64,000 bases of DNA from Fulvivirga marina. Lineage in GTDB: Bacteria; Bacteroidota; Bacteroidia; Cytophagales; Cyclobacteriaceae. The position numbers and the translations under genes are program-made. The stretch is taken from assembly GCF_016775155.1 (NCBI RefSeq), contig NZ_JAEUGD010000042.1:248001-312000 (forward strand), in the 5' to 3' direction. Of the stretch, positions 1-64,000 are shown in pieces; the first letter of the stretch is position 1, and each line of letters starts with the position of its first letter. The notes below the pieces were generated by a model. The model worked only from the letters and a program-made list of their open reading frames with translations, was not told where the DNA came from and did not search any database.

Positions 1-150
1 TCAAAAATATTTGAATGGTATAGCAAAGATTTCGTAATGAGTGGTGAAGGCTCTGTTCTTCAATTTATCAATAAATATCGCTCTAAGAACATCCCGACAT
101 CATATGCTATAGCATATTATGAATATGATTGGAGCCTTAATGAGCGCTAG
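1..150 (+). CDS. DUF547-family protein, C-terminal fragment
   Basis: The reading frame is open from the first base and ends with TAG at 148-150, giving the last 49 residues of a gene that starts left of the window. The tail contains a WYSKDF motif, a FINKYRS segment and the ending YYEYDWSLNE. This ending, a run of aromatics followed by YDWSLN, is typical of the C-terminus of DUF547 proteins, which are often secreted and have no established biochemical role. It stops 1 base before the stop codon of the convergent ABC ATPase gene. The family call rests on the short tail only. Confidence 0.6.
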   Translation, partial: SKIFEWYSKDFVMSGEGSVLQFINKYRSKNIPTSYAIAYYEYDWSLNER

Positions 151-151
151 A

Positions 152-1159
152 TTAAAATTGCTGGGTGTTTAGGTAGTTAATAAGCTCCTCAAGGGTATTG
201 GTGACAACGTTACCTTTATGCTTTACTTCCCAACTTAGGTTTTTAGAAGCATTTACCACAATACCATACTCACTCTCGTTAGAGATTTCATAGCCATTCC
301 TTTCCAGTGCATTTTTTGTCCAGAGGAGTTGATAACCAGAGCCTTGTAAAGAGACTTTCTTTCCCAGGCTTTTCTTTTTTAATTGCCCCGTTCTAAGGTC
401 GAACCCCTTAAGTTCAAACACTTTGTCAATTGCTCCATTAAGCACCATATCTTCCGGAAAGCCTGAAAGCACCGGTACATGATGTCCTGCCAGCCATAGC
501 CTGTCGGCAGACTGTAATGCGAGATCCAGCTCATGAGTGGCAATGAGTATAGATTTGCCCGTTTTTCGGGTTAGGTCTTTTAATAAATTAATAATGGCAA
601 CGCGGTTGTTCAGATCAAGGTGTGCTGTTGGTTCATCCAGGATCATGACGGGAGTATCCTGACATAAGGCACGTGCAATCATCATTTTTTGTAACTGGCC
701 ATCACTAAGTTCATGCACCTTCTTATCTGCATAAGCGGAGACCCGTGCCAGTGCTATGGATTCTTCAATTTTCTGGAGATCGTTGTTGCTGAAATCAACC
801 CTCCAGCCCAGATATGGGTATCTACCTAGTCCTACTAGTTCCCGTCCGGTCATGTTTCCCGCGTTAATGCCATCTGTAAGTACAAGGCTCATTTTGGTGG
901 AGAGTTCGGCTGTTGAAATAGCGGAGAGGTCCATATGGTCAATTATAACTTTGCCAGATAATGGGTTTTGTACCCCTGCCATGGTTCTGAGTAAAGTTGA
1001 TTTTCCTACACCGTTGGGTCCCATAAAGCAAACAAGTTCACCATGCTTCAGGTCAAGGTTAATGTTTTTTAGAATCACCAGATCCTGCTTTCCCGTACGA
1101 TACCCCACGGCAAGGTCCCTTATTGAAAGCGCTATATCGTTATGGTCTTCTTCTATCAT
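152..1159 (-). CDS. btuD: ABC transporter ATP-binding protein, B12/iron-siderophore type
   Basis: This 335-residue cytoplasmic ATPase would power corrinoid uptake with the adjacent permease. Walker A is GPNGVGKST at residues 47-55, the signature is LSDGQ, Walker B is VMILDEP and the H-loop is ATHELD. The FecE/BtuD subfamily is usually about 255 residues; here roughly 75 extra residues follow the ATPase core, ending in a Leu/Asn-rich segment of unknown function. The start codon overlaps the end of the permease gene by 4 bases, so the two are probably translationally coupled. B12 specificity is inferred from the riboswitch, btuB and cob genes nearby; iron-siderophore or haem transport is the alternative. 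Confidence 0.82.
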   Translation of the reverse strand: MIEEDHNDIALSIRDLAVGYRTGKQDLVILKNINLDLKHGELVCFMGPNGVGKSTLLRTMAGVQNPLSGKVIIDHMDLSAISTAELSTKMSLVLTDGINAGNMTGRELVGLGRYPYLGWRVDFSNNDLQKIEESIALARVSAYADKKVHELSDGQLQKMMIARALCQDTPVMILDEPTAHLDLNNRVAIINLLKDLTRKTGKSILIATHELDLALQSADRLWLAGHHVPVLSGFPEDMVLNGAIDKVFELKGFDLRTGQLKKKSLGKKVSLQGSGYQLLWTKNALERNGYEISNESEYGIVVNASKNLSWEVKHKGNVVTNTLEELINYLNTQQF

Positions 1160-2196
1160 CCTGAAAAAGAGTGTTTAATACTTCCTCTGCGTAGAATAAC
1201 CCAAATTACCACAGGAGCTCCCAGAAGAGAAGTGATTGCATTAATGGGCAACACGTGTTCACTGCCTGGGAGTTGAGAGATGATGTCGCAGACCAACATC
1301 ACTATTACACCACTCATAGCTACGGCTGGAATCAATATCTTGTGGTTAGATGTGTTGAATAAAAGCCGGGTTAGGTGCGGCATGGCAATGCCAATAAAAG
1401 CAATGGGACCACAAAATGCAGTAATACTCCCAGCGAGCAGGCTGGTGCTGATAATGATCCAAAAACGGGATGCCTTGATATTAATACCCATGCTCCGCGC
1501 ATAGTTTTCACTCAACAGCAAAGCATTCAAAGGTTTTACCATAATAAAAGAGATCATTATCCCCATACCGGCAATTGCCAAAAGTGCAGTGATCTCATCC
1601 CAATTGAGTCCACCAAGACTCCCAAAGGTCCAGAAAAGATAAACCTGTATTTCTTCGCCAGAGCTGAAGAACTGTAAAATGCTAACAATGGCACCTGTAA
1701 GGCTTCCAAACATGAGACCTATGATAAGCAATGTCATACTGTCGCGGACTCGTAAGGAAACGATTACCACTAAAAGCAATACAAGCCCAGAGCCTAAACT
1801 GGCAGCCGATACTACCAGCCAGCTTGTTAGCCCCGAGGCAACCAGGCTACCGGTAATGGAAATCCCTGCCAAAAGTAACAAAGCCACACCCAGGCTTGCA
1901 CCCGAGCTAATACCCAAAACAAAAGGTCCAGCCAGAGGGTTTCTGAAAAGTGTCTGCATCAACAGGCCGCTAATGGATAATGAAGCCCCAACGGCTATAG
2001 CGGTAGTTGCTTTAGGTAGTCGGAAATTAAGAATAATGTTTGTCCAGCTATTTTTGCTTGCTTCACCCCCAGATAATACATTCAGGACTTCATCAAAGGG
2101 AACGGAAACACTTCCCAGACTAATATTAATGATAAATAATATCAGGATGGCAAGGGGAAGTAACAATGTTAATTTTATGGTGTGTGATCTATCCAA
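1156..2196 (-). CDS. btuC: ABC transporter permease, FecCD/BtuC family
   Basis: This 346-residue inner-membrane permease has about nine or ten hydrophobic segments. It carries FecCD-family landmarks: an early GLLMQTLFRNPLAGPFVLGISSGA-like region (seen around residues 80-103) and a later GPIAFIGIAMPHLTR segment that forms the contact with the ATPase. It should form the translocation pore with two copies of the neighbouring ATPase. It lies 92 bases downstream of the substrate-binding lipoprotein gene on the same strand. As with its partners, corrinoid specificity comes from genomic context, not from a residue signature. Confidence 0.85.
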   Translation of the reverse strand: MDRSHTIKLTLLLPLAILILFIINISLGSVSVPFDEVLNVLSGGEASKNSWTNIILNFRLPKATTAIAVGASLSISGLLMQTLFRNPLAGPFVLGISSGASLGVALLLLAGISITGSLVASGLTSWLVVSAASLGSGLVLLLVVIVSLRVRDSMTLLIIGLMFGSLTGAIVSILQFFSSGEEIQVYLFWTFGSLGGLNWDEITALLAIAGMGIMISFIMVKPLNALLLSENYARSMGINIKASRFWIIISTSLLAGSITAFCGPIAFIGIAMPHLTRLLFNTSNHKILIPAVAMSGVIVMLVCDIISQLPGSEHVLPINAITSLLGAPVVIWVILRRGSIKHSFSG

Positions 2197-2288
2197 GCAT
2201 CCGAGGTTTTACCTGCCATTCATTTTATTACTTGTAAAGCTAGCAACTTTTGCACATTGCATTTTAAACATATTTGCTCTCACTGCTT

Positions 2289-3431
2289 CTAATTTAACTT
2301 TTCGTGAAAATAAAGCTCATGATCAGGAAGTAATTCAGGGTGAAATATCTTGATCAGGTCAGCCAGTATCAGGTCAGGCCTGAGGTAGCCGAGCTCCAGA
2401 TATTCATTGCCACCAGTAGCGCCTATGCGTGCATTATAGCTATAGACATTTCCTTTTTTGAAAGCACTGAAACGGGAGTACCTCTGGTCCGCTTCCTTTA
2501 TTTCCTCCAGTGAGTTGAAGGAAGCCACACCTACCCAGTAACCGGCATCATGAGCTTTTTCATATACAGATTCGAAACTAAGCTCAAGAAAACCAGTAGT
2601 AGAATCCTGCCACAAATAATGTGCACCGGCATCGGCAAATAGTTTGGCTGCATTATTTTTTCCGCCAGGAAGATACCATGTGTCTCCATAAACCACCCCG
2701 CTATATAAGGTAGGCATCGAATCTACCTTAGCGGCTTTAGCTTTCATATTTTGATAGTTGTTTTCAATGGCTTTGAAAACGGAATCAGCCAAATACGATT
2801 TATCAAAAAATAATGCCATGAACTTGATCCACTCTGCCCGGCCCAATGGATGTTTTTCGAGGTACTCTGCATTGATAAGTATTGGGATACCCGCTTGATT
2901 CATTTTTCGGAACTGCCCATAATCACCAGTAATGGTGTATCCCATTACTGCTTCGGGGTCAAGCTCCAGAAGGCGTTCCATATTCATTTCTTTATCAATA
3001 CCTAATTCGGTTACAAGTCCGGCATCAACCCTTTTACGCATTTTCTCCGAACTAATGTAGTCAGTTGTGGTAAAGCCAACCAGACTCTCGGTTTCGTTAA
3101 TATAATCGAGTAAAGGTATGTGAGTGGTAGAGGTGCATGCAATGCTTTGCAAAGGGACCTCCACAACCTGGACATCGTTTTCATGATCGGGGATTGCCTG
3201 ACCTCTAGGAACTAGTAAATACTTAAAACCTTCTTCTGCACCCTGGTAGGGCTTGGGCACCTCTACAAATGAATATCCATTTTTAACGGATACCCTGAAG
3301 CCGGTGGCATACTGAATCTCTATTGGGGTAACGTCCATTTTTTTATGGATTATACGTTCTTTAGAGGGGGTATTGCAGGCTATGGCTAAAATTGAAAAAA
3401 TAGAAATAACTACTTTTAGCTTCATGATCAA
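2289..3431 (-). CDS. btuF: Periplasmic corrinoid-binding lipoprotein of the ABC importer
   Basis: The 380-residue product starts with a lipoprotein signal whose lipobox LAIAC places the lipidated cysteine at residue 19 from the first Met; a second Met two codons on is an alternative start. The rest matches the PeriplaBP class III fold (BtuF/FecB-like), with a DYISSEKMRKRV region, a LDPEAVMGY segment and a C-terminal RPDLILADLIKIFHPEL stretch. It would capture corrinoid entering through BtuB and deliver it to the permease. It is the first gene of the minus-strand btuFCD set and diverges from the riboswitch-controlled btuB. A haem or siderophore ligand cannot be excluded from sequence alone. 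Confidence 0.8.
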   Translation of the reverse strand: MIMKLKVVISIFSILAIACNTPSKERIIHKKMDVTPIEIQYATGFRVSVKNGYSFVEVPKPYQGAEEGFKYLLVPRGQAIPDHENDVQVVEVPLQSIACTSTTHIPLLDYINETESLVGFTTTDYISSEKMRKRVDAGLVTELGIDKEMNMERLLELDPEAVMGYTITGDYGQFRKMNQAGIPILINAEYLEKHPLGRAEWIKFMALFFDKSYLADSVFKAIENNYQNMKAKAAKVDSMPTLYSGVVYGDTWYLPGGKNNAAKLFADAGAHYLWQDSTTGFLELSFESVYEKAHDAGYWVGVASFNSLEEIKEADQRYSRFSAFKKGNVYSYNARIGATGGNEYLELGYLRPDLILADLIKIFHPELLPDHELYFHEKLN

Positions 3432-3493
3432 TGGTTTTTCGTGAATTGCATAACAATATTAACCATTTTGCTTAGAGCTATTTAATTCTTTCC

Positions 3494-3501
3494 TAACTTT
3501 G
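3494..3501 (+). promoter_or_regulatory. Candidate -7 box for the riboswitch-btuB transcript
   Basis: The octamer TAACTTTG fits the Bacteroidota housekeeping -7 consensus TAnnTTTG and lies about ten bases before the riboswitch. A TTG at 3468-3470 could be the -33 element, but the 23-base gap is a little longer than usual. Start of transcription near 3508 is inferred. Confidence 0.5.
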
Positions 3502-3511
3502 ACACGATTAT

Positions 3512-3722
3512 TGGTTCATGATCAGCCGTTTCGGACTTGTCATGATGAAAAGGGAATCCGGTGATTCAGCTATGGGCTGATTATTCCGGAGCTGTCCCCG
3601 CAACTGTAATCCCGACCTGTACATCTGTGCAGATAATACGCTTTGATCATCTTTGCCACTGTTCCGGTTAGCTGGAATGGGAAGGTTCTCAAAGTCGGGT
3701 AAGCCAGGAGACCTGCCAGTAG
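3512..3722 (+). ncRNA. Cobalamin riboswitch
   Basis: The stretch carries the conserved landmarks of the B12 aptamer in order: GGTTCATGAT at the 5' side, AAAGGGAATCCGGTG, AGCTGTCCCCGCAACTGTAA, then GGGAAGGTTC and the B12 box GCCAGGAGACCTGCC at 3703-3717. It is on the plus strand about 115 bases before btuB. Binding of adenosyl- or another cobalamin would reduce expression of the import genes. A possible expression platform lies just after it, where AGCCT and AGGCT near 3738-3757 can pair, but the exact mechanism (transcription or translation) cannot be told. Confidence 0.93.
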
Positions 3723-3836
3723 TTTTTTTAATCTGAGCCTTCGGGAGTTGAGGCTATAAGAAATGACGCTAGGGTATATATTATTCCGCCCATTTCTTAA
3801 ATGGCTTCTATTTAAGGCTTATTAAAGAGTTGATGA

Positions 3837-5753
3837 ATGAGCTATTTGCGATTTATTTTAATGACTTCACTTGTGGGGTTTTTAGTGCAGCATGTGACTG
3901 CCCAAGAAGATACCACTGCTTTGATTCTTGATGCGGTTAACATCCAAGGGTCGAGGTTGGATAAATTTACCATTGGTGAGAAAGTAGAGAAAATTTCATC
4001 TATACATAGAGAGTCGACGGCTTACAGTAGCCTGTCTGAATTATTATTCAACTTTTCAGGAGCTAATATCAGATCGTATGGGGTGAGCGGCCTTTCTACA
4101 CCATCAGTAAGAGGTACAGGTAGCAATCATACAGCAGTTTTTTGGGAAGGTGTAAATCTGCAAAGCCCTACCAATGGAAGCTTGGATTTAACCCTTATGC
4201 CTGTAAGCTTTGTAGATGATGTTTCTCTTCAGTATGGTGGCGCAGGGTCACTTTTTGGTTCAGGTACATTAGGAGGAGCGATTCATCTAGGTACGGCAGT
4301 GGCCATATCAGAAGGCTTTAGTGGTAAGTTCTTTCAGCAGCTGGGTAGTTTTGGCAGCACCTATACGGGGGCAAATATAAACTGGAGGCATCAGCGGGTT
4401 CGCTTGTCCTTGAGAGGTTTTGTAAATCATGCCGATAACGATTTTACATATTATAACCGATATACCGTTAGGGATGAAGAGCAAAAGAACGCATCGATAG
4501 ATCAGCAGGGGGTACTATCTGAACTGTATTACCAGCTGACCGACAACAGTGATATTACTTTTAAATATTGGTATCAGGATAACCTGGTACATATTCCTGA
4601 TCCAGCTTCTGCTGGTGGTAATACTAAAGCCACACAGGCTGATGAGTTTCATAGGGTGGTTTTAAAGTGGAAAAACCAGTCAGCGAATAGAATGCTTCGT
4701 GGGCAGTCGGCTTTAGTACTTCACCATTTGGAGTATGATGATAAAATCACTGATGTATCCAACACACAATCACTGTCCTGGATCAGTGAGTTTGAAGCAA
4801 CTTACAAATTAGGTAAATCCACATGGCTGGATGCAGGTATAAATAATACTTATGATCGGGCAGAAGTAGCTAGTTATGGAGATGAAATACCACTGCGAAA
4901 CCAGACAGGTCTTTATATTTCATCTAAAAAATTAATTGCTGAAAAGCTTGAGGTTAATTTGGGATTGAGGGAAACATTGAGCAGCGGAGATTTGTCTCCG
5001 ATCATGCCATCGTTAGGTTTGAACTATGCCTTGACTAATGATTTTTCTTTAAAATCTAAAGTGGCCAGAAGTTATCGCATCCCTACTTTTAACGACCTTT
5101 ATTGGAAGGGAGCAGGAGCTATGGGTAATCCTGATCTGGAACCGGAACTGGGTTGGAGTGCAGAAATAGGTGTATTATCAGAGAAGGAATTTGACAGATC
5201 TCGTTTGTCATTGGAAGTTACTGGTTTTAGCAATACCATTTCGCAATGGATACAGTGGGTGGAGGTGGAATCTGTATGGAGTCCGGTCAATGTGCAGAAA
5301 ATCTGGGCGCGGGGAGTAGAATTAGGCCTGAAATATGGATATCAATTGTCAGATGATTGGAAGTTACAAACATGGAGTAACTATAGTCTTACCAAGTCTA
5401 CAAAGCAGGAAGTTGGCAATGGCGGTAGCATTCAGGAACTTGATAAGCAGGTGACCTATACACCTTTGCATCAAGCCAAGGCGGCTGTTAATCTGGTGCA
5501 CAACCGTTTTGCGTTTGGAATAAATCAAATTTATGTAGGAGAGCAGTATATAACTGGTGACAATAGAAGAACACTGGATGCATATGTGGTGACAGGAGTT
5601 TCTGCGTCCTGTCAGTTCCTGCTTTCTCAAAAGCATAGTTTCAAAATTTCAGGACAGGTAAAAAATGTCTTTGACAAAGATTATGAGGCACGTAATGCCC
5701 GACCTATGCCTGGGCGTAATTATCATTTAAGTATTATATATCAATTTAATTAG
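3837..5753 (+). CDS. btuB: TonB-dependent outer-membrane corrinoid receptor BtuB
   Basis: The 638-residue product has a signal peptide ending near HVTAQ (residues 1-23), a TonB-box-like and plug region (residues 30-150, with the SVRGTGSNHTAVFWEGVNLQ segment typical of plug domains) and a long beta-barrel ending in aromatic YQFN. It lacks the N-terminal carboxypeptidase-regulatory domain of SusC-type receptors, so it resembles classical BtuB. The riboswitch upstream makes cobalamin or cobinamide the likely substrate. The gene is followed after 13 bases by the BtuG-like gene. A second ATG four bases upstream is out of frame, so the ATG at 3837 is preferred. Confidence 0.92.
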   Translation: MSYLRFILMTSLVGFLVQHVTAQEDTTALILDAVNIQGSRLDKFTIGEKVEKISSIHRESTAYSSLSELLFNFSGANIRSYGVSGLSTPSVRGTGSNHTAVFWEGVNLQSPTNGSLDLTLMPVSFVDDVSLQYGGAGSLFGSGTLGGAIHLGTAVAISEGFSGKFFQQLGSFGSTYTGANINWRHQRVRLSLRGFVNHADNDFTYYNRYTVRDEEQKNASIDQQGVLSELYYQLTDNSDITFKYWYQDNLVHIPDPASAGGNTKATQADEFHRVVLKWKNQSANRMLRGQSALVLHHLEYDDKITDVSNTQSLSWISEFEATYKLGKSTWLDAGINNTYDRAEVASYGDEIPLRNQTGLYISSKKLIAEKLEVNLGLRETLSSGDLSPIMPSLGLNYALTNDFSLKSKVARSYRIPTFNDLYWKGAGAMGNPDLEPELGWSAEIGVLSEKEFDRSRLSLEVTGFSNTISQWIQWVEVESVWSPVNVQKIWARGVELGLKYGYQLSDDWKLQTWSNYSLTKSTKQEVGNGGSIQELDKQVTYTPLHQAKAAVNLVHNRFAFGINQIYVGEQYITGDNRRTLDAYVVTGVSASCQFLLSQKHSFKISGQVKNVFDKDYEARNARPMPGRNYHLSIIYQFN

Positions 5754-5766
5754 AGAATAAACCAAA

Positions 5767-6855
5767 ATGAAAAATCAGTTTTTAAAGCGAGTATTGTTTG
5801 GCCTTTTAATCACCTCTTCTGCTTTATTAGGAGCATGTTCTGATGATGAAGGTGCCAGTCCGCAGCCAGGGCAGGATGGCTTTTTTGTGCTTAATGAAGG
5901 CGGTTTTGGTAATGGTGATGCCAGTCTTTCATATTTTGACAAAGCCACTAATACTATGATCAACGATGTGTTTTTTAACAACACAGACAGGCCTTTGGGC
6001 GATCAGGCACAGTCTATGAGCATACACAATGGTAACGGTTATATTGTAGTTCAAAACTCTGAAAAGATAGAAGTTATTAATGCGGAGAGCTTCGCTTCTT
6101 TAGGAACTATCAATACAGAAGCAGGAATAGCTTCGCCAAGGTATTTTTTGGGTATAGATGAAACGAAAGGTTATGTGACTGATTGGGGAGCTGATAAAGT
6201 GACTGGAACTGTCAAGGTTGTTGATCTTCAGACGCTAAAAGTGATTAAAACTATTGATGTAGGTCAGGGAGCTAACAAATTGGTGCGCGTAGGAGATAAG
6301 GTATATGTGGCCAATAATGGTGGCTGGGGGTATGATAATAAAGTGGTTATTATTGATATCAATGCAGACGAGGTTGTTGGAAACATCATAGTTGGTGATA
6401 ATCCTTCAGCGATTAAAGTTGATAGGAACAATAATATTTGGGTAGCAGGTAATGGTAAGAAGGTATATAACTCTGACTGGTCGGTGGATGAGGCCAACAG
6501 TACTGCACCTTTTATTGCCAAGATAGTTAATGATAAAGTTTCATTGAAGTTGGAATTTGCCAGTGTATACGAAGGATTAAAAGAGGTGGTAATGAATAAT
6601 GCTGGAGATCAGTTTTATTTTAACGCTTCAGAAGCAGTTTATAAAATGAGTATCGATGCAACCGAGCTACCGTCAACTCCATTTATTGAAAAATCTTTTT
6701 ATGGTTTGTCAGTAGATCCTTCTACGGATAATATTATAGGTGCAGAAGTTCCTAACTACACCTCCGCCGGTACCGTATATCGTTACAGTAGTGCTGGTGA
6801 ACTCATCGACAAGTATACTGCGGGTATTGCGCCAAACGGATGCGCATTCAGATAA
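5767..6855 (+). CDS. BtuG-like surface beta-propeller lipoprotein
   Basis: The 362-residue product has a lipoprotein signal with lipobox LLGAC (Cys24) followed by SDDE, an acidic stretch that resembles the Bacteroidota lipoprotein export signal for the cell surface. The mature part is built from repeated YncE/DUF5074-like propeller blades, for example KVYVANNGGWGYDNKVVIID, DNPSAIKVDRNNNIWVAG and GLSVDPSTDNIIGAEV. In Bacteroides the surface propeller BtuG sits on BtuB and captures cobalamin with very high affinity. Position directly after btuB, behind the riboswitch, supports the same job here. Orthology to BtuG is inference from fold type and context. Confidence 0.75.
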   Translation: MKNQFLKRVLFGLLITSSALLGACSDDEGASPQPGQDGFFVLNEGGFGNGDASLSYFDKATNTMINDVFFNNTDRPLGDQAQSMSIHNGNGYIVVQNSEKIEVINAESFASLGTINTEAGIASPRYFLGIDETKGYVTDWGADKVTGTVKVVDLQTLKVIKTIDVGQGANKLVRVGDKVYVANNGGWGYDNKVVIIDINADEVVGNIIVGDNPSAIKVDRNNNIWVAGNGKKVYNSDWSVDEANSTAPFIAKIVNDKVSLKLEFASVYEGLKEVVMNNAGDQFYFNASEAVYKMSIDATELPSTPFIEKSFYGLSVDPSTDNIIGAEVPNYTSAGTVYRYSSAGELIDKYTAGIAPNGCAFR

Positions 6856-6869
6856 TGTAGTAAACAGAG

Positions 6870-6912
6870 ACATTCTATAGAGACTCACAGCAGTTTCTGT
6901 AGAATGTTTTTT
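6870..6912 (+). terminator. Rho-independent terminator after btuB-btuG
   Basis: The arms ACATTCTATAG (6870-6880) and CTGTAGAATGT (6897-6907) pair over 11 bases with one G-T pair and are followed by a run of T. It separates the riboswitch-controlled import genes from the cob operon, which starts only 14 bases later and would need its own promoter or read-through. Confidence 0.75.
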
Positions 6913-6926
6913 AAAATAAAAGATTA

Positions 6927-7965
<1,039 letters not shown>

Positions 7966-7966
7966 C

Positions 7967-9019
7967 ATGGCAAGCATAAAGTTTTGTGACCGCAAGGTAC
8001 TGAATGATATTCAACATAAAATAGATAATAAGACCAAGCCGCAGGGAGCATTAGGGGGGCTTGAAGAGATAGCTCTTCGGGTAGCACTGATCCAACAAAC
8101 TGATTCATTGCAGCTGTCAAAACCCTGCATGGTTGTTTTTGCAGCTGACCACGGCATAGCCAGGGAAGGAGTTAGTGCTTTTTCGCAGGAGGTTACAGTA
8201 CAGATGGTACAGAATTTTTTGCACGGAGGGGCCGCGATCAACGTATTTTGCAAGCAGCATGATATCAAATTACATATAGTTGATGCAGGTGTTAATGCAG
8301 ACTTGTCAGACCACCCGGGCCTTATACACAAGTCGGTTGGTAAGGGTACGAAAAGCTTTCTGTCAGGAAAGGCCATGAGCTTTGAGCAATGTGGGAGGGC
8401 GTTAAAGGCAGGTGAGGAAGTAGTTCTGGAAGTTGCTGCCACTGGTAGTAATATTATTGGGTTTGGAGAGATGGGGATTGGGAATACATCTTCAGCCAGT
8501 ATGATTACCAGTTTGCTTTGTGGGCTGCCTTTGAAAGATTGTGTGGGTAAAGGTACTGGACTTGATGAATCTCAATGGCACAAAAAGCTGGAAGTGCTTC
8601 AAAGAGCACTTGATTTTCATCGATTACCTGCACAAAGTGATGGAATAGAAGTACTGACTACCTTTGGCGGTTTCGAAATAGCGATGATGTCAGGCGCTAT
8701 GATGAACGCGGCTGAATTGGGTATGGTGGTACTGGTTGATGGATTTATTGCAACTTCAGCTTTTCTGGTGGCCCATGCGCTCCAGCCTGCTATCCTGGAT
8801 TATGCTATTTTTTGTCATGTTTCTGAAGAGCCTGGGCACCAAAAGGCTCTGGAGTTTCTGGGAGTGAAACCGGTACTTCAGCTTAATATGAGACTGGGAG
8901 AGGGAACAGGTGTTGCTGTAGCCTATCCGGTTATTCAATCATCCATTAACTTTTTTAATGAGATGGCTTCTTTTGAGGAGGCCGGAGTTTCCGGAAGAGA
9001 CGAAGTAAACCGCGTATGA
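7967..9019 (+). CDS. cobT: Nicotinate-nucleotide-dimethylbenzimidazole phosphoribosyltransferase
   Basis: The 350-residue enzyme activates the lower-ligand base by making alpha-ribazole phosphate from nicotinate mononucleotide. Hallmarks are KPQGALGGLEEIA near the start, VVFAADHGIAREGVSAFSQEVT, the EMGIGNTSSASM segment and RLGEGTGVAVAYP near the end, whose glutamate (residue 312) corresponds to the catalytic base. Length matches the family. The stop overlaps the cobS start (ATGA at 9016-9019). No genes for making dimethylbenzimidazole are visible here, so the base is probably scavenged or made elsewhere. Confidence 0.96.
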   Translation: MASIKFCDRKVLNDIQHKIDNKTKPQGALGGLEEIALRVALIQQTDSLQLSKPCMVVFAADHGIAREGVSAFSQEVTVQMVQNFLHGGAAINVFCKQHDIKLHIVDAGVNADLSDHPGLIHKSVGKGTKSFLSGKAMSFEQCGRALKAGEEVVLEVAATGSNIIGFGEMGIGNTSSASMITSLLCGLPLKDCVGKGTGLDESQWHKKLEVLQRALDFHRLPAQSDGIEVLTTFGGFEIAMMSGAMMNAAELGMVVLVDGFIATSAFLVAHALQPAILDYAIFCHVSEEPGHQKALEFLGVKPVLQLNMRLGEGTGVAVAYPVIQSSINFFNEMASFEEAGVSGRDEVNRV

Positions 9020-9789
9020 AACGAGAGGTACGACTGTTTTTTACAGCGTTGATGTTTTATACACGCATTCCATGTCCAAAGTGGGTAGATCATTCAGCCG
9101 AATACCTTAATCAATGCACTAAATATTTCCCTTTGATCGGTTGGCTGGTCGGAGGTGTATGTGCGGCTGTTTTGTGGCTGTCTATGCTCATTTTTCCGGT
9201 TTCCGTTGCGGTTATTCTGTCTATGACTGCTGGTATACTGGTTACGGGTGCATTTCATGAAGATGGGTTTGCTGATGTGTGTGATGGGTTTGGTGGAGGA
9301 TGGACAAAATCAAAGATTCTTGAGATTATGAAAGATAGTCTTATTGGTGCGTACGGAGTAACAGGCCTGGCACTCATCTTATTGATGAAATTTTCTTTGC
9401 TGACTTCAATAACAGAACAAGTGGATGCTCTAATGTTATTGGGTGTTTTGATAGCTGCGCATGCCATAAGCAGGATGGCTCCCGTATTTATGATCTACTT
9501 CGGGGAGTATTCCAGAGAAGATGCTACCAGCAAAGTAAAGCCTGTAGCTAAAAAATTATCTTCAATCAATTTTGCGATCTCTATTGTTATAGGATTGTTG
9601 TCCATAGTGTTGTTGCAAGATGTGTGGTATCTGCTTTTACTCATACCTGTTCTTATGGCTACGTGGTTATTGTATCGGTATTTTTATAAGTGGATTGATG
9701 GGTATACAGGGGATTGTCTTGGGGCAACACAACAGGTAACAGAAATAATTTTCTATCTTTCAATATTCGTTATATGGAAGTTTACTTAA
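9016..9789 (+). CDS. cobS: Adenosylcobinamide-GDP ribazoletransferase (cobalamin synthase)
   Basis: The 257-residue integral membrane enzyme joins adenosylcobinamide-GDP to alpha-ribazole or its phosphate. It shows the family start FFTALMFYTRIPCP, the conserved acidic motif GAFHEDGFADVCDGFGGGWTK with its DGFAD core, and several hydrophobic segments, ending with a YTGDCLGATQQVTE motif typical of CobS. It overlaps cobT by four bases and its end overlaps the phosphatase gene by 16 bases, consistent with tight translational coupling. Confidence 0.95.
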   Translation: MKREVRLFFTALMFYTRIPCPKWVDHSAEYLNQCTKYFPLIGWLVGGVCAAVLWLSMLIFPVSVAVILSMTAGILVTGAFHEDGFADVCDGFGGGWTKSKILEIMKDSLIGAYGVTGLALILLMKFSLLTSITEQVDALMLLGVLIAAHAISRMAPVFMIYFGEYSREDATSKVKPVAKKLSSINFAISIVIGLLSIVLLQDVWYLLLLIPVLMATWLLYRYFYKWIDGYTGDCLGATQQVTEIIFYLSIFVIWKFT

Positions 9790-10334
9790 TTCGACATACC
9801 ACTCCACATATTGAAAAAGGCGTATGCTATGGTCAGTCTGATCTTGATCTTGTTGAGACTTATATTGAAGAGTTTAAGACCGTTGAAAGCAAGTTGCCTG
9901 GAGAATTTGACGCCTACTATACTAGTCCTTTGAAGCGTTGTCTGAATCTGACCAAACACCTGACTGAAGATTTTTCAACAGATCATCGACTCATGGAGTT
10001 TAATTTTGGTGATTGGGAGATGAAGAAGTGGGATGATATACCCAAAGCACATATTGATCAATGGATGAAGGACTTTGTGAATGTAATGGTGCCTTCAGGA
10101 GAAAGCATGGCAACTATGGAAGAACGAGTGCGGGCATTTTTCACTGAATTGGTCGTAAAAGAATATGATCGTGTTGCTGTGATCACCCATAGTGTTGTGA
10201 TTCGGATTGTGTTGTGCCATGTGGAGGGGTTGCCATTGAAAAGGGCTTTTGAAAGACCTTTGGATTATGGAGATGTGGTTAAGGTGGAGCTGGATGACCA
10301 GATTTTGAGAGCCAATAAGAAACTCAATGCCTAA
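9774..10334 (+). CDS. cobC: Alpha-ribazole phosphatase-like histidine phosphatase
   Basis: The start at ATG 9774 gives MEVYLIRHTTPH, which places the catalytic RH pair at residues 7-8 as in the phosphoglycerate-mutase superfamily; a start 60 bases upstream would add 20 unrelated residues, so it is rejected. The 186-residue product also has YTSPLKRCLNLT, the acidic FNFGDWE motif and VITHSVVIR with the second histidine. In this operon it most likely removes the phosphate from alpha-ribazole phosphate or from cobalamin phosphate. It overlaps both neighbours by a few bases. Confidence 0.87.
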   Translation: MEVYLIRHTTPHIEKGVCYGQSDLDLVETYIEEFKTVESKLPGEFDAYYTSPLKRCLNLTKHLTEDFSTDHRLMEFNFGDWEMKKWDDIPKAHIDQWMKDFVNVMVPSGESMATMEERVRAFFTELVVKEYDRVAVITHSVVIRIVLCHVEGLPLKRAFERPLDYGDVVKVELDDQILRANKKLNA

Positions 10335-11040
10335 AATTCCCATTACAGTGAGTTGGAGCGGGGGTAAGGACTCCGCATATGCATTATTCAAACTTCTGAC
10401 GTCAGGTGAATACAAAGTGAAAAGCCTGCACACTGTCTTTGATGCCGAATTAAAAAGAGTGGGCTTGCATGGAGTGCCTGAACATTTGATTGAGGCGCAG
10501 GCGCTTGCTCTGGATATTCCTTTGGAGAAAATTTACCTGCCTAAAGATGATTCACACCAGTCTTACGAGGAGGTGATCAGGAAATTTTGTGAATTGCAAA
10601 AATCCGCAGGAATAGAGCATGTTATGTATGGTGATATTTTTCTTGAAGACCTGAAAGCTTATCGGGATAAACAGTTAAGCTCGATGCGTATGCAGGGAGT
10701 TTACCCAATATGGAAGATGAATACGCTGGAATTAGTCCGGCAGTTTATCGATGATGGGTTCAAGACCACAGTCTGTGCGGCTAATACTGCTATGTTTAAC
10801 AAAACGCAGGTAGGAAAGACGATTGACCACGAGTGGATTGATCATTTAAGGGAAGGTGTAGACCCCTGTGGTGAAAATGGTGAATTTCACTCCTTCGTTT
10901 ACGATGGACCTTTGTTTCGCACTAAAGTAGATTTTAGAAAGGGCGGAATTGTGGAGAAACACTATGAATATAATAAAAGGGAGGATGATGGTAGTGTTAC
11001 TCCTATGCGGTCCGGTTTCTGGTTTCAGGAGCTGCTATAG
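10327..11040 (+). CDS. Dph6-like ATP pyrophosphatase of unknown substrate
   Basis: The 237-residue protein begins with the PP-loop ATPase motif SWSGGKDSAYAL (residues 9-20), and has VMYGDIFLEDLKAYRD and a HSFVYDGPLF segment near the end, as in the diphthine-ammonia ligase/MJ0570 family. These enzymes adenylate a carboxylate and transfer ammonia. Bacteria lack diphthamide, so the usual database name is misleading. The start overlaps cobC by eight bases, making it the last gene of the cob operon and suggesting a corrinoid-related amidation or ligation, which is inference. It ends convergent with meaB, overlapping it by six bases. Confidence 0.82.
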   Translation: MPKIPITVSWSGGKDSAYALFKLLTSGEYKVKSLHTVFDAELKRVGLHGVPEHLIEAQALALDIPLEKIYLPKDDSHQSYEEVIRKFCELQKSAGIEHVMYGDIFLEDLKAYRDKQLSSMRMQGVYPIWKMNTLELVRQFIDDGFKTTVCAANTAMFNKTQVGKTIDHEWIDHLREGVDPCGENGEFHSFVYDGPLFRTKVDFRKGGIVEKHYEYNKREDDGSVTPMRSGFWFQELL

Positions 11041-12021
11041 CCTAATCAACTCTCTTGCTGCTGCCTGCGGTGTTATTTTTCCAAAACCAACCTGCTTTTC
11101 CATTTCAGGTATTAGTTTGGCTACTTCCGGCTTATGGTAAAAATTGTTCTTCAACAAATAGCCTATGGTTTCATGCATCCAGCTTACATTTTGGTGTCGT
11201 CGAAGCTGATCAAGGCCTGATGTCATGTGATCGAAATATTGTTCTATCATTTGCCATATTTCATCCAGCCCTTGCTGCGTTACGGCAGAGCAGGTCAATA
11301 CTTTGGGAGACCAACCCGTGTCAGATGGAGGGAATAAATGCAGGGCATTTTGATATTCAGCCTTGGCTTTTTTCGAAGCAGCAATATTTTCCTGATCCGC
11401 CTTGGTAATGGCAATTGCATCAGCCATCTCCATGATGCCCTTTTTAATGCCTTGTAGTTCATCTCCAGCACCGGCAAGCATAAGTAATAAGAAGAAATCA
11501 ACCATGCCTTTGACGGCCACTTCGGATTGTCCTACCCCTACAGTCTCAATGAAAATGGTTTCATAGCCAGCGGCTTCGCACAAAAGCATGGTTTCCCGGG
11601 TTTTATTGGCGACCCCTCCCAGCGATGCTCCGGTAGCAGAGGGTCGAATATAAGCGTTACGATGGTGTGACAGCTGTTCCATGCGTGTTTTGTCACCTAA
11701 TATACTTCCCCCACTTTTTTGGCTGCTGGGGTCTACAGCGAGTACGGCCAGCTTCTTTCCCATTTCAGCAAGATGCAACCCCATGGCTTCTATAAAAGTG
11801 CTTTTCCCAACGCCCGGTACACCGGTAATGCCTATTCGCTTCGAGCTTCCGGTGTGAGGAAGGATCTTCGCAAGTACCTGTTCTGCTAATATCTGATCTT
11901 CGGTAAGATTACTTTCGACAAGGGTGATGGTACGGCTTAAAACTATGGTATTACTTTCTAGTACACCGTCTACATATTCGTTTACACTTAGTCTTTTCCT
12001 TCTTGATGTCATACGCAGCAA
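11035..12021 (-). CDS. meaB: Methylmalonyl-CoA mutase-associated GTPase MeaB
   Basis: The 328-residue G3E-type P-loop GTPase has Walker A GITGVPGVGKST near residues 64-75, the VLAVDPSSQKSGGSILGDKTRM segment, FIETVGVGQSE for switch II and AITKADQ for base recognition, all characteristic of MeaB/ArgK. It gates cofactor loading and protects the B12-dependent methylmalonyl-CoA mutase. The mutase genes are not in the window, but the location beside B12 genes fits. A second Met three codons in is an equally good start. It is convergent with the cob operon. Confidence 0.93.
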   Translation of the reverse strand: MLRMTSRRKRLSVNEYVDGVLESNTIVLSRTITLVESNLTEDQILAEQVLAKILPHTGSSKRIGITGVPGVGKSTFIEAMGLHLAEMGKKLAVLAVDPSSQKSGGSILGDKTRMEQLSHHRNAYIRPSATGASLGGVANKTRETMLLCEAAGYETIFIETVGVGQSEVAVKGMVDFFLLLMLAGAGDELQGIKKGIMEMADAIAITKADQENIAASKKAKAEYQNALHLFPPSDTGWSPKVLTCSAVTQQGLDEIWQMIEQYFDHMTSGLDQLRRHQNVSWMHETIGYLLKNNFYHKPEVAKLIPEMEKQVGFGKITPQAAARELIRL

Positions 12022-12123
12022 ATCAAGGCATTAATTTAAATTATATTACTTAAAACTGCCTAAAATTTATATTTTTACTATTGCGTTGTCCGAAAAATGG
12101 GCTGAATTACTTTAAAATTATCT

Positions 12124-13407
12124 GTGTCTATGGGAAGGAAATTCTGGATAGATTGTATCCTCGGAACCCTCTTTATTTTTTGCATTATGTTGGTGATATT
12201 CAATATATCCCAATTTCAGATTTTTGATGCTTTTGACCCTGTAGGTGAAGCATTGGAAGATATGGAGATGACCGATGTTGCTTTTTCACAGCTCAGAGAG
12301 GATCCGGTCCCTGATACGAACATTGTCATTGTTAATATTGGAATGTTGAGCAGGGCAGAAATTGCCCGCCAGCTTCAGATTATCAATCAGTATGACCCCT
12401 CCGTTATTGGATTTGATAGCTTTTTTAATTTTAGAAGTGCAGATACATTAGGTGATCTTGCCCTTAGCAATGCGTTTTCTGAGGTTAAGAACCTGGTGAT
12501 GGTTACCAAGTTGCTTCAAACAGACTCTTTAAAAATAAAACGTTCGGGAGATGATATTTATGATTCACTGGAGGTTTCACATGAGCTTTTCCGTCAAGGG
12601 GCGCACCTGGCTTTTGCTAACCTTGATACAGATGCAGAAAATCAGGAGGACTATAAAACCTGTCGGGCATTCCCTACAAGACGTATTGTAAAAGGGGAGG
12701 AGCAAGTGGCTTTTGCAGTTAAAATGGCAGAATTATATAATCCGGCTAAGGTAGAAAAACTGAAAGGGAGGAATAAACCCACTGAAGTAATTAATTATAG
12801 AGGCAACCTCGTAGATTTCTTTGGTCGTACAGGGTATCCCAACATGTTTTATGCTCTTGATGTAGACGATGTTTTTAATGAAAATTTTGTCCCTGAAATG
12901 ATTAAGGGTAAGATAGTCTTGTTTGGTTTTATGGGGTCGGATTTTTTTGACACCTCCTGGGACGATAAATTCTTCACCCCGTTAAATAAAAATTACGCAG
13001 GCAAAGCTAACCCAGACATGTATGGTGTAGTGGTACATGCTAACATTATTTCTATGATACTCAAGGAGGATTATGTCAATGAACTAACGGATAAGGAAGG
13101 TGTAGGAATACTGGTAGCTATATTAATATGTTTTCTTAACGTAGCGCTTTTCTCTTACGTGTATTTCAAGCTGCCTGATTGGTATGACGGGATAACTAAG
13201 TTAGTGCAACTGGCTGAAATAATGCTTATTATATTTTTAATGGTAATTGTTTTTAGTGAATATAGTTTTAAGCTAAATTTGGTGATTACACTTGCTGCAA
13301 TTGCGCTTGCAGGTGACGGTCTGGAGGTCTTTTATGGGGTGGTTAAGAATCTATTTAACAGAGAAACCAGGAAACAACTGTTTACCATTCGCCGTAAAAA
13401 AGTATAA
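12124..13407 (+). CDS. CHASE2-domain membrane protein
   Basis: The 427-residue product starts with one membrane segment (residues 9-28), then a roughly 300-residue extracytoplasmic CHASE2 domain with the pattern DTNIVIVNIGMLSRAEIARQL, DPSVIGFDSFF and KIVLFGFMGSDFFDTSWDDKFFTPLN, and ends with three membrane segments. CHASE2 is usually the sensor of cyclases or kinases; here no catalytic output domain follows. The ORF opens at GTG 12124, while ATG 12130 is two codons later and may be the true start. The FecR-like gene follows after 112 bases, and the two may act together at the envelope. Confidence 0.8.
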   Translation: MSMGRKFWIDCILGTLFIFCIMLVIFNISQFQIFDAFDPVGEALEDMEMTDVAFSQLREDPVPDTNIVIVNIGMLSRAEIARQLQIINQYDPSVIGFDSFFNFRSADTLGDLALSNAFSEVKNLVMVTKLLQTDSLKIKRSGDDIYDSLEVSHELFRQGAHLAFANLDTDAENQEDYKTCRAFPTRRIVKGEEQVAFAVKMAELYNPAKVEKLKGRNKPTEVINYRGNLVDFFGRTGYPNMFYALDVDDVFNENFVPEMIKGKIVLFGFMGSDFFDTSWDDKFFTPLNKNYAGKANPDMYGVVVHANIISMILKEDYVNELTDKEGVGILVAILICFLNVALFSYVYFKLPDWYDGITKLVQLAEIMLIIFLMVIVFSEYSFKLNLVITLAAIALAGDGLEVFYGVVKNLFNRETRKQLFTIRRKKV

Positions 13408-13519
13408 AAGATTAAATTATTTAAATAATCTTATTTACTATTGAAATTATAAAATAATAAATCAGATGTGTGAAGATCGTATGGTTTTCATTTAGATTAT
13501 CAAAAATCAATTTAAACTC

Positions 13520-14413
13520 ATGAAAAAGAATGTATTTGTTTTAACGTTCATGCTCATTTTTGTGGTGGGGGCATCCTTTGGTCAAGGGTATACTTTTAAA
13601 GTATTGGCCAATAAAGGAGCAAATAAGGTGAAGTCAGGTTCAGAATGGCAAGCGCTTAAAACCGGGGCCTCACTGCAGGATGGTGATGAGCTTATTATTT
13701 CTGAAAATGCTTATCTGGGTTTGGTGCATGCAAGTGGAAAAACACTGGAGGTAAAAGCACCAGGAAATCATAAAATAACAGATTTGGCTGCCAAGGTGAA
13801 TACTGGAGGGTCCAGTGTTGCAAGCAAATATGCCGATTTTGTATTGAGCAAAATGTCGGCAGAAGGAAAGAAGAACAGATTAAGTGCAACAGGGGCTGTG
13901 CATAGAGGAAGTGGCGATGCTATACAAGTGTTTATGCCTAGTTCTGTAGGAGTGTTTAATGATAACGCCATTATTAGATGGGACTCTCTGGATGGTCAGA
14001 ACATGTATGTGGTTACGCTGAAGAATATGTTTGATGACGTATTACTTTCTATGGAAACTGAAAATCCGAACATAGAGCTTGACCTGACAAACAGCAAAAT
14101 TGCTAAAGAGAATGTGGTTTTACTTTCAGTAGCATCAAAAGGTGATGCGGAGATCAAATCAGGCACTTATGCTATTAAGCGTTTGACTAAGGCAGATGCT
14201 GAGCGAGTAAAAGGGACATTAAATGAGTTGATGTCAGATGTTAATCAGGAGACTGCACTTAATAAGTATATACTCGCAGGGTTCTATGAAGAGAATAACC
14301 TGCTGATTGATGCGCTTACCAGCTATGAAGAGGCTATAAAACTAGCTCCTGAAGTGGAAAGCTATAGAGAGGCATATGTAGAGTTTCTGTTGAGAAACAG
14401 GTTGAATGAATAA
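13520..14413 (+). CDS. Secreted FecR-like protein with C-terminal TPR-like helix pair
   Basis: The 297-residue product has a signal peptide (residues 1-21, ending FGQG). Residues 25-95 resemble the FecR beta domain, with WQALKTGASLQDGDELIISENAYLGLV. A central Ser-rich stretch and a segment resembling an Ig-like or DUF4384-type region follow, and the end (residues 240-297) forms helical repeats with the TPR-like ALTSYEEAIKLAPE. It has no membrane anchor, so it is predicted periplasmic or outer-membrane associated. It follows the CHASE2 gene and ends at a strong terminator. The FecR assignment is moderate; a ligand or partner is not known. Confidence 0.65.
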   Translation: MKKNVFVLTFMLIFVVGASFGQGYTFKVLANKGANKVKSGSEWQALKTGASLQDGDELIISENAYLGLVHASGKTLEVKAPGNHKITDLAAKVNTGGSSVASKYADFVLSKMSAEGKKNRLSATGAVHRGSGDAIQVFMPSSVGVFNDNAIIRWDSLDGQNMYVVTLKNMFDDVLLSMETENPNIELDLTNSKIAKENVVLLSVASKGDAEIKSGTYAIKRLTKADAERVKGTLNELMSDVNQETALNKYILAGFYEENNLLIDALTSYEEAIKLAPEVESYREAYVEFLLRNRLNE

Positions 14414-14423
14414 AGAGAAAGTC

Positions 14424-14472
14424 AAAAGCAATAAAAAAGCGACTGTTTTGCAGCCGCTTTTTTATTGCTTTT
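14424..14472. terminator. Bidirectional terminator between FecR-like and hsp20 genes
   Basis: The arms AGCAATAAAAAAGCG and CGCTTTTTTATTGCT pair perfectly around a 12-base loop, with A-rich and T-rich flanks on the two sides, so the hairpin can end transcription of the plus-strand gene on the left and the minus-strand hsp20 gene on the right. Confidence 0.85.
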
Positions 14473-14474
14473 AA

Positions 14475-14897
14475 TTAGCTAACTTTTATTGTGCTTTTAG
14501 AATCTTTTTTCTCAATCAGCGGCAATTTGATAGTTAGGATGCCATCTGCATAATTAGCGCTGACTTTTTCTTGATTAATTTCTTCTGAAAGATTAAATGC
14601 TCTTCTGAATTTCCCATAACTGGATTCTTGTTTTTGAAGTTTCTCCTTCATCTCATCTTTTAAAATCCTTTCTCCACTTATTTCCAGTACATTGTTCTCA
14701 AGGTTGATTTCAAAATCTTCTTTTTTCATGCCTGGAACAAAAAGCTGTAGTTCAATTTCTTTTTCGCCTTTAAAGATGTCAACCGCCGGCTTGAAGTTAA
14801 TATTACTGTTTGTTTTTTCTCTGAGAACACTCTCTATCAAATCTCCAAAAGTGCCTGGTACAAAATCGTTTAGTGGATTGTATCTTACTAATGTCAT
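14475..14897 (-). CDS. Small heat-shock protein, Hsp20/alpha-crystallin family
   Basis: The 140-residue cytoplasmic chaperone opens with MTLVRYNPLNDF, the usual start of bacterial Hsp20 proteins. It contains the alpha-crystallin domain at about residues 33-135, with FKPAVDIFKGEKEIELQLFVPG, the FEINLENNVLEISGER strand pair and the conserved ADGILTIKLPL near the end. It should hold unfolding proteins for refolding by ATP-dependent chaperones. It is monocistronic, with a terminator just after the stop. Confidence 0.93.
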   Translation of the reverse strand: MTLVRYNPLNDFVPGTFGDLIESVLREKTNSNINFKPAVDIFKGEKEIELQLFVPGMKKEDFEINLENNVLEISGERILKDEMKEKLQKQESSYGKFRRAFNLSEEINQEKVSANYADGILTIKLPLIEKKDSKSTIKVS

Positions 14898-15112
14898 GGC
14901 TTATAAAAATTTAAGTTTATTATTTTATTCATTTTACCTCTACACCATTGAAAATTGTACCAGAGCAAATTTCACCCCCTAAAACCTTAATTAATGCGTC
15001 ATAATGTCACTTATTATATTCTTTTAACACTGAATTAATGTCAACTTGACTTGTTTTGGGTATTTAGTTTTGGAAAAGGAATTTTATATCTTGTGGCGCA
15101 AAATGCTTAAAC

Positions 15113-16351
15113 ATGAACGATAAGGTTAGAAACTTTCTAAAAACGTTAGGTCCGGGAATTGTATTTGCCGGAATGTGTATAGGTGTATCTCATCTGGTGC
15201 AGTCCACTCGGGCCGGGGCTGATTATGGGTTTACATTATTGATAGCTGTTATAGCGGCAAACCTTTTTAAATATCCGTTTTTTGAATTTTCATCTCGTTA
15301 TACCGGAGCTACAGGGTTAAGTATACTAGACGGTTATGCTAAAGTGGGTAAGTGGATATTATGGGTATATGGTATCATGACGATTGTTACTATGTTTATT
15401 GTAAGTGCTGCCGTTACTTTTGTTGCAGCAGGTCTGCTTAGTAATCTAATGGGAGTAGAGTTAAACACCAACTGGTGGGCGGCCATCATTTTGGGAGTTT
15501 GTATTATTGTGCTAGGTAGTGGTAGGTACGGAGCTTTAGATAGTCTTTTAAAAATTGTAAGTATAGTATTGCTAATCTCTACAATTACAGCAGTGGTTGT
15601 TGCCTTTGCAAAAGGGCGTCCTGATCCGGTAGAGGGCTTTATTCCAAAGGAGCTGAATAGTACTGGTGGTCTCATATTTCTGATAGCTCTCATGGGCTGG
15701 ATGCCTACGGCCGTAGATATGTCAACGTGGACAGGTCTTTGGGCTGAAGCCAGGATAAAGCAAACAGGTTATAAGCCCACGCTAAAAGAAACTTTGCTGG
15801 ACTTTAATATTGGCTACTCTATTACTGCTTTGCTGGCTGTTATCTTTTTGTCGCTTGGAGCTCTGGTAATGTATGGTAGCGGTATTGAATTGTCAAACAG
15901 TGCGCCTGCATTTGCAGGGCAGCTTTTGGGTATGTACACTTCTTCCATAGGGCCTTGGAGTTACTTTATTATAGCAGTAGCCGCTTTTAGTACTATGTTC
16001 AGTACGTCTATTACAGTACTGGATGGATATGGGCGGACAATGGAGCGAATTGTGAAATTGATTTTTGATGGAAAAAAGAAGGTAGGCTACATTTATTGGA
16101 TTGCACTGATTGCCGTTGGAGCTTTCCTTGTGATATCTCAATTTTTAAATGATCTGAAAAGCCTGGTTGATCTGGCTACTATTGTTTCATTTGTAATAGC
16201 ACCCTTGGCGGCATTTTTGAATTATAAAGTCATTTTCTCAAAGGATATTACCGGAGATTTTGTGCCGCCTAAGTGGCTGAAATTACTTGCAATGGCAGGC
16301 TTGGTATTTTTATCAGCTTTTACTTTGATCTATTTTTATGTCCTTATTTGA
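15113..16351 (+). CDS. NRAMP-family transporter lacking the canonical DPGN motif
   Basis: The 412-residue protein has about eleven membrane segments and the overall NRAMP/LeuT layout: GPGIVFAGMCIGVSHLVQST in helix 1 and ALMGWMPTAVDMSTW in helix 6. In classical Mn/Fe NRAMP proteins these positions hold DPGN and MPHN/MPH, which bind the metal. Here the helix-1 motif reads IGVSHL and helix 6 reads MPTAVD, so the metal ligands are changed. It belongs to a divergent clade seen in Bacteroidota whose substrate is not established. It stands alone with about 200 bases to the divergent hsp20 gene. Confidence 0.8.
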   Translation: MNDKVRNFLKTLGPGIVFAGMCIGVSHLVQSTRAGADYGFTLLIAVIAANLFKYPFFEFSSRYTGATGLSILDGYAKVGKWILWVYGIMTIVTMFIVSAAVTFVAAGLLSNLMGVELNTNWWAAIILGVCIIVLGSGRYGALDSLLKIVSIVLLISTITAVVVAFAKGRPDPVEGFIPKELNSTGGLIFLIALMGWMPTAVDMSTWTGLWAEARIKQTGYKPTLKETLLDFNIGYSITALLAVIFLSLGALVMYGSGIELSNSAPAFAGQLLGMYTSSIGPWSYFIIAVAAFSTMFSTSITVLDGYGRTMERIVKLIFDGKKKVGYIYWIALIAVGAFLVISQFLNDLKSLVDLATIVSFVIAPLAAFLNYKVIFSKDITGDFVPPKWLKLLAMAGLVFLSAFTLIYFYVLI

Positions 16352-16399
16352 CGTTTTCAAAGGGGAATGAAAATTTCTTTAAATTTTTAGAAATTATTA

Positions 16400-16430
16400 T
16401 TGCATATATTAAACTGAAGTTTTAATATTG
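16400..16430 (+). promoter_or_regulatory. Promoter of tRNA-Asn
   Basis: TTG at 16400-16402 and TAATATTG at 16423-16430 are separated by 20 bases, matching the Bacteroidota -33/-7 pattern with one mismatch. The same -7 octamer precedes the tRNA-Pro gene in this window. Confidence 0.6.
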
Positions 16431-16473
16431 CACACCCAAATGAGGGAAACATATCGAAAAGATACTTAATCAT

Positions 16474-16547
16474 TCCCCCTTAGCTCAGTTGGTTAGAGCG
16501 GCTGACTGTTAATCAGTAGGTCCTTGGTTCGAGCCCAAGAGGGGGAG
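16474..16547 (+). tRNA. tRNA-Asn (anticodon GTT)
   Basis: A complete 74-base cloverleaf is visible. The acceptor arms TCCCCCT and AGGGGGA pair with discriminator G, the D-arm has AGCTCAGTTGGTTAGAGC, the anticodon loop is CTGTTAA on stem GCTGA/TCAGT, and the T-loop is TTCGAGC. CCA is not encoded. A terminator hairpin follows within a few bases. Confidence 0.97.
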
Positions 16548-16551
16548 CAGA

Positions 16552-16578
16552 AGCCTGACGAAAGTCAGGCTTTTTTTG
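16552..16578 (+). terminator. Terminator after tRNA-Asn
   Basis: AGCCTGAC and GTCAGGCT form a perfect 8-base stem with a GAAA loop, followed by seven T. Confidence 0.9.
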
Positions 16579-16709
16579 TTTAGGGTTTTAGGTATCTATT
16601 TTTTTAAGAGTTACACTATTTTCAGGTTTCACCTTGAAGAAGCGGGGAGCCTAGTGTAAAATACTTCTCATTTGTGGAGTACTTATTCCACAATGTTTTA
16701 ACTTCATTG

Positions 16710-16910
16710 CTATTTAGGAAGATTTGGTATGATCAGTTTCTGGCCTGTTTTTATGTTGTTGGGACCTTTGATTTTATCAATATTGGCTTCGTAAATATGC
16801 TTCCAGAGTGAAGGGTTTCCGTAAAATTCTCTGGCTATAGTAGTGAGAGATTCACTTTCCTTGACTATATGTATTGTTCTGATGCCTTTACTTTTTATTT
16901 GTGTTGTCAT
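16710..16910 (-). CDS. Small LysM-domain protein
   Basis: Starting at the ATG at 16910, the 66-residue product is almost wholly one LysM module: IRTIHIVKESESLTTIARE followed by FYGNPSLWKHIYEANIDKI and a GQKLIIPNLPK ending. The longer frame open to 17033 adds 41 residues with no signal peptide or domain character, so the short form is preferred. LysM binds N-acetylglucosamine polymers such as peptidoglycan; without a visible export signal, an alternative role is as a structural peg protein, as in contractile injection systems, but no such genes are nearby. Confidence 0.7.
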   Translation of the reverse strand: MTTQIKSKGIRTIHIVKESESLTTIAREFYGNPSLWKHIYEANIDKIKGPNNIKTGQKLIIPNLPK

Positions 16911-17102
16911 GGTTATGGAGGGGTTGTGGATTTTGGCCTTTGAGCGAATCCAGTTATACGATACTTTATTGAGTAATGGTGTAAAAAGTATGCCAGAGTA
17001 AATTTCAGGGGGTGGGTAGTGGTATCTGGACAATGATTAGCAACTGATCGAAAAGGCTGGGTTAAATAGTGATTTGGTGAAGATTGAAGCGTCTAATTAA
17101 GG

Positions 17103-17624
17103 TTAATGGTTCAGGATATCAATAACCAGTCTGTTAAGCTCCATTAGGGCTTCATTGTCTTTGATGATGTAATCCCGGAGACCATTTTCAACAAATGCAT
17201 CCCGAAGATTAACATCGATGTCATTTAAAATGAGTACCTTCTGATTTGGGTTTGTGTTAGTTATTTTTTCTAAAGTTTCCTGACCTGTTAGGGCATTAGG
17301 GAGGCCTTTGTTAATATAGAAGTTAAGTAAGATAAGGTCAGGGTTCAGTGAGAGGTTTTCGATACAACTTCTACCAGTTGCAAAATTTCTTACCTTGAAT
17401 TTGTAGAGGTTGTCTGTGTCTGATTTGATCTCCAGTTTGCTGAAATGTGTATTTAATATCTGAAGAAAATGAGGGTCATCGTCAACCACAAACACCAGTA
17501 ATTCTTCTTTTTTAACCTCCTTGGCGGCAGCCAATTCTGAAGGGAATTTAATACGGATAATATCGTTTTGAAGCGATCGCGTATTGCGGTAATCGTCTAC
17601 CTTGCTCAAAGAAAATCGTGGCAT
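17103..17624 (-). CDS. Pseudo-receiver (degenerate response regulator)
   Basis: The 173-residue protein has a 40-residue N-terminal extension and one receiver-like domain. The acidic pocket D48-D50 (FVVDDDPHFL) and the conserved Lys155 (YIIKDNEA) are present, but the phospho-accepting Asp is Asn101 in PDLILLNFYIN and the usual Thr/Ser at the end of strand 4 is Asn134. Ordinary Asp phosphorylation is therefore unlikely, and it probably works as a constitutive or protein-interaction module. It has no output domain and no kinase neighbour. Expression appears monocistronic. Confidence 0.8.
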   Translation of the reverse strand: MPRFSLSKVDDYRNTRSLQNDIIRIKFPSELAAAKEVKKEELLVFVVDDDPHFLQILNTHFSKLEIKSDTDNLYKFKVRNFATGRSCIENLSLNPDLILLNFYINKGLPNALTGQETLEKITNTNPNQKVLILNDIDVNLRDAFVENGLRDYIIKDNEALMELNRLVIDILNH

Positions 17625-17741
17625 TCAGGTAAGGGTTATGGGGTGTTTAAGGTTTTTCTTCCTTTACAAAACTTACATGTATACAAAAATAGCATTTTTG
17701 ATTTATTTTCATAACTTTTTGTAAAATACTGTTTAAGATAC

Positions 17742-17772
17742 AAAAAAAGGCGAGGTTTAACCCCCGCCTTTG
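17742..17772 (-). terminator. Terminator of pruA
   Basis: On the minus strand the arms AAAGGCGG and CGCCTTT pair around a GGGTTAAAC-type loop and are followed by a T-rich tract, 20 bases after the pruA stop. Confidence 0.75.
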
Positions 17773-17791
17773 CTATTTCAGTATTTATCTT

Positions 17792-19423
17792 TTACCCCTC
17801 CTGAAGAAAAGGATATCTGTAATCTGTTGGTGGTATAAAAGTCTCCTTAACAGTTCTTGGAGATACCCATCTCAGCAGGTTGAGTGCTGAACCTGCTTTG
17901 TCATTGGTTCCTGAAGCTCTTCCTCCTCCAAATGGTTGCTGACCTACTACTGCACCTGTTGGTTTGTCATTGATGTAGAAGTTACCAGCAGCGTTTACCA
18001 GTTTTTTAGAAGCAAGCTCAATAGCATACCTGTCTTTGGAAATGATAGAGCCTGTAAGTGCATAAGGAGAAGTGCTGTTAACTAGTTCCAGAGTTTCCTC
18101 AAATCGCTCTTCCTGATATACATAAACTGTTACCACTGGTCCAAAGATTTCCTCGCAAATAGTTTTTGACTGAGGGTCTTTGGTTACTACAACTGTAGGC
18201 TCAATAAAATACCCTTTAGATTTATCACATCCACCACCTGCAATGATCTCACTCATGTCATTGTTTTTGGCATAATCGATATATCCGGCGATTTTATCAA
18301 AAGCTTTTTCATCGATAACGGCATTGACGAAATTGCTAAAGTCCTCAGTTCCCCCCATTTTGATATCTTTCAGGTCTTCCTGAATGTATTTTTTCACATC
18401 ATCCCAAAGGTTGCCAGGAACGTAAACCCTTGAAGCTGCAGAACATTTTTGTCCCTGGAACTCGAAAGAACCTCTTACAATAGCAGTTGCAACTTCTTTG
18501 GCATTCGCCGACTTGTGGGCAACTATAAAGTCTTTACCTCCAGTTTCACCAACTATTCTAGGGTATGTTTTGTACTTGTCAATGTTCTGGCCGATAGTTT
18601 TCCATAGATGACGGAATACGCCAGTGCTGCCTGTGAAGTGAAGGCCAGCAAAATCAGGGTGGTTGAATACCACATCGCCTGCAACGGGTCCGTCAACGTA
18701 TATCAGGTTGATAACACCATCAGGCAATCCTGCTTCTCTAAATACTTCCATGATAACCTGAGCAGAATAGATTTGCGTATAAGCAGGTTTCCAAACTACA
18801 GTGTTACCCATCAATGCCGCTGATGCAGGCAAGTTTCCGGCAATAGCAGTGAAGTTGAATGGAGTAATGGCGAACACGAAACCTTCTAAAGGACGGTACT
18901 CAAGCCTGTTCCATACACCTGGAGAAGACTCAGGCTGATCCTGATAGATCTCGGTCATGTAATGTGCGTTGAAACGGAGGAAGTCAATTAGCTCACAAGC
19001 GGAATCGATCTCAGCCTGGAAAGCATTTTTAGACTGTCCTAGCATAGTAGCTGCATTGATCCTGGCGCGGTAAGGACCGGCAATGAGATCGGCCGCTTTT
19101 AAAAATATGCTGGCTCTGTGCTCCCATGATAACTCTGCCCATGCTTCTTTAGCACCTAAAGCTGCATCTATAGCTTGCTGTACATGTGAAGAATCTCCCT
19201 CATGGAAATACCCCAGCACATGCTGATGGTCATGAGGAGGATTTAAGGGCAACTTTTTACCAGTTCTGATTTCTTCAGAACCGATGTACATGGGAATATC
19301 AGCCTGTTTAGCTCTGGCTTCTTCAATAGCCTTTTTCAAACTAGCCTTTTCAGCTGAACCCGGTCCGTAAGCAAGTACCGGCTCATTTTCAGGGAACGGT
19401 ACATTGTAAACTCCTTTTGGCAT
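17792..19423 (-). CDS. pruA: Delta-1-pyrroline-5-carboxylate dehydrogenase
   Basis: The 543-residue aldehyde dehydrogenase oxidises glutamate semialdehyde to glutamate with NAD, the second step of proline breakdown. It shows FNFTAIAGNLPASAALMGNTVVWKP for the cofactor site, FTGSTGVFR, the general-base VGETGGKDF and the catalytic cysteine in FEFQGQKCSAASR. The single-domain length and start MPKGVYNVPFPENEPVLAYGPGS match the eukaryote-like P5CDH group common in Bacteroidota. The proline dehydrogenase that would feed it is not in the window. Confidence 0.95.
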   Translation of the reverse strand: MPKGVYNVPFPENEPVLAYGPGSAEKASLKKAIEEARAKQADIPMYIGSEEIRTGKKLPLNPPHDHQHVLGYFHEGDSSHVQQAIDAALGAKEAWAELSWEHRASIFLKAADLIAGPYRARINAATMLGQSKNAFQAEIDSACELIDFLRFNAHYMTEIYQDQPESSPGVWNRLEYRPLEGFVFAITPFNFTAIAGNLPASAALMGNTVVWKPAYTQIYSAQVIMEVFREAGLPDGVINLIYVDGPVAGDVVFNHPDFAGLHFTGSTGVFRHLWKTIGQNIDKYKTYPRIVGETGGKDFIVAHKSANAKEVATAIVRGSFEFQGQKCSAASRVYVPGNLWDDVKKYIQEDLKDIKMGGTEDFSNFVNAVIDEKAFDKIAGYIDYAKNNDMSEIIAGGGCDKSKGYFIEPTVVVTKDPQSKTICEEIFGPVVTVYVYQEERFEETLELVNSTSPYALTGSIISKDRYAIELASKKLVNAAGNFYINDKPTGAVVGQQPFGGGRASGTNDKAGSALNLLRWVSPRTVKETFIPPTDYRYPFLQEG

Positions 19424-19501
19424 ACTCTATAAATAATTATGTAAGAAATGATGTGTTTAGGCATGCAAATTTAAGCCATTACTTTGTAAAATCCGACCGG
19501 G

Positions 19502-20197
19502 CTACAGGATATTCATAAGCTGGCTCAGGCAATTGATCTCCAGGTGTATACTTTCTCGGTGCTCTTTCTGCAACGGATTGAAATAGACGGAATCGATAGA
19601 TGCACCCTTGGCTCCGAGAATATCAGCCAGGAGGTTGTCGCCAATCATCAAGGTGTTGTGGCAGGCCGAACCGGCTACCTCTAAAGCGTGGTTGAATATC
19701 TCTTTTGAAGGTTTGCGGTGGCCTATAGTCTCTGAGGTTATCATGCCACTGAAGTAGCTTTTTAGGTTGGATTTTGACAGCTTTATTTCCTGTACATCGT
19801 CGAAACCGTTGGTCAGGATATACATGTCATATTTTTGTTTCAGGTATGAGAGCGCATCATGAGCAAAAGGCAATAGGTTTGTTTTGGTAGGACAGATATT
19901 TAGGTAGTCGTCAGCCATGCGAAGAGCAAGCTCAGAGTCCTGGATGCGAAAATGATTCAGGATTCGGTTAAAGCGCTCCTTTCTTATCGTACTCCGATCA
20001 ATTAGCCCATGGTCATACTGGCGCCAAAGCCCTGAGTTTACCTTGCTGAAGCGGTAGTTGAACTGATCAAAAGAAAAGCCGCAGAGGGTTTTGAGTTTGT
20101 AGTTGATGTAAATTTCATTCAGGGTTTCTCGAGAGTTTTTATCATAATCCCATAGGGTGTGGTCAAGATCAAATAAAATTACTTTGTATTTCTGCAT
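19502..20197 (-). CDS. HAD-family phosphatase, YjjG-like
   Basis: The 231-residue protein begins with HAD motif I, VILFDLDHTLWDYDKNS, with the nucleophile Asp and DxD pattern, followed by motif II ILTNGFDDVQ, the Lys of motif III in IGHRKPSKEIF and motif IV MIGDNLLADILGAKGA. The layout matches the YjjG-type pyrimidine 5'-nucleotidases that remove non-canonical nucleotides. Its start overlaps the stop of the ArsR-like gene in a TAATG arrangement, so the two are coupled. Substrate is inferred from the family. Confidence 0.82.
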   Translation of the reverse strand: MQKYKVILFDLDHTLWDYDKNSRETLNEIYINYKLKTLCGFSFDQFNYRFSKVNSGLWRQYDHGLIDRSTIRKERFNRILNHFRIQDSELALRMADDYLNICPTKTNLLPFAHDALSYLKQKYDMYILTNGFDDVQEIKLSKSNLKSYFSGMITSETIGHRKPSKEIFNHALEVAGSACHNTLMIGDNLLADILGAKGASIDSVYFNPLQKEHRESIHLEINCLSQLMNIL

Positions 20198-20580
20198 TAG
20201 CTCTGCCAGTTTCTCGTCTGTAGTTTGTTTAATGCCAGTTCTCTGTTTGAATACATCGTTTTATAAGCCTCAAGGTCACCACGTAGAACCTGATCCTTTT
20301 GTAGGAATTGAAATATTTGGTTGATGATGTCATAGACCTCATCTTTTAAATGATAGAATACCCATTGGTCTTGCTTGCGTGTGTTCAATATACCTGAATT
20401 TTTCAGGTATATAAGATGTCTTGATGTTTTGGTCTGGGTGAAATCCAGGATCAGTTCTAAGTCAGAAATACACATCTCCTTATTTTTGAATATAAGGTGA
20501 AGTATGCGAAGCCGGGATTCATCAGAGCAAGCTTTGAAGATTTGGGAGCCAAAGGACAAACTAAAATTTTTTAATCTCAT
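20197..20580 (-). CDS. ArsR-family winged-helix regulator
   Basis: The 127-residue protein contains an ArsR-type winged helix at residues 12-90, with FKACSDESRLRILHLIFKN, CISDLELILDFTQTKTSRHLIYLKNSGIL and WVFYHL. The metal-binding ELCVCDL motif of arsenic sensors is replaced by MCISDLELI, leaving a single cysteine, so a metal ligand is uncertain. It is coupled to the HAD phosphatase and may control it or the divergent carboxypeptidase-regulatory-like gene. Confidence 0.83.
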   Translation of the reverse strand: MRLKNFSLSFGSQIFKACSDESRLRILHLIFKNKEMCISDLELILDFTQTKTSRHLIYLKNSGILNTRKQDQWVFYHLKDEVYDIINQIFQFLQKDQVLRGDLEAYKTMYSNRELALNKLQTRNWQS

Positions 20581-20687
20581 GGTTAAGGTCTGGTTGAATC
20601 AAAATTAAAATAAATACTGAACATTATAAGGAAAATTGGCGTTCAATTGATATCTTCGAAATCCTATACATCCATAGTTTTAGTACG

Positions 20688-21329
20688 TTGAAGTGTTTGA
20701 AAAAGGTTCGTGGAAAGTATTTATGGCTTGCGGTATTGCTGGTTGCAGTGCTCGTCCTATCCAAGGTTGATGCTCAGGCTCAAGGTAAGAAAAAAGTAAT
20801 TCAGCTTTCTGGTATTGTACTGGGAGAGGACAGTGTGTCCGGCATTCCTGGAGTACATGTGTATGTGCCAAAAGCCGGGAGAGGAACAACCACTAACCGG
20901 GTTGGGTATTTTTCAATGCCTACGCTTGTGGGTGATGAAATCGTGATCAGTGCGATTGGCTATGAAAAGCAATACTACAGAATACCTGATACCGATAAGG
21001 AAAACCTGACGATATTGATTGAACTGGTTTCTGATACAACCTTTTTGGAAACCGTTGAGATCATGCCTTTTCCAACAGAAGAGGTTTTTAAAGAGGCTGT
21101 GCTAGCTCTTAATCTGCCTGTAAGAGAGGATGTAAATAATGAAAACCTAAATGATGAGTTGCTGGCCCTGATGTTGCAGACCACGCCTATGGATGCTAAT
21201 ATGAATCATAGATACTATATTGATAACTGGGTGCAGTATCAGGGGGATAAATTCGGCCCAAGACCCAACCCATTATTAAATCCATTTAATTGGGCCAGGT
21301 TTTTCAAATCCTTGAAAAATAAAAACTAA
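20688..21329 (+). CDS. Secreted carboxypeptidase-regulatory-like protein
   Basis: The 213-residue product has a positively charged start and signal peptide ending near DAQAQG (residue 31). Residues 38-115 form a CarboxypepD_reg-like domain with VSGIPGVHVYVPKAGRGTTT, NRVGYFSMP and ISAIGYEKQ, the fold that also sits at the front of SusC receptors. The remaining 100 residues carry no recognised domain but include a TVEIMPFPTEE segment, a form often seen in stand-alone members. The frame opens with TTG at 20688, and no ATG lies close by before the signal peptide, so TTG is the likely start. Confidence 0.75.
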   Translation: MKCLKKVRGKYLWLAVLLVAVLVLSKVDAQAQGKKKVIQLSGIVLGEDSVSGIPGVHVYVPKAGRGTTTNRVGYFSMPTLVGDEIVISAIGYEKQYYRIPDTDKENLTILIELVSDTTFLETVEIMPFPTEEVFKEAVLALNLPVREDVNNENLNDELLALMLQTTPMDANMNHRYYIDNWVQYQGDKFGPRPNPLLNPFNWARFFKSLKNKN

Positions 21330-21339
21330 TTGATCGGGT

Positions 21340-21432
21340 CTATATCGCAAAAGATACGATAATAAGAATAAATAGTACTAAGTACACCACGCCAATCAGC
21401 CACTTGTAAAATCTAAATTCTGCACCTTTCAT
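21340..21432 (-). CDS. Possible 30-residue membrane microprotein
   Basis: A short ORF encodes a charged start MKGAEFRFYKW followed by about 18 hydrophobic residues and a stop, i.e. one membrane helix. Its length and composition are typical of bacterial membrane microproteins, but there is no ribosome site or family match that can be seen, so it may be chance. Confidence 0.3.
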   Translation of the reverse strand: MKGAEFRFYKWLIGVVYLVLFILIIVSFAI

Positions 21433-21648
21433 TGTAGTAAAGTTTTCTTTTAATATAAGAACAGCAGAAGGCGTGCCAAATTCTAAAATCCTCTTTAAAG
21501 TGGTTTAATCGCTGCTTTTGAGATGGGTTTGTTGGTTTTGAGCTCTACTTTTGGGATTTTGTTTATTATTGGGAAGATTGAGCCAGGAAACGTAAATGGC
21601 AGAATTTGTTACCAGCAGACTATTTAAACTTACAAACAGGACCAAGGG

Positions 21649-22380
21649 TCAAAGTTTATCTAGTAACTCTTTTGATCTATTGAAATATGGGGAGGTTTCC
21701 GGTATTTGTTCTAGTTGCTTTTTACAGGCATTGGTCTTATCCTGTCTGAGATAGCCAAGAGCCAGATACCAACTTGCGGCTGACTGAAATACTGATTTGC
21801 CCTGTGCTACATCTGTCAGCAGATTTTCGGCTGCTGTATAGTTGTCAATTTCGATATATGAGATGGCCAGATAAACTTTTAATCTGGGGTTCTCAGGGTC
21901 CGCTTTGAGTAGTTGGTTTAGAAGTTTAGCAGCTTCAGTGTACTTCTTGCCGTTAAAAGCTTCTTCAGCAGCCATTGTAAGTGACTGATTTTCGCTTCTA
22001 CTGGAGAGTGTCAGGGGCTCATAATCAGAGTAATCGTTATAGTTGGGGCCTGATGGCCAGCTAATAATAAATACAAAACTAAGAGCTAACACAATACATG
22101 CAGCGGCTGCCCAATAGATGTTGCGTAAGGGTATGGTTCTTCCATTTTTCTTTGATGATGCAAAAAACTCAGATGAAACGGCTTCTAATGTTAACTTAAG
22201 GTCTTCTTCCCCGTGCTTACTTTTCTCCTGGGCCTTAAGACTTTCGCTTACCTCTTTATATACCCTTACTTTTTTCGCAAATTGTTCATCCTCCATTCTG
22301 GAATCAAAATCGTTCTGCTCATCCTCAGTCAGGTCATTATTCAGGTATTTTTCTATAAGGTGATATTCTTCCGCATTCAT
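21649..22380 (-). CDS. TPR-containing anti-sigma-like membrane protein
   Basis: The 243-residue product has a cytoplasmic N-terminus with LIEKYLNNDLTEDEQNDFDSRM, the short helical element found at the start of many Bacteroidota anti-sigma factors, one membrane segment at about residues 88-108, and an extracytoplasmic C-terminal half of TPR repeats (AAEEAFNGKKYTEAAKLLNQLL, then AISYIEIDNYTAAENLL). It lies just after the ECF sigma gene, separated by 3 bases. The job of holding the sigma factor until a signal arrives outside is inferred from this pairing; no zinc-finger motif is present. Confidence 0.72.
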   Translation of the reverse strand: MNAEEYHLIEKYLNNDLTEDEQNDFDSRMEDEQFAKKVRVYKEVSESLKAQEKSKHGEEDLKLTLEAVSSEFFASSKKNGRTIPLRNIYWAAAACIVLALSFVFIISWPSGPNYNDYSDYEPLTLSSRSENQSLTMAAEEAFNGKKYTEAAKLLNQLLKADPENPRLKVYLAISYIEIDNYTAAENLLTDVAQGKSVFQSAASWYLALGYLRQDKTNACKKQLEQIPETSPYFNRSKELLDKL

Positions 22381-22383
22381 AGG

Positions 22384-22977
22384 CTACAACTCGTTAATGT
22401 TCTTATATTCCTTTGATTTACGAACTAGCTCTGTTAAATGTCCCATGCATATCGATTTTTTCTTTCGCACATAGGCATACGATACGCCAAGTTTTTCAGC
22501 TACAGTTTTCATAGAGTCTATTTTCATGGTAAGCTTGATCAGCTCACGACATTTTTCACTCATTGCATTTAACTTATCTATTAGCAGCTTACTTTTTAGT
22601 TCATACAATTCAGTACTGTCAACAGTCTGTTCGCTTTGTCTGTCAACAGATGCAAGATCTTCTTCAATTGTTACCTCCTTACGGTCAGTATTTTTTAGTT
22701 TATTCCACCACCTTCTCTTGCACAGCAGAAAAAAATAAGCATCAAAAGGGCATGTGAGCACCAATTTTTTTTCGAATGCCTGCTTGTATATCACTATTAA
22801 TGTTTCCTGTATAACATCTCTCGCATCGCTGTCATCACCATTATTCTTTTTTATAAAGGCTACCACTTTGCCGGAAAATTTTTCATAGATCTCTCTGACC
22901 ATGACGCTGTCATTATGAAGAAGCGCTTCAATATACCGTTGGTCGCTATGAGCTTTTGGGCTATCCATTGTGGGCAA
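22384..22977 (-). CDS. ECF-type RNA polymerase sigma factor
   Basis: The 197-residue protein shows sigma region 2 (residues 25-95, with DARDVIQETLIVIYKQAF and CPFDAYFFLLCKRRWWNKLK) and region 4 (residues 130-180, with MKTVAEKLGVSYAYVRKKKSICMGHL as the helix-turn-helix). It is followed by the membrane TPR protein that probably controls it. The divergent neighbour is a lipoprotein gene leading to PKD and CHAT genes, which are candidate targets. The upstream promoter sequences could be tested for a shared motif. Confidence 0.88.
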   Translation of the reverse strand: MPTMDSPKAHSDQRYIEALLHNDSVMVREIYEKFSGKVVAFIKKNNGDDSDARDVIQETLIVIYKQAFEKKLVLTCPFDAYFFLLCKRRWWNKLKNTDRKEVTIEEDLASVDRQSEQTVDSTELYELKSKLLIDKLNAMSEKCRELIKLTMKIDSMKTVAEKLGVSYAYVRKKKSICMGHLTELVRKSKEYKNINEL

Positions 22978-23095
22978 GAGTGCTAAACAAGTTCATTTTT
23001 TTGTCTTCTGAAATTTTATTTAAAAAAACTTCTTCCGGATGGGTAACAATTTGTGAGGCAGTTGATCTAGGGGTGTAATCAAAAAATTGAAAATC

Positions 23096-24097
23096 ATGAA
23101 AACTTTGAAATTTTTAACCAATCTTGTTTTTATTTTTAGTATGATGTCTGTCACCCTCATTGGGTGTAACAATGATGATCAGGAGATACCTAACCCTGAT
23201 GTGAAAGTTCCTGATGGAGAGGCATTGCAGAATAAGTACGTGGAGTTTCTGGAATCTGAAACCCAGACTTTCTCTATTAATATTGATAATGGAGGTTCTG
23301 TTACCAGTGCTCAGGGTACTTACCTATATTTTAGTCCGAACTCCATGCAGGACGCTCAGGGAAATGAAGTAACCGGTGATATCGACATTGAATTTATAGA
23401 GCTTTATGATAAGGCACAGATGCTTTTAGGGGATAAGTCTACCCGTGGTCGTCAGGAAGATGGTTCTATTGCTACTCTCGTTTCCGGTGGTGAGTTTTTT
23501 GTAAATGCACAAAAAGATGGAGAGCAACTGCAGCTTATGCCCGGTATTGGTTTTCAAATTATGGTGGAGACTGATAATCTTGATATGGGTATGCAGTTAT
23601 TTGTAAATGAAAACGAGGATTGCGTGGAGGTAGATTGTGATGTGATATGGGAGCAGGCCAATGGGCGACTTGAGGCAGGAGATGCTCAGGGAGGGAATGG
23701 TGAAGGCGGAGGTGTATACTACGGCTTTGCAGATAACTTTGGATGGACAAATATTGACAGATGGTATAGCGATCCGAGGCCTAAAACAACTCTGTTTGTA
23801 GATGTGCCAGAAGGTTATGATAATACCAATTGCGGTGTTTTCCTTTCTTATGACGGAGAACCTACGGCATTGGCTAAGCTTGATGTGTATGATGAGGAAA
23901 CGGAGCTTTTTACAGAGCACTACGGTCAAATTCCGATTGGGTTAGAGGTGCATTTCATAGTGCTATCAGTGATAGATGATCAGTATTACTATGCTATTCA
24001 AGGGGCTACAATTACAGAAAATCATGTAGAGATCATAGGTGATCTAAGCCCAATAACAGAGGCGGAGCTTATACAGCTGGTTGAAGCACTTCCCTAG
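23096..24097 (+). CDS. Lipoprotein of unknown function
   Basis: From ATG 23096 the product has 333 residues; a TTG three codons upstream is in frame but less likely. It has a lipoprotein signal with lipobox LIGC (Cys24) followed by NNDDQE, an acidic stretch that may direct it to the cell surface. The mature part includes GTYLYFSPNSMQDAQGNEVTGDIDIEFIELYDKAQM, which resembles beta-rich regions of other Bacteroidota lipoproteins, and a Gly/Glu-rich linker near residue 205. No catalytic motif is seen. It is divergent from the sigma gene by about 118 bases and may be part of its regulon. Confidence 0.72.
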   Translation: MKTLKFLTNLVFIFSMMSVTLIGCNNDDQEIPNPDVKVPDGEALQNKYVEFLESETQTFSINIDNGGSVTSAQGTYLYFSPNSMQDAQGNEVTGDIDIEFIELYDKAQMLLGDKSTRGRQEDGSIATLVSGGEFFVNAQKDGEQLQLMPGIGFQIMVETDNLDMGMQLFVNENEDCVEVDCDVIWEQANGRLEAGDAQGGNGEGGGVYYGFADNFGWTNIDRWYSDPRPKTTLFVDVPEGYDNTNCGVFLSYDGEPTALAKLDVYDEETELFTEHYGQIPIGLEVHFIVLSVIDDQYYYAIQGATITENHVEIIGDLSPITEAELIQLVEALP

Positions 24098-24123
24098 TTG
24101 GGAATTATCAATAACTACCCAGT

Positions 24124-24147
24124 CCCTCTCCTTGGAAAAGGAGAGGG
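24124..24147. repeat. Perfect intergenic inverted repeat
   Basis: CCCTCTCCTT and AAGGAGAGGG form a perfect 10-base stem with a GGAA loop, 27 bases after the lipoprotein stop. No T-run follows. The form resembles dispersed palindromic intergenic repeats of Bacteroidota genomes; it could also slow transcription between the lipoprotein and PKD genes. Confidence 0.5.
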
Positions 24148-24293
24148 TTGAGCGATTTGTGGTGTGTCAGCTGGCAGGTTTATCAAAATTTGAAACACCT
24201 GCCATACGAACACTATATTTGGCTTGAACTATATTTTTGATATATTATCGCTTAGCTTTTCCCTCATAGGGAGATATCAACTTAACCACTACC

Positions 24294-26288
24294 ATGCAAC
24301 GGATCATTATTTTCATAACTATACTCTCTCACAGCTATATGGTGAAGGCTCAACTGGTTACGGATACCACTGCCAGAAAAGCTGAAATACTATATAATCA
24401 ATATGAAAACAAAGTAGAGCTTAAAGCAGATGCCCCACCTTTGGTGCAGATTTCAGGTGCTCCGGAGGCGTTTTATACCTATTTTTGGGAGTTTGGAGAT
24501 GGGCATTTCAGTTTTGAAGAGAAACCAGAGCATGTGTATAAGAATAGGGGAGAATATAACGTCAGACTTCAGGTTACTAATAATTATGACAATGGTAAAC
24601 CACCGCCAAGCCGTCCTAAAACCATTAATGTAAGCAAAATAAACCATCAGTCGGATCCACTTTCTACCGAGAGGGATTTTCAGGGGCTGGCTATGCTGAA
24701 GACCAGAGAGCCGGTGCCCGATGAGGAAATGGTTGTAGTGATGAAATACAGAAACGATTTGGGCTATGCTACTAATGGGAAGTTGTATGTTTATTATAAT
24801 GAGCGAAAATATAGAGCTAACAATTTTGAGATCAGTGATGTAAGAACTCATCATAATGAAAAGCCGGCTGAAGATATGCTTTTGTCAGCCCATTTCAATA
24901 CCAATTCCAAGGGAGTACCTGACATGGCCTTGGCATCGGCTAGTCTGGGAGGGCGTCCGTTTCCCTTTTTTCAAAACCCGGGCGATTCTATAAGAAATCA
25001 TGTTTTTATTACCGAAGAGGAGTCAGAGCAGGAGTTTAGGGATAAGCTCATATTTAGGTTTGAAGATCTTGCCCCAAAGGAGGAGAGAAATGTATTCTTC
25101 ACCATTAAAACTACTCCCGAAATGCTCAAGGACACCAGTGCTATAGTAAAAATAAGAGGTGTCTTTGTACCTGATGAAAGATCTGAAAGTCACCATGTCA
25201 AAGATCTTGAAATGGAGATCACTACTTCTCACGACCCTAATAAAATGGCGGTTTCTGATACGCGGATTAATTATCGACTGGTGGATAAAAAGAGACTGAA
25301 ATATAAAGTTCGCTTTCAAAATAATGGAGAGGGCCCGGCTACCACCATAAGGCTGAATGTTAATGTGCCCGAAATCATCGATAAAAATACCCTTAAAATA
25401 CTTGATACTTATCCGGAGTGTCCTGTTTGTCCGGATAGTGACTCATTGCGTGTGAGTTATAGTTGTATCGATACGGTCTTTTCAGAAAAGCAGGTCTCTT
25501 TTATTTTTAATAACATCTATCTGCCAGGAAGCAACCAGAAAGGGGTGTATAAGTATGATTCTACTAAGGGTTTTGTGAGATATAGTGTAAAGATGAAAGA
25601 CAAAGCGCCTAAAATAAACTCTGCCAGCCGTACAGCTATTATTTTTGATAAGAATGAGCCTATACTTACCAACTTTAGCAAGACTCATTTCAAGCCTGGG
25701 CTGTCATTGGGTGTAATGTCAGGCTACAATTCTATAGCACTGCTCCACAATAGTACGAATTACTTTATTGGTATCACGGCCTCCCCCTACAAGCCATATC
25801 GGGGATACTTGCAGGCCGAACTTCAGATTAGTAAAGGCACTTATGATAATAGCCGGAGTTATGAATTGAGAACGGAACTGGAGCCGGGCTCTGGTATTAT
25901 GGACCTTACTGTAGTCGATGAGCAGATGGATTATGAGTATATGGATATTACTTTGGTTCCGATATCATACAGATACAACTTTAATAAATTTATTGGAGTA
26001 GGGGGAGGAGTACAGATATCTGGTAGATTGTATGAAGAGCTTGAGCAAACTTCTGATTACGAGTATTTTATTGAGTTTCCTCAAAATAGAATAGAGCCTA
26101 ATCAGAATAAACCCAATGAAACTATTGTTTATGATGAGCGAGATAGTAGGTTCGAAATTAATCCAGGTGCTTTTGCAGACCTAAACTTGGGCTCGATCAG
26201 GATAGGTCCAATTGTGGGGGCAAGGTATATATGGCAGCTCAATGCCCCACACCACATCTGGGCATTTTACTTGCTCTGGAAATTTTAG
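24294..26288 (+). CDS. PKD-domain outer-membrane protein
   Basis: The 664-residue product has a signal peptide (residues 1-20, ending VKAQ). A PKD domain lies at about residues 40-105, with FYTYFWEFGDGHFSFEEKPEHVY. A central Ig-like part has the DPNKMAVSDTRINY and YKVRFQNNGEGPATTI pattern of DUF11-like repeats (about 310-440). The final 200 residues alternate short amphipathic strands and turns and end WKF, as in small outer-membrane beta-barrels. It ends 8 bases before the preferred CHAT gene start, so the two are one operon. Surface exposure of the PKD part is inferred. Confidence 0.75.
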   Translation: MQRIIIFITILSHSYMVKAQLVTDTTARKAEILYNQYENKVELKADAPPLVQISGAPEAFYTYFWEFGDGHFSFEEKPEHVYKNRGEYNVRLQVTNNYDNGKPPPSRPKTINVSKINHQSDPLSTERDFQGLAMLKTREPVPDEEMVVVMKYRNDLGYATNGKLYVYYNERKYRANNFEISDVRTHHNEKPAEDMLLSAHFNTNSKGVPDMALASASLGGRPFPFFQNPGDSIRNHVFITEEESEQEFRDKLIFRFEDLAPKEERNVFFTIKTTPEMLKDTSAIVKIRGVFVPDERSESHHVKDLEMEITTSHDPNKMAVSDTRINYRLVDKKRLKYKVRFQNNGEGPATTIRLNVNVPEIIDKNTLKILDTYPECPVCPDSDSLRVSYSCIDTVFSEKQVSFIFNNIYLPGSNQKGVYKYDSTKGFVRYSVKMKDKAPKINSASRTAIIFDKNEPILTNFSKTHFKPGLSLGVMSGYNSIALLHNSTNYFIGITASPYKPYRGYLQAELQISKGTYDNSRSYELRTELEPGSGIMDLTVVDEQMDYEYMDITLVPISYRYNFNKFIGVGGGVQISGRLYEELEQTSDYEYFIEFPQNRIEPNQNKPNETIVYDERDSRFEINPGAFADLNLGSIRIGPIVGARYIWQLNAPHHIWAFYLLWKF

Positions 26289-26296
26289 ATTTTGAT

Positions 26297-28966
26297 ATGT
26301 TAATCAGGTTTCTCCTTAGTTTTAGTATAGCCTTTTGTTCGATTGCTACTGAACAATCAGTTGCTGGTGGGGAGGCATTTCAGCAGCGAATAGATGAGCT
26401 TATCAAACAGGATAGCCTAGATGCGTTTATTTACACTTATCTGGATGAATTTCTGAAAGATCCGACTTACGAGCGTCTCTATTTATTTGAAGAGGCAGAT
26501 GAGAAACAGTGGAGAGATCCCAAAAATAAGCAGGAGTACCTAGCCAGTACCATTTTTCTATGCAATAAGGGTTATTATCTCTTGCAGTACAGTCTAGTTG
26601 ATGAGGCGGTAAGGGCCTATGAGATAGCCTGGAGTTATGATCAGAGGTTCGCTATTGATGGGTTTGATATTATTGAATATTGTCTCAAACCATTGGGGAA
26701 TGCCTACAGTATACTTGGGGATTATGCTAGTGCAGAAAGTATTATTAAGAGCTATTTACTAGAGGCTCAAAAGAAAGGGTTGAGAGATCAGCAAGTTTCG
26801 GCATTGATTAACCTGTCCATTGTTTATCATGATACAGGCAAAAATAAGGAGGCAATAGAGGTTTTAAGCACGGCCCGAAATAGCAGTCCGGGAAAGGCGG
26901 GCCTTGTCTATTCTAACCTTGCGAAAAATTACCTGAATATAAATGAGCTTACAGAAGCCAGGGCATATGCCCTGAAAGCTGCTCAGGCTTTTGAAAAAAT
27001 GGAGGCAGTGGAAGATTTAGGTTATTTAACCAATGTATATAGCATACTGTCATCAATCAGCCTAATGAAAGGCGATAGTGCGGAAGCCTTGAACTATTTG
27101 GGTAAAGCAAGACATTTAATGGAAGCTCATCCATTGGTAAAGTCAAGGGAGTATGCAAAAGTGATTGTGCTGGAGGCTGGGATACTTTCTGCGATGGGTG
27201 ACTATGGTGGTTCTTTAAATAATTATAACCAGGCGCTTCAGCAGTTGATCCCTCAGTTTAAACCGTACAAATGGTTTCCCTCTGAGGAGATGTTGTATGC
27301 AGAGAATACGTTCAAAGAGATATTTGATGGTATGGCGAATGTTTTTGTATCACTTGATTCGCCGGATCAGGCCATTACCTGCTACAAGAAGAGTTTTAGT
27401 GTAGAGGAAAGGTTGAAGCAAAACTATGGATACAATGAGTCCAAGTACTTGCAGCAGGGCGAGAACCGCTGGCGTGCAGAGCAGATGCTGGCGTTATTTT
27501 ATAGGTTATTTGTATTGACTAAAGACATTCGGTATATCAGAGAAGCCTTTGAGGTGGCTGAAATGACCAAGTCAATAGCGCTTAAAGATAAATTGTATAA
27601 TCGAATGGCATGGGAAAGTTTTGCAGGAGACCCCTTATTCGTGAAAAGGAAGAAATTGGCTTTGCGCAGATCAAGGGCAGAAGCTGCTTTGGTGCAGGAG
27701 CAGCTAAAAGGGAAGCAGGCTGATATGGGCACTATTGAGTACCTGATGGACAGGAAGAACAAAGCTGCGATGGATCTAAAAGTGCTTGAAAGGAAAATGC
27801 CTGGTTTAGCTATTAAAAATAACGGGCAGACCAACCTCGATAGTTTACAGCACAAGGTGAGGCTTAATCAACTGACTTTAGTGGAGTATTTCTTTGGTAC
27901 AGAGGCTTTGTATGCATTTGTGTTTGATGGTTCATCTGTAAAAATGTATCGAAACAATGACATCGAGCAGGTTAGAGAGGCCGTAATCCAATATGGTGCT
28001 CAGTTTACTGATGAGGTAAAGATCAATGCTGCTCCGGATATCTTTGCAGGCCTTTCGCAGAGGTTATTTGGTATACTGCTTCCTTTCAGCGTTGATCATG
28101 GCTTGCTGATTATCCCTGATGGCCTGCTCAACTTTATTCCATTTGAAGCTCTGTTGACTGGTAAGCCTACTTCAGCAGACTTTAGTCAATGGCCCTGGCT
28201 GATCTATAAAAGCCCCGTTTTTTATCAGTATTCTGCAGCACTTTATTTGAACGATTTTCAAAGAGGGGAGCTTTCTGCTGATAAGGTACTGGGTTTTTTT
28301 CCGCGCTTTGCGGATACTGACCGCTACCTGAAATACTCGCAAAATGAGCTTGATGAGATACGTAAATATTTTGATGGCGATTTTCTTAGCAATAATGAGG
28401 CTACTAAGCAGGCTTTTATAAGCCGAGCTCCTGACTATCCGGTCATTCATCTTTCTACCCATGCGAAGCCTGGCGGCTTTCATGAGCCACCCTCTGTGGC
28501 TTTTGCGGATTCAGCATTGTATCTGCCTGAGGTGTTTGGTCTTGATTTAAATACCCGGCTGCTGGTGTTGGGTGCATGTGAAACTGGTATAGGAAAGCTT
28601 TATAAAGGTGAAGGGCCTTTGAGTTTGGCCACCGGCTTTTTACATGCCGGGGTAAATAATATAGTACTGTCATTATGGAAAGTAAATGATTACTCCACAT
28701 CAAGGCTAATGGCAAATTTTTACAGAAACTATAATGAAGAGCCATTGGCCTATGATGCTCTGCATCAGGCCAAGTTAGATTACCTGAAAGATAGAAACGT
28801 TGGTGTGGATAAAAAATCACCTTACTATTGGGCTCCATTTGTATATTATGGAGGTCATGATTCGGATGGTATAAATCAAGAGCTGGGATTCAGCCTTTAC
28901 ATGCTTTTTGTGGTAGTAGCAGTGGTTGGAGTGGGAGTATGGTCGTATTACCGGAAATTGAAGTGA
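26297..28966 (+). CDS. Secreted TPR-CHAT caspase-like protease with C-terminal membrane anchor
   Basis: The start ATG at 26297 gives a signal peptide (MLIRFLLSFSIAFCSIA); the frame open from 26231 overlaps the PKD gene and lacks this feature. The 889-residue product has about eight TPR units (residues 60-420), a coiled region, and a CHAT peptidase domain with the catalytic dyad His722 (VIHLSTHAK) and Cys761 (LVLGACETGIGKL), followed by GVNNIVLSLWKVND. A single membrane helix near residues 866-884 and a basic RKLK tail end the protein, so the protease should lie in the periplasm. CHAT enzymes are caspase relatives; the substrate is unknown. Confidence 0.88.
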   Translation: MLIRFLLSFSIAFCSIATEQSVAGGEAFQQRIDELIKQDSLDAFIYTYLDEFLKDPTYERLYLFEEADEKQWRDPKNKQEYLASTIFLCNKGYYLLQYSLVDEAVRAYEIAWSYDQRFAIDGFDIIEYCLKPLGNAYSILGDYASAESIIKSYLLEAQKKGLRDQQVSALINLSIVYHDTGKNKEAIEVLSTARNSSPGKAGLVYSNLAKNYLNINELTEARAYALKAAQAFEKMEAVEDLGYLTNVYSILSSISLMKGDSAEALNYLGKARHLMEAHPLVKSREYAKVIVLEAGILSAMGDYGGSLNNYNQALQQLIPQFKPYKWFPSEEMLYAENTFKEIFDGMANVFVSLDSPDQAITCYKKSFSVEERLKQNYGYNESKYLQQGENRWRAEQMLALFYRLFVLTKDIRYIREAFEVAEMTKSIALKDKLYNRMAWESFAGDPLFVKRKKLALRRSRAEAALVQEQLKGKQADMGTIEYLMDRKNKAAMDLKVLERKMPGLAIKNNGQTNLDSLQHKVRLNQLTLVEYFFGTEALYAFVFDGSSVKMYRNNDIEQVREAVIQYGAQFTDEVKINAAPDIFAGLSQRLFGILLPFSVDHGLLIIPDGLLNFIPFEALLTGKPTSADFSQWPWLIYKSPVFYQYSAALYLNDFQRGELSADKVLGFFPRFADTDRYLKYSQNELDEIRKYFDGDFLSNNEATKQAFISRAPDYPVIHLSTHAKPGGFHEPPSVAFADSALYLPEVFGLDLNTRLLVLGACETGIGKLYKGEGPLSLATGFLHAGVNNIVLSLWKVNDYSTSRLMANFYRNYNEEPLAYDALHQAKLDYLKDRNVGVDKKSPYYWAPFVYYGGHDSDGINQELGFSLYMLFVVVAVVGVGVWSYYRKLK

Positions 28967-29008
28967 AATTTTTTTGACTTTGTGCTTACGTAAGTAATAA
29001 AATATCCC

Positions 29009-29016
29009 TAATATTG
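29009..29016 (+). promoter_or_regulatory. -7 box of tRNA-Pro
   Basis: TAATATTG lies 11 bases before the tRNA and is the same octamer, followed by GC, as at the tRNA-Asn promoter. A clear -33 TTG at 20-base spacing is not seen; TTA occupies that position. Confidence 0.45.
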
Positions 29017-29027
29017 CGGTCCGGTTT

Positions 29028-29102
29028 CGGGATGTGGCGCAGTCCGGTTAGCGCACCACGTTAGGGACGTGGGGGCCGCTGGTTCGAATCCAGTCATCCC
29101 GA
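29028..29102 (+). tRNA. tRNA-Pro with gene-encoded anticodon AGG
   Basis: The 75-base gene folds into a full cloverleaf: acceptor CGGGATG/CATCCCG with C1-G72 and discriminator A, D-stem GCGC/GCGC, anticodon stem CCACG/CGTGG with loop TTAGGGA, and T-loop TTCGAAT. Loop position 34 is A, so the anticodon is AGG, reading CCU and, if A34 became inosine, other Pro codons. The C1-G72 and A73 identity elements agree with proline. CCA is not encoded. Confidence 0.92.
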
Positions 29103-29110
29103 CAGAAATT

Positions 29111-29143
29111 AAAGCAGAATCTGAAGAAGGTTCTGCTTTTTTA
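29111..29143 (+). terminator. Terminator after tRNA-Pro
   Basis: AAAGCAGAA and TTCTGCTTT form a perfect 9-base stem around an 11-base loop, followed by T-rich sequence. Confidence 0.88.
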
Positions 29144-29177
29144 TTTTCTAACAATACAGAGAACTAAGTTTGAATGG

Positions 29178-29996
29178 TTAATTTATTCTTCTAAATATTC
29201 TTTGGTTTAGGTCATAAAATTCAAAGCGTTCTTTGTCTATAATTGGCACAAGAGCATCAAAAAAGCCTATGATTAACAATCCTCCTGTGTTTAAACAGTC
29301 ATAAAATTTATTAAGTACTAACTTCTTGGCTCCACTATCAAAGTAGATCATAACATTCCTACAGAATATAATATCATACTTTTCATGATTTTGATCAGTA
29401 ATCAGATTGCTCACTTTGAATTTGACATCTCTAATTAAAGATAAATCCATTGCTCCTACTTTACCTTGTTGTTCATAATATTTTTCTAATGAACCCTGAC
29501 CTGCATATTTTAAATAATTATGATCATAATCTTGAAGTTTTAACAAATGATACTTTCCTTCTTGTGCGCTTTTTAATGCATCAGAATTCATATCAGAGGC
29601 CAGAGATCGCAACCTGCCTTCAAGTCCAATTTCACGAGTTAAAATATTTAGTGAAAAAACTTCTTCTCCTGTAGAACAGCCTGCATGCCATATTGATATA
29701 CTTTTTTTATCTCCAATCAATGTTGGCAATATATCTTTTAGTCTTATCCAAAAACCAGGGTCTCTGAACATTGCTGTTAAGCCCACTGATAATTCATTAA
29801 CAAAAGGACTTACAAACTCTTTTTCTTTAAGAATCTTAACCCACAGCTCATGAATAGAGTTTAATTTAAATACTGATAATGCCCTGATTATTCTTCGCTT
29901 CAGAGATTTAGGTTCATAACAAGTAAAATCAACGCCATGCCTCTGCATGATGGCTGCAGTTAAAGAATTGATTTCTTCATCAGATATATCTATCAT
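29178..29996 (-). CDS. cheR: Chemoreceptor glutamate methyltransferase CheR
   Basis: The 272-residue enzyme methylates glutamates of the chemoreceptor using S-adenosylmethionine. The N-terminal helical domain has TCYEPKSLKRRIIRAL, and the methyltransferase part has FRDPGFWIRLKDILP, the SAM motif IWHAGCSTGEEVFSLN and YDIIFCRNVMIYFD. The start overlaps the end of the PAS protein gene by four bases, and it is the last gene of the chemotaxis operon. No TPR extension or pentapeptide-binding feature is obvious. Confidence 0.95.
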   Translation of the reverse strand: MIDISDEEINSLTAAIMQRHGVDFTCYEPKSLKRRIIRALSVFKLNSIHELWVKILKEKEFVSPFVNELSVGLTAMFRDPGFWIRLKDILPTLIGDKKSISIWHAGCSTGEEVFSLNILTREIGLEGRLRSLASDMNSDALKSAQEGKYHLLKLQDYDHNYLKYAGQGSLEKYYEQQGKVGAMDLSLIRDVKFKVSNLITDQNHEKYDIIFCRNVMIYFDSGAKKLVLNKFYDCLNTGGLLIIGFFDALVPIIDKERFEFYDLNQRIFRRIN

Positions 29997-32878
29997 TTGG
30001 CGGCTATTTTTACAATCATCTCTTTATCAATAAGTATCATAAGTATTCTGGTGATGTCATTACCTGAATTCTTTATGGGATGGAAGACAGCCCTAAATAT
30101 TCTAATATTACCTTCCTGAGATACATGTGATATTATATCTTCCACTACCTGATCCCTTTCATTTTTTTTAACTATGTTGTTCATATGAGCAACACTGAAA
30201 TCTGTCTTGAAAAAATCACTTATAGGGCGGTTACGTAATTCAAGTTTTGATATTCCAAAATCATTATGAAATATTTGATTTGCCTTAGCGCATTTGCCTT
30301 CAGGGGTTAATTCTATTACCGGTACAGTATTTTTAAAAGCCCCTAACAACTGAGTATTATTTATTTCTCTTTCCTTTTCCAGTGTATTAAATTGGGCAAA
30401 CATTTTAAAGCTTTCAATTTCACCATTTGTAGACATCACCGGATTAAATGTTCCTAGTAGCCATAAATTTTTACCTTCTTTGGATTGCTGTTTAAATTGG
30501 CCTGTAAAAAAATGGCCTTCCATAAGGTTACTCCACATCATTTCATTTTGTGGCTTTTTGCTCTCCTCACTTGTTAGCAAAACCTCATACCCTTTACCTA
30601 GTAGGTCACTTAAATCATATCCGGAGATATCCAGATATACCTTGTTAGCATTTATAATTTTAGCGTCTTTATCAAACTCTAGAATGGCTATAGTTTTATT
30701 CAGTGTTTCTAAATGACTGCTTAACTCCTTTCTTTGATTTTCAGTTTGGATATGCAGCTCCTTTTCTTTTGTTACATCTGTGGCGTATTTTATTATTTTC
30801 ACGGTCTTTCCCTCAATATCAAGCAAAGGGTTGTAGACACCTCTCATCCATATTTCCTCTTTATCACGATTGATCCTCCGAAATTCTCGATTTATAAACT
30901 TTCCGGATTTAAGGTCTGCCCACAATTGTTTGTACTCAGGAGAGTTGATATCTTCTTTAGGGATCAGAATTTCATGATGTTTGCCTATTAATTCTTCCCT
31001 TTTGTAATTAACTATCTTTAGAAAATTATCATTTACCTCTATGATGTTCCCGTTTATATCAAATTCTATAACGGCATTTGATCTGTTAATAGCTTCTAAC
31101 TTATTTTTATAATCTAGTGCTGAGATTTTTGTTTCGGTAATATCGGCCTGAACTGAGATGTATTTATCTACTTCTCCATTTTCATTTTTTACAGGGTTTA
31201 TAGCCATAGACACCCAATAGGAATTTCCCTCTTTATCATAGTTTAAGATTTCTTCATATAAAGATTCTTCAGATTCAAGTTTTTTTCTAATTCTTGCTAA
31301 TGTGTCCTTATCAGTATTTTTCCCTTGTAAGACGTCACCTGGCTTCTTCCCAAACATATCATCCAGAGTATACTTAGTTAATCTTGTGAAACCAGGATTT
31401 ACATATTCCACAAGTCCTTCAGCATTGGTTATAATTACTGAATTATTGGTGTTATCTGCTACCAGGGATAACCGTTCGAATTCCTTTTCTTTTTCCTTTC
31501 TTGCAGTAATGTTAAGTAAGAGAACTAAAATTTTGGATAGGTTTCCTGAAGCATCCTTTACTCCTGAATAGTTGGCATTTAGCCAAACTACTTTACCTGA
31601 CTTTGATTTGATTTCAAGCTCACACTCATAGTTTTCACCTCCTTCCACTGAAGCCCAGAGATTTTCAATATGATTAGGAAGTAATAAGCTTGATCTATTT
31701 CTTAATTCATCAGTACTAAGGCCAATAATATTATTAATGCTTTCATTCGCAGTTATGATGTTGCCCTTTGTGTCAAACTCAACAAGACCTTGTGAGCTAT
31801 TAATAGCTGAAAAAAGTCCATCAATTTCAATCTTGCCCCTTTGGAGCTCTTCTTGAGTAGATTGAAGCTTCTCCATATGATGCCTCATTTCCTCTTCCTG
31901 AGATCTCAACTCTTCAGACATTTGCTGAGACTTAGCAAGAAGATTCTTTGTATGTTGGTTTATTTTAGCCGAAGAAACTGTAGAGGCTACTACTTCAGCT
32001 ACTTCTTTTAAAAATTCTACTTTATAGGGAGGTAATATTTCGAATGAAGCTAATTCAATTGCTCCGTAGCAAATATCATTTACTAAAAGTGGTACAATAA
32101 TAATATTATTGGGAGTTGCCTCTCCTAAACCAGATGTAATATTGATATAATCATCAGGAATATCTGTGAGGAAGATAATTTCTTTTTCAAGCATTACCTG
32201 ACCTATCAACCCTTGCCCCTCTTTAATTCTATTTTCTATAAATTTCTTTCTGTCATAGGCATAGCAAGCAGATAGCTCGAAAAATCGCTCATTCTCTTCT
32301 TCATACTGAACAAAAAAAGCGCCCTGATTTACCCCAACGTATTTTACCATATTACTAAGGATGATAAAGCTTAATTCCTTTAAGTCTTTATCATCTGTTC
32401 TTAATAGCTCACTAAATTTTGCCAACCCCTCATTTTGCCAACTTCTTCTTTTTTCCTCCTCATTTATTTTGATTTGATTCTCTGACAGGGCTACCAGTGT
32501 AGAACCAATGGGACCATTTACATCGAGGTGTTTAAACTGAAAGGTTTCATTACCGAGTGATTTAACAAAATCAATAACTTCCTGCATTTTGAAATGCATT
32601 GATTGGATGTGAAAAGTTATCTGAGAAAAAGACTCTGATACCTTTTGAACAGGAATTACCCCACTGTCAATCTGGGCTGAGAATTCCTTGAGATTTATAA
32701 GTTTATTTGCGATTTCATTCACTAACCAAAGTGTGGCTAAAAGACTTATTGCCAAAAATACAGTGGAAACAAGTGTATTATTTAATATATGTAGCGATGC
32801 AGCCGATATACAGGTAGATAACACAATCGCTATTATCAGAACGAGTACTTTTCTTCCTAGAAGCTTGAATTTTTTCAT
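29993..32878 (-). CDS. Membrane GAF and five-PAS sensor without output domain
   Basis: The 961-residue protein begins with two membrane segments (residues 8-28 and 32-52), followed by a linker, a GAF domain (about 150-310), a coiled coil (about 315-355), and five PAS domains (about 358-480, 480-600, 600-720, 725-845 and 845-960). Each PAS has the usual GxIxxxN core, for example FDTKGNIITANE, TNAEGLVEYVNPGF and FDINGNIIEVND. No kinase, methyl-accepting or cyclase domain follows. It sits between cheC and cheR, three bases after cheC, and its PAS domains resemble those of the receptor encoded upstream. It may sense for the array as a partner protein, which is inference. Confidence 0.85.
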   Translation of the reverse strand: MKKFKLLGRKVLVLIIAIVLSTCISAASLHILNNTLVSTVFLAISLLATLWLVNEIANKLINLKEFSAQIDSGVIPVQKVSESFSQITFHIQSMHFKMQEVIDFVKSLGNETFQFKHLDVNGPIGSTLVALSENQIKINEEEKRRSWQNEGLAKFSELLRTDDKDLKELSFIILSNMVKYVGVNQGAFFVQYEEENERFFELSACYAYDRKKFIENRIKEGQGLIGQVMLEKEIIFLTDIPDDYINITSGLGEATPNNIIIVPLLVNDICYGAIELASFEILPPYKVEFLKEVAEVVASTVSSAKINQHTKNLLAKSQQMSEELRSQEEEMRHHMEKLQSTQEELQRGKIEIDGLFSAINSSQGLVEFDTKGNIITANESINNIIGLSTDELRNRSSLLLPNHIENLWASVEGGENYECELEIKSKSGKVVWLNANYSGVKDASGNLSKILVLLLNITARKEKEKEFERLSLVADNTNNSVIITNAEGLVEYVNPGFTRLTKYTLDDMFGKKPGDVLQGKNTDKDTLARIRKKLESEESLYEEILNYDKEGNSYWVSMAINPVKNENGEVDKYISVQADITETKISALDYKNKLEAINRSNAVIEFDINGNIIEVNDNFLKIVNYKREELIGKHHEILIPKEDINSPEYKQLWADLKSGKFINREFRRINRDKEEIWMRGVYNPLLDIEGKTVKIIKYATDVTKEKELHIQTENQRKELSSHLETLNKTIAILEFDKDAKIINANKVYLDISGYDLSDLLGKGYEVLLTSEESKKPQNEMMWSNLMEGHFFTGQFKQQSKEGKNLWLLGTFNPVMSTNGEIESFKMFAQFNTLEKEREINNTQLLGAFKNTVPVIELTPEGKCAKANQIFHNDFGISKLELRNRPISDFFKTDFSVAHMNNIVKKNERDQVVEDIISHVSQEGNIRIFRAVFHPIKNSGNDITRILMILIDKEMIVKIAAK

Positions 32879-32881
32879 ATC

Positions 32882-33469
32882 CTAGTTGTCTAAGTCATTG
32901 ACTATTTCAAGTATGCGTTTGTCCATCTTCCAAAGAAAAATGGGTGATATCATTTTGTGATTTGCGAATAGGAATGTAGAATTTGTTAGAACATAATGAC
33001 CTTCATCTTCCAATTTAAGTGAGTTGTGGAAATCGGTCATATTATCAAATTTCAGTAACGCTGGAACATCTCCATAGATCCTTAAATTGAGCATGTTGGA
33101 GAGCTCAGTTATTACAGCTGCTGAAATGATGTTATCGATTTCTAATAGTATAATATTTTCATCTAAGGTTGAATTTGAACCAAATGAAGCAAGACTCATT
33201 TGAGAAATAGTGATTTTCTCTTTTTCATTAAAAATCAAATAGCTAACTCCACTTAATTGACCTATTATTTCAGTCTGAAGAATAGTAAGGTTATCCTGGT
33301 GATTATATTTCTTTAGTAAATAATTATGATCTGAGCATAATTCAACATGGGCTACTTCAATCATTACTTGCTGTCCTGTAAGCTTAGAAAAGGATACTGC
33401 GGCATTTCGGTAGCCTTTTGAAATGATTTCACTCATTAATAATTGTTCTTTTTCGGTTATCGTTATCAT
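32882..33469 (-). CDS. cheC: CheC-like phosphatase of CheY
   Basis: The 195-residue protein has two CheC-type helices. The second, LLEIDNIISAAVITELSNML, keeps the catalytic Glu110 and Asn113 of the ExxN motif. In the first, EIISKGYRNAAVSFSKL, the Glu14 remains but Asn is replaced by Ser17, so only one site looks intact. CheC removes phosphate from CheY and binds CheD, which fits the presence of cheD in the same operon. It lies 11 bases after cheA. Confidence 0.8.
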   Translation of the reverse strand: MITITEKEQLLMSEIISKGYRNAAVSFSKLTGQQVMIEVAHVELCSDHNYLLKKYNHQDNLTILQTEIIGQLSGVSYLIFNEKEKITISQMSLASFGSNSTLDENIILLEIDNIISAAVITELSNMLNLRIYGDVPALLKFDNMTDFHNSLKLEDEGHYVLTNSTFLFANHKMISPIFLWKMDKRILEIVNDLDN

Positions 33470-33480
33470 CAGCCAGGAAT

Positions 33481-35220
33481 TTAAATGGACAAAGCATTTT
33501 TAGTTGAGAAATTTCTTGAGAAGATCAGGTTGCTGATTTCCGCAACATTTAGAACTAGACATACGTGCCCATTTCCCATTATTGTGACTCCACTTATTAG
33601 CTTAACTTTATCAAATGGCCGCATTAATGGCTTTTCAACAATCTCCTTTTGTTGTAGAAGTTTGTCAACAACAAGCCCAATTGTGCGATTATTATATGAC
33701 ACAATAACAATATCAAGCTTCTTCTCAGGGTGGACTTCATTAAAGCTTTTATGCAAACTGTTAGGTCGGTAAACAGTTAGGTCGAGTATATCTTTCAGAA
33801 AAACAATTGATATTATGTTACCGAGATAGGTGGAAACAAGTCCGTTAGCAACTTTATGAATATCTGGTTTATAAAGTGATACTACTGCTTTAGTATAAGA
33901 TAGGGGTATCGCAAATGTTTCGCTATCTAATTCAAATAGCAATGTGCCTTTTACAGCCATTGAAGATGGTAGTCTTAAAGAGAAAGTAGTGCCAATGCCT
34001 TTTTTAGTATCTACCGATATATTTCCACCAATTGAATCTAATGCTTTTTTGACAACATCCATTCCAACTCCTCTGCCTGATATGGCTGTCACTTGATTCA
34101 TGGTACTAAAACCAGGTTCGAAAATTATCTGAACCATTTCATTATCGGATAATTGATTGGCATCATCTGGAGAAATAAGACCCTGTTTGATGGCTTTCTT
34201 TCTAGCTGCGTCAATGTCAATACCCGCTCCGTCATCAATTATCTCAATTATCACAGCATCACTTTCACTACGAGCACTTAGAGTAATTACTCCCTCTTCT
34301 TTTTTATTATTTTTCTTTCGTATTTCAGGTTTTTCAATCCCATGGCCAACTGAATTTCTGATCAGATGAATGAGAGAATCACTTATTATCTGGAGAATAT
34401 TTCTATCAATTTCAGTTTCTGTACCTTTAAGCACTAGTCCCACTTTCTTTTTCTCAAGATTAGCCGCATCTCTAACTACTCTATGGAATTTATTAAACAA
34501 AAAGCCAACCTGAACTAACCTAACATCCATTACAGAATATTGGAGATCTGAAGATATTCTATTGAGACGTGTGTATTCATTAGTCTTTACTACTCCAGAA
34601 TTAGAGGCAATTATTCTGTCTCTTTCAATTACCAATTCTTCAACCAGATTGAGAAGATTATCCAGCTTTCTCACTGGAACTTGAACGAGGTCTGAAAAGC
34701 TTATTTTTGAATTATCATTCTCAGGTTCTTCATCTAACGGATCAAAAATAGAATCTTCTTCAACCGATGTATCATTAGCTGGTGAAACATTATCTTCTAC
34801 ACTTTTTTCTTCTCCTGAAGATTTAGCTAATGCTTCATTTTTTGTAGTCCTTAAAAGGACTTCCATTTTCGTCTTTATCCCTCTAAATTTTACAGCTTTA
34901 TTATCTTTAATGGCATTTATTAACTTTCCAAGGGTGTCTAAAGCTTTAAATAATGTGGTGAAAATTGAATCTTCAAGCACCAATTTACCTTCTCTTGCTT
35001 CACCAAAAAGATCTTCTAAAATGTGGGAAAAATCCGACACATTTTTAAACCCCATTCCTGCTGCATTACCTTTTAATGTATGTGTAATTCTAAATATTGC
35101 ATTAATGGTTTTTTTATCGCCAGGGCTCTTCTCCAGTTGTGTCAATAGTCTATTCAACTCCTCATAATTCTCAAGAGCTTCAGCTAAAAATATTTCCTTA
35201 TATTCTTCTTCTTTAGACAT
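33481..35220 (-). CDS. cheA: Chemotaxis histidine kinase CheA
   Basis: The 579-residue kinase has an Hpt (P1) domain with phospho-accepting His47 in RITHTLKGNAAGMGF, an acidic linker (about 130-180), a dimerisation helix pair with VRKLDNLLNLVEELVIERDRI, an HATPase domain with the HLIRNSVGHGIE N-box and GRGVGMDVVKKALDSIGG, and a C-terminal CheW-like P5 domain. The linker shows no P2 (CheY-binding) domain, so the enzyme is shorter than the usual 650 residues or more. It couples receptor state to phosphorylation of CheY and CheB, both encoded just upstream. Confidence 0.95.
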   Translation of the reverse strand: MSKEEEYKEIFLAEALENYEELNRLLTQLEKSPGDKKTINAIFRITHTLKGNAAGMGFKNVSDFSHILEDLFGEAREGKLVLEDSIFTTLFKALDTLGKLINAIKDNKAVKFRGIKTKMEVLLRTTKNEALAKSSGEEKSVEDNVSPANDTSVEEDSIFDPLDEEPENDNSKISFSDLVQVPVRKLDNLLNLVEELVIERDRIIASNSGVVKTNEYTRLNRISSDLQYSVMDVRLVQVGFLFNKFHRVVRDAANLEKKKVGLVLKGTETEIDRNILQIISDSLIHLIRNSVGHGIEKPEIRKKNNKKEEGVITLSARSESDAVIIEIIDDGAGIDIDAARKKAIKQGLISPDDANQLSDNEMVQIIFEPGFSTMNQVTAISGRGVGMDVVKKALDSIGGNISVDTKKGIGTTFSLRLPSSMAVKGTLLFELDSETFAIPLSYTKAVVSLYKPDIHKVANGLVSTYLGNIISIVFLKDILDLTVYRPNSLHKSFNEVHPEKKLDIVIVSYNNRTIGLVVDKLLQQKEIVEKPLMRPFDKVKLISGVTIMGNGHVCLVLNVAEISNLIFSRNFSTKNALSI

Positions 35221-35244
35221 GACTATTTATGTTTAGACTTCATA

Positions 35245-36279
35245 TTAAAAGCAGCTCATAACAAATCCTGGTATTTCATTTAGATTGACCACATAATCAA
35301 TTGCACCAATGTCTATTGCAGACTGAGGCATCCCATTGACTACACATGATTTACCCTCCTGTGCGATGGTCAAACCGCCTTTTTCTTTCATTTTTAGAAG
35401 GCCCTGACTGCCATCTTTACCCATCCCGGTAAGGATGATACCGATACCTTTGGTACCATATATTTCAGCAACCGATAAGAACATGCAGTCCACTGAGGGG
35501 TTGTTAAATTCTTTAAAAGTTTTCTTACTTACTCTAAAATAAGCTTCACCCTTTTCATTTAACCCAATCTCGTAATTGTCCGTACCAGGTGTTATATAGA
35601 TAGTACCCTTTTTTAGAGCTTCATTTCTTTTGGCTAATCTTATATCTAAAGGAACCAATGTATTCAAGCGATGAGCAAATGATTCCAAGAATCTCTCAGG
35701 CATATGTTGGACAATAACAACAGGAACCATTAGGTTTTCAGGTAGCTGTTTAACTATTAATTCAATTGCACGGGGACCACCTGTAGAAGATCCTATCGCT
35801 ATTATATGGTAAAGTGAATTTTTATCGAATGTATGTTTATTCGTGTTTACTTTATTCTGCTGATGGTTTAGAACATTGGAATCAAATCCTGAGGCAATCT
35901 TGATTTTATCTTTTAGTTTTTTGAGTTCATTTTTAAAATCTTCCGGGTTTTTTGTTTGTGGTTTATCTATAAAATCAAACGCCCCAGCATTAAGTGCGTC
36001 AAATATTTCAGGTGTTGTTTTACCTAAAGAGCTTAATAAAATAATAGGTAATGGATTGTTTGACATGATTTCTTTCACGGCAAACAACCCGTTGAAATCA
36101 GGCATAAGCATATCCGTTACTACCACGTCTGGATGAAGTTTCCTTGCCATTTTTGCACCTTCCTTGCCATTAATTGCAGTGCCCACAACTTCAATTTCAG
36201 GGTCAGAACGTAACGCATCGGATATCATAATTCTCATGAGACCAGAATCTTCAATTAGCAGTGTTTTTATTTTTTTCAA
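35245..36279 (-). CDS. cheB: Chemoreceptor methylesterase CheB
   Basis: The 344-residue protein combines a receiver (residues 4-120, phospho-acceptor Asp in DVVVTDMLMPDFNG) and the methylesterase/deamidase domain (about 155-340) with Ser in AIGSSTGGPRAIE, His in VIVQHMPERF and Asp in LTGMGKDGSQGLL as the catalytic triad. It removes methyl groups added by CheR and gives feedback adaptation. It lies between cheY and cheA in the operon with short gaps. Confidence 0.96.
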   Translation of the reverse strand: MKKIKTLLIEDSGLMRIMISDALRSDPEIEVVGTAINGKEGAKMARKLHPDVVVTDMLMPDFNGLFAVKEIMSNNPLPIILLSSLGKTTPEIFDALNAGAFDFIDKPQTKNPEDFKNELKKLKDKIKIASGFDSNVLNHQQNKVNTNKHTFDKNSLYHIIAIGSSTGGPRAIELIVKQLPENLMVPVVIVQHMPERFLESFAHRLNTLVPLDIRLAKRNEALKKGTIYITPGTDNYEIGLNEKGEAYFRVSKKTFKEFNNPSVDCMFLSVAEIYGTKGIGIILTGMGKDGSQGLLKMKEKGGLTIAQEGKSCVVNGMPQSAIDIGAIDYVVNLNEIPGFVMSCF

Positions 36280-36290
36280 CTTCGCCAGAT

Positions 36291-36647
36291 CTAAGCTTTA
36301 GCCACTGCACCAAGTAAAATTTCAGATGTAAAGGGTTTAACGATATAGTCTAAAGCTCCCAGGCTCATGCCTTCTGATATCACCGAATCCTGGCCAACAG
36401 CGCTTATCATGATCACCTTGGAAGTAAGGCCCTCTTCTTTGAATACTTTTAAAATATCGGTGCCTATCATATCCGGTAAAATGTTATCAAGTGTTATAAT
36501 ATCAGGCATTAATTCGAAGGCTAGGTCAATTGCTTCCTCACCATTGGCAGCTTCTCCAATGATGGAGTATCCACCTTCACTTAGAGCGTCCTTAATAAGT
36601 GTTCGCATATAAAGTGAGTCATCTACTACAAGTACACTTTTACTCAT
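36291..36647 (-). CDS. cheY: Single-domain response regulator CheY
   Basis: The 118-residue receiver shows the acidic pair in VLVVDDSLYMRTLIK, the phospho-acceptor Asp in DIITLDNILPDMIG, Ser in VIMISAVGQ and Lys in YIVKPFTSE. As a free-standing receiver inside a che operon, it is the probable diffusible output to a motility or other effector. What it acts on is unknown, since no motor genes are nearby. It lies four bases after cheD and 11 bases before cheB. Confidence 0.94.
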   Translation of the reverse strand: MSKSVLVVDDSLYMRTLIKDALSEGGYSIIGEAANGEEAIDLAFELMPDIITLDNILPDMIGTDILKVFKEEGLTSKVIMISAVGQDSVISEGMSLGALDYIVKPFTSEILLGAVAKA

Positions 36648-36651
36648 TTCA

Positions 36652-37107
36652 TTAATTGTTTATATGGTTATGAAATTTTTGTTGAGGGGTACTAACTATT
36701 AACTCCCCAGTGGAAATATTCAATCTTGCGGTTCTACTCTCATTACCACCCAAGTCTTCTGATTCTATCAGTATCCTCATTTTTTTTAGATCCTTCTTTA
36801 CTGAATCGACATTTCTTTTCCCGATGCAATAAGATTCCATGCTGAAAATATTTGCACCACCAACAAGTCTTGCCCTGATGGTTAAAGGCTGACTTCCTAG
36901 CAATAGCATTTCACTGATCATGGCAGTAATGATATTGAAGCCGCCACATTTATCAGAAGGTGTCATTATGTGTGCACCAGCTCCAATTCTTTTGAATTTG
37001 TCATAGAGGAACACACCAACACATGAGCCTAAACCGAAGCAAATAATTTCGCCAGGAGAATTAGAAACAGCCCACTCGCTCAACCCTAAAACATGTGTTT
37101 GTTTCAT
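36652..37107 (-). CDS. cheD: Chemoreceptor glutamine deamidase CheD
   Basis: The ATG at 37107 gives 151 residues and begins two bases after the cheW stop, while a start at 37131 would overlap cheW by 23 bases; the shorter form is preferred. The family motifs are present: catalytic Cys in CFGLGSCVGVFLYD, His in GAGAHIMTPSD and the IRARLVGGANIF segment. CheD deamidates receptor glutamines to glutamates and also stimulates CheC, so it fits the neighbouring cheC. Confidence 0.93.
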   Translation of the reverse strand: MKQTHVLGLSEWAVSNSPGEIICFGLGSCVGVFLYDKFKRIGAGAHIMTPSDKCGGFNIITAMISEMLLLGSQPLTIRARLVGGANIFSMESYCIGKRNVDSVKKDLKKMRILIESEDLGGNESRTARLNISTGELIVSTPQQKFHNHINN

Positions 37108-37108
37108 G

Positions 37109-37648
37109 TTATTGAGATTTCGCATCTTCAAGAGCGGCTAAGGTTTCTAATTCTGGCTCGTCGAGCACTTTGAAAATATCAATTAGAATAATTAGTCTAT
37201 TATCTAATTTGACAAGGCCCTTGATATAATCTGAATTCAAGTTGTTGTCATGAATAACATTTACTGATTGCTCTATATTACTGGATTTAATAGTTAAAGT
37301 ATTGGGCACTTCTGTTACTAAAATTCCAACCTTATAATCCTCACTTTCTATAACCAATGTGTAATTATTGGCCTCATTAGCTTCAGCGGTTGTTGTGGCT
37401 TCTTTTAACCCAAACTTCTCCTCGAGATCAACAATGCCAATAATATTACCACGAATGTTTGCTACGCCTTTTACAAAACTTCGTGTTTGTGGCATTTTGG
37501 TGATATTCGGAGTTAATACCACTTCCTTGATTTGATCAATATGGATTCCATATTCCTCATCACCTTGTCGAAATACTATCAATTGCTGAGAAGCGACCAG
37601 TTGCTCGGTTTCTACAGTTTTCGCTTCATGTTTTTCCTGATCTAACAT
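37109..37648 (-). CDS. cheW: Chemotaxis coupling protein CheW
   Basis: The 179-residue protein has a single CheW domain (about residues 20-165) with LIVFRQGDEEYGIHIDQIKEVV, MPQTRSFVKGVANIRGNIIGIVDL and VKLDNRLIILIDIFKVL. It links the receptor to CheA. A 20-residue Gln/Glu-rich start and a 15-residue tail extend it beyond the usual length. It follows the receptor gene after four bases. Confidence 0.95.
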   Translation of the reverse strand: MLDQEKHEAKTVETEQLVASQQLIVFRQGDEEYGIHIDQIKEVVLTPNITKMPQTRSFVKGVANIRGNIIGIVDLEEKFGLKEATTTAEANEANNYTLVIESEDYKVGILVTEVPNTLTIKSSNIEQSVNVIHDNNLNSDYIKGLVKLDNRLIILIDIFKVLDEPELETLAALEDAKSQ

Positions 37649-37652
37649 GTTA

Positions 37653-40600
37653 TTAGCGTTTTCTTAATGTGAATTGATTAACCCCTGCCTGAAGTTCAGC
37701 GGCAACAGCTGATAGTTGATCACTTGCTGCTGCTATTTCTTCCATACTAGAGTCAAGCTCTTGAGAGCTGCTAGCAACCTCCTGGGTGCCAGCAGCTGTT
37801 TCTTCAGCTACTACTACTATCTGCTCGATGTTTTTAACCACGGTATCTATCGACTTTTTCTGACCCGATGTAGCTTCCTGTATTTCTAATGAATAACTAA
37901 AAGTCTCATCACTTGATTTAGCTATTTGCTGGAAGATGCTTTCAGCTTCTACAGTGGCAGTATTGCCATGCTTAACGCTTACTTCCATTGTTTCAATGGC
38001 CTTGCTCGCTGATGAGGTGTCTTTCTGGACATCTTTGATGATTTTTTCAATATCAATTGCCGATTTTCTTGAATCTTCAGCCAGTTTTCTAATTTCTTCA
38101 GCTACAACTGCAAATCCACGCCCGGCATCTCCAGCCCGAGCAGCCTCTATAGCCGCATTAAGAGCTAATAAATTAGTCTGTGCTGCAATGTCAGTAATTA
38201 CATTTAACGTCCTGGCTATTTCTTCTGCCCGTTCCGTCAATACTTTAATTGAAGAGGCTGTTAAATCGGCAGAAGAACTTATTCCTGTCATATTATCCAC
38301 AAGCTCCTTAATTATTTTAAGTCCTAATTCAGAGCTTTCTTGTCCATTTTCAGCTGCCTTATTTATTAAATTTGCTTTACTCTCCATTTCAACTGCAGAG
38401 TTCATTACTTCCTCAGCTAATTTAGATGACTCATCTGTTTTTGAAGCCTGATCTTGCGCACCTTTAGACATTTGAGATATTGCAGAGGCAACCTCTGTAG
38501 TATTGCTCTTCATACTTTGACATTGCATCAGCATGCTGTCTGCCGAATTTGCTACTTGTTGAGCCCCATCATCTATGGTACTTAAAAGAGCATTCAGGTT
38601 TTCTAAGGCTTTATTGAGAGCATCTCCCATTTCTCTAACATATCCATCGGCATTCATTTCAAATGAGGTAGTCAAATCCCCTTCAGCCATTTTATTAACG
38701 ATATCCTTAACTTCCATTACTGGGAATTTGACGAATGAAATGTCAGTAGCTATTTCTATTATTCTTGCAATATTTCCATTCTCATCGGCAACAGGAGCGT
38801 AAGCAGCTTGCAACCAAACTTTGCTGCTATCCTTTTTGATTCTAAGAAATTCCCCTTGTTGCACTTCACCGTTAGCAAGTGCTTTCCAGTAAGATTTATA
38901 TTCTAAAGAGGATATATAATCCTCATCGCAAAATATTTTATGATGTTTTCCTTTAATGTCATCGACATTACTATAGCCCATGGTTTTAAGGAAATTATCA
39001 TTTGCAGAAACTACGGTACCATCAGGATCATATTCGATAAAACCCCAACCGGTATCAACGGCCTTTTGTAGCTGAGAGGCTTTTAGTTTTGCTTCACGTT
39101 CTTGAGTTATATCTTTTATAAATGCAGTGTACTGCGTGGTTCCTGCTGCAACTACTTTACTAAGTGATAGATTTCCCCAAAAAGTACTACCATCCTTCCT
39201 TGTCATCTGAAGATCTCGGCCTAGGCCAACAACTTTATTCACTCCTGTATCTAAATTGGATTTTACATAATTGTCATGATTCGCACGATGTTCTACTGGC
39301 ACTATCATTTTGACATTTTGACCAATGACCTCATCTCTACTATAACCAAACATTTTCTCTGCGGCCTTATTAAAAAAGGTCACAAGTCTGTCTTCATTAA
39401 TTGTCACTACAGAATCTAATGCCTGCTCTAAAATTTCCCTGTTTTTTATCTTCTCTTCAACCTCTTCAGTTATGTCTTTAATAAAAGCGGTAAATTGAGT
39501 TTTGCCATTAAATTCAACCTTACTTAATGAAAGGTTACCCCAAAATTTAGAACCATCTCGTCTGGTCATTTCTAAGTCACGGCCTGAGCCAACAACTTTG
39601 TTCACTCCAGTCTCGATATTGTCACTGATATACTTGTCATGATTACCACGGTGTTCAATGGGAACAATCATTTTTACATTTTTACCAATTACTTCTTCTC
39701 TACTGTAACCGAACATTTTTTCTGCAGAACTGTTGAAAAACTCAATTATTTTATCAGAATTAATGGTGACAACAGAATCTACAGCTTGTTCAAGAATTTG
39801 AATATTCTTCTGCTTTTCCTCAACCTCATCTGTTATATTTTTAATGAAGGCAGTGTATTGAAGCTCACCACCAACATTAACTTTACTTAATGAAAGGTTA
39901 CCCCAAAATTTGGAACCGTCTCGTCTGGTCATTTCTAAGTCACGGCCTGAGCCAACAACTTTGTTAACTCCGGTTTCAATATTGTCACTGATATACTTGT
40001 CATGATTATCACGGTGTTCAATAGGAACAATCATTTTGACATTTTTACCAATAACTTCGTCTTTTGAATAGCCAAATAAAAGCTCTGCTGAGTTATTATA
40101 AAATGTGATTAATTTGTTTGAATCTATTGTGACAATGGCATCAACAGCTTGTTCAAGAGTCTGTTCAATTCTCATTTGAACTCGTTTCATTTCTTCTTGA
40201 GTGGTGGTCATTTCCTCAAGATTTTGTCTTAATTCTTCTTCCTGAGACCTAACTGATTCTAGAGCTTCTTGAATTTCAGCTTTTTCGGCTGTTACATCAA
40301 AGGCCACTTTTATTACTTTTACAACCTCACCTTTTTCATTGCTTACCGGAGTGTATGATGCTTGAAGCCAAACCTCTCTTCCGTTTTTACCAAATCGCCT
40401 AAACTTTCCTGTTTGAGGTTCCCCATTTTTAAGTTTGTTCCAAAAGGCTTTATAGTCCTTTGATTTCGAATAATCTTCTTCAATAAAAATGCTATGGTTA
40501 TTTTTGATAATATCCTTTTTGGCATAGCCCATTATCTTTAAGAATTTCTCATTTGCATCAATTATAATCCCTTTGGGGTCAAATTCGATGGATGCAAAGG

Positions 40601-41123
40601 CAGCATTAATAGCATCCAATTTGCCTTGTAGATTTATGTCAATATTTTTTTCTACTGATCCATTATCATTGCTTTTACTTGTAGGCTTATTTTCTTTTGA
40701 TAATTTGGTGTTTGCCATAGTTGTATTGTTTGATATCCCGAGAATGTCTTTTTTTGTTTTGGAAACTATGTCCATAATTTCCTCTTGTATAGCCGTATCA
40801 ATTTTTAGTGTTACTAGTGTGGAGGTTAAATGATTGGCTACTGCATTGAAATGCGTTTCGTTAAGTCCTTTCTTAAGCAGGGGTTTGTGAGCAGCGGCCA
40901 ATGATTTTCCGGTATATTTGACGGGGGCTCCAAAAGCATACATCAAGAATGATGTCATTTTATGCTTTTGCTCACCAATGTCAATTCCATCAAAGAATGG
41001 AGTCAATAATGAATCCTCCATTATCTGCTTATATAGAATTTCACTTGCTTTTTCAAGCAACTTTTTTCCTCCAATTCTTTGATAAAGAGTTGATTCTGTA
41101 GTTATTTTTTTTTCAGTTGACAT
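37653..41123 (-). CDS. Soluble chemoreceptor with N-terminal truncated haemoglobin and five PAS domains
   Basis: The 1156-residue protein has no membrane segment. Residues 10-130 match group-1 truncated haemoglobin: [20 protein letters not shown] with Tyr31 at the B10 position, the [14 protein letters not shown] segment, FLMYAFGAP, and [12 protein letters not shown] with His79 as proximal haem ligand. Then come PAS1 (about 165-285), a coiled coil, three near-identical PAS domains (about 315-685), PAS5 (about 690-810), a HAMP-like linker, and a methyl-accepting domain with [20 protein letters not shown] and [17 protein letters not shown]. It is the first gene of the che operon. Sensing O2, NO or redox is inferred from the globin; typical aerotaxis globins (HemAT) belong to a different globin group. 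Confidence 0.88.
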
Positions 41124-41601
41124 GCTGTTTTTTTAGTTTAAGATGCCGTGAATTATTGCTGTTTTTTCAGTATTCATGTCCAGATTCTTCGCTAATTTTC
41201 TTATCCTGATAGTGGGCGTTTGGCAACTCGCAAACCTTAATTGTTCGTACATACTCACATACGCACATATAGACGTTCGGGCGTGCATAGTATAAATACT
41301 TCTTCAAGGTTGGACTTTAAACCGCGTAGCCAAATTCTAATTTCGAATTCACTGCATTCCAATTCATCATTAGGGCTGTATTCTATACCTACTATCTTTT
41401 TTGATACCACACACTATACCGTTATAAAATTCCGCATGCACCTGAGTTCTAAGTGTCTTCATAAACAACACTTTATATAACTTGAAAGTAGCCTTAAACC
41501 TGAACTGATTAAATACCTGATTACTCGGTAATTAATGAGTGTGAAATGGAAATTTTAAGGAGTATGTATACTATTTCGTTACGTAGTTATACGTAACGCA
41601 T
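41124..41601. other. Intergenic region upstream of the che operon
   Basis: This 478-base gap is AT-rich and holds no convincing gene. It must contain the promoter of the che operon on the minus strand, but no clear TAnnTTTG pair was found. Its right end has two palindromes described separately at 41561-41598. Confidence 0.6.
41561..41598. repeat. Two adjacent palindromes after the PAS kinase gene
   Basis: AGTAT-GT-ATACT at 41561-41572 and CGTTACGTA-GTTA-TACGTAACG at 41577-41598 are both perfect inverted repeats. The second has a 9-base arm with a 4-base loop and lies 3 bases beyond the stop of the kinase gene. No T-run follows on the minus strand, so a protein-binding site is as plausible as a transcript-end hairpin. 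Confidence 0.45.
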
Positions 41602-43125
41602 CTATTGATTTTTCAGGTTTGCTTTCATTGAAATTAATCGTCCTTTTATATCATTAGGGACATTAACTTCTACTATGGTACCCTTTTTTACTTCTGAATT
41701 AACAGTTATAGTTCCATTGAGTTTATTAAGAGTTTCTTTAACTATATACAACCCTATACCTGAACCTTTCGACCGGTGTGTCCCTCTGAAGAACATGTCA
41801 AAAATATTAGGTAAATGACTGTCTGGAATGCCTATGCCAGTATCACGGATTTCTAACCATAGTCTATCAGGGTGATGGTGGCTATTAATTTCTACCGTAT
41901 GTATTGCATTATTTGGGTCATAGAATAGTATTGCATTTTTAATAACATTGGTAATAATAACTTTCAACCGTTCAGAATCTGAATAGAAGGCAAAATCATC
42001 CTGACAATTAATACTAATTTTGGTGTTTTGATATTCTGTCTCATGGTGCAATTTATCTATGGTCTCCTTTATTAATTTTCTAGTGTCAATTCTTGTGCTC
42101 TGAACTTTAGAACCGGAATTTTGAGCCAGATCAATTGTATCCTCAAGTATACCCTTAAGTATGTTGGTACTTTTCTTTATCATTTGTGTATACTCGGATA
42201 CAGCCTCAGGAATTTCTCTATCCATATCAAGAAGCTGGCATAACCCTAAAATTGTGGTAAGCGGTGACTTTAAATCATGGGATACACTATAAAAAAATCT
42301 ATCAAGCTTTTGATTTAATTGTTTTAGTTCAGCATTTTTTTGTTGAAGAGTAATTTTGTTTTGGCTTAAGTCAGAAAGGCTTATAATGGAGAAATCAATA
42401 AACTTCTTATTTTCATTATCTACATATTTTGACCCGCTAAGAATACCTTCAAAAACTTGACCATACTTTTTCTTAAACATTATCAACTCATTAACGATAA
42501 TGCCATCTGAGTCAATCAGATTAAGGATATTGTTGCTTTGTTCGGTGTTATTAAAAATTACCGACATAGAATTTTCTAGAAGTTCCCCTTCATTGGAATA
42601 GCCGAACAATTCCAGCATTTCATCATTGACGTATACAATATCACCACACTGATATGCACGAAAATTCGCATTATTTAGATTTTTGTGAATTGATTGAAGT
42701 ATTAAATCTCTCTTGGTTACTTCTTGCTCTTTACGCTTAAACTCAGTAATGTCCTTAAAAGTGAAAATGAATAAATATGGCAGGTCTGCAACATTCAACT
42801 TTACTGAAATGCCTGTTATTTTTAACCATTTGCTATTATTGTCATTAAATACATGTACATCACTTTCAATATAATCTGTTTTTCCCTTAAACAGAGACTT
42901 TAGCTCTTTACCTATTTCTTTGGAATTCCCCCCAAGCATGTCGGGAATATTTCTCGGTATTAAAGCATTGGAAGAAAGGATATTCTTTGATATCTCAAGG
43001 GCCTCTAAGTTGTATTTTATGATTTTTCCTCTGGCATCAGATAAAACTAAACCCGTTTGTACTTTATGGATAAATGATCTTTTCAATAAATCAAAATCAG
43101 AGATATGTTTACTTGTAGCTTTCAA
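41602..43125 (-). CDS. PAS sensor histidine kinase
   Basis: The 507-residue cytoplasmic protein has two PAS domains (about 15-135 and 145-255), a HisKA domain with phospho-accepting His in FFYSVSHDLKSPLTTILG, and an HATPase domain with the VIKNAILFYDP N-box, LEIRDTGIGIPD and GSGIGLYIVKETLNK. It has no receiver of its own. It lies 53 bases after another PAS kinase on the same strand and upstream of the che operon, so it may feed the same response regulators; its partner is unknown. Confidence 0.9.
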   Translation of the reverse strand: MKATSKHISDFDLLKRSFIHKVQTGLVLSDARGKIIKYNLEALEISKNILSSNALIPRNIPDMLGGNSKEIGKELKSLFKGKTDYIESDVHVFNDNNSKWLKITGISVKLNVADLPYLFIFTFKDITEFKRKEQEVTKRDLILQSIHKNLNNANFRAYQCGDIVYVNDEMLELFGYSNEGELLENSMSVIFNNTEQSNNILNLIDSDGIIVNELIMFKKKYGQVFEGILSGSKYVDNENKKFIDFSIISLSDLSQNKITLQQKNAELKQLNQKLDRFFYSVSHDLKSPLTTILGLCQLLDMDREIPEAVSEYTQMIKKSTNILKGILEDTIDLAQNSGSKVQSTRIDTRKLIKETIDKLHHETEYQNTKISINCQDDFAFYSDSERLKVIITNVIKNAILFYDPNNAIHTVEINSHHHPDRLWLEIRDTGIGIPDSHLPNIFDMFFRGTHRSKGSGIGLYIVKETLNKLNGTITVNSEVKKGTIVEVNVPNDIKGRLISMKANLKNQ

Positions 43126-43178
43126 TTTTCATTGTTTATGATTTGTATTCCAATGACTTTGACTCAGTAACATTTTGG

Positions 43179-45425
43179 TCAACTAATCAATTTTTCAAGT
43201 CCATATTTTGGAACTGTGTCTTCTTCAATAATCCAATGCTCAGGCAATTCAAAATAGATATCCGAAAAAGAGTTTATTATGACAATTACCTTCTTGAAAT
43301 GAGTGTTAATCCATTCCTTTTCCGCCAACACTTCACTGGTATTTGCACCACTCCAATCAATAATTAATATCGAACTATTACTAATTTTCGATTTTTTTAA
43401 ATACTTAAGAAGTCTAATGCCAGCAAACTCGATATTATCATCTATATACTTTTGCTTAAATAATACATGATTAGATTTATAGGTACTTAAATATCTTACC
43501 GAAGCTATATGCTCAATTTCTACAGGAAGATGTAGAGATATTTTGGTGCCCTGTTTTGGCTTACTAACAATTTCAATTTCACCCTTTAGTTTACTGACCA
43601 GTTCCTTTACGATGGCAAGGCCAAGTCCTGTGCCTCCTTCAGTTTTTTCTAAATAGTTATTAGTTGTAAAAAAAGGTTTAAATACCTTTTCTATATTCTC
43701 CGCCAGAATACCAACTCCAGTGTCTTCTAAAGTGATTTTCAACAGTGATTTTTCAATATCCGGAGCGAAATAAACAAAAGCCCCTCCGGAGCTGGTGTAC
43801 TTTAAAGAATTTGACAATAAATAATAAAGAACTTGATAAATAGAATTGAAGTGACTTTTTAATGTTACAGCTTGATGTTCATTACATTCAACATCCAGGA
43901 TTAAACCCTTTTCTAAAAACTTACTTTTAAATTCTGTTTTTATTGCTTGAATTACTTTACTCAAGAGGAATCTTGATTTCAGTAATGGGTAAACATTAGA
44001 ACTTAATTCAGTGTAAAACAGAATATCATTAAAAACATTATTTAAGTAATGTGATGATTCTAAAAAGTCAGTTAGTAATTTTTTGTTTATTTGAATCTTG
44101 ATATGCTCAGGTAAGGCTTCATTAAAACTTATTATTGTACTAATGGGAGTTCTTATTTCATGACTCATCATTGAAAGAAATCTATCCTTGACTTTCAAGG
44201 TGTTTATTGCTCTATTCTTTTCTTCGAGTAGCTTTTCTTCCAATAATTTTTGCTCAGTAATATCAGTGATTATACCAATGAATCTTGTCTCATTATTTCT
44301 AAGTTTAAAAGCACTAGATTTTATCCAAATCCACTTCATAATACCTGACGGTGTAACTATTCTATACTTCAGGTTTAACCGACCATCTTGGTGCTTATCT
44401 TTATGTTTTTGCACATAGTCTATGTCGTCTTCGTGGACGAAATCGATAGTAATGTTATTTTTACCATTAAATTCATTTGCATTAACCTCTAGTAAGTTGT
44501 TAATGGAAGGACTTACATATAATATCTTTTCATTTGTTCTTAAAAATAGTACCTCATCTAACCCTTCAGCGAGGTGCTGAAACTTCAGCTCACTTTCCTC
44601 GAGTTTGACATGCACTCTACTTTTGTAGGTTATATCATGCAAAGCCCCAACCACCTTTATGGGCTTGTCATTTAAATCACTAATTACCTGAAAAAAGCAC
44701 TTTAAATTCAGCTCATTACCATTTCCATCAATAATTGGAAAATTCAATACCTGTCTCTTTTTAACAGACATTATTTCATCTAGATTTCTTTTTACAACCT
44801 CTTGGCCTCTGGGAGTTAAAAAGGGAATTACATCATTTAAAGAATTGACCTCTAATAAATTGATTCCAAATTTGACTTTACTGATATTTTCTGACCATGA
44901 AATGGTATCGGTAGCAATATCATATTCAAATGACAAATGATTCTTGGGATAAATGTTGGGAGCAAGACCTGGATAAGATTCCCCTATTTTTGTTTTATAC
45001 CTTCTTTTATTAATTAAAATTTTTGCCGCTTGGCTAAGAATAACTTCCGCAATGAGTTTATGGTGTGCATTTAATTGATTTTCACCAAAAGCTATTTTGA
45101 TTACGTAGTAATCGGCTGATGAAACTTCACTTCTTATGAGAATATATATTACACCCTTTTCATAATGGATGTAAGATTGATGGTTTATAAATTCTTGCAG
45201 TACTTCTGCAGGAACATCTATATCACCATTATTAAGCGCATTATTTTGGTAATAAAATAGCTGTTTGTTGCTGCTATTATGATTTCTAAAAAGCAATACA
45301 AATGCAGCACTAAAATTGTCTACTAGACTATCGGCAATTCTTAGCAGATATTTCTCGATAGAACCATCAGTCACGTCACTGCTAACCAGAGCTAGCAATA
45401 CTTTCGAATAATTGATGTCATCCAT
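43179..45425 (-). CDS. GAF/PAS sensor histidine kinase with unusual C-terminal extension
   Basis: The 748-residue protein starts with a GAF-like region (about 1-140), then two PAS domains of the PAS_3 type (about 160-275 and 280-400, the second with YRIVTPSGIMKWIWIKSS), HisKA with His in FLSMMSHEIRTPISTI, and HATPase with GGTGLGLAIVKELVSK. About 100 residues follow, with an SILIIDWSG strand, and they may be a reduced receiver-like fold; the phosphorylation site is not clear. It has no membrane segment. It lies 88 bases after the giant hybrid kinase gene. Confidence 0.87.
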   Translation of the reverse strand: MDDINYSKVLLALVSSDVTDGSIEKYLLRIADSLVDNFSAAFVLLFRNHNSSNKQLFYYQNNALNNGDIDVPAEVLQEFINHQSYIHYEKGVIYILIRSEVSSADYYVIKIAFGENQLNAHHKLIAEVILSQAAKILINKRRYKTKIGESYPGLAPNIYPKNHLSFEYDIATDTISWSENISKVKFGINLLEVNSLNDVIPFLTPRGQEVVKRNLDEIMSVKKRQVLNFPIIDGNGNELNLKCFFQVISDLNDKPIKVVGALHDITYKSRVHVKLEESELKFQHLAEGLDEVLFLRTNEKILYVSPSINNLLEVNANEFNGKNNITIDFVHEDDIDYVQKHKDKHQDGRLNLKYRIVTPSGIMKWIWIKSSAFKLRNNETRFIGIITDITEQKLLEEKLLEEKNRAINTLKVKDRFLSMMSHEIRTPISTIISFNEALPEHIKIQINKKLLTDFLESSHYLNNVFNDILFYTELSSNVYPLLKSRFLLSKVIQAIKTEFKSKFLEKGLILDVECNEHQAVTLKSHFNSIYQVLYYLLSNSLKYTSSGGAFVYFAPDIEKSLLKITLEDTGVGILAENIEKVFKPFFTTNNYLEKTEGGTGLGLAIVKELVSKLKGEIEIVSKPKQGTKISLHLPVEIEHIASVRYLSTYKSNHVLFKQKYIDDNIEFAGIRLLKYLKKSKISNSSILIIDWSGANTSEVLAEKEWINTHFKKVIVIINSFSDIYFELPEHWIIEEDTVPKYGLEKLIS

Positions 45426-45513
45426 ACCCCTCTGTTGAAATTTAACTGAAAGGTATTACCCTTATTAGAAAGTTACAGTAAGTGTTTCTACGTTAAAATG
45501 GGGCAGGTTTTTA

Positions 45514-48500
45514 CTAATCTATTAAGTATAGTAAATCATTAATTTTGAGTTGAATAATCTTAATATTACTCTTAAACCTACTATTAATTTTTTCAAGTGA
45601 TTGACATTCATTAAATATTGTTAATAGCTTGGCGTGCTGTAATTGGCTGATTATTGGGCTAATTTTATGCATTTCTCTTTTAACATTAACTAAATCACCT
45701 TCATCACTATACTTCTTAATGTTGGCATTGAATATCTTCAAATCTTGTTTAAGTATATCTTTAAACTCTTTTAATTTGAGAGGCTCAGCTTGAAAAGCCC
45801 GCTCGTAATATTGAAAATTAAATGGTAAGTTTCTGTGCGACTCAACTCTATTGAGATATTTATCTAGCAAATCTAAAAGATGCTGGGAATTCATGGGTTT
45901 TGTTATGATATCATTCATGCCAGATTCCACAATTTTATTTTTAGCCATTTCACTGATATCTGCGGTAAAAGCAATAATGGGTATATTTTTTAATTCATCT
46001 GATCCTCTTCTTATTAACATAGAAGTTTCATATCCATCCATTCCTGGCATTTGAACATCCATCAAAATTAAATCATACTTTCTTTTTGATAATTTATTAA
46101 TTGCTTCTTCACCATTATTGGCTATGTCACACACAATATTTAAATCCTCAAGAAAGGTTTGAACTAGAAATTGATTAGTATAAACATCTTCAATGTAAAG
46201 AATTCTCTTTCCATTAAATTCATTTCTTAAAGAAAGCCTTTTAGATATTGGTGCACTTTGATTAGCTTCATCAAGTATCGTTAACTCCAACGGAATTTCA
46301 ACATGGAAACTAGACCCCTGACCAACTTCACTTTCTACGTCAATTTTACCATCAAAAAGACCCACCAATTTTTTGACAATAGCGAGACCAAGACCAGTTC
46401 CACCTTTCTGATGGCTAATATTCATTTTGCTCTGTTCAAATAATTCAAATATTATTTTTTTATCACTCTCATTAATTCCTATTCCTGTATCCTTTATGGT
46501 GAAGCGAATATTAGCTATTGACTTGGATAACTTAACCATTCTTGCTTGTATTGTTACCTCACCAGAATCAGTAAATTTGATGGCATTCAGTACCAGGTTA
46601 TTTATTATTTGCTTTAACCGGGTAACGTCACCATTGACGTACTTGGGCAAGTCCGTACAAAGAAATAGCCTTAACAAAACCCCCTTTTCATTAGCCAATA
46701 TTGCAAAAGTGTTTTTGGCTTCTAGCAGGAGATCATGCAGGTTAAAGGGCTGTTTAATAATTTCAACTTTATCTGCCTGAATCTTTGTGAAATCAAGTAT
46801 ATCTGTAATCAATCTCATCAAATTGTCAGCCGACAACTTCAATGTTTTTAACATTTTTAGCTGACTTTTCTTTGGATTTTTATTTAACAGTATTTCACTT
46901 AATCCAATTACTGAGTTCAAAGGGGTTCTGATTTCATGGCTCATTATAGAGAGAAAATCCTCCTTTATCCGAGAAGCTTTTTCCGTCTCTTTTTTCGATT
47001 CCTCTAACTCAGCTTCCCGTTCTTTTAATTTTGTAATATCACTGCTCAATGAGAAGTAATAATAATTATCACTTAAGCCATTGATTTTAAAAGGTACTAT
47101 CGTTTTCAATAACCAAAAATAGGACCCATCCTTAGCCTTGTTCTTGACTTCCCCCCGCCATATTTTTCCAGCAATTATGGTATTCCACATATCTTTGAAG
47201 AATTCTTTGCTGTGGTACCCGGAATTAACAATTCTATGCGACTGCCCTATAACTTCATCTTCATCATACCCGGATATTTCTTCAAATTTCCGATTTACCT
47301 CTAATAAGTCTCCCTTATGATCTGTCGCCGACAAGATAGCTATTTCATTAATGGCATTGTTTCTTACGCTTAATTTGGTGTTTAATATCTCTAGCTCTGT
47401 TTTAGAGACAACAAGCTGTTTGTTTTGGCGTTTTATGAGTGAATTTTTTTGATCAACCTCCTCAATACGCAAGGTTAGTTCGCGAGTTAGGTCTTTAAAT
47501 TTATTGTTGGATTTAACAAGATCAGCGTTTAATATTTTTAGCTTTTCCTGTGCTAACACCCTTTCATGGGTATTATGCGAAGTAGAAATAAACTGCTCGA
47601 AGTTTCCTTCAATATCATACGATAATTTAAGTGAATGCTCAAGCCAAATAAACTGGCCTTTTTTGGTTTTACACCTTGTCTCAATTACAAGAATCTCATT
47701 TTGTTGTTCAATGGCTTTACTTAATTCAGACCTCACCAGTTGAGCATCATCATCATGTACACAATCTAAAAATGCTAAATTTTTAAACTCTCTCAAGCTA
47801 TAACCAAGTACTTGGGTGATGGAGGGAGACACATAAATATTTTCAAAATTTGAATTAAAAATACAAATTATATCAGTGACGTTATCAGCTAATAATTTGT
47901 ACAGAGACTGGCTATCTCGCAATTTCTCCTCTGTTTCTTTAAGTTCCGTTATATCTACGAATGATGCATGCCGGCATTTTTCACCTTCGTAAATAATATC
48001 CTTAACAGAGACTTGACATTTGAATGGCTTTCCATTCGCTTTTAAGTATTCACAGATGAAAGTTTCGTTCAAAGGCTTTCCTTGCTCTACTTTTGTTAAG
48101 CGTTCTCGTAGAATACTTCTCCCATTTTCACTTGCGTGATCTAAAATGGATTTTGATAAAAAAGATTTCAATGAACTATAACCAAACATTTTAAACAAAG
48201 CGGGATTAGCAAATGATATTTTATTGCCCTTTGCTATTCCAATGCCCATTGAGGTACTTTGAACCAATGAACGGTATTTTTGTTGACTTTCGTTTAACTT
48301 TTGATTTGTAACCTCAAGTTCCTTTGTTCTTTTTTTAACTAACGCCTCAAGATTAGACCTGTATTTTTCAAGTTCAAGCTCGATATTTTTGTATTCAGTA
48401 ATATCTGTTGCAGTACCTAATGATCTTAAGGCATTACCATTTTTATCTCTGGTGGTTTTGCATTGTTCATGTATATATTTAAGGTTGCCCTTTTTTGTAA

Positions 48501-50709
48501 TTACCCTATGTACAATACTGTATTCAGAATTGTTATGAATATGATCTAAAAATGCAGCATTTACTTCATCATGGTCATCCGGATGAACTAATCCCAAAAA
48601 AACATCATAATTTGCAGGGCCTGAATTTATTGGAAGTTCAAGAAGTCTATAAACTTGTTCCGACCAGTATAATTTGTTTTCAACAATATCTAATTCCCAG
48701 CTACCGACTTTACCAATTTCCTGAGCTTGTTTTAATGCCAGTTCACTTGCTTCTAATTTATCCCTTTGATTTTTAAGATTACTTATATTTTTACTTACAG
48801 TAGCCATTTTCATAGGTTTCCCTGTAAGCGGATCATTGATTATAAAAATATCGAAGAGTACATCAATCAATTCTCCTGTAGAAATGTTCTTAAACTTACT
48901 TTCTCCAGCCCATCTTCCTTCTGTAGCTATCGCAGGGGATATCGTTTCTTTGATTTGTTTCTTTCCCTCATCATCAAAGTAATCAAGAATGTGTGTTTGT
49001 TGGTAATCGTCACCCATGCCTAATAGGCGATGAGCATAATCATTTACAAATTGTATATTACCGTCCAAGTCAGAAATCCCGATAATATCTTCAGCATTTT
49101 CAACAATTAAAGCTAATTGATGTAGTTCTTTTTCTACCTTTTTGTTTTCGGTAATGTCAGCAGCATAGCCAATCATTCCATAGGGAATACCCTTTTCATC
49201 CTTTAAAAGAGACAATGATATATCAAGGTTAATTCTATTACCTTGTTTGGTAATACCAATTGCTTCTGTCCTATGCGAATCATTTTGGATAAGTTTACCC
49301 ATTATCTCATTAGCCAGGTGCTCATGTTGATCATCAGGGTAAAGCATAGTTATGTGATTCCCTAGCATCTCTTCACGAGAATACCCATTAATCAATACAG
49401 CTCCGTGATTTACATAGGTCATGATGCCATTCATGTCAACACAGATAATGGATAAATGGCTATCATCAATGGATTGTGATTGCTTTAGAATTTCATGCTC
49501 TTTTATTTTCAACTGAGTAATATCATTGCCAATGCTTAGTACTTCAATCAAATTACCGTTTTGATTAAACGGGTGATTGGTCCAACTCATCCACACACGT
49601 GTACCATCTTTTTTTACATTTTCATTTTCACAAATACCAAATGCTTCAGGGTCTGATAATACATCATTTACCATTTGAGAGAGGTCATTACCCAATGAAT
49701 CAAATTCAGGTACAATAGTTCCAATCACCGGTTTTCCTATCAACTCATTTTCGTTGAACCCAAAATATTCATAGGTAAATTTGTTGGCAAAACCTATTGT
49801 GCCATCGGCTCTCAGTTTAATAATACAGCTGTTAGCATTTTCAACTATATCCCTATATAGTTTTTCGGTAGCAATAGGTGCTCTTTGAGATATTGCCTCA
49901 GAGGTAATATCCCTTGCTAGTATTAGACAACCAATCAACTCACTATCTGAGTCAAAAATGGGTTTCCCAAGAATAGAAAAGTGCTTTAAACCTTCAGGAG
50001 AGAGTATTTTTGTGTCAAAATTGGTTTCCTTTTTATGTTTAAAAACGTACTCAACATGCTTAACTGTCTTATTCTTTTCTTCAATATCTGGTTGAAAGTC
50101 AAGTAAATTTTTACCCACAAGTTGATCTTGTTTGTAATTGGATGTGTTCCTATTTACTTCATTTATTACAAGGTTTTTGTCGAGTACTAAAATGATGTCT
50201 GATAAGCAATTGCAAACCGATTCATATAACTCATACTGAGATTGTGTTTGTTCTTTCTCAGCTAATAATGAATAAGAATGTATGACCTGATCTAAGGCCA
50301 ACTCAACGTAAGTAGCTGGAACAGGTAGTTGCTTTGAATTTGAAAAGCCTAAATAAAGATGGCCTTTGTATTTATTGTGAAGCACTGGAAAAACCCAATA
50401 GGTACTTATTAATTTGGATTTAAATAAGCCTACGAAATCTGCTTCAGTTTTATTGTTTCGCGTAATTAATTTAGGCTTCTTAAGACCTTTGTGATATGTA
50501 TTATTTTCTACAACGTTATTAACACCATCACCATTTGTGAAAATTAATTTTGGATGAGATTTAAGCTCATCCTTCATAAATGTGATAACCGATTTTTTGA
50601 GACTACTTGAGTCGTTACTTTTCTGAATTAATTGATTTAATTGCCTTAAGAATCTGGTGCCTGGCTCGTGCTGTAATTCTCCATGGTTAATTGATTTTTC
50701 CAAGTTCAA
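45514..50709 (-). CDS. Giant hybrid histidine kinase with eight PAS domains, receiver and Hpt-like domain
   Basis: The 1731-residue cytoplasmic protein begins with a GAF-like region (about 1-160). Eight PAS domains follow in series to about residue 1240, including CIIKLRADGTIGFANKF, IICVDMNGIMTYVNHG and LSATDHKGDLLEVNRKF. A coiled coil leads to HisKA with His in FLSIMSHEIRTPLNSV, HATPase with GGTGLGLAIVKKLVGL, a receiver with Asp in DLILMDVQMPGMDG, and a C-terminal helical Hpt-like domain whose His is in REMHKISPIISQL rather than the usual HxLKG. The start overlaps the LuxR regulator gene by four bases, so that regulator is a likely final target. Confidence 0.9.
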   Translation of the reverse strand: MNLEKSINHGELQHEPGTRFLRQLNQLIQKSNDSSSLKKSVITFMKDELKSHPKLIFTNGDGVNNVVENNTYHKGLKKPKLITRNNKTEADFVGLFKSKLISTYWVFPVLHNKYKGHLYLGFSNSKQLPVPATYVELALDQVIHSYSLLAEKEQTQSQYELYESVCNCLSDIILVLDKNLVINEVNRNTSNYKQDQLVGKNLLDFQPDIEEKNKTVKHVEYVFKHKKETNFDTKILSPEGLKHFSILGKPIFDSDSELIGCLILARDITSEAISQRAPIATEKLYRDIVENANSCIIKLRADGTIGFANKFTYEYFGFNENELIGKPVIGTIVPEFDSLGNDLSQMVNDVLSDPEAFGICENENVKKDGTRVWMSWTNHPFNQNGNLIEVLSIGNDITQLKIKEHEILKQSQSIDDSHLSIICVDMNGIMTYVNHGAVLINGYSREEMLGNHITMLYPDDQHEHLANEIMGKLIQNDSHRTEAIGITKQGNRINLDISLSLLKDEKGIPYGMIGYAADITENKKVEKELHQLALIVENAEDIIGISDLDGNIQFVNDYAHRLLGMGDDYQQTHILDYFDDEGKKQIKETISPAIATEGRWAGESKFKNISTGELIDVLFDIFIINDPLTGKPMKMATVSKNISNLKNQRDKLEASELALKQAQEIGKVGSWELDIVENKLYWSEQVYRLLELPINSGPANYDVFLGLVHPDDHDEVNAAFLDHIHNNSEYSIVHRVITKKGNLKYIHEQCKTTRDKNGNALRSLGTATDITEYKNIELELEKYRSNLEALVKKRTKELEVTNQKLNESQQKYRSLVQSTSMGIGIAKGNKISFANPALFKMFGYSSLKSFLSKSILDHASENGRSILRERLTKVEQGKPLNETFICEYLKANGKPFKCQVSVKDIIYEGEKCRHASFVDITELKETEEKLRDSQSLYKLLADNVTDIICIFNSNFENIYVSPSITQVLGYSLREFKNLAFLDCVHDDDAQLVRSELSKAIEQQNEILVIETRCKTKKGQFIWLEHSLKLSYDIEGNFEQFISTSHNTHERVLAQEKLKILNADLVKSNNKFKDLTRELTLRIEEVDQKNSLIKRQNKQLVVSKTELEILNTKLSVRNNAINEIAILSATDHKGDLLEVNRKFEEISGYDEDEVIGQSHRIVNSGYHSKEFFKDMWNTIIAGKIWRGEVKNKAKDGSYFWLLKTIVPFKINGLSDNYYYFSLSSDITKLKEREAELEESKKETEKASRIKEDFLSIMSHEIRTPLNSVIGLSEILLNKNPKKSQLKMLKTLKLSADNLMRLITDILDFTKIQADKVEIIKQPFNLHDLLLEAKNTFAILANEKGVLLRLFLCTDLPKYVNGDVTRLKQIINNLVLNAIKFTDSGEVTIQARMVKLSKSIANIRFTIKDTGIGINESDKKIIFELFEQSKMNISHQKGGTGLGLAIVKKLVGLFDGKIDVESEVGQGSSFHVEIPLELTILDEANQSAPISKRLSLRNEFNGKRILYIEDVYTNQFLVQTFLEDLNIVCDIANNGEEAINKLSKRKYDLILMDVQMPGMDGYETSMLIRRGSDELKNIPIIAFTADISEMAKNKIVESGMNDIITKPMNSQHLLDLLDKYLNRVESHRNLPFNFQYYERAFQAEPLKLKEFKDILKQDLKIFNANIKKYSDEGDLVNVKREMHKISPIISQLQHAKLLTIFNECQSLEKINSRFKSNIKIIQLKINDLLYLID

Positions 50710-51338
50710 ATAATTTTGTTTTCAATAGCAATCTTTACCAGCTCAGCAGTGTTTTTAATTCCAAATCGATTTAAAATTCTGCTTCTGTGAGTTTCCACTG
50801 TTCTTTTGCTAAGCGCGAGGTTATTTGCGATTTCCTTACTTGATTTTCCCTCACTTATATATTTGATAATTTCCTTCTCACGGTTAGATAAAGAAGGAAT
50901 TGACCCAAAATCATTCACCTTAGAGAAAACGTTATTAATTAGTATGGATGATACTTCAGAAGAATAATGCTTGTTACCTTTCATTACTTTTCTTATTCCA
51001 TACACAAGGTCATCAGGGTCAACATCTTTATGGATATAGCCATCAACATCATATTCAATAGATTTTATTAGATAGAATTCCTCTTTATGCATGCTAAGCA
51101 TGATGAGTTTGATGTCTTTACGCTTTCTTCTAAAACTGTTAACCAGTTGCAACCCACTTTTTTCTCCTAATGATATGTCAATTAAATATAAGTCTGGGTT
51201 ATCAGTCTCACAATTCTTCAATGCATCATCAGGATCTGAGTATTCAGCTATCAGAGACATATCCTCCTCCTGTTTTATAATGCTTGAAATTGCAATTCGA
51301 AATAATTTGTGGTCATCAATTATTACAATTTTTATCAT
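50706..51338 (-). CDS. NarL/LuxR-type response regulator
   Basis: The 210-residue protein has a receiver (residues 3-120) with DDHKLFR, phospho-accepting Asp in DLYLIDISLGEKSG and Lys in DGYIHKDVDPDD, and a LuxR-type helix-turn-helix at about 145-210 with LSNREKEIIKYISEGKSSKEIANNL and KRTVETHRSRIL. It overlaps the hybrid kinase gene by four bases and is the first gene of this sensory block. It is the only DNA-binding regulator in the block, and could control the che operon, which is inference. Confidence 0.93.
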   Translation of the reverse strand: MIKIVIIDDHKLFRIAISSIIKQEEDMSLIAEYSDPDDALKNCETDNPDLYLIDISLGEKSGLQLVNSFRRKRKDIKLIMLSMHKEEFYLIKSIEYDVDGYIHKDVDPDDLVYGIRKVMKGNKHYSSEVSSILINNVFSKVNDFGSIPSLSNREKEIIKYISEGKSSKEIANNLALSKRTVETHRSRILNRFGIKNTAELVKIAIENKII

Positions 51339-52028
51339 ACCTGATAATTACTATTTTATACACAAGTTATGAAAAAACTCTGATTATTAACTTGTTATAA
51401 TTAGAAAATATAGAGCGTTGCATCCCGACCAAGTTTGTCCAAAACTAAACACGAAGGTTATGTCTATTTGGGTCGATTAGGTCAAGAAACTTTTGCCACT
51501 ATAAAATAAATACATTATTACACTTTATTGTATTGAGGGAAAAGTAAAAGAATAAAAGAACAATACCATTACGTATAAATACTTAATAGTCATCTTGTTT
51601 GCACTAGCTGTAAACTACTTGTCACTTTAGCTAAAGGCGTTTTTTCGAGGTCGGTGAGGTATTTTTAGGGTCCTTTTTATTATAAAAACCTTGTTACCTA
51701 CTTTTGTGTAGCCGAGTAGTGCCTAGCTGATGTTTCTCTGCATTAATCCACGTTTGTGTTTCTCAAACTTTTCTATTCAGCACTTATTAAACATAATCTG
51801 CATGTCAGATAGCCATACACGCGTCGAACACATTGATTTTTCAGGTAAACCTCTTTAGTAAAGGGAAGGGTATTTGCTTTTTGTGTTGATGATCAGTGAC
51901 TTAATCAAGTCGTCGATACCCGGATAAAATTATATGATCTGGGGTAGACGACTTTTGATGGTAAATTAATGCTTTGATAAGTTGATTTATTTCAAAATAA
52001 GGATGATTTTTACCATTGCCTATCACGG
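51339..52028 (+). promoter_or_regulatory. Gene-free stretch with CRISPR leader
   Basis: No gene is seen in these 690 bases. The right part, next to the first perfect repeat, is the leader side because the repeats at the other end of the array are degenerate. It contains a hairpin at 51908-51953 listed separately. The left part must hold the promoter of the LuxR regulator on the minus strand. Confidence 0.6.
51908..51953. repeat. Inverted repeat in the CRISPR leader
   Basis: AGTCGTC and GACGACT form the outer stem (51908-51914 and 51947-51953), and TACCC pairs with GGGTA inside after a two-base bulge, giving 12 pairs around a loop of about 20 bases. It lies 75 bases before the first repeat and is followed by TTTT. 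It may guide spacer integration or shape leader RNA. Confidence 0.5.
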
Positions 52029-53733
52029 CTGCTAATCGTACCTAGGAGGAATTGAAATGCCCTTCAAACGGTTTTGGCTTGGTCGCCTTGGTTTCTGCTA
52101 ATCGTACCTAGGAGGAATTGAAATTGGAGTGCCCCTGGTGAATTAACAAAAGTAGAAGACTGCTAATCGTACCTAGGAGGAATTGAAATCTAGCTCTTCA
52201 TAATCCATTTTTGAGAAAGGTTTGCTGCTAATCGTACCTAGGAGGAATTGAAATTTTGCTGAGGCGGAAACGTCCATTCCGGATATCGAGGCTGCTAATC
52301 GTACCTAGGAGGAATTGAAATAAGTAATCCGACCTAATACAATCTTGTTGATCAGCTGCTAATCGTACCTAGGAGGAATTGAAATAACATAAAAAACTAT
52401 GGAATACGCTAACGAAACCCTACTGCTAATCGTACCTAGGAGGAATTGAAATCTTGGGACTGCAAGCCCGATAAAACGGGCCTAGAACTGCTAATCGTAC
52501 CTAGGAGGAATTGAAATTGATCTATAATGCTTTGTTCGATTGGAGTTATTTCCCTGCTAATCGTACCTAGGAGGAATTGAAATATTCATGACAGGACTTA
52601 CAGAATGAATGATAAGTTCTGCTAATCGTACCTAGGAGGAATTGAAATAGGCCAAAGGAGGATTAAAAGCCGAGGCCCCCAACTGCTAATCGTACCTAGG
52701 AGGAATTGAAATAGAATCTGTTGCAAAGGCAGCTCCTTTTTCAGTTTCCTGCTAATCGTACCTAGGAGGAATTGAAATACCGTTATATGGGACTTCTTTG
52801 CCAAACATTTGAAACTGCTAATCGTACCTAGGAGGAATTGAAATAAGGCAGTAACTTACCAGCAATGGATGGAGATTGACTGCTAATCGTACCTAGGAGG
52901 AATTGAAATAGGGGGTAGTGACTATTTGGGATATATTCCAGCACTTCTGCTAATCGTACCTAGGAGGAATTGAAATAAGAATCACCCGTTGTACTCAGTT
53001 TATGCCCCGGACTGCTAATCGTACCTAGGAGGAATTGAAATTTTCGTGAAAAGCACCATATCTACGGTTTTACGGTTTCTGCTAATCGTACCTAGGAGGA
53101 ATTGAAATTGGGAGACATTCCAGGTGCCCCAACAAATAGTGAATCTGCTAATCGTACCTAGGAGGAATTGAAATTCACGTAGCTTATAGCTGACTCAGAA
53201 AGCCTTACAGCTGCTAATCGTACCTAGGAGGAATTGAAATAGAACAAAAGTAAAAATCATAATGCATCATTTCCGGACTGCTAATCGTACCTAGGAGGAA
53301 TTGAAATAAAGATAGAATGATGATGATCGAGAAAGTCAAATCAACTGCTAATCGTACCTAGGAGGAATTGAAATTTATACGCAAGACAATCAACATATGT
53401 CTGATCTAACTGCTAATCGTACCTAGGAGGAATTGAAATATGACGGGGCACACCCTTACCTGAAGCCAGGCTTTACTGCTAATCGTACCTAGGAGGAATT
53501 GAAACCAAGCTTTAGCCCGTGGGTAGGATAATGCGGCTTGGTTCACGAGGGGTAGTGCGGCATGGCAGCGGGTACGAGTAAATGGGTTTGTAGGGATACA
53601 CCCTCTGCCTTTGGCATCTCCCTCGAGGGAGAATTTAGTGATTGTACCTAGGAGGAATTGAAATGTTTTTTGGCGTGATGAATGGTTTGTTAGCAATGTG
53701 GCTCTGCTAATCGTACCTAGAAGGAATTGAAAC
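52029..53733 (+). CRISPR. CRISPR array, 23 near-perfect repeats plus two degenerate ones
   Basis: The 30-base repeat starts CTGCTAATCGTACC and ends GGAATTGAAAT. I place repeats 1-23 from 52029-52058 to 53476-53505, with 22 spacers of 34-37 bases. The first 22 repeats look identical; repeat 23 has a final C instead of T. A degenerate copy lies at about 53635-53664 and another at 53704-53733 (one internal G-to-A change and final C). Degeneration at the right end puts the leader on the left and transcription on the plus strand. The ATTGAAAT end resembles the 8-base handle of type I or III systems. No cas gene is in this window. Confidence 0.97.
53506..53634. repeat. Unusual insert in the CRISPR trailer
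   Basis: Between repeat 23 and the degenerate repeat 24 lie 129 bases, far longer than a spacer. They begin with a stretch bounded by AACCAAGC and GCTTGGTT, an inverted pair, and end with a palindromic segment CTCCCTCGAGGGAG within a CTCTGCCTTTGGCATC context, which resembles dispersed intergenic repeats of Bacteroidota. The first 40 bases resemble the DNA after the last repeat at 53734. Confidence 0.55.
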
Positions 53734-53827
53734 CAAGCTATTGCCGAAGGAGTGGTGATGGGACTTAGTTCACGTGCATTTGACTTTAAATTATACTTAA
53801 TGTGTTTACAGTTACTAAGGCTGATTG

Positions 53828-54146
53828 CTAATCTATTTCAATATATTCTGACTTCCCACCTGTTTTGTCTCCGTTTAACCAATTCCAGTCAAACCTGAGT
53901 CCGATCCTGCCGTTTTGTTCTATGGTGATTTTACCTTGCGACTGTCCGGCATTGAAAAAGTAGTTCAATACGGTCTACACCTGTTTGCTTTCCAACGATT
54001 GAACCTTCAACAATAGCCCCTCCTTTGTAGGTTCCGGTAATTACCTCACCAGATTGTTTGTAATGAAATATGGTTTCATTTGAAGAGAGACCTTTGTTGT
54101 TTTCAATGGCAATAAATCTTTTGTCATGCAGGTTAATTTTTTTCAT
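53828..54146 (-). pseudogene. Frameshifted N-acetylglutamate synthase-like small protein
   Basis: The first frame (54146 down to 53931) gives MKKINLHDKRFIAIENNKG, then SNETIFHYKQSGEVITGTYKGGAIVEG and breaks off in an unrelated end. A second frame continues with NYFFNAGQSQGKITIEQNGRIGL and FDWNWLNGDKTGGKSE to a stop at 53828-53830. Joined, they match the usual layout of the roughly 110-residue family that databases call n-acetylglutamate synthase. The break is near 53955-53985. It may be a true pseudogene or a sequencing error. The family's enzyme name is doubtful. Confidence 0.65.
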
Positions 54147-54420
54147 ACGATAAGCTCAAAATAGTTAGAAATGCCAAGAATAACTTTTTTTGTTAAAAGT
54201 AGTCTGGTTTGTTGACTCCTGTTGTCTGTTGGAGCTTATAATATAGTTTTTGTGCCGTTTTTAATATAAATCATTATTGACCATTGAAATAAATTGATCG
54301 GGGAATTGGAGTGAATGGCTAAAGTATAGTTTGCCTTAGTTGCAATTAATGGTGTATTCTTATTAATTAGGCATTCAGAATATTGATGGCTTTTAATTTG
54401 TCTTTTTTAATCTTTCCTAT

Positions 54421-54813
54421 ATGCATTTGATTACTATCAAAGATGAAACCATTGGAGGTGACATTCTCAATGAAATAAAAATCCAGATTGACCGCGAAAG
54501 CATAAAAATTAAGGATCTGATTGCTTCTCGGGTTACAGCAGAGGTAAATGCCTATAACGACAGGCTTCCTGAATACTATAATGGCTTGGTAAAACCTTCT
54601 GATTCAGAGCAGACGCTGAATGGCTACAAAATGAAAAAGCGGAAGAAAGTAGATGCTGAAAAGCAGGTTTACATTGCTTTGGAAGCTTTCCAAGCTAACG
54701 GATTTTTCATTTTAGTAGATGATGAGCAGTGCGAAGACCTGGAGCAGGAAGTACTTGTGAATGAAAATACTTCCATTAGCTTTTTGAAGTTGACACCATT
54801 AGTAGGAGGTTGA
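54421..54813 (+). CDS. Unknown protein paired with DUF4132 gene
   Basis: The 130-residue product is not recognised. It is mixed alpha/beta, starts MHLITIKDETIGGDILNEIKIQI, has a charged middle with YKMKKRKKVDAEKQVYIALEAF, and ends with acidic and hydrophobic strands (ILVDDEQCEDLEQEV, FLKLTPLVGG). No signal peptide or membrane segment is seen. It ends four bases before the DUF4132 gene and is almost surely co-expressed with it, so it may be a partner of that protein. Confidence 0.75.
   Translation: MHLITIKDETIGGDILNEIKIQIDRESIKIKDLIASRVTAEVNAYNDRLPEYYNGLVKPSDSEQTLNGYKMKKRKKVDAEKQVYIALEAFQANGFFILVDDEQCEDLEQEVLVNENTSISFLKLTPLVGG
54804..54809 (+). promoter_or_regulatory. Strong Shine-Dalgarno before the DUF4132 gene
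   Basis: AGGAGG lies eight bases before ATG 54818. Bacteroidota genes rarely use such a site, so it may be chance (it codes for Val-Gly-Gly of the previous gene) or a sign of a gene acquired from elsewhere. Confidence 0.4.
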
Positions 54814-54817
54814 GGAA

Positions 54818-57442
54818 ATGCTTAAAAACTGGTTTAACAAAATCTCGAAGAAGGTTTCTTTACAGAGTGAAACGGCAATAGAATCTAAAAATGACCCTGA
54901 TGGATTTGAACCCATGATCAGGGATTTGTTTCAAGAAGCCAAGGAGCATAATCGGAGTTTTTATGGCTCTCTAAAATTAACGAATTGCGCTACTTATGAT
55001 AAAATCAAAAGCAGCAGTGATGAGTTTAAAATAAAACTGATCTTAAGCCTTCCGGAGGTTATTATCGAGGAGGTTAAATCTACAAGAGGGGGTGACAACT
55101 GGAAGAAGCTTGAAGAAAGGCGCCATATCAATGGCCTGAGGATACATATACTTGGCGCACTTCTCAGAACAAAAATTGCTTTTTCAGAGGATCACCTGAT
55201 CAGGTTAATGGTTCTTTTCAAAAAGAACACTACCAATTACTTTACCTTTACTCAATGGCCGATTGGTTTAGCTATTACCCAGATAGAGAAGCATATCAAA
55301 GCCAATGGACTGTCAGAGTCGCTTAGAACTTACCTCGAAGACGTGTTGAAATGGTCGCACTTTGACAGCCAACGAAGTTATTGGGGGTCAGATGTACAGA
55401 AGGCCAAAACAAAACTCGAAACTATCCTTTTTGAAAATAGTGACTCCAAACTAGTAGCCCCTCCTTACCACCTGAATGAGCAGGATAAATTCGGACCTTT
55501 TGTGAACCAGAAAGTTGGGGCTATGGATGAAAAGGAGGCTCAATACTGGTACCAGTTTTTCTACCACGCCTTGACAGCTACCGGAGGAAAGCCCACCAAA
55601 AAATACCTGACCACCAGCAAGGCAATTGTTACTGATATTGGGAACCATAAATTCAAGTTATTTGCCACAGAGTGTGTCAATTTTGTGGCGCAACTGAAAC
55701 CCGAGGAGACAACTCATACCCACCGTTATAATGATGGAAGAGAGTACACCTATTCTTCCTGGACCTTTCTGGAAGAGAAAAATGCTGTGATCCTGAAAGG
55801 AATGGTGTGGTCGCTGGTTCAGTTTCATGATAGTAAAACGCTGTCGTTGTTGGGTGATCTGACTGATCGCGCCTTTAAAAAGATTCCGGGAGTAGGGCCG
55901 GCAGCAGCAAGCGTTGGCAATGCTGCTATCTATGTATTAGCTCACAGTAAAGGCCTGACAGGGGTGAGCCAGTTATCGAGGTTAAAACTGAAAGTCACTC
56001 AAAACAATACTAAAAAACTTATACAAAAGTATCTCGATGAGGCATCATCTAAACTTGGTATCACTGCAGAAGAAATAGAAGAAATTTCTATCCCTGATTT
56101 TGGATTGTCAGACGGCAAAAAAGAAATTGAGTTTGATGATTACAAGCTTGTTGTTGAAATAACCGGAGTAGGAAAAACAACGCTGACCTGGCTAAAACCG
56201 GACAGAAAAGAGCAGAAATCTGTTCCGGCTTTTGTGAAGCAATCAGCAAAACTGAAGCAACGACTTACCAAAGCCAAAAGTGAGGCCAAAAACATTCAGA
56301 AGTATACTACAGCACAGCGAGACCGGATTGACCGTTCGTTTATTCTCGACCGGGTGTGGGATTATGAGCACTTTGAAAAGTATTACCTCAACCATGGGCT
56401 GGTATCATTCATTGCAAGGAAGCTGATATGGGTCATTAAGAATGGTGCTGAGCCTCAAAGCGCTATCTTCATAGACGGCAGGTGGCAAAACATCTCGGGT
56501 GAAGAAGTTCCTATATCGAAAGAAACAAAGGTTTCTTTATGGCATCCTATTTTTGATTCTACCGAGACTGTACTTCAATGGAGGAACAGGTTAGAAGAGC
56601 TCCGATGGCAACAACCCGTCAAGCAGGCCTATAGGGAGATCTATTTGCTTACCGATGCGGAAGTCAACACTAAATCTTACAGCAACCGTATGGCTGCTCA
56701 TTTGCTCAAACAGCACCAGTTTAACTCACTGGCAGGGATCAGGAACTGGAAGTATCAGTTAATGGGAGCCTATGATGATGGGCGTGATAATGAAATAGCC
56801 ACCTTGTCTTTACCCACCTGGGGACTGAAGGCAGAGTATTGGATTAATGAAGTATACATGGATGGGTCTTTCAATGATGCCGGAATTTGGGACTACGTGG
56901 CGACCGACCAGGTAAAGTTTGTGGATGACGATGGCCGTACAAAAGATTTAATCGAAGTGCCAAAAATCGTTTTGTCAGAAGTGATGCGGGATGCAGACTT
57001 ATTTGTGGGGGTGGCTAGTGTAGGCAATGACCCAGCCTGGCAGGATTCCGGCGGCGAACGTGTGAGGCAATATGGTGACTACTGGCAACAGTATTCGTTT
57101 GGTGACCTGAATGAAATGGCTAAAACGAGAAAACAGGTGCTGGAGAAGATCGTTCCAAGGCTGAAAATTAAAAATGTAGCGAAAATAGACGGTAAGTTTT
57201 TGAGAATAAAGGGTAAGGTGCGAGAGTATAAGATACACATTGGAAGTACTAATATTTTAATGGAGCCTAATAATCAGTACCTGTGTATTGTGCCCGCATC
57301 CGGCTCAAAAGCGGAAACGAAGAATGTCTTCCTTCCATTTGAAGGTGACCGTGGGCTTTCCCTGATTATCAGTAAAGCCTTTCTTCTGGCCGATGATGAT
57401 AAGATCGAAGACCCCACCATTTTAAGCCAGTTGAAAAGGTGA
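54818..57442 (+). CDS. DUF4132-domain protein (MolR/YehI-like)
   Basis: The 874-residue cytoplasmic protein has a helical N-terminal half with repeat-like segments and a C-terminal DUF4132 region (about 570-760) with WHPIFDSTETVLQWRNRLEELRWQQPVKQAYREIYLLTD and LPTWGLKAEYWINEVY. The family includes E. coli MolR and YehI, whose role is unsettled; relatives occur next to MoxR-type ATPase and vWA genes in several genomes. Those partners are absent here; only the 130-residue upstream gene is paired. The tail has FLPFEGDRGLSLIISKAFLLADDDKI, which is typical of these proteins. Confidence 0.82.
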   Translation: MLKNWFNKISKKVSLQSETAIESKNDPDGFEPMIRDLFQEAKEHNRSFYGSLKLTNCATYDKIKSSSDEFKIKLILSLPEVIIEEVKSTRGGDNWKKLEERRHINGLRIHILGALLRTKIAFSEDHLIRLMVLFKKNTTNYFTFTQWPIGLAITQIEKHIKANGLSESLRTYLEDVLKWSHFDSQRSYWGSDVQKAKTKLETILFENSDSKLVAPPYHLNEQDKFGPFVNQKVGAMDEKEAQYWYQFFYHALTATGGKPTKKYLTTSKAIVTDIGNHKFKLFATECVNFVAQLKPEETTHTHRYNDGREYTYSSWTFLEEKNAVILKGMVWSLVQFHDSKTLSLLGDLTDRAFKKIPGVGPAAASVGNAAIYVLAHSKGLTGVSQLSRLKLKVTQNNTKKLIQKYLDEASSKLGITAEEIEEISIPDFGLSDGKKEIEFDDYKLVVEITGVGKTTLTWLKPDRKEQKSVPAFVKQSAKLKQRLTKAKSEAKNIQKYTTAQRDRIDRSFILDRVWDYEHFEKYYLNHGLVSFIARKLIWVIKNGAEPQSAIFIDGRWQNISGEEVPISKETKVSLWHPIFDSTETVLQWRNRLEELRWQQPVKQAYREIYLLTDAEVNTKSYSNRMAAHLLKQHQFNSLAGIRNWKYQLMGAYDDGRDNEIATLSLPTWGLKAEYWINEVYMDGSFNDAGIWDYVATDQVKFVDDDGRTKDLIEVPKIVLSEVMRDADLFVGVASVGNDPAWQDSGGERVRQYGDYWQQYSFGDLNEMAKTRKQVLEKIVPRLKIKNVAKIDGKFLRIKGKVREYKIHIGSTNILMEPNNQYLCIVPASGSKAETKNVFLPFEGDRGLSLIISKAFLLADDDKIEDPTILSQLKR

Positions 57443-57491
57443 TAGAAGTTCCAAAACTATAGCAGGCGGAGCATTTTTATAATATAGTGCT

Positions 57492-58196
57492 TTAATGATC
57501 TAATAGGGACAATAGGTTTTTGCGATACTTTTTAGAAACAGGTATCCTAACCGGAGGCAGAAAAACTGTAGTGTTAGAAATAGCTTTGATGTAGCTTGCA
57601 TTGATGGCGTACCGCTGATGTACCCTGACGATGCTGGCGCAATGCAGCAATTCCAGGAAGGACTCCAGTTTTTCTCTGATGGTATATCTGCCCTCTTCAG
57701 AGTATATGTCTATATAGTTGCTATCTGACTTAATATATTGAATTTTGGCCACTTCCAGTTTTACTTGTAAACCTCGATTTTTTATAAAAATGGAATGATC
57801 CTTAGCAGGCTTTGACGGTTCAGGATTATAAAATGAGCGAAGTGCAATTGAAATCGTGGTTATTAATGTGGGCTCATTATAAGGCTTCATCAGATACCCA
57901 TTGGGATGTAGCGTTTTTAGTTGATCCAGTGTGCTTTTATCACCATAAGCGGTAAGGAATATTAGCGGCATGTTGCAGTCTGACCGGATTTTTTGTGCGA
58001 GCCAAATCCCGTCATGCTCACCGGTTAGGTTGATGTCTACCAGCACAATGTCGATTTCTTTACTTTTTATTTCACTCCAGGCCTTTTCTGCACTTGCAGC
58101 GCTTCCTGCAATATCATAGTTGTTATCTTCTAAAGATTGTATTAGCGCCGCGCGGGCTACAGCCATATCTTCTACTACATATACTTTTTCCATCAT
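57492..58196 (-). CDS. LytTR-type response regulator
   Basis: The 234-residue protein has a receiver (residues 3-118) with VVEDMAVARAAL, the phospho-accepting Asp in DIVLVDINLTGEHDG and Lys in YLMKPYNEP, and a LytTR DNA-binding domain (about 135-232) with VAKIQYIKSDSNYIDIYSEEGRY and ASIVRVHQRYAINASYI. Its start overlaps the stop of the histidine kinase gene by four bases, so the pair forms a two-component system. Targets are not known. Confidence 0.94.
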   Translation of the reverse strand: MMEKVYVVEDMAVARAALIQSLEDNNYDIAGSAASAEKAWSEIKSKEIDIVLVDINLTGEHDGIWLAQKIRSDCNMPLIFLTAYGDKSTLDQLKTLHPNGYLMKPYNEPTLITTISIALRSFYNPEPSKPAKDHSIFIKNRGLQVKLEVAKIQYIKSDSNYIDIYSEEGRYTIREKLESFLELLHCASIVRVHQRYAINASYIKAISNTTVFLPPVRIPVSKKYRKNLLSLLDH

Positions 58197-60181
58197 TCAT
58201 CTGAAAATTGAACGGTTACAGTTACCCCGTCTTCTCCCTTTATTTCAAGACTACCCTCCATTTCTTCAGCCAGCATGTAAATCAGGCGAAAGCCCATGGT
58301 TTTGGTCAGGTTCTTTTCAAAATTGTCAGGTAGTCCCTGCCCATTGTCGCTATATTTAAATACATACTGTTTTGTTTTATTCTGCACCATACTCAACTTT
58401 ATACTTCCTTTATGCCCTTTAAAAGCATATTTCATAGCATTGGTGAGTAATTCACTAGTCATCAAGCCAATGGGGATAGCCTTATTTATAGATAGGTAAA
58501 CATGAGATGCGGAGACAATAACGGTGATGTCATTTGCTTCGGAGTTATCAAAAATCCTTTCAGATAGTTTATTCAGGTATTTTTCCATCTGCACGGTTGA
58601 ACCGTCCTCTTGCTGGTATAACATTTCATGAACCGAGGCTATGCTGCTTATGTAATTTTGAGAGTCATCCAATAGCTTAAGCATCTCCTTGCTTTTGATT
58701 TTTCTTGACTGTATCCTTAAGAGGCCGGAAATTACTTGCAGATTATTCTTTACCCTGTGATGAACCTCTTTTAACAGCAATTCCTTCTCTCTTACTGATG
58801 CTTGCAAACTTTTTCTTTGATGCTCGATAGTGTTTTTATCTTTTCTTGATTTGAAGTACAGGTAACCTGTTATCGTAAAGACCAGAAGCAAAAAAACTAA
58901 AACGAACCACTGCTGCATCGCTACTTTTTCCTTTATCAACAGCGCTTCTTTCATTTGCAGAAGGTCCCTATCTTTTTTTTTACTTTCGTAGCTTACTTTG
59001 GCTACCATATTGTCGCGTTCCACCTGAAGGCGCCTTATGGAGTCTTCCAGCTGATCCGCTTTATCAAAATATAGCATCGATCGCTTTGTTTCGCCTTCTA
59101 ATAGTAAAATTTTCCCTTTTAATTGATAGCTTTCAATCTTTGTATCAGTATGTACGTAGGAGTTGATGCTGGCCAGGGCACTGTCAACATACAACTCGGC
59201 TAGTAAAGGCTTGTTGAGCGCCATGTAAGTTTGTGCCAGCTTAAAAAGCACTGCTGTTTTGATGGGATACTCTCCGCTTACAAAGCATGACTTTCGTTCT
59301 TCTTTATACACAGCCAGGGCTTTTTCGAATGCTCCACGATCAAAATCAATATCAGCGATGTTCCCTTTGATCACCATTTTAAAGCAGTTTTTGTATTCAT
59401 CGGATTTTTCCGTAATACCCTTCCGGTTAGGTTTTTTGAGCTCCGAGAGAGCGCTGTTATAATATTCCATGGCTTTGGTGTAATTGCCAAGGTGATAATA
59501 ACAAAGCCCGGCATTATTGTTCATGCTTGAAACCATAAGTTGATTGCCAATAGAGTCAAATACTTTCATTTGTCGGATAAAACCATTGGCGGCCTGATCA
59601 TAATTTTCACTTTTGTAATTGATCATAGCAATATCGTAATCGGTCGTAAAACCTTTTGGCCTCCAGCCATTTTCCAAGTGTTGATATTTTTCCAGAAGAG
59701 GTATTAGCCCAATGATCTCACTATAGGCCTCCAGCTGCCTGTAATTGTTATACAGTATGCCGGATATTCTGTTAATATCATGAGGAGAATAATATTCTTC
59801 ATATTCCAATAATTGATTGCCCAACTTTAGTGTTTGCTCCTGCCGCTTCAGTTTGTCAAACAATAGAAGCTTGAGGAGCTTATTCGACAGCACATCATCG
59901 ATTTCCCCTTTTGATTTGCTCCATACTTCAGCCTCTTTAACAATAGGTAAAAGATCCTCATAAAAGCACATGCCATCGACCATATCATCTTTAATCAGGG
60001 CTTTAAGGCTTTGTAAAGCATCAAATTCACTTCTTGAATTAATTCTCGCGGGTAAGTTTTTTGCAAGAGAGTCAGGTGTAAAAGTCCGCCCATGTAAATA
60101 GGAGGTACTAACTATAACTATAAAAAGGGTAATGGCGTAGATGGACAACGCTCTGCATTTGCTGAGGTAGTGAAATAACAT
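58193..60181 (-). CDS. TPR sensor histidine kinase, HisKA_2 family
   Basis: The 662-residue protein has an N-terminal membrane or signal segment (about 13-31), five or so TPR units in the periplasmic part (about 130-380, for example GLCYYHLGNYTKAMEYYNSAL), a coiled stretch, a membrane helix (about 425-445), and the HisKA_2 domain with LLLKEVHHRVKNNLQVISG, where His475 next to Arg is the likely phospho-acceptor. The HATPase part has ELLTNAMKYAFKGHKGS and FKYSDNGQGLPDN. It overlaps the LytTR regulator gene by four bases and should phosphorylate it. The ligand for the TPR part is unknown. Confidence 0.93.
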   Translation of the reverse strand: MLFHYLSKCRALSIYAITLFIVIVSTSYLHGRTFTPDSLAKNLPARINSRSEFDALQSLKALIKDDMVDGMCFYEDLLPIVKEAEVWSKSKGEIDDVLSNKLLKLLLFDKLKRQEQTLKLGNQLLEYEEYYSPHDINRISGILYNNYRQLEAYSEIIGLIPLLEKYQHLENGWRPKGFTTDYDIAMINYKSENYDQAANGFIRQMKVFDSIGNQLMVSSMNNNAGLCYYHLGNYTKAMEYYNSALSELKKPNRKGITEKSDEYKNCFKMVIKGNIADIDFDRGAFEKALAVYKEERKSCFVSGEYPIKTAVLFKLAQTYMALNKPLLAELYVDSALASINSYVHTDTKIESYQLKGKILLLEGETKRSMLYFDKADQLEDSIRRLQVERDNMVAKVSYESKKKDRDLLQMKEALLIKEKVAMQQWFVLVFLLLVFTITGYLYFKSRKDKNTIEHQRKSLQASVREKELLLKEVHHRVKNNLQVISGLLRIQSRKIKSKEMLKLLDDSQNYISSIASVHEMLYQQEDGSTVQMEKYLNKLSERIFDNSEANDITVIVSASHVYLSINKAIPIGLMTSELLTNAMKYAFKGHKGSIKLSMVQNKTKQYVFKYSDNGQGLPDNFEKNLTKTMGFRLIYMLAEEMEGSLEIKGEDGVTVTVQFSDE

Positions 60182-60258
60182 ATCAATGGCTGAAGAACAT
60201 GTATAAAATTGGAGGAAGTTTATATAAAACAGGCCATGGACGTACAGTTTTTTACATA

Positions 60259-60293
60259 GGAATACAGGAAAGAAACATTCCGTCCTGTATTCC
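60259..60293 (-). terminator. Hairpin after the LamG/CBM6 gene
   Basis: GGAATACAGGA and TCCTGTATTCC pair perfectly over 11 bases with a 13-base loop, 12 bases beyond the stop codon on the minus strand. There is no T-run after it in that direction, so it may act as a 3'-end stabiliser rather than a classical terminator. Confidence 0.5.
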
Positions 60294-60304
60294 AGTGTAT
60301 TACA

Positions 60305-63300
60305 TTACTCCACTTCCTTTATACGCCACCAGTTAAAATTCCAACTCTCACCATTTCCGGCAGAAGTAATAGTGAATTCTTCTGTCCCTGCTTCCAACTC
60401 TATATAGTGTGAGATGGTTTGCCAGTTTTGCCAATCTCCAGTGTTAGGTATGTCAAGTTCCTTTGTTGTACCGTTAACAGCTAGTGAAAGCTTTTGACCA
60501 TCATATGGAGAAGCTACTCTGTACTCTATTTTATAAGTACAGGTATTAGGGATATTTATTTGGTCATATTTTAACCATTCATCAGAATACAATGACCCTA
60601 CATCAACACCACCTCCATAATCAGAGCAAGTCTCTTGGGTTATTCGACTGCTTTTGTCCGAGTAATTTTCGGCCTGAATTAGGAGGGGAGCCTCTGAAAT
60701 TCTCCACCAGTCAATATTCAAAAACTCGCCATGGCTTGATTCTGCCAACAGGCGGATATTACACATGCCTTTAGTCAGGTAAACCAACTGGGAAACAGTG
60801 GTCCAGTTTTGCCAATCTCCCGTATAAGGTATGTCGATAGTAGCTAAATCTGTATTGCCATTGTTGGTTTGAAGCTTCATTTTACCTGAGCAGGTGCTAT
60901 CATTGCCAGCAACTCTAAATTCAAGATTATAGTAGCCATTAGCCGGAATATTTATGTAATCATATTGCAGCCAGTCACCATCTGCTATGTTGCCGGCATA
61001 TACAATTCCGGGAGTTTCATAATGAATAACTATTCCCATTGACTCCGTGCAGTCTTCAGCCTGAATTTTTAAGCGGAAAAGGCCATCTTTCTGATCCGGA
61101 GCAATATAGGCAGCCATATAATTATGTAATTGATTGGCTAATTTTTGGGCCTGCAAATTTGGTAAACTCATAGACTCTACCAGCACGGCTATATTCTCAT
61201 CGATAATCTGGATGCTTGGGGGAAAACCGGCATGTTGAATGGATGGCAACTCATCACGAACCTGTTGTTCATAGCCCAAAAGAACCTTAATAATAATACT
61301 GTTACGGGCAACGCTGATGTCATCCGGCCTTTGATTCTGGTTAGGTATAGTAACATGTTTTATGTTATCCGCATCTTCAGCATTTTCTTCCGGTGGTACA
61401 CGATTTACATAGGTTACTCTATGAAATACCCGCCAAACATCATTAGGTCTGGTTAGTGCATCTTTCAAAGCAATGGCATTGGGATCATCCGGATTATCGA
61501 GCCAATCCTTATCAATAATCTGTTTGTCAGGGTGACTCGTTTTGGCCAAGGCGTCAAAATTTTCCTTGTCAGGATCCAGGTAGAAACTCATGAAGCGGTA
61601 CCCCAGCACCTTACCCGGGCATGGGGCTGCCTGGTAATTGATTGGGTACTGCCCGGTTTCAACGAGTGGAGTAAAGTTAGCCTCATTGCCGTTGATCACT
61701 ACACTAAATATGCCTGCTGTATCTTCTAAAATCCAATTGTCATTTGCATCCTGGTAGATGGTATAGTTAGTGGTATACTCTTCAGGTTGATATCGAACGC
61801 GGATTTTAGTTACTACCCCGGCATCGATCAAAGCGGAGGTCAACGAATCTGTAGGACTAAGATAACTAAAATCTCCAGGTGTTAGCGGACGTTTTCCCCA
61901 ACCATCAACAGCTATATTTTCGATAGGGATTGCCTGCTTGCCCAGAAAGCCTTCACCATCTACTTTGGACTGGAGATTAAAGGAAGCAGTGTCTCTGTGG
62001 GCGCTGGTATGCAGGCCTTCCAATGTACCACTTAACCCTAATTTAAAATCACCTTCGCCTCCAAAATTCCATCCCATTCCAATTAAAAATTCAAATTCCC
62101 CTTCTAAATTATAGGAAAGTTTGCCCTTGAAATTAAGACCAACAGCCTCTCTTCTGGTAGCTCCTTCTGAAATCTCTTCGCTGAATAAGCCTCCATCTGC
62201 TGTCCACACATAGGTATTAGCTATGCTTCTGTTGGCAACTTCTTTTAACCAACTTTCTTTCGATCTTAGCGCATTAGGGGTTGCAGCTATTAAGCTGGAA
62301 AAATAGTTTGCATATTCAGCTTGCTGGCGCCTGATTTTTTCTTTTGTGCTATACGCTTCCTGCACCTTATAGTAACTTCCTTTTTCTGAAACGCCGAGGT
62401 CTTTATAATTAATATCCTTGTCAAAGCCGATGCTACCATCAAGAGAACCATTTTTTACATAATTGGGGTTAAGCTTAAACATAATGACATTAGTGTCTGG
62501 CGGAATATTCGAATCTACTACGGGTAAGTAGCCTAAAGTGGCCCCGGTACGTTTTGAGCGGACAGCGTAATAATCAGCCACCAATGATTTGACAATTGCG
62601 GCCCCCATATTATTTGGCCTGTAGATACGCTTAGGTTGTACTCCAAGCTGGTCAGCAGGAAAACTTCCCAGATTATATAGGTTCTGTTCAAAGGCCCCAT
62701 CCACGATAATGTCACTGCTGGTTTGTGTATTGTGAGAAATGCGACCACTGGCTACCAATTGCCCACCAACGCTCATGTTTAGTGTAAAGCCTCCTGTTCC
62801 TGTAAAATCACCCGTAATAATATTGGCTTTTACGGGAAACGAAATACCTATATTGGCATCGCCTTCTGCTCCGGAAGTTATTGTTCCTGAGAAAGATGCG
62901 CCTCCCTTTAGGGTACTGATTCCATTATAAACCACCTCATCACCCTGTTCTAAGGAAATGCTTGACGCCCCCAAATACTTGTCAGGATTACTGGCTTGTT
63001 CGATACCTAAATTTTCACTAGGTAAAGGTGGAGCTCCTTCAATGAAACCAATGATCTGTGCATCGGTCTGTATTTGTCCCAAATAAACCAATTCCGTGGC
63101 GTCTGGTTCCTGGTCGGTGTCCAACAACCAAGAGGTACCGTCAGACTTGATACCAATATGTACGCGTCCGGCGCCTGCACTAAGTTCGGCAATAGCAGGA
63201 GGAGCACTGAGCGGCATATTTGCTGCTTCCTGCGTGGTAACGCCATTGCTGATGTTGATAGCATATTGCACATCATCGGATACAGGAGGCGGATACTGAA

Positions 63301-64000
63301 GGTCAGAGGTTTCACCCGGCCAGATTTGATTGGGAACATAAGTGTTTCCTGAATGAGATGAAAGCCTGGCATCACAAGGGTTAGAGGTTAGGTCAGTCAA
63401 GGCTATGGAGCTACCAGTTGTCACCCCTTGATTGTCACTGCATGGCCAATAGGCAACCAACCCTTCTTCATCTCCGCGTAAGGTGTGTTGCATGGTACTC
63501 CTGAGCTCTCTTTGTTTTCTCTCAATGTCCCATACCCTTACTTCTGCCAAATAACCATTATAAAAATTACCTCCGTTGGGTGACCCTAACCAGGATTCAG
63601 TAACCATATTTACGGTCCCCGTATTAAGCATTTCTACTTTGGCACCATCAATAAACAAAGTCCAGTAGGATGTGATTGGGGTTGGCACCCAAAAAGGGTC
63701 ACCCTCATCTACACTATCAATATTCTTGACGCCCATAATTTTTCCCGGGTTGCCACCTGTTTCATCACGTACTTCCTGCCCCTTGCCTTCATCAAAACTC
63801 CAGTAAGCGGCGAGGTCAACGTGTTCTGAAGGGTTGTCAATGGCTCTTTTTTGGTAGTAGGTAAGCTGTTCAGGAAGCCGTGCAGTTGTCCATATACGGA
63901 TGTCATCAACAATGCCCGACAGTATGCCAGAATCGTTTTCGTCCGTTTTACCTATGTAAGGCGTTGCGTCGCTATCAGCTAGTTCGGCAGGTACTTTACT
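60305..64000 (-). CDS. Large secreted LamG and tandem CBM6-like protein, partial
   Basis: The frame stays open from the stop at 60305 to the right window edge, giving at least 1231 C-terminal residues; an internal Met at 63736 is not a real start, because the upstream codons continue a LamG-type domain (DDIRIWTTARLPEQ, AYWSFDEGKG). A second LamG-like unit follows (YNGYLAEVRVWDIERKQREL, GLVAYWPCSDNQG). The middle 700 residues are not recognised. The end has two CBM6-like modules, each starting with IQAE and ending with (D/N)WWRI, with the shared TGDWQNW motif. The N-terminal signal lies outside the window. A role in binding extracellular glycans is inferred; no catalytic domain is visible. Confidence 0.82.
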   Translation of the reverse strand, partial: SKVPAELADSDATPYIGKTDENDSGILSGIVDDIRIWTTARLPEQLTYYQKRAIDNPSEHVDLAAYWSFDEGKGQEVRDETGGNPGKIMGVKNIDSVDEGDPFWVPTPITSYWTLFIDGAKVEMLNTGTVNMVTESWLGSPNGGNFYNGYLAEVRVWDIERKQRELRSTMQHTLRGDEEGLVAYWPCSDNQGVTTGSSIALTDLTSNPCDARLSSHSGNTYVPNQIWPGETSDLQYPPPVSDDVQYAINISNGVTTQEAANMPLSAPPAIAELSAGAGRVHIGIKSDGTSWLLDTDQEPDATELVYLGQIQTDAQIIGFIEGAPPLPSENLGIEQASNPDKYLGASSISLEQGDEVVYNGISTLKGGASFSGTITSGAEGDANIGISFPVKANIITGDFTGTGGFTLNMSVGGQLVASGRISHNTQTSSDIIVDGAFEQNLYNLGSFPADQLGVQPKRIYRPNNMGAAIVKSLVADYYAVRSKRTGATLGYLPVVDSNIPPDTNVIMFKLNPNYVKNGSLDGSIGFDKDINYKDLGVSEKGSYYKVQEAYSTKEKIRRQQAEYANYFSSLIAATPNALRSKESWLKEVANRSIANTYVWTADGGLFSEEISEGATRREAVGLNFKGKLSYNLEGEFEFLIGMGWNFGGEGDFKLGLSGTLEGLHTSAHRDTASFNLQSKVDGEGFLGKQAIPIENIAVDGWGKRPLTPGDFSYLSPTDSLTSALIDAGVVTKIRVRYQPEEYTTNYTIYQDANDNWILEDTAGIFSVVINGNEANFTPLVETGQYPINYQAAPCPGKVLGYRFMSFYLDPDKENFDALAKTSHPDKQIIDKDWLDNPDDPNAIALKDALTRPNDVWRVFHRVTYVNRVPPEENAEDADNIKHVTIPNQNQRPDDISVARNSIIIKVLLGYEQQVRDELPSIQHAGFPPSIQIIDENIAVLVESMSLPNLQAQKLANQLHNYMAAYIAPDQKDGLFRLKIQAEDCTESMGIVIHYETPGIVYAGNIADGDWLQYDYINIPANGYYNLEFRVAGNDSTCSGKMKLQTNNGNTDLATIDIPYTGDWQNWTTVSQLVYLTKGMCNIRLLAESSHGEFLNIDWWRISEAPLLIQAENYSDKSSRITQETCSDYGGGVDVGSLYSDEWLKYDQINIPNTCTYKIEYRVASPYDGQKLSLAVNGTTKELDIPNTGDWQNWQTISHYIELEAGTEEFTITSAGNGESWNFNWWRIKEVE

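Follow-up and report, generated by a model that had tools for sequence, protein, structure and literature searches.

The window analysed here, a stretch of 64,000 nucleotides of the genome of Fulvivirga marina (Cytophagales), contains a run of nine che-type genes on one strand, headed by the gene of a chemoreceptor, P0001 (Table 1). The receptor gene is followed by cheW, cheD, a cheY-like gene, a cheB-like gene, cheA, a gene for a CheC-like protein, a GAF/PAS gene and cheR, all of which are presumably co-transcribed with it. The CheC-like protein has no Pfam match at 1e-4. Upstream of the receptor, between positions 41602 and 50709, lie the genes of two PAS histidine kinases and of a 1731-aa PAS-rich hybrid kinase with a receiver.

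Table 1. Features of the che cluster and of the receptor P0001, with positions in the window.
Feature	Position	Strand	Basis or remark
trHb1-PAS5-MCP chemoreceptor gene (P0001)	37653..41123	-	1156 aa, without visible transmembrane stretch
Group-1 truncated haemoglobin domain, residues 12-127	40743..41090	-	PF01152 3.9e-14
PAS1, residues 169-281	40281..40619	-	flavin-like reading; closest solved 3ewk 9.9e-12, Aer 2.3e-8
PAS2, residues 318-439	39807..40172	-	FixL/DosP-type, His374 and Arg394
PAS3, residues 449-553	39465..39779	-	FixL/DosP-type, His495 and Arg515
PAS4, residues 562-672	39108..39440	-	FixL/DosP-type, His616 and Arg636
PAS5, residues 690-800	38723..39056	-	flavin-like reading; closest solved 3ewk 8.5e-11
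HAMP-like linker, residues 801-844	38592..38723	-	weak: HAMP_2 E 0.0012, under cut-off
Methyl-accepting signalling domain, residues 922-1103	37815..38360	-	Pfam
cheW	37109..37648	-	4 bases past receptor; Agaribacillus neighbour 6.1e-75, L116 (Pfam CheW) 7.6e-9
cheD	36652..37131	-	PF03975 2e-18
cheY-like receiver, 118 aa	36291..36647	-	assigned from translation
cheB-like	35245..36279	-	assigned from translation; corresponding Agaribacillus gene matched at 6.9e-82
cheA	33481..35220	-	Pfam: Hpt, dimerisation, ATPase and CheW domains; globin-free
CheC-like protein, 195 aa	32882..33469	-	CheC gives the sole two PDB matches at E up to 1, 0.008 and 0.009
GAF/PAS protein	29993..32878	-	Pfam: no output domain; FixL-type motif absent; between CheC-like gene and cheR
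cheR	29178..29996	-	PF01739 9.1e-33

The receptor consists of a group-1 truncated haemoglobin (trHb1) joined to a soluble, PAS-rich MCP. Its highest 19-residue hydropathy mean is 1.24, versus 2.6 and 3.0 in the two other, membrane-bound MCPs of the genome, which has four MCPs by genome search, two of them globin receptors. The MCPsignal domain, the lack of a transmembrane stretch and the adjoining cheW and cheA place it among the cytoplasmic MCPs. The initial annotation had described the N-terminus as a trHb1 outside the HemAT sensor-globin family, followed by five PAS domains and a methyl-accepting domain, and had named an HMM search and a structure prediction as checks. Both agree with it: PF01152 and MCPsignal occur in one protein, the five PAS domains are recovered, and the predicted fold of the globin is THB1-like. 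The sensor-globin families PF11563 and PF00042 give no match in the receptor at E up to 1, a limit at which 20 Pfam families are found, and HemAT-type globins are absent among the 50 matches listed for its globin domain, which by itself proves nothing. With an N-terminal globin and a signalling output, the receptor may work like a globin-coupled sensor of the HemAT type, yet it is no member of that class.

The accompanying claim that no trHb1-MCP had been described did not hold. The accessible text of an in silico study of 2018 (PMC6194562) lists seven proteins with PAS, Bac_globin (PF01152) and MCPsignal domains in 8,075 complete genomes, so that the basic fusion was already in print; the receptor, with all three Pfam domains in one chain, falls into the class defined there. 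The FixL/DosP type of PAS2-4 had been overlooked. The receptor is less unprecedented than first claimed and more unusual in detail, as a probable four-haem receptor, and it belongs to a wider pattern in which different parts of the chemotaxis machinery use trHb1.

The PF01152 match, together with a 2/2 globin fold closest to group 1, identifies the domain as a trHbN. By our own assignment of helix positions, the key residues are Tyr31 (B10), Phe44 (CD1), Gln52 (E7), Lys55 (E10), Met56 (E11) and His79 (F8). The proximal His79, Tyr31 and Phe44, as expected of a trHbN, are invariant across 39 aligned sequences, and the closest solved globin is Chlamydomonas THB1. Met at E11 is rare among relatives, the receptor L088 of Agaribacillus having Gln there, and the receptor globin sits on a long branch (1.0-1.1) in the trees. 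As judged from these residues, the domain would bind haem through His79, and the ligand would probably be O2, aided by Tyr31 and Gln52. An unlikely alternative is that the globin senses NO or redox state, with Lys55 as a sixth haem ligand that is displaced by NO or on redox change, while the FixL-type PAS domains sense O2. The receptor and L088 both have Lys at E10, as do 31 of the 34 other rows in alignment A3, and according to the accessible text of PMC7082302 this residue is the sixth ligand in THB1, THB2 and THB4, the first of which is the closest solved structure. However, the same source also gives LysE10 for THB10 and THB11, whose reduced forms are five-coordinate; LysE10 therefore does not decide the coordination. 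Moreover, E11 of the receptor is Met, not Gln.

Among the PAS domains, PAS1 and PAS5 look flavin-like: 3ewk, which we take to be an FAD PAS, ranks first for both, with Aer among the lower-ranking matches. For PAS2-4 the comparison with solved structures points to haem. A profile of these three domains and their three Agaribacillus counterparts retrieves 13 PDB sequences at E <= 1e-10, each of them DosP or FixL, and PAS4 searched by itself scores 6.4e-29 with DosP and at best 1.1e-21 with FixL, versus 5.8e-7 for the best other PAS. The predicted model of PAS4 is weak (pLDDT 67); ranks 1-28 of its fold search are DosP or FixL throughout. The haem His and the Arg are unchanged in all six copies of the two receptors, at a spacing of 20 residues, and the invariant Arg is the counterpart of the one replaced in the DosP R97A structures. 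The place aligned with the DosP Met that precedes Ser-Arg is taken by Ser or Leu. With His and distal Arg in place and the best matches among solved PAS domains, PAS2-4 are classed as FixL/DosP-type haem PAS domains. At the DNA level they appear as 300-nt direct repeats with a 363-nt spacing, two copies sharing 71% and 67% identity with the reference copy.

As a check against chance, a hand-written pattern for the FixL-type motif was run over the six frames of the window and gave three matches, all inside the receptor gene. The Agaribacillus receptor likewise has three copies of the motif, and L008, L025, L034 and L042 have a single one apiece; the remaining 37 of the 41 frames checked from relatives have none. 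It is not strictly tied to the globin, because L034 and L042 carry it without one. Since PAS2-4 are of the FixL/DosP type with haem His and Arg kept, the receptor may carry four haems per chain, one in the trHb1 and three in PAS2-4.

Few receptors of this kind were found in Bacteroidota. The globin query matched 10 of 58 relatives, this genome included, and frames of more than 1000 aa at the matches were found in two of the 58, namely this genome (two places) and G001. PF01152 matched 65 of 296 genomes of the phylum, with frames of more than 600 aa at the match only at the two places of this genome; a 577-aa frame (L028) was seen in G328. The Agaribacillus receptor, used as query against 390 genomes of the order at the strict limit of 1e-200, matched only this genome. 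Among the best 80 of at least 535 relatives retrieved with the globin alignment, this genome being left out, is the receptor L088 of Agaribacillus aureus BMA12 (JAUJEB010000001.1), with trHb1, three FixL-type PAS domains, one further PAS and MCP, followed by cheW, cheD, cheB and cheA in the same order as in the window. Nearly the same plan is thus present in a second genus, and within the searches made P0001 and L088 are the only two globin receptors of Bacteroidota with an intact pocket. An uncultured Fulvivirga (L102:8986-12230) has a lone trHb1 a few kb from cheB-, cheD- and cheR-like genes.

The C-terminal part of the receptor has relatives in 33 of 117 related genomes at 1e-60, at 45 places, 40 of which were taken in (G001:C177, three of G363:C7 and G021:C6 were left out). 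Inspection of the first 170 residues of 41 MCP frames revealed a globin only in L008 and L025. In the MCP-domain tree these two form one clade with P0001, L088 and the globin-less L029 of G030 (support 99/97); the G030 receptor lacks the FixL-type motif as well. The history of the clade is most simply explained by a single gain of the globin, a single loss of it and a single loss of haem ligation.

The receptor L008 (L008:5194-9408; 1404 aa) belongs to this same genome, where the two globin receptors lie in twin che clusters about 111 kb apart. It has seven PAS stretches, some of them tandem and nearly identical. In L008 and its relative L025 (G001, 1032 aa) the trHb1-like domain lacks B10 Tyr, CD1 Phe and F8 His, although that of L025 still matches THB1 at 6.5e-7. 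These two domains without His F8, together with the G030 receptor without a globin, indicate that the globin is dispensable or able to act without haem. The haem-less twin cautions that a structural role of the globin is also conceivable, or else the twin may sense through its PAS domains alone.

Outside Bacteroidota, trHb1 was found at other places of the chemotaxis machinery. Among the best 80 of at least 535 relatives, four are chemotaxis fusions (L066, L088, L111 and L116): L066 is an MCP with trHb1 at the C-terminus, and L111:5236-6393 and L116:5230-6360, from alphaproteobacterial MAGs, are CheW proteins with a C-terminal trHb1. In three others of these 80 (L072, L076 and L078) an MCP frame runs into the trHb1 frame and overlaps it at a run of A. 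Altogether, nine of the 80 globin loci show che genes. The trHb1 frame of L072 and L076 has no ATG, GTG or TTG ahead of the conserved core, and that of L078 is open farther upstream; in-frame MCP-trHb1 copies are present in other Nitrospinota. The junction could represent a programmed frameshift, slippage, decay or a sequencing error, and in these three Nitrospinota genomes it may be frameshift-controlled. Proteins of about 270 aa made up of two trHb1 domains in tandem were also observed, in gammaproteobacterial MAGs (L125 and L126).

PF01152 matched 107 of 337 genomes of Alphaproteobacteria. Twenty loci were picked for long frames among the matches listed, the long frame G898:C1:602409 being left out, and 14 of them, from 13 genomes, encode a CheA with trHb, as judged by similarity to the che proteins of this genome (L142, L143, L145, L147, L148, L152, L153 and L155-L161). 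L150 is an MCP with an N-terminal trHb1, and L151, cut by its contig end, looks similar. The remaining four (L144, L146, L149 and L154) were ruled out as fusions, their long frames having no che match, so that long open frames alone are no proof of fusion. A P2 domain is usual between the Hpt and the dimerisation domain of CheA. Pfam searches of five of the proteins (four CheA, one MCP) placed the globin after Hpt and before the dimerisation domain in three CheA; the CheA L142 has a stronger globin in its CheW part and a weaker one behind Hpt. CheA relatives carried by Azospirillum plasmids align only in the region of the Hpt part, among the matches listed. In Nitrospinota, a match at 1e-15 was obtained in 17 of 77 genomes, at 20 places. 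By similarity only, six of these have MCP sequence in frame ahead of trHb1 and six are CheA with trHb (L172, L173, L176, L177, L178 and L180); at L165, L169 and L170 the open frame holds just part of the MCP domain. The remainder comprises the three frame-overlapping junctions already described for L072, L076 and L078, two rows for a single place that is interrupted within the globin, and three globins that stand alone or in short frames. Taken over both phyla, the trHb domain of the CheA proteins lies mostly between Hpt and the dimerisation domain.

The pocket residues of these globins bear on the possibility, which we regard as quite improbable, that the globin is mainly structural or partner-binding, its haem being incidental or partly lost in the family and the PAS domains being the true inputs. 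F8 His is absent from five alphaproteobacterial CheA globins, which would fit this explanation, as would the domains of L008 and L025, likewise without it, the latter still recognisable by its THB1 match, and the globin-free clade member. However, the pocket residues are retained in P0001 and L088, and the chemotaxis-borne rows keep F8 His in 33 of 40 and F8 His with B10 Tyr in 31 of 40. Of these 40 rows, 37 come from fused and 3 from frame-overlapping globins, and two of the CheA contribute a pair of rows. F8 His and B10 Tyr are both present in all 34 other rows of A3. These counts leave out L175/L181 (one broken place), L166, L174, L179 and L011, and include L072 twice, among the 34 and, as L162, among the 40. 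E7 is Leu in 17 of the 22 CheA rows and Gln in the MCP and CheW rows.

Two globin trees were computed, both without the Nitrospinota fusions from the 77-genome search. The first left out L142_1, L156, L158, L160 and L161, and was not used to place the window globin because of its very long branches; the second additionally left out L145_1, L157, L159, L008, L025 and L011. In single-origin tests on the second tree, its 15 chemotaxis-fused globins as one clade have a p-AU of 0.072; the grouping of Cytophagales globins with alphaproteobacterial N-terminal MCP globins has 0.124, and that of the two Cytophagales globins with each other 0.474. Independent recruitment is argued solely from the differing attachment places and from five label changes on the best tree. 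A tentative generalisation, to which we give somewhat less than even weight, is that trHb1 serves as a gas-input module at every layer of the chemotaxis array, with whole arrays gated by O2 or NO and the window receptor as a probable four-haem form. The proposed layers are the receptor N-terminus (Cytophagales, Alphaproteobacteria), the receptor C-terminus (Rhodospirillales, Nitrospinota), the CheW C-terminus, and CheA in the stretch that separates Hpt from the dimerisation domain (Alphaproteobacteria, Nitrospinota). Should the trHb domains of CheA and CheW prove to bind gas, the array could be gated by O2 or NO at the level of the kinase, whichever receptor is stimulated.

For the window receptor itself, the sequence data favour a cytoplasmic multi-haem receptor for O2, possibly for NO or redox state, which probably steers gliding; we consider this reading likely. 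Besides the globin haem, three further haems would be bound by PAS2-4 through His374, His495 and His616. A change in ligand or redox state would be relayed by the helices of the PAS and HAMP-like regions to the MCP hairpin, and the hairpin would set CheA activity through CheW, with adaptation by CheR, CheB, CheD and the CheC-like protein. The output would most likely bias T9SS-linked gliding, which is proposed because no flagellin gene (PF00669) was found in the genome. GldM is present, and by itself is no demonstration of gliding. Haem loading, ligand, response direction and gliding output are the putative parts of this scheme. It is also conceivable, but rather less probable, that the cluster drives an output other than movement, such as gene expression or a surface or biofilm state, like some che-like systems. 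The missing flagellin gene and the several sensor kinases upstream are compatible with such an output, whereas movement is favoured by the Pfam-recognised CheA, CheR and CheD, by CheW and CheB as assigned from similarity or reading, by the CheC-like protein and by GldM.

The cellular role of trHb1 proteins is often unclear, and a trHb1 with three FixL-type PAS domains in one chain offers a direct way to ask what trHb1 signals. Globin and FixL-type haems normally lie far apart in O2 affinity; the array could therefore widen the sensed O2 range, and the receptor allows one to ask whether haems of differing affinity widen the range that is followed.

Our literature search, in which most subscription journals were outside coverage, yielded no receptor with a globin and FixL-type PAS domains and no trHb in CheA or CheW; among the uses of trHb1 across the chemotaxis machinery, only the MCP form was found in print. 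The accessible text of PMC6194562 names Cc_4972 of Corallococcus coralloides, a cytosolic protein in a che cluster, as a proposed aerotaxis receptor. Like the window receptor, it and the six others unite an MCP with a PF01152 globin and PAS within a single chain, but in that text no Bacteroidota are listed and FixL is not mentioned. Gammaproteobacterial MCPs with Bac_globin and without PAS are also given there. A search of 39 Colwellia genomes did not recover the fused protein listed there for this genus, and no frame of more than 199 aa occurs in them at a PF01152 match. HemAT and other globin-coupled sensors, including Atu1027, likewise join a globin to an MCP and are soluble, with direct O2 sensing shown or proposed in the sources as accessed; their globin is of the globin-coupled-sensor type (PF11563 according to PMC6194562), whereas that of the receptor is a PF01152 globin with a 2/2 fold. 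In the accessible text of a 2026 aerotaxis review (PMC13401364) the globin receptors named as tested are HemAT, GCSBh and Atu1027, and the word "truncated" is absent. Azorhizobium IcpB is, as the receptor, a cytoplasmic MCP with a haem PAS, but is described in the same text as relatively simple in domain composition, with no globin mentioned.

Among single-domain proteins, Chlamydomonas THB1 and cyanoglobin GlbN align with the receptor in Tyr B10, Gln E7 and His F8, and THB1 also in Lys E10; unlike the receptor, they have no signalling output. FixL and DosP, the closest solved PAS proteins to PAS2-4, have the haem His and Arg in common with it, whereas in the receptor the output is an MCP and the haem-type PAS is present in three tandem copies. 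The Agaribacillus aureus receptor differs from the window receptor in lacking the flavin-like PAS1 and in having Gln at E11.
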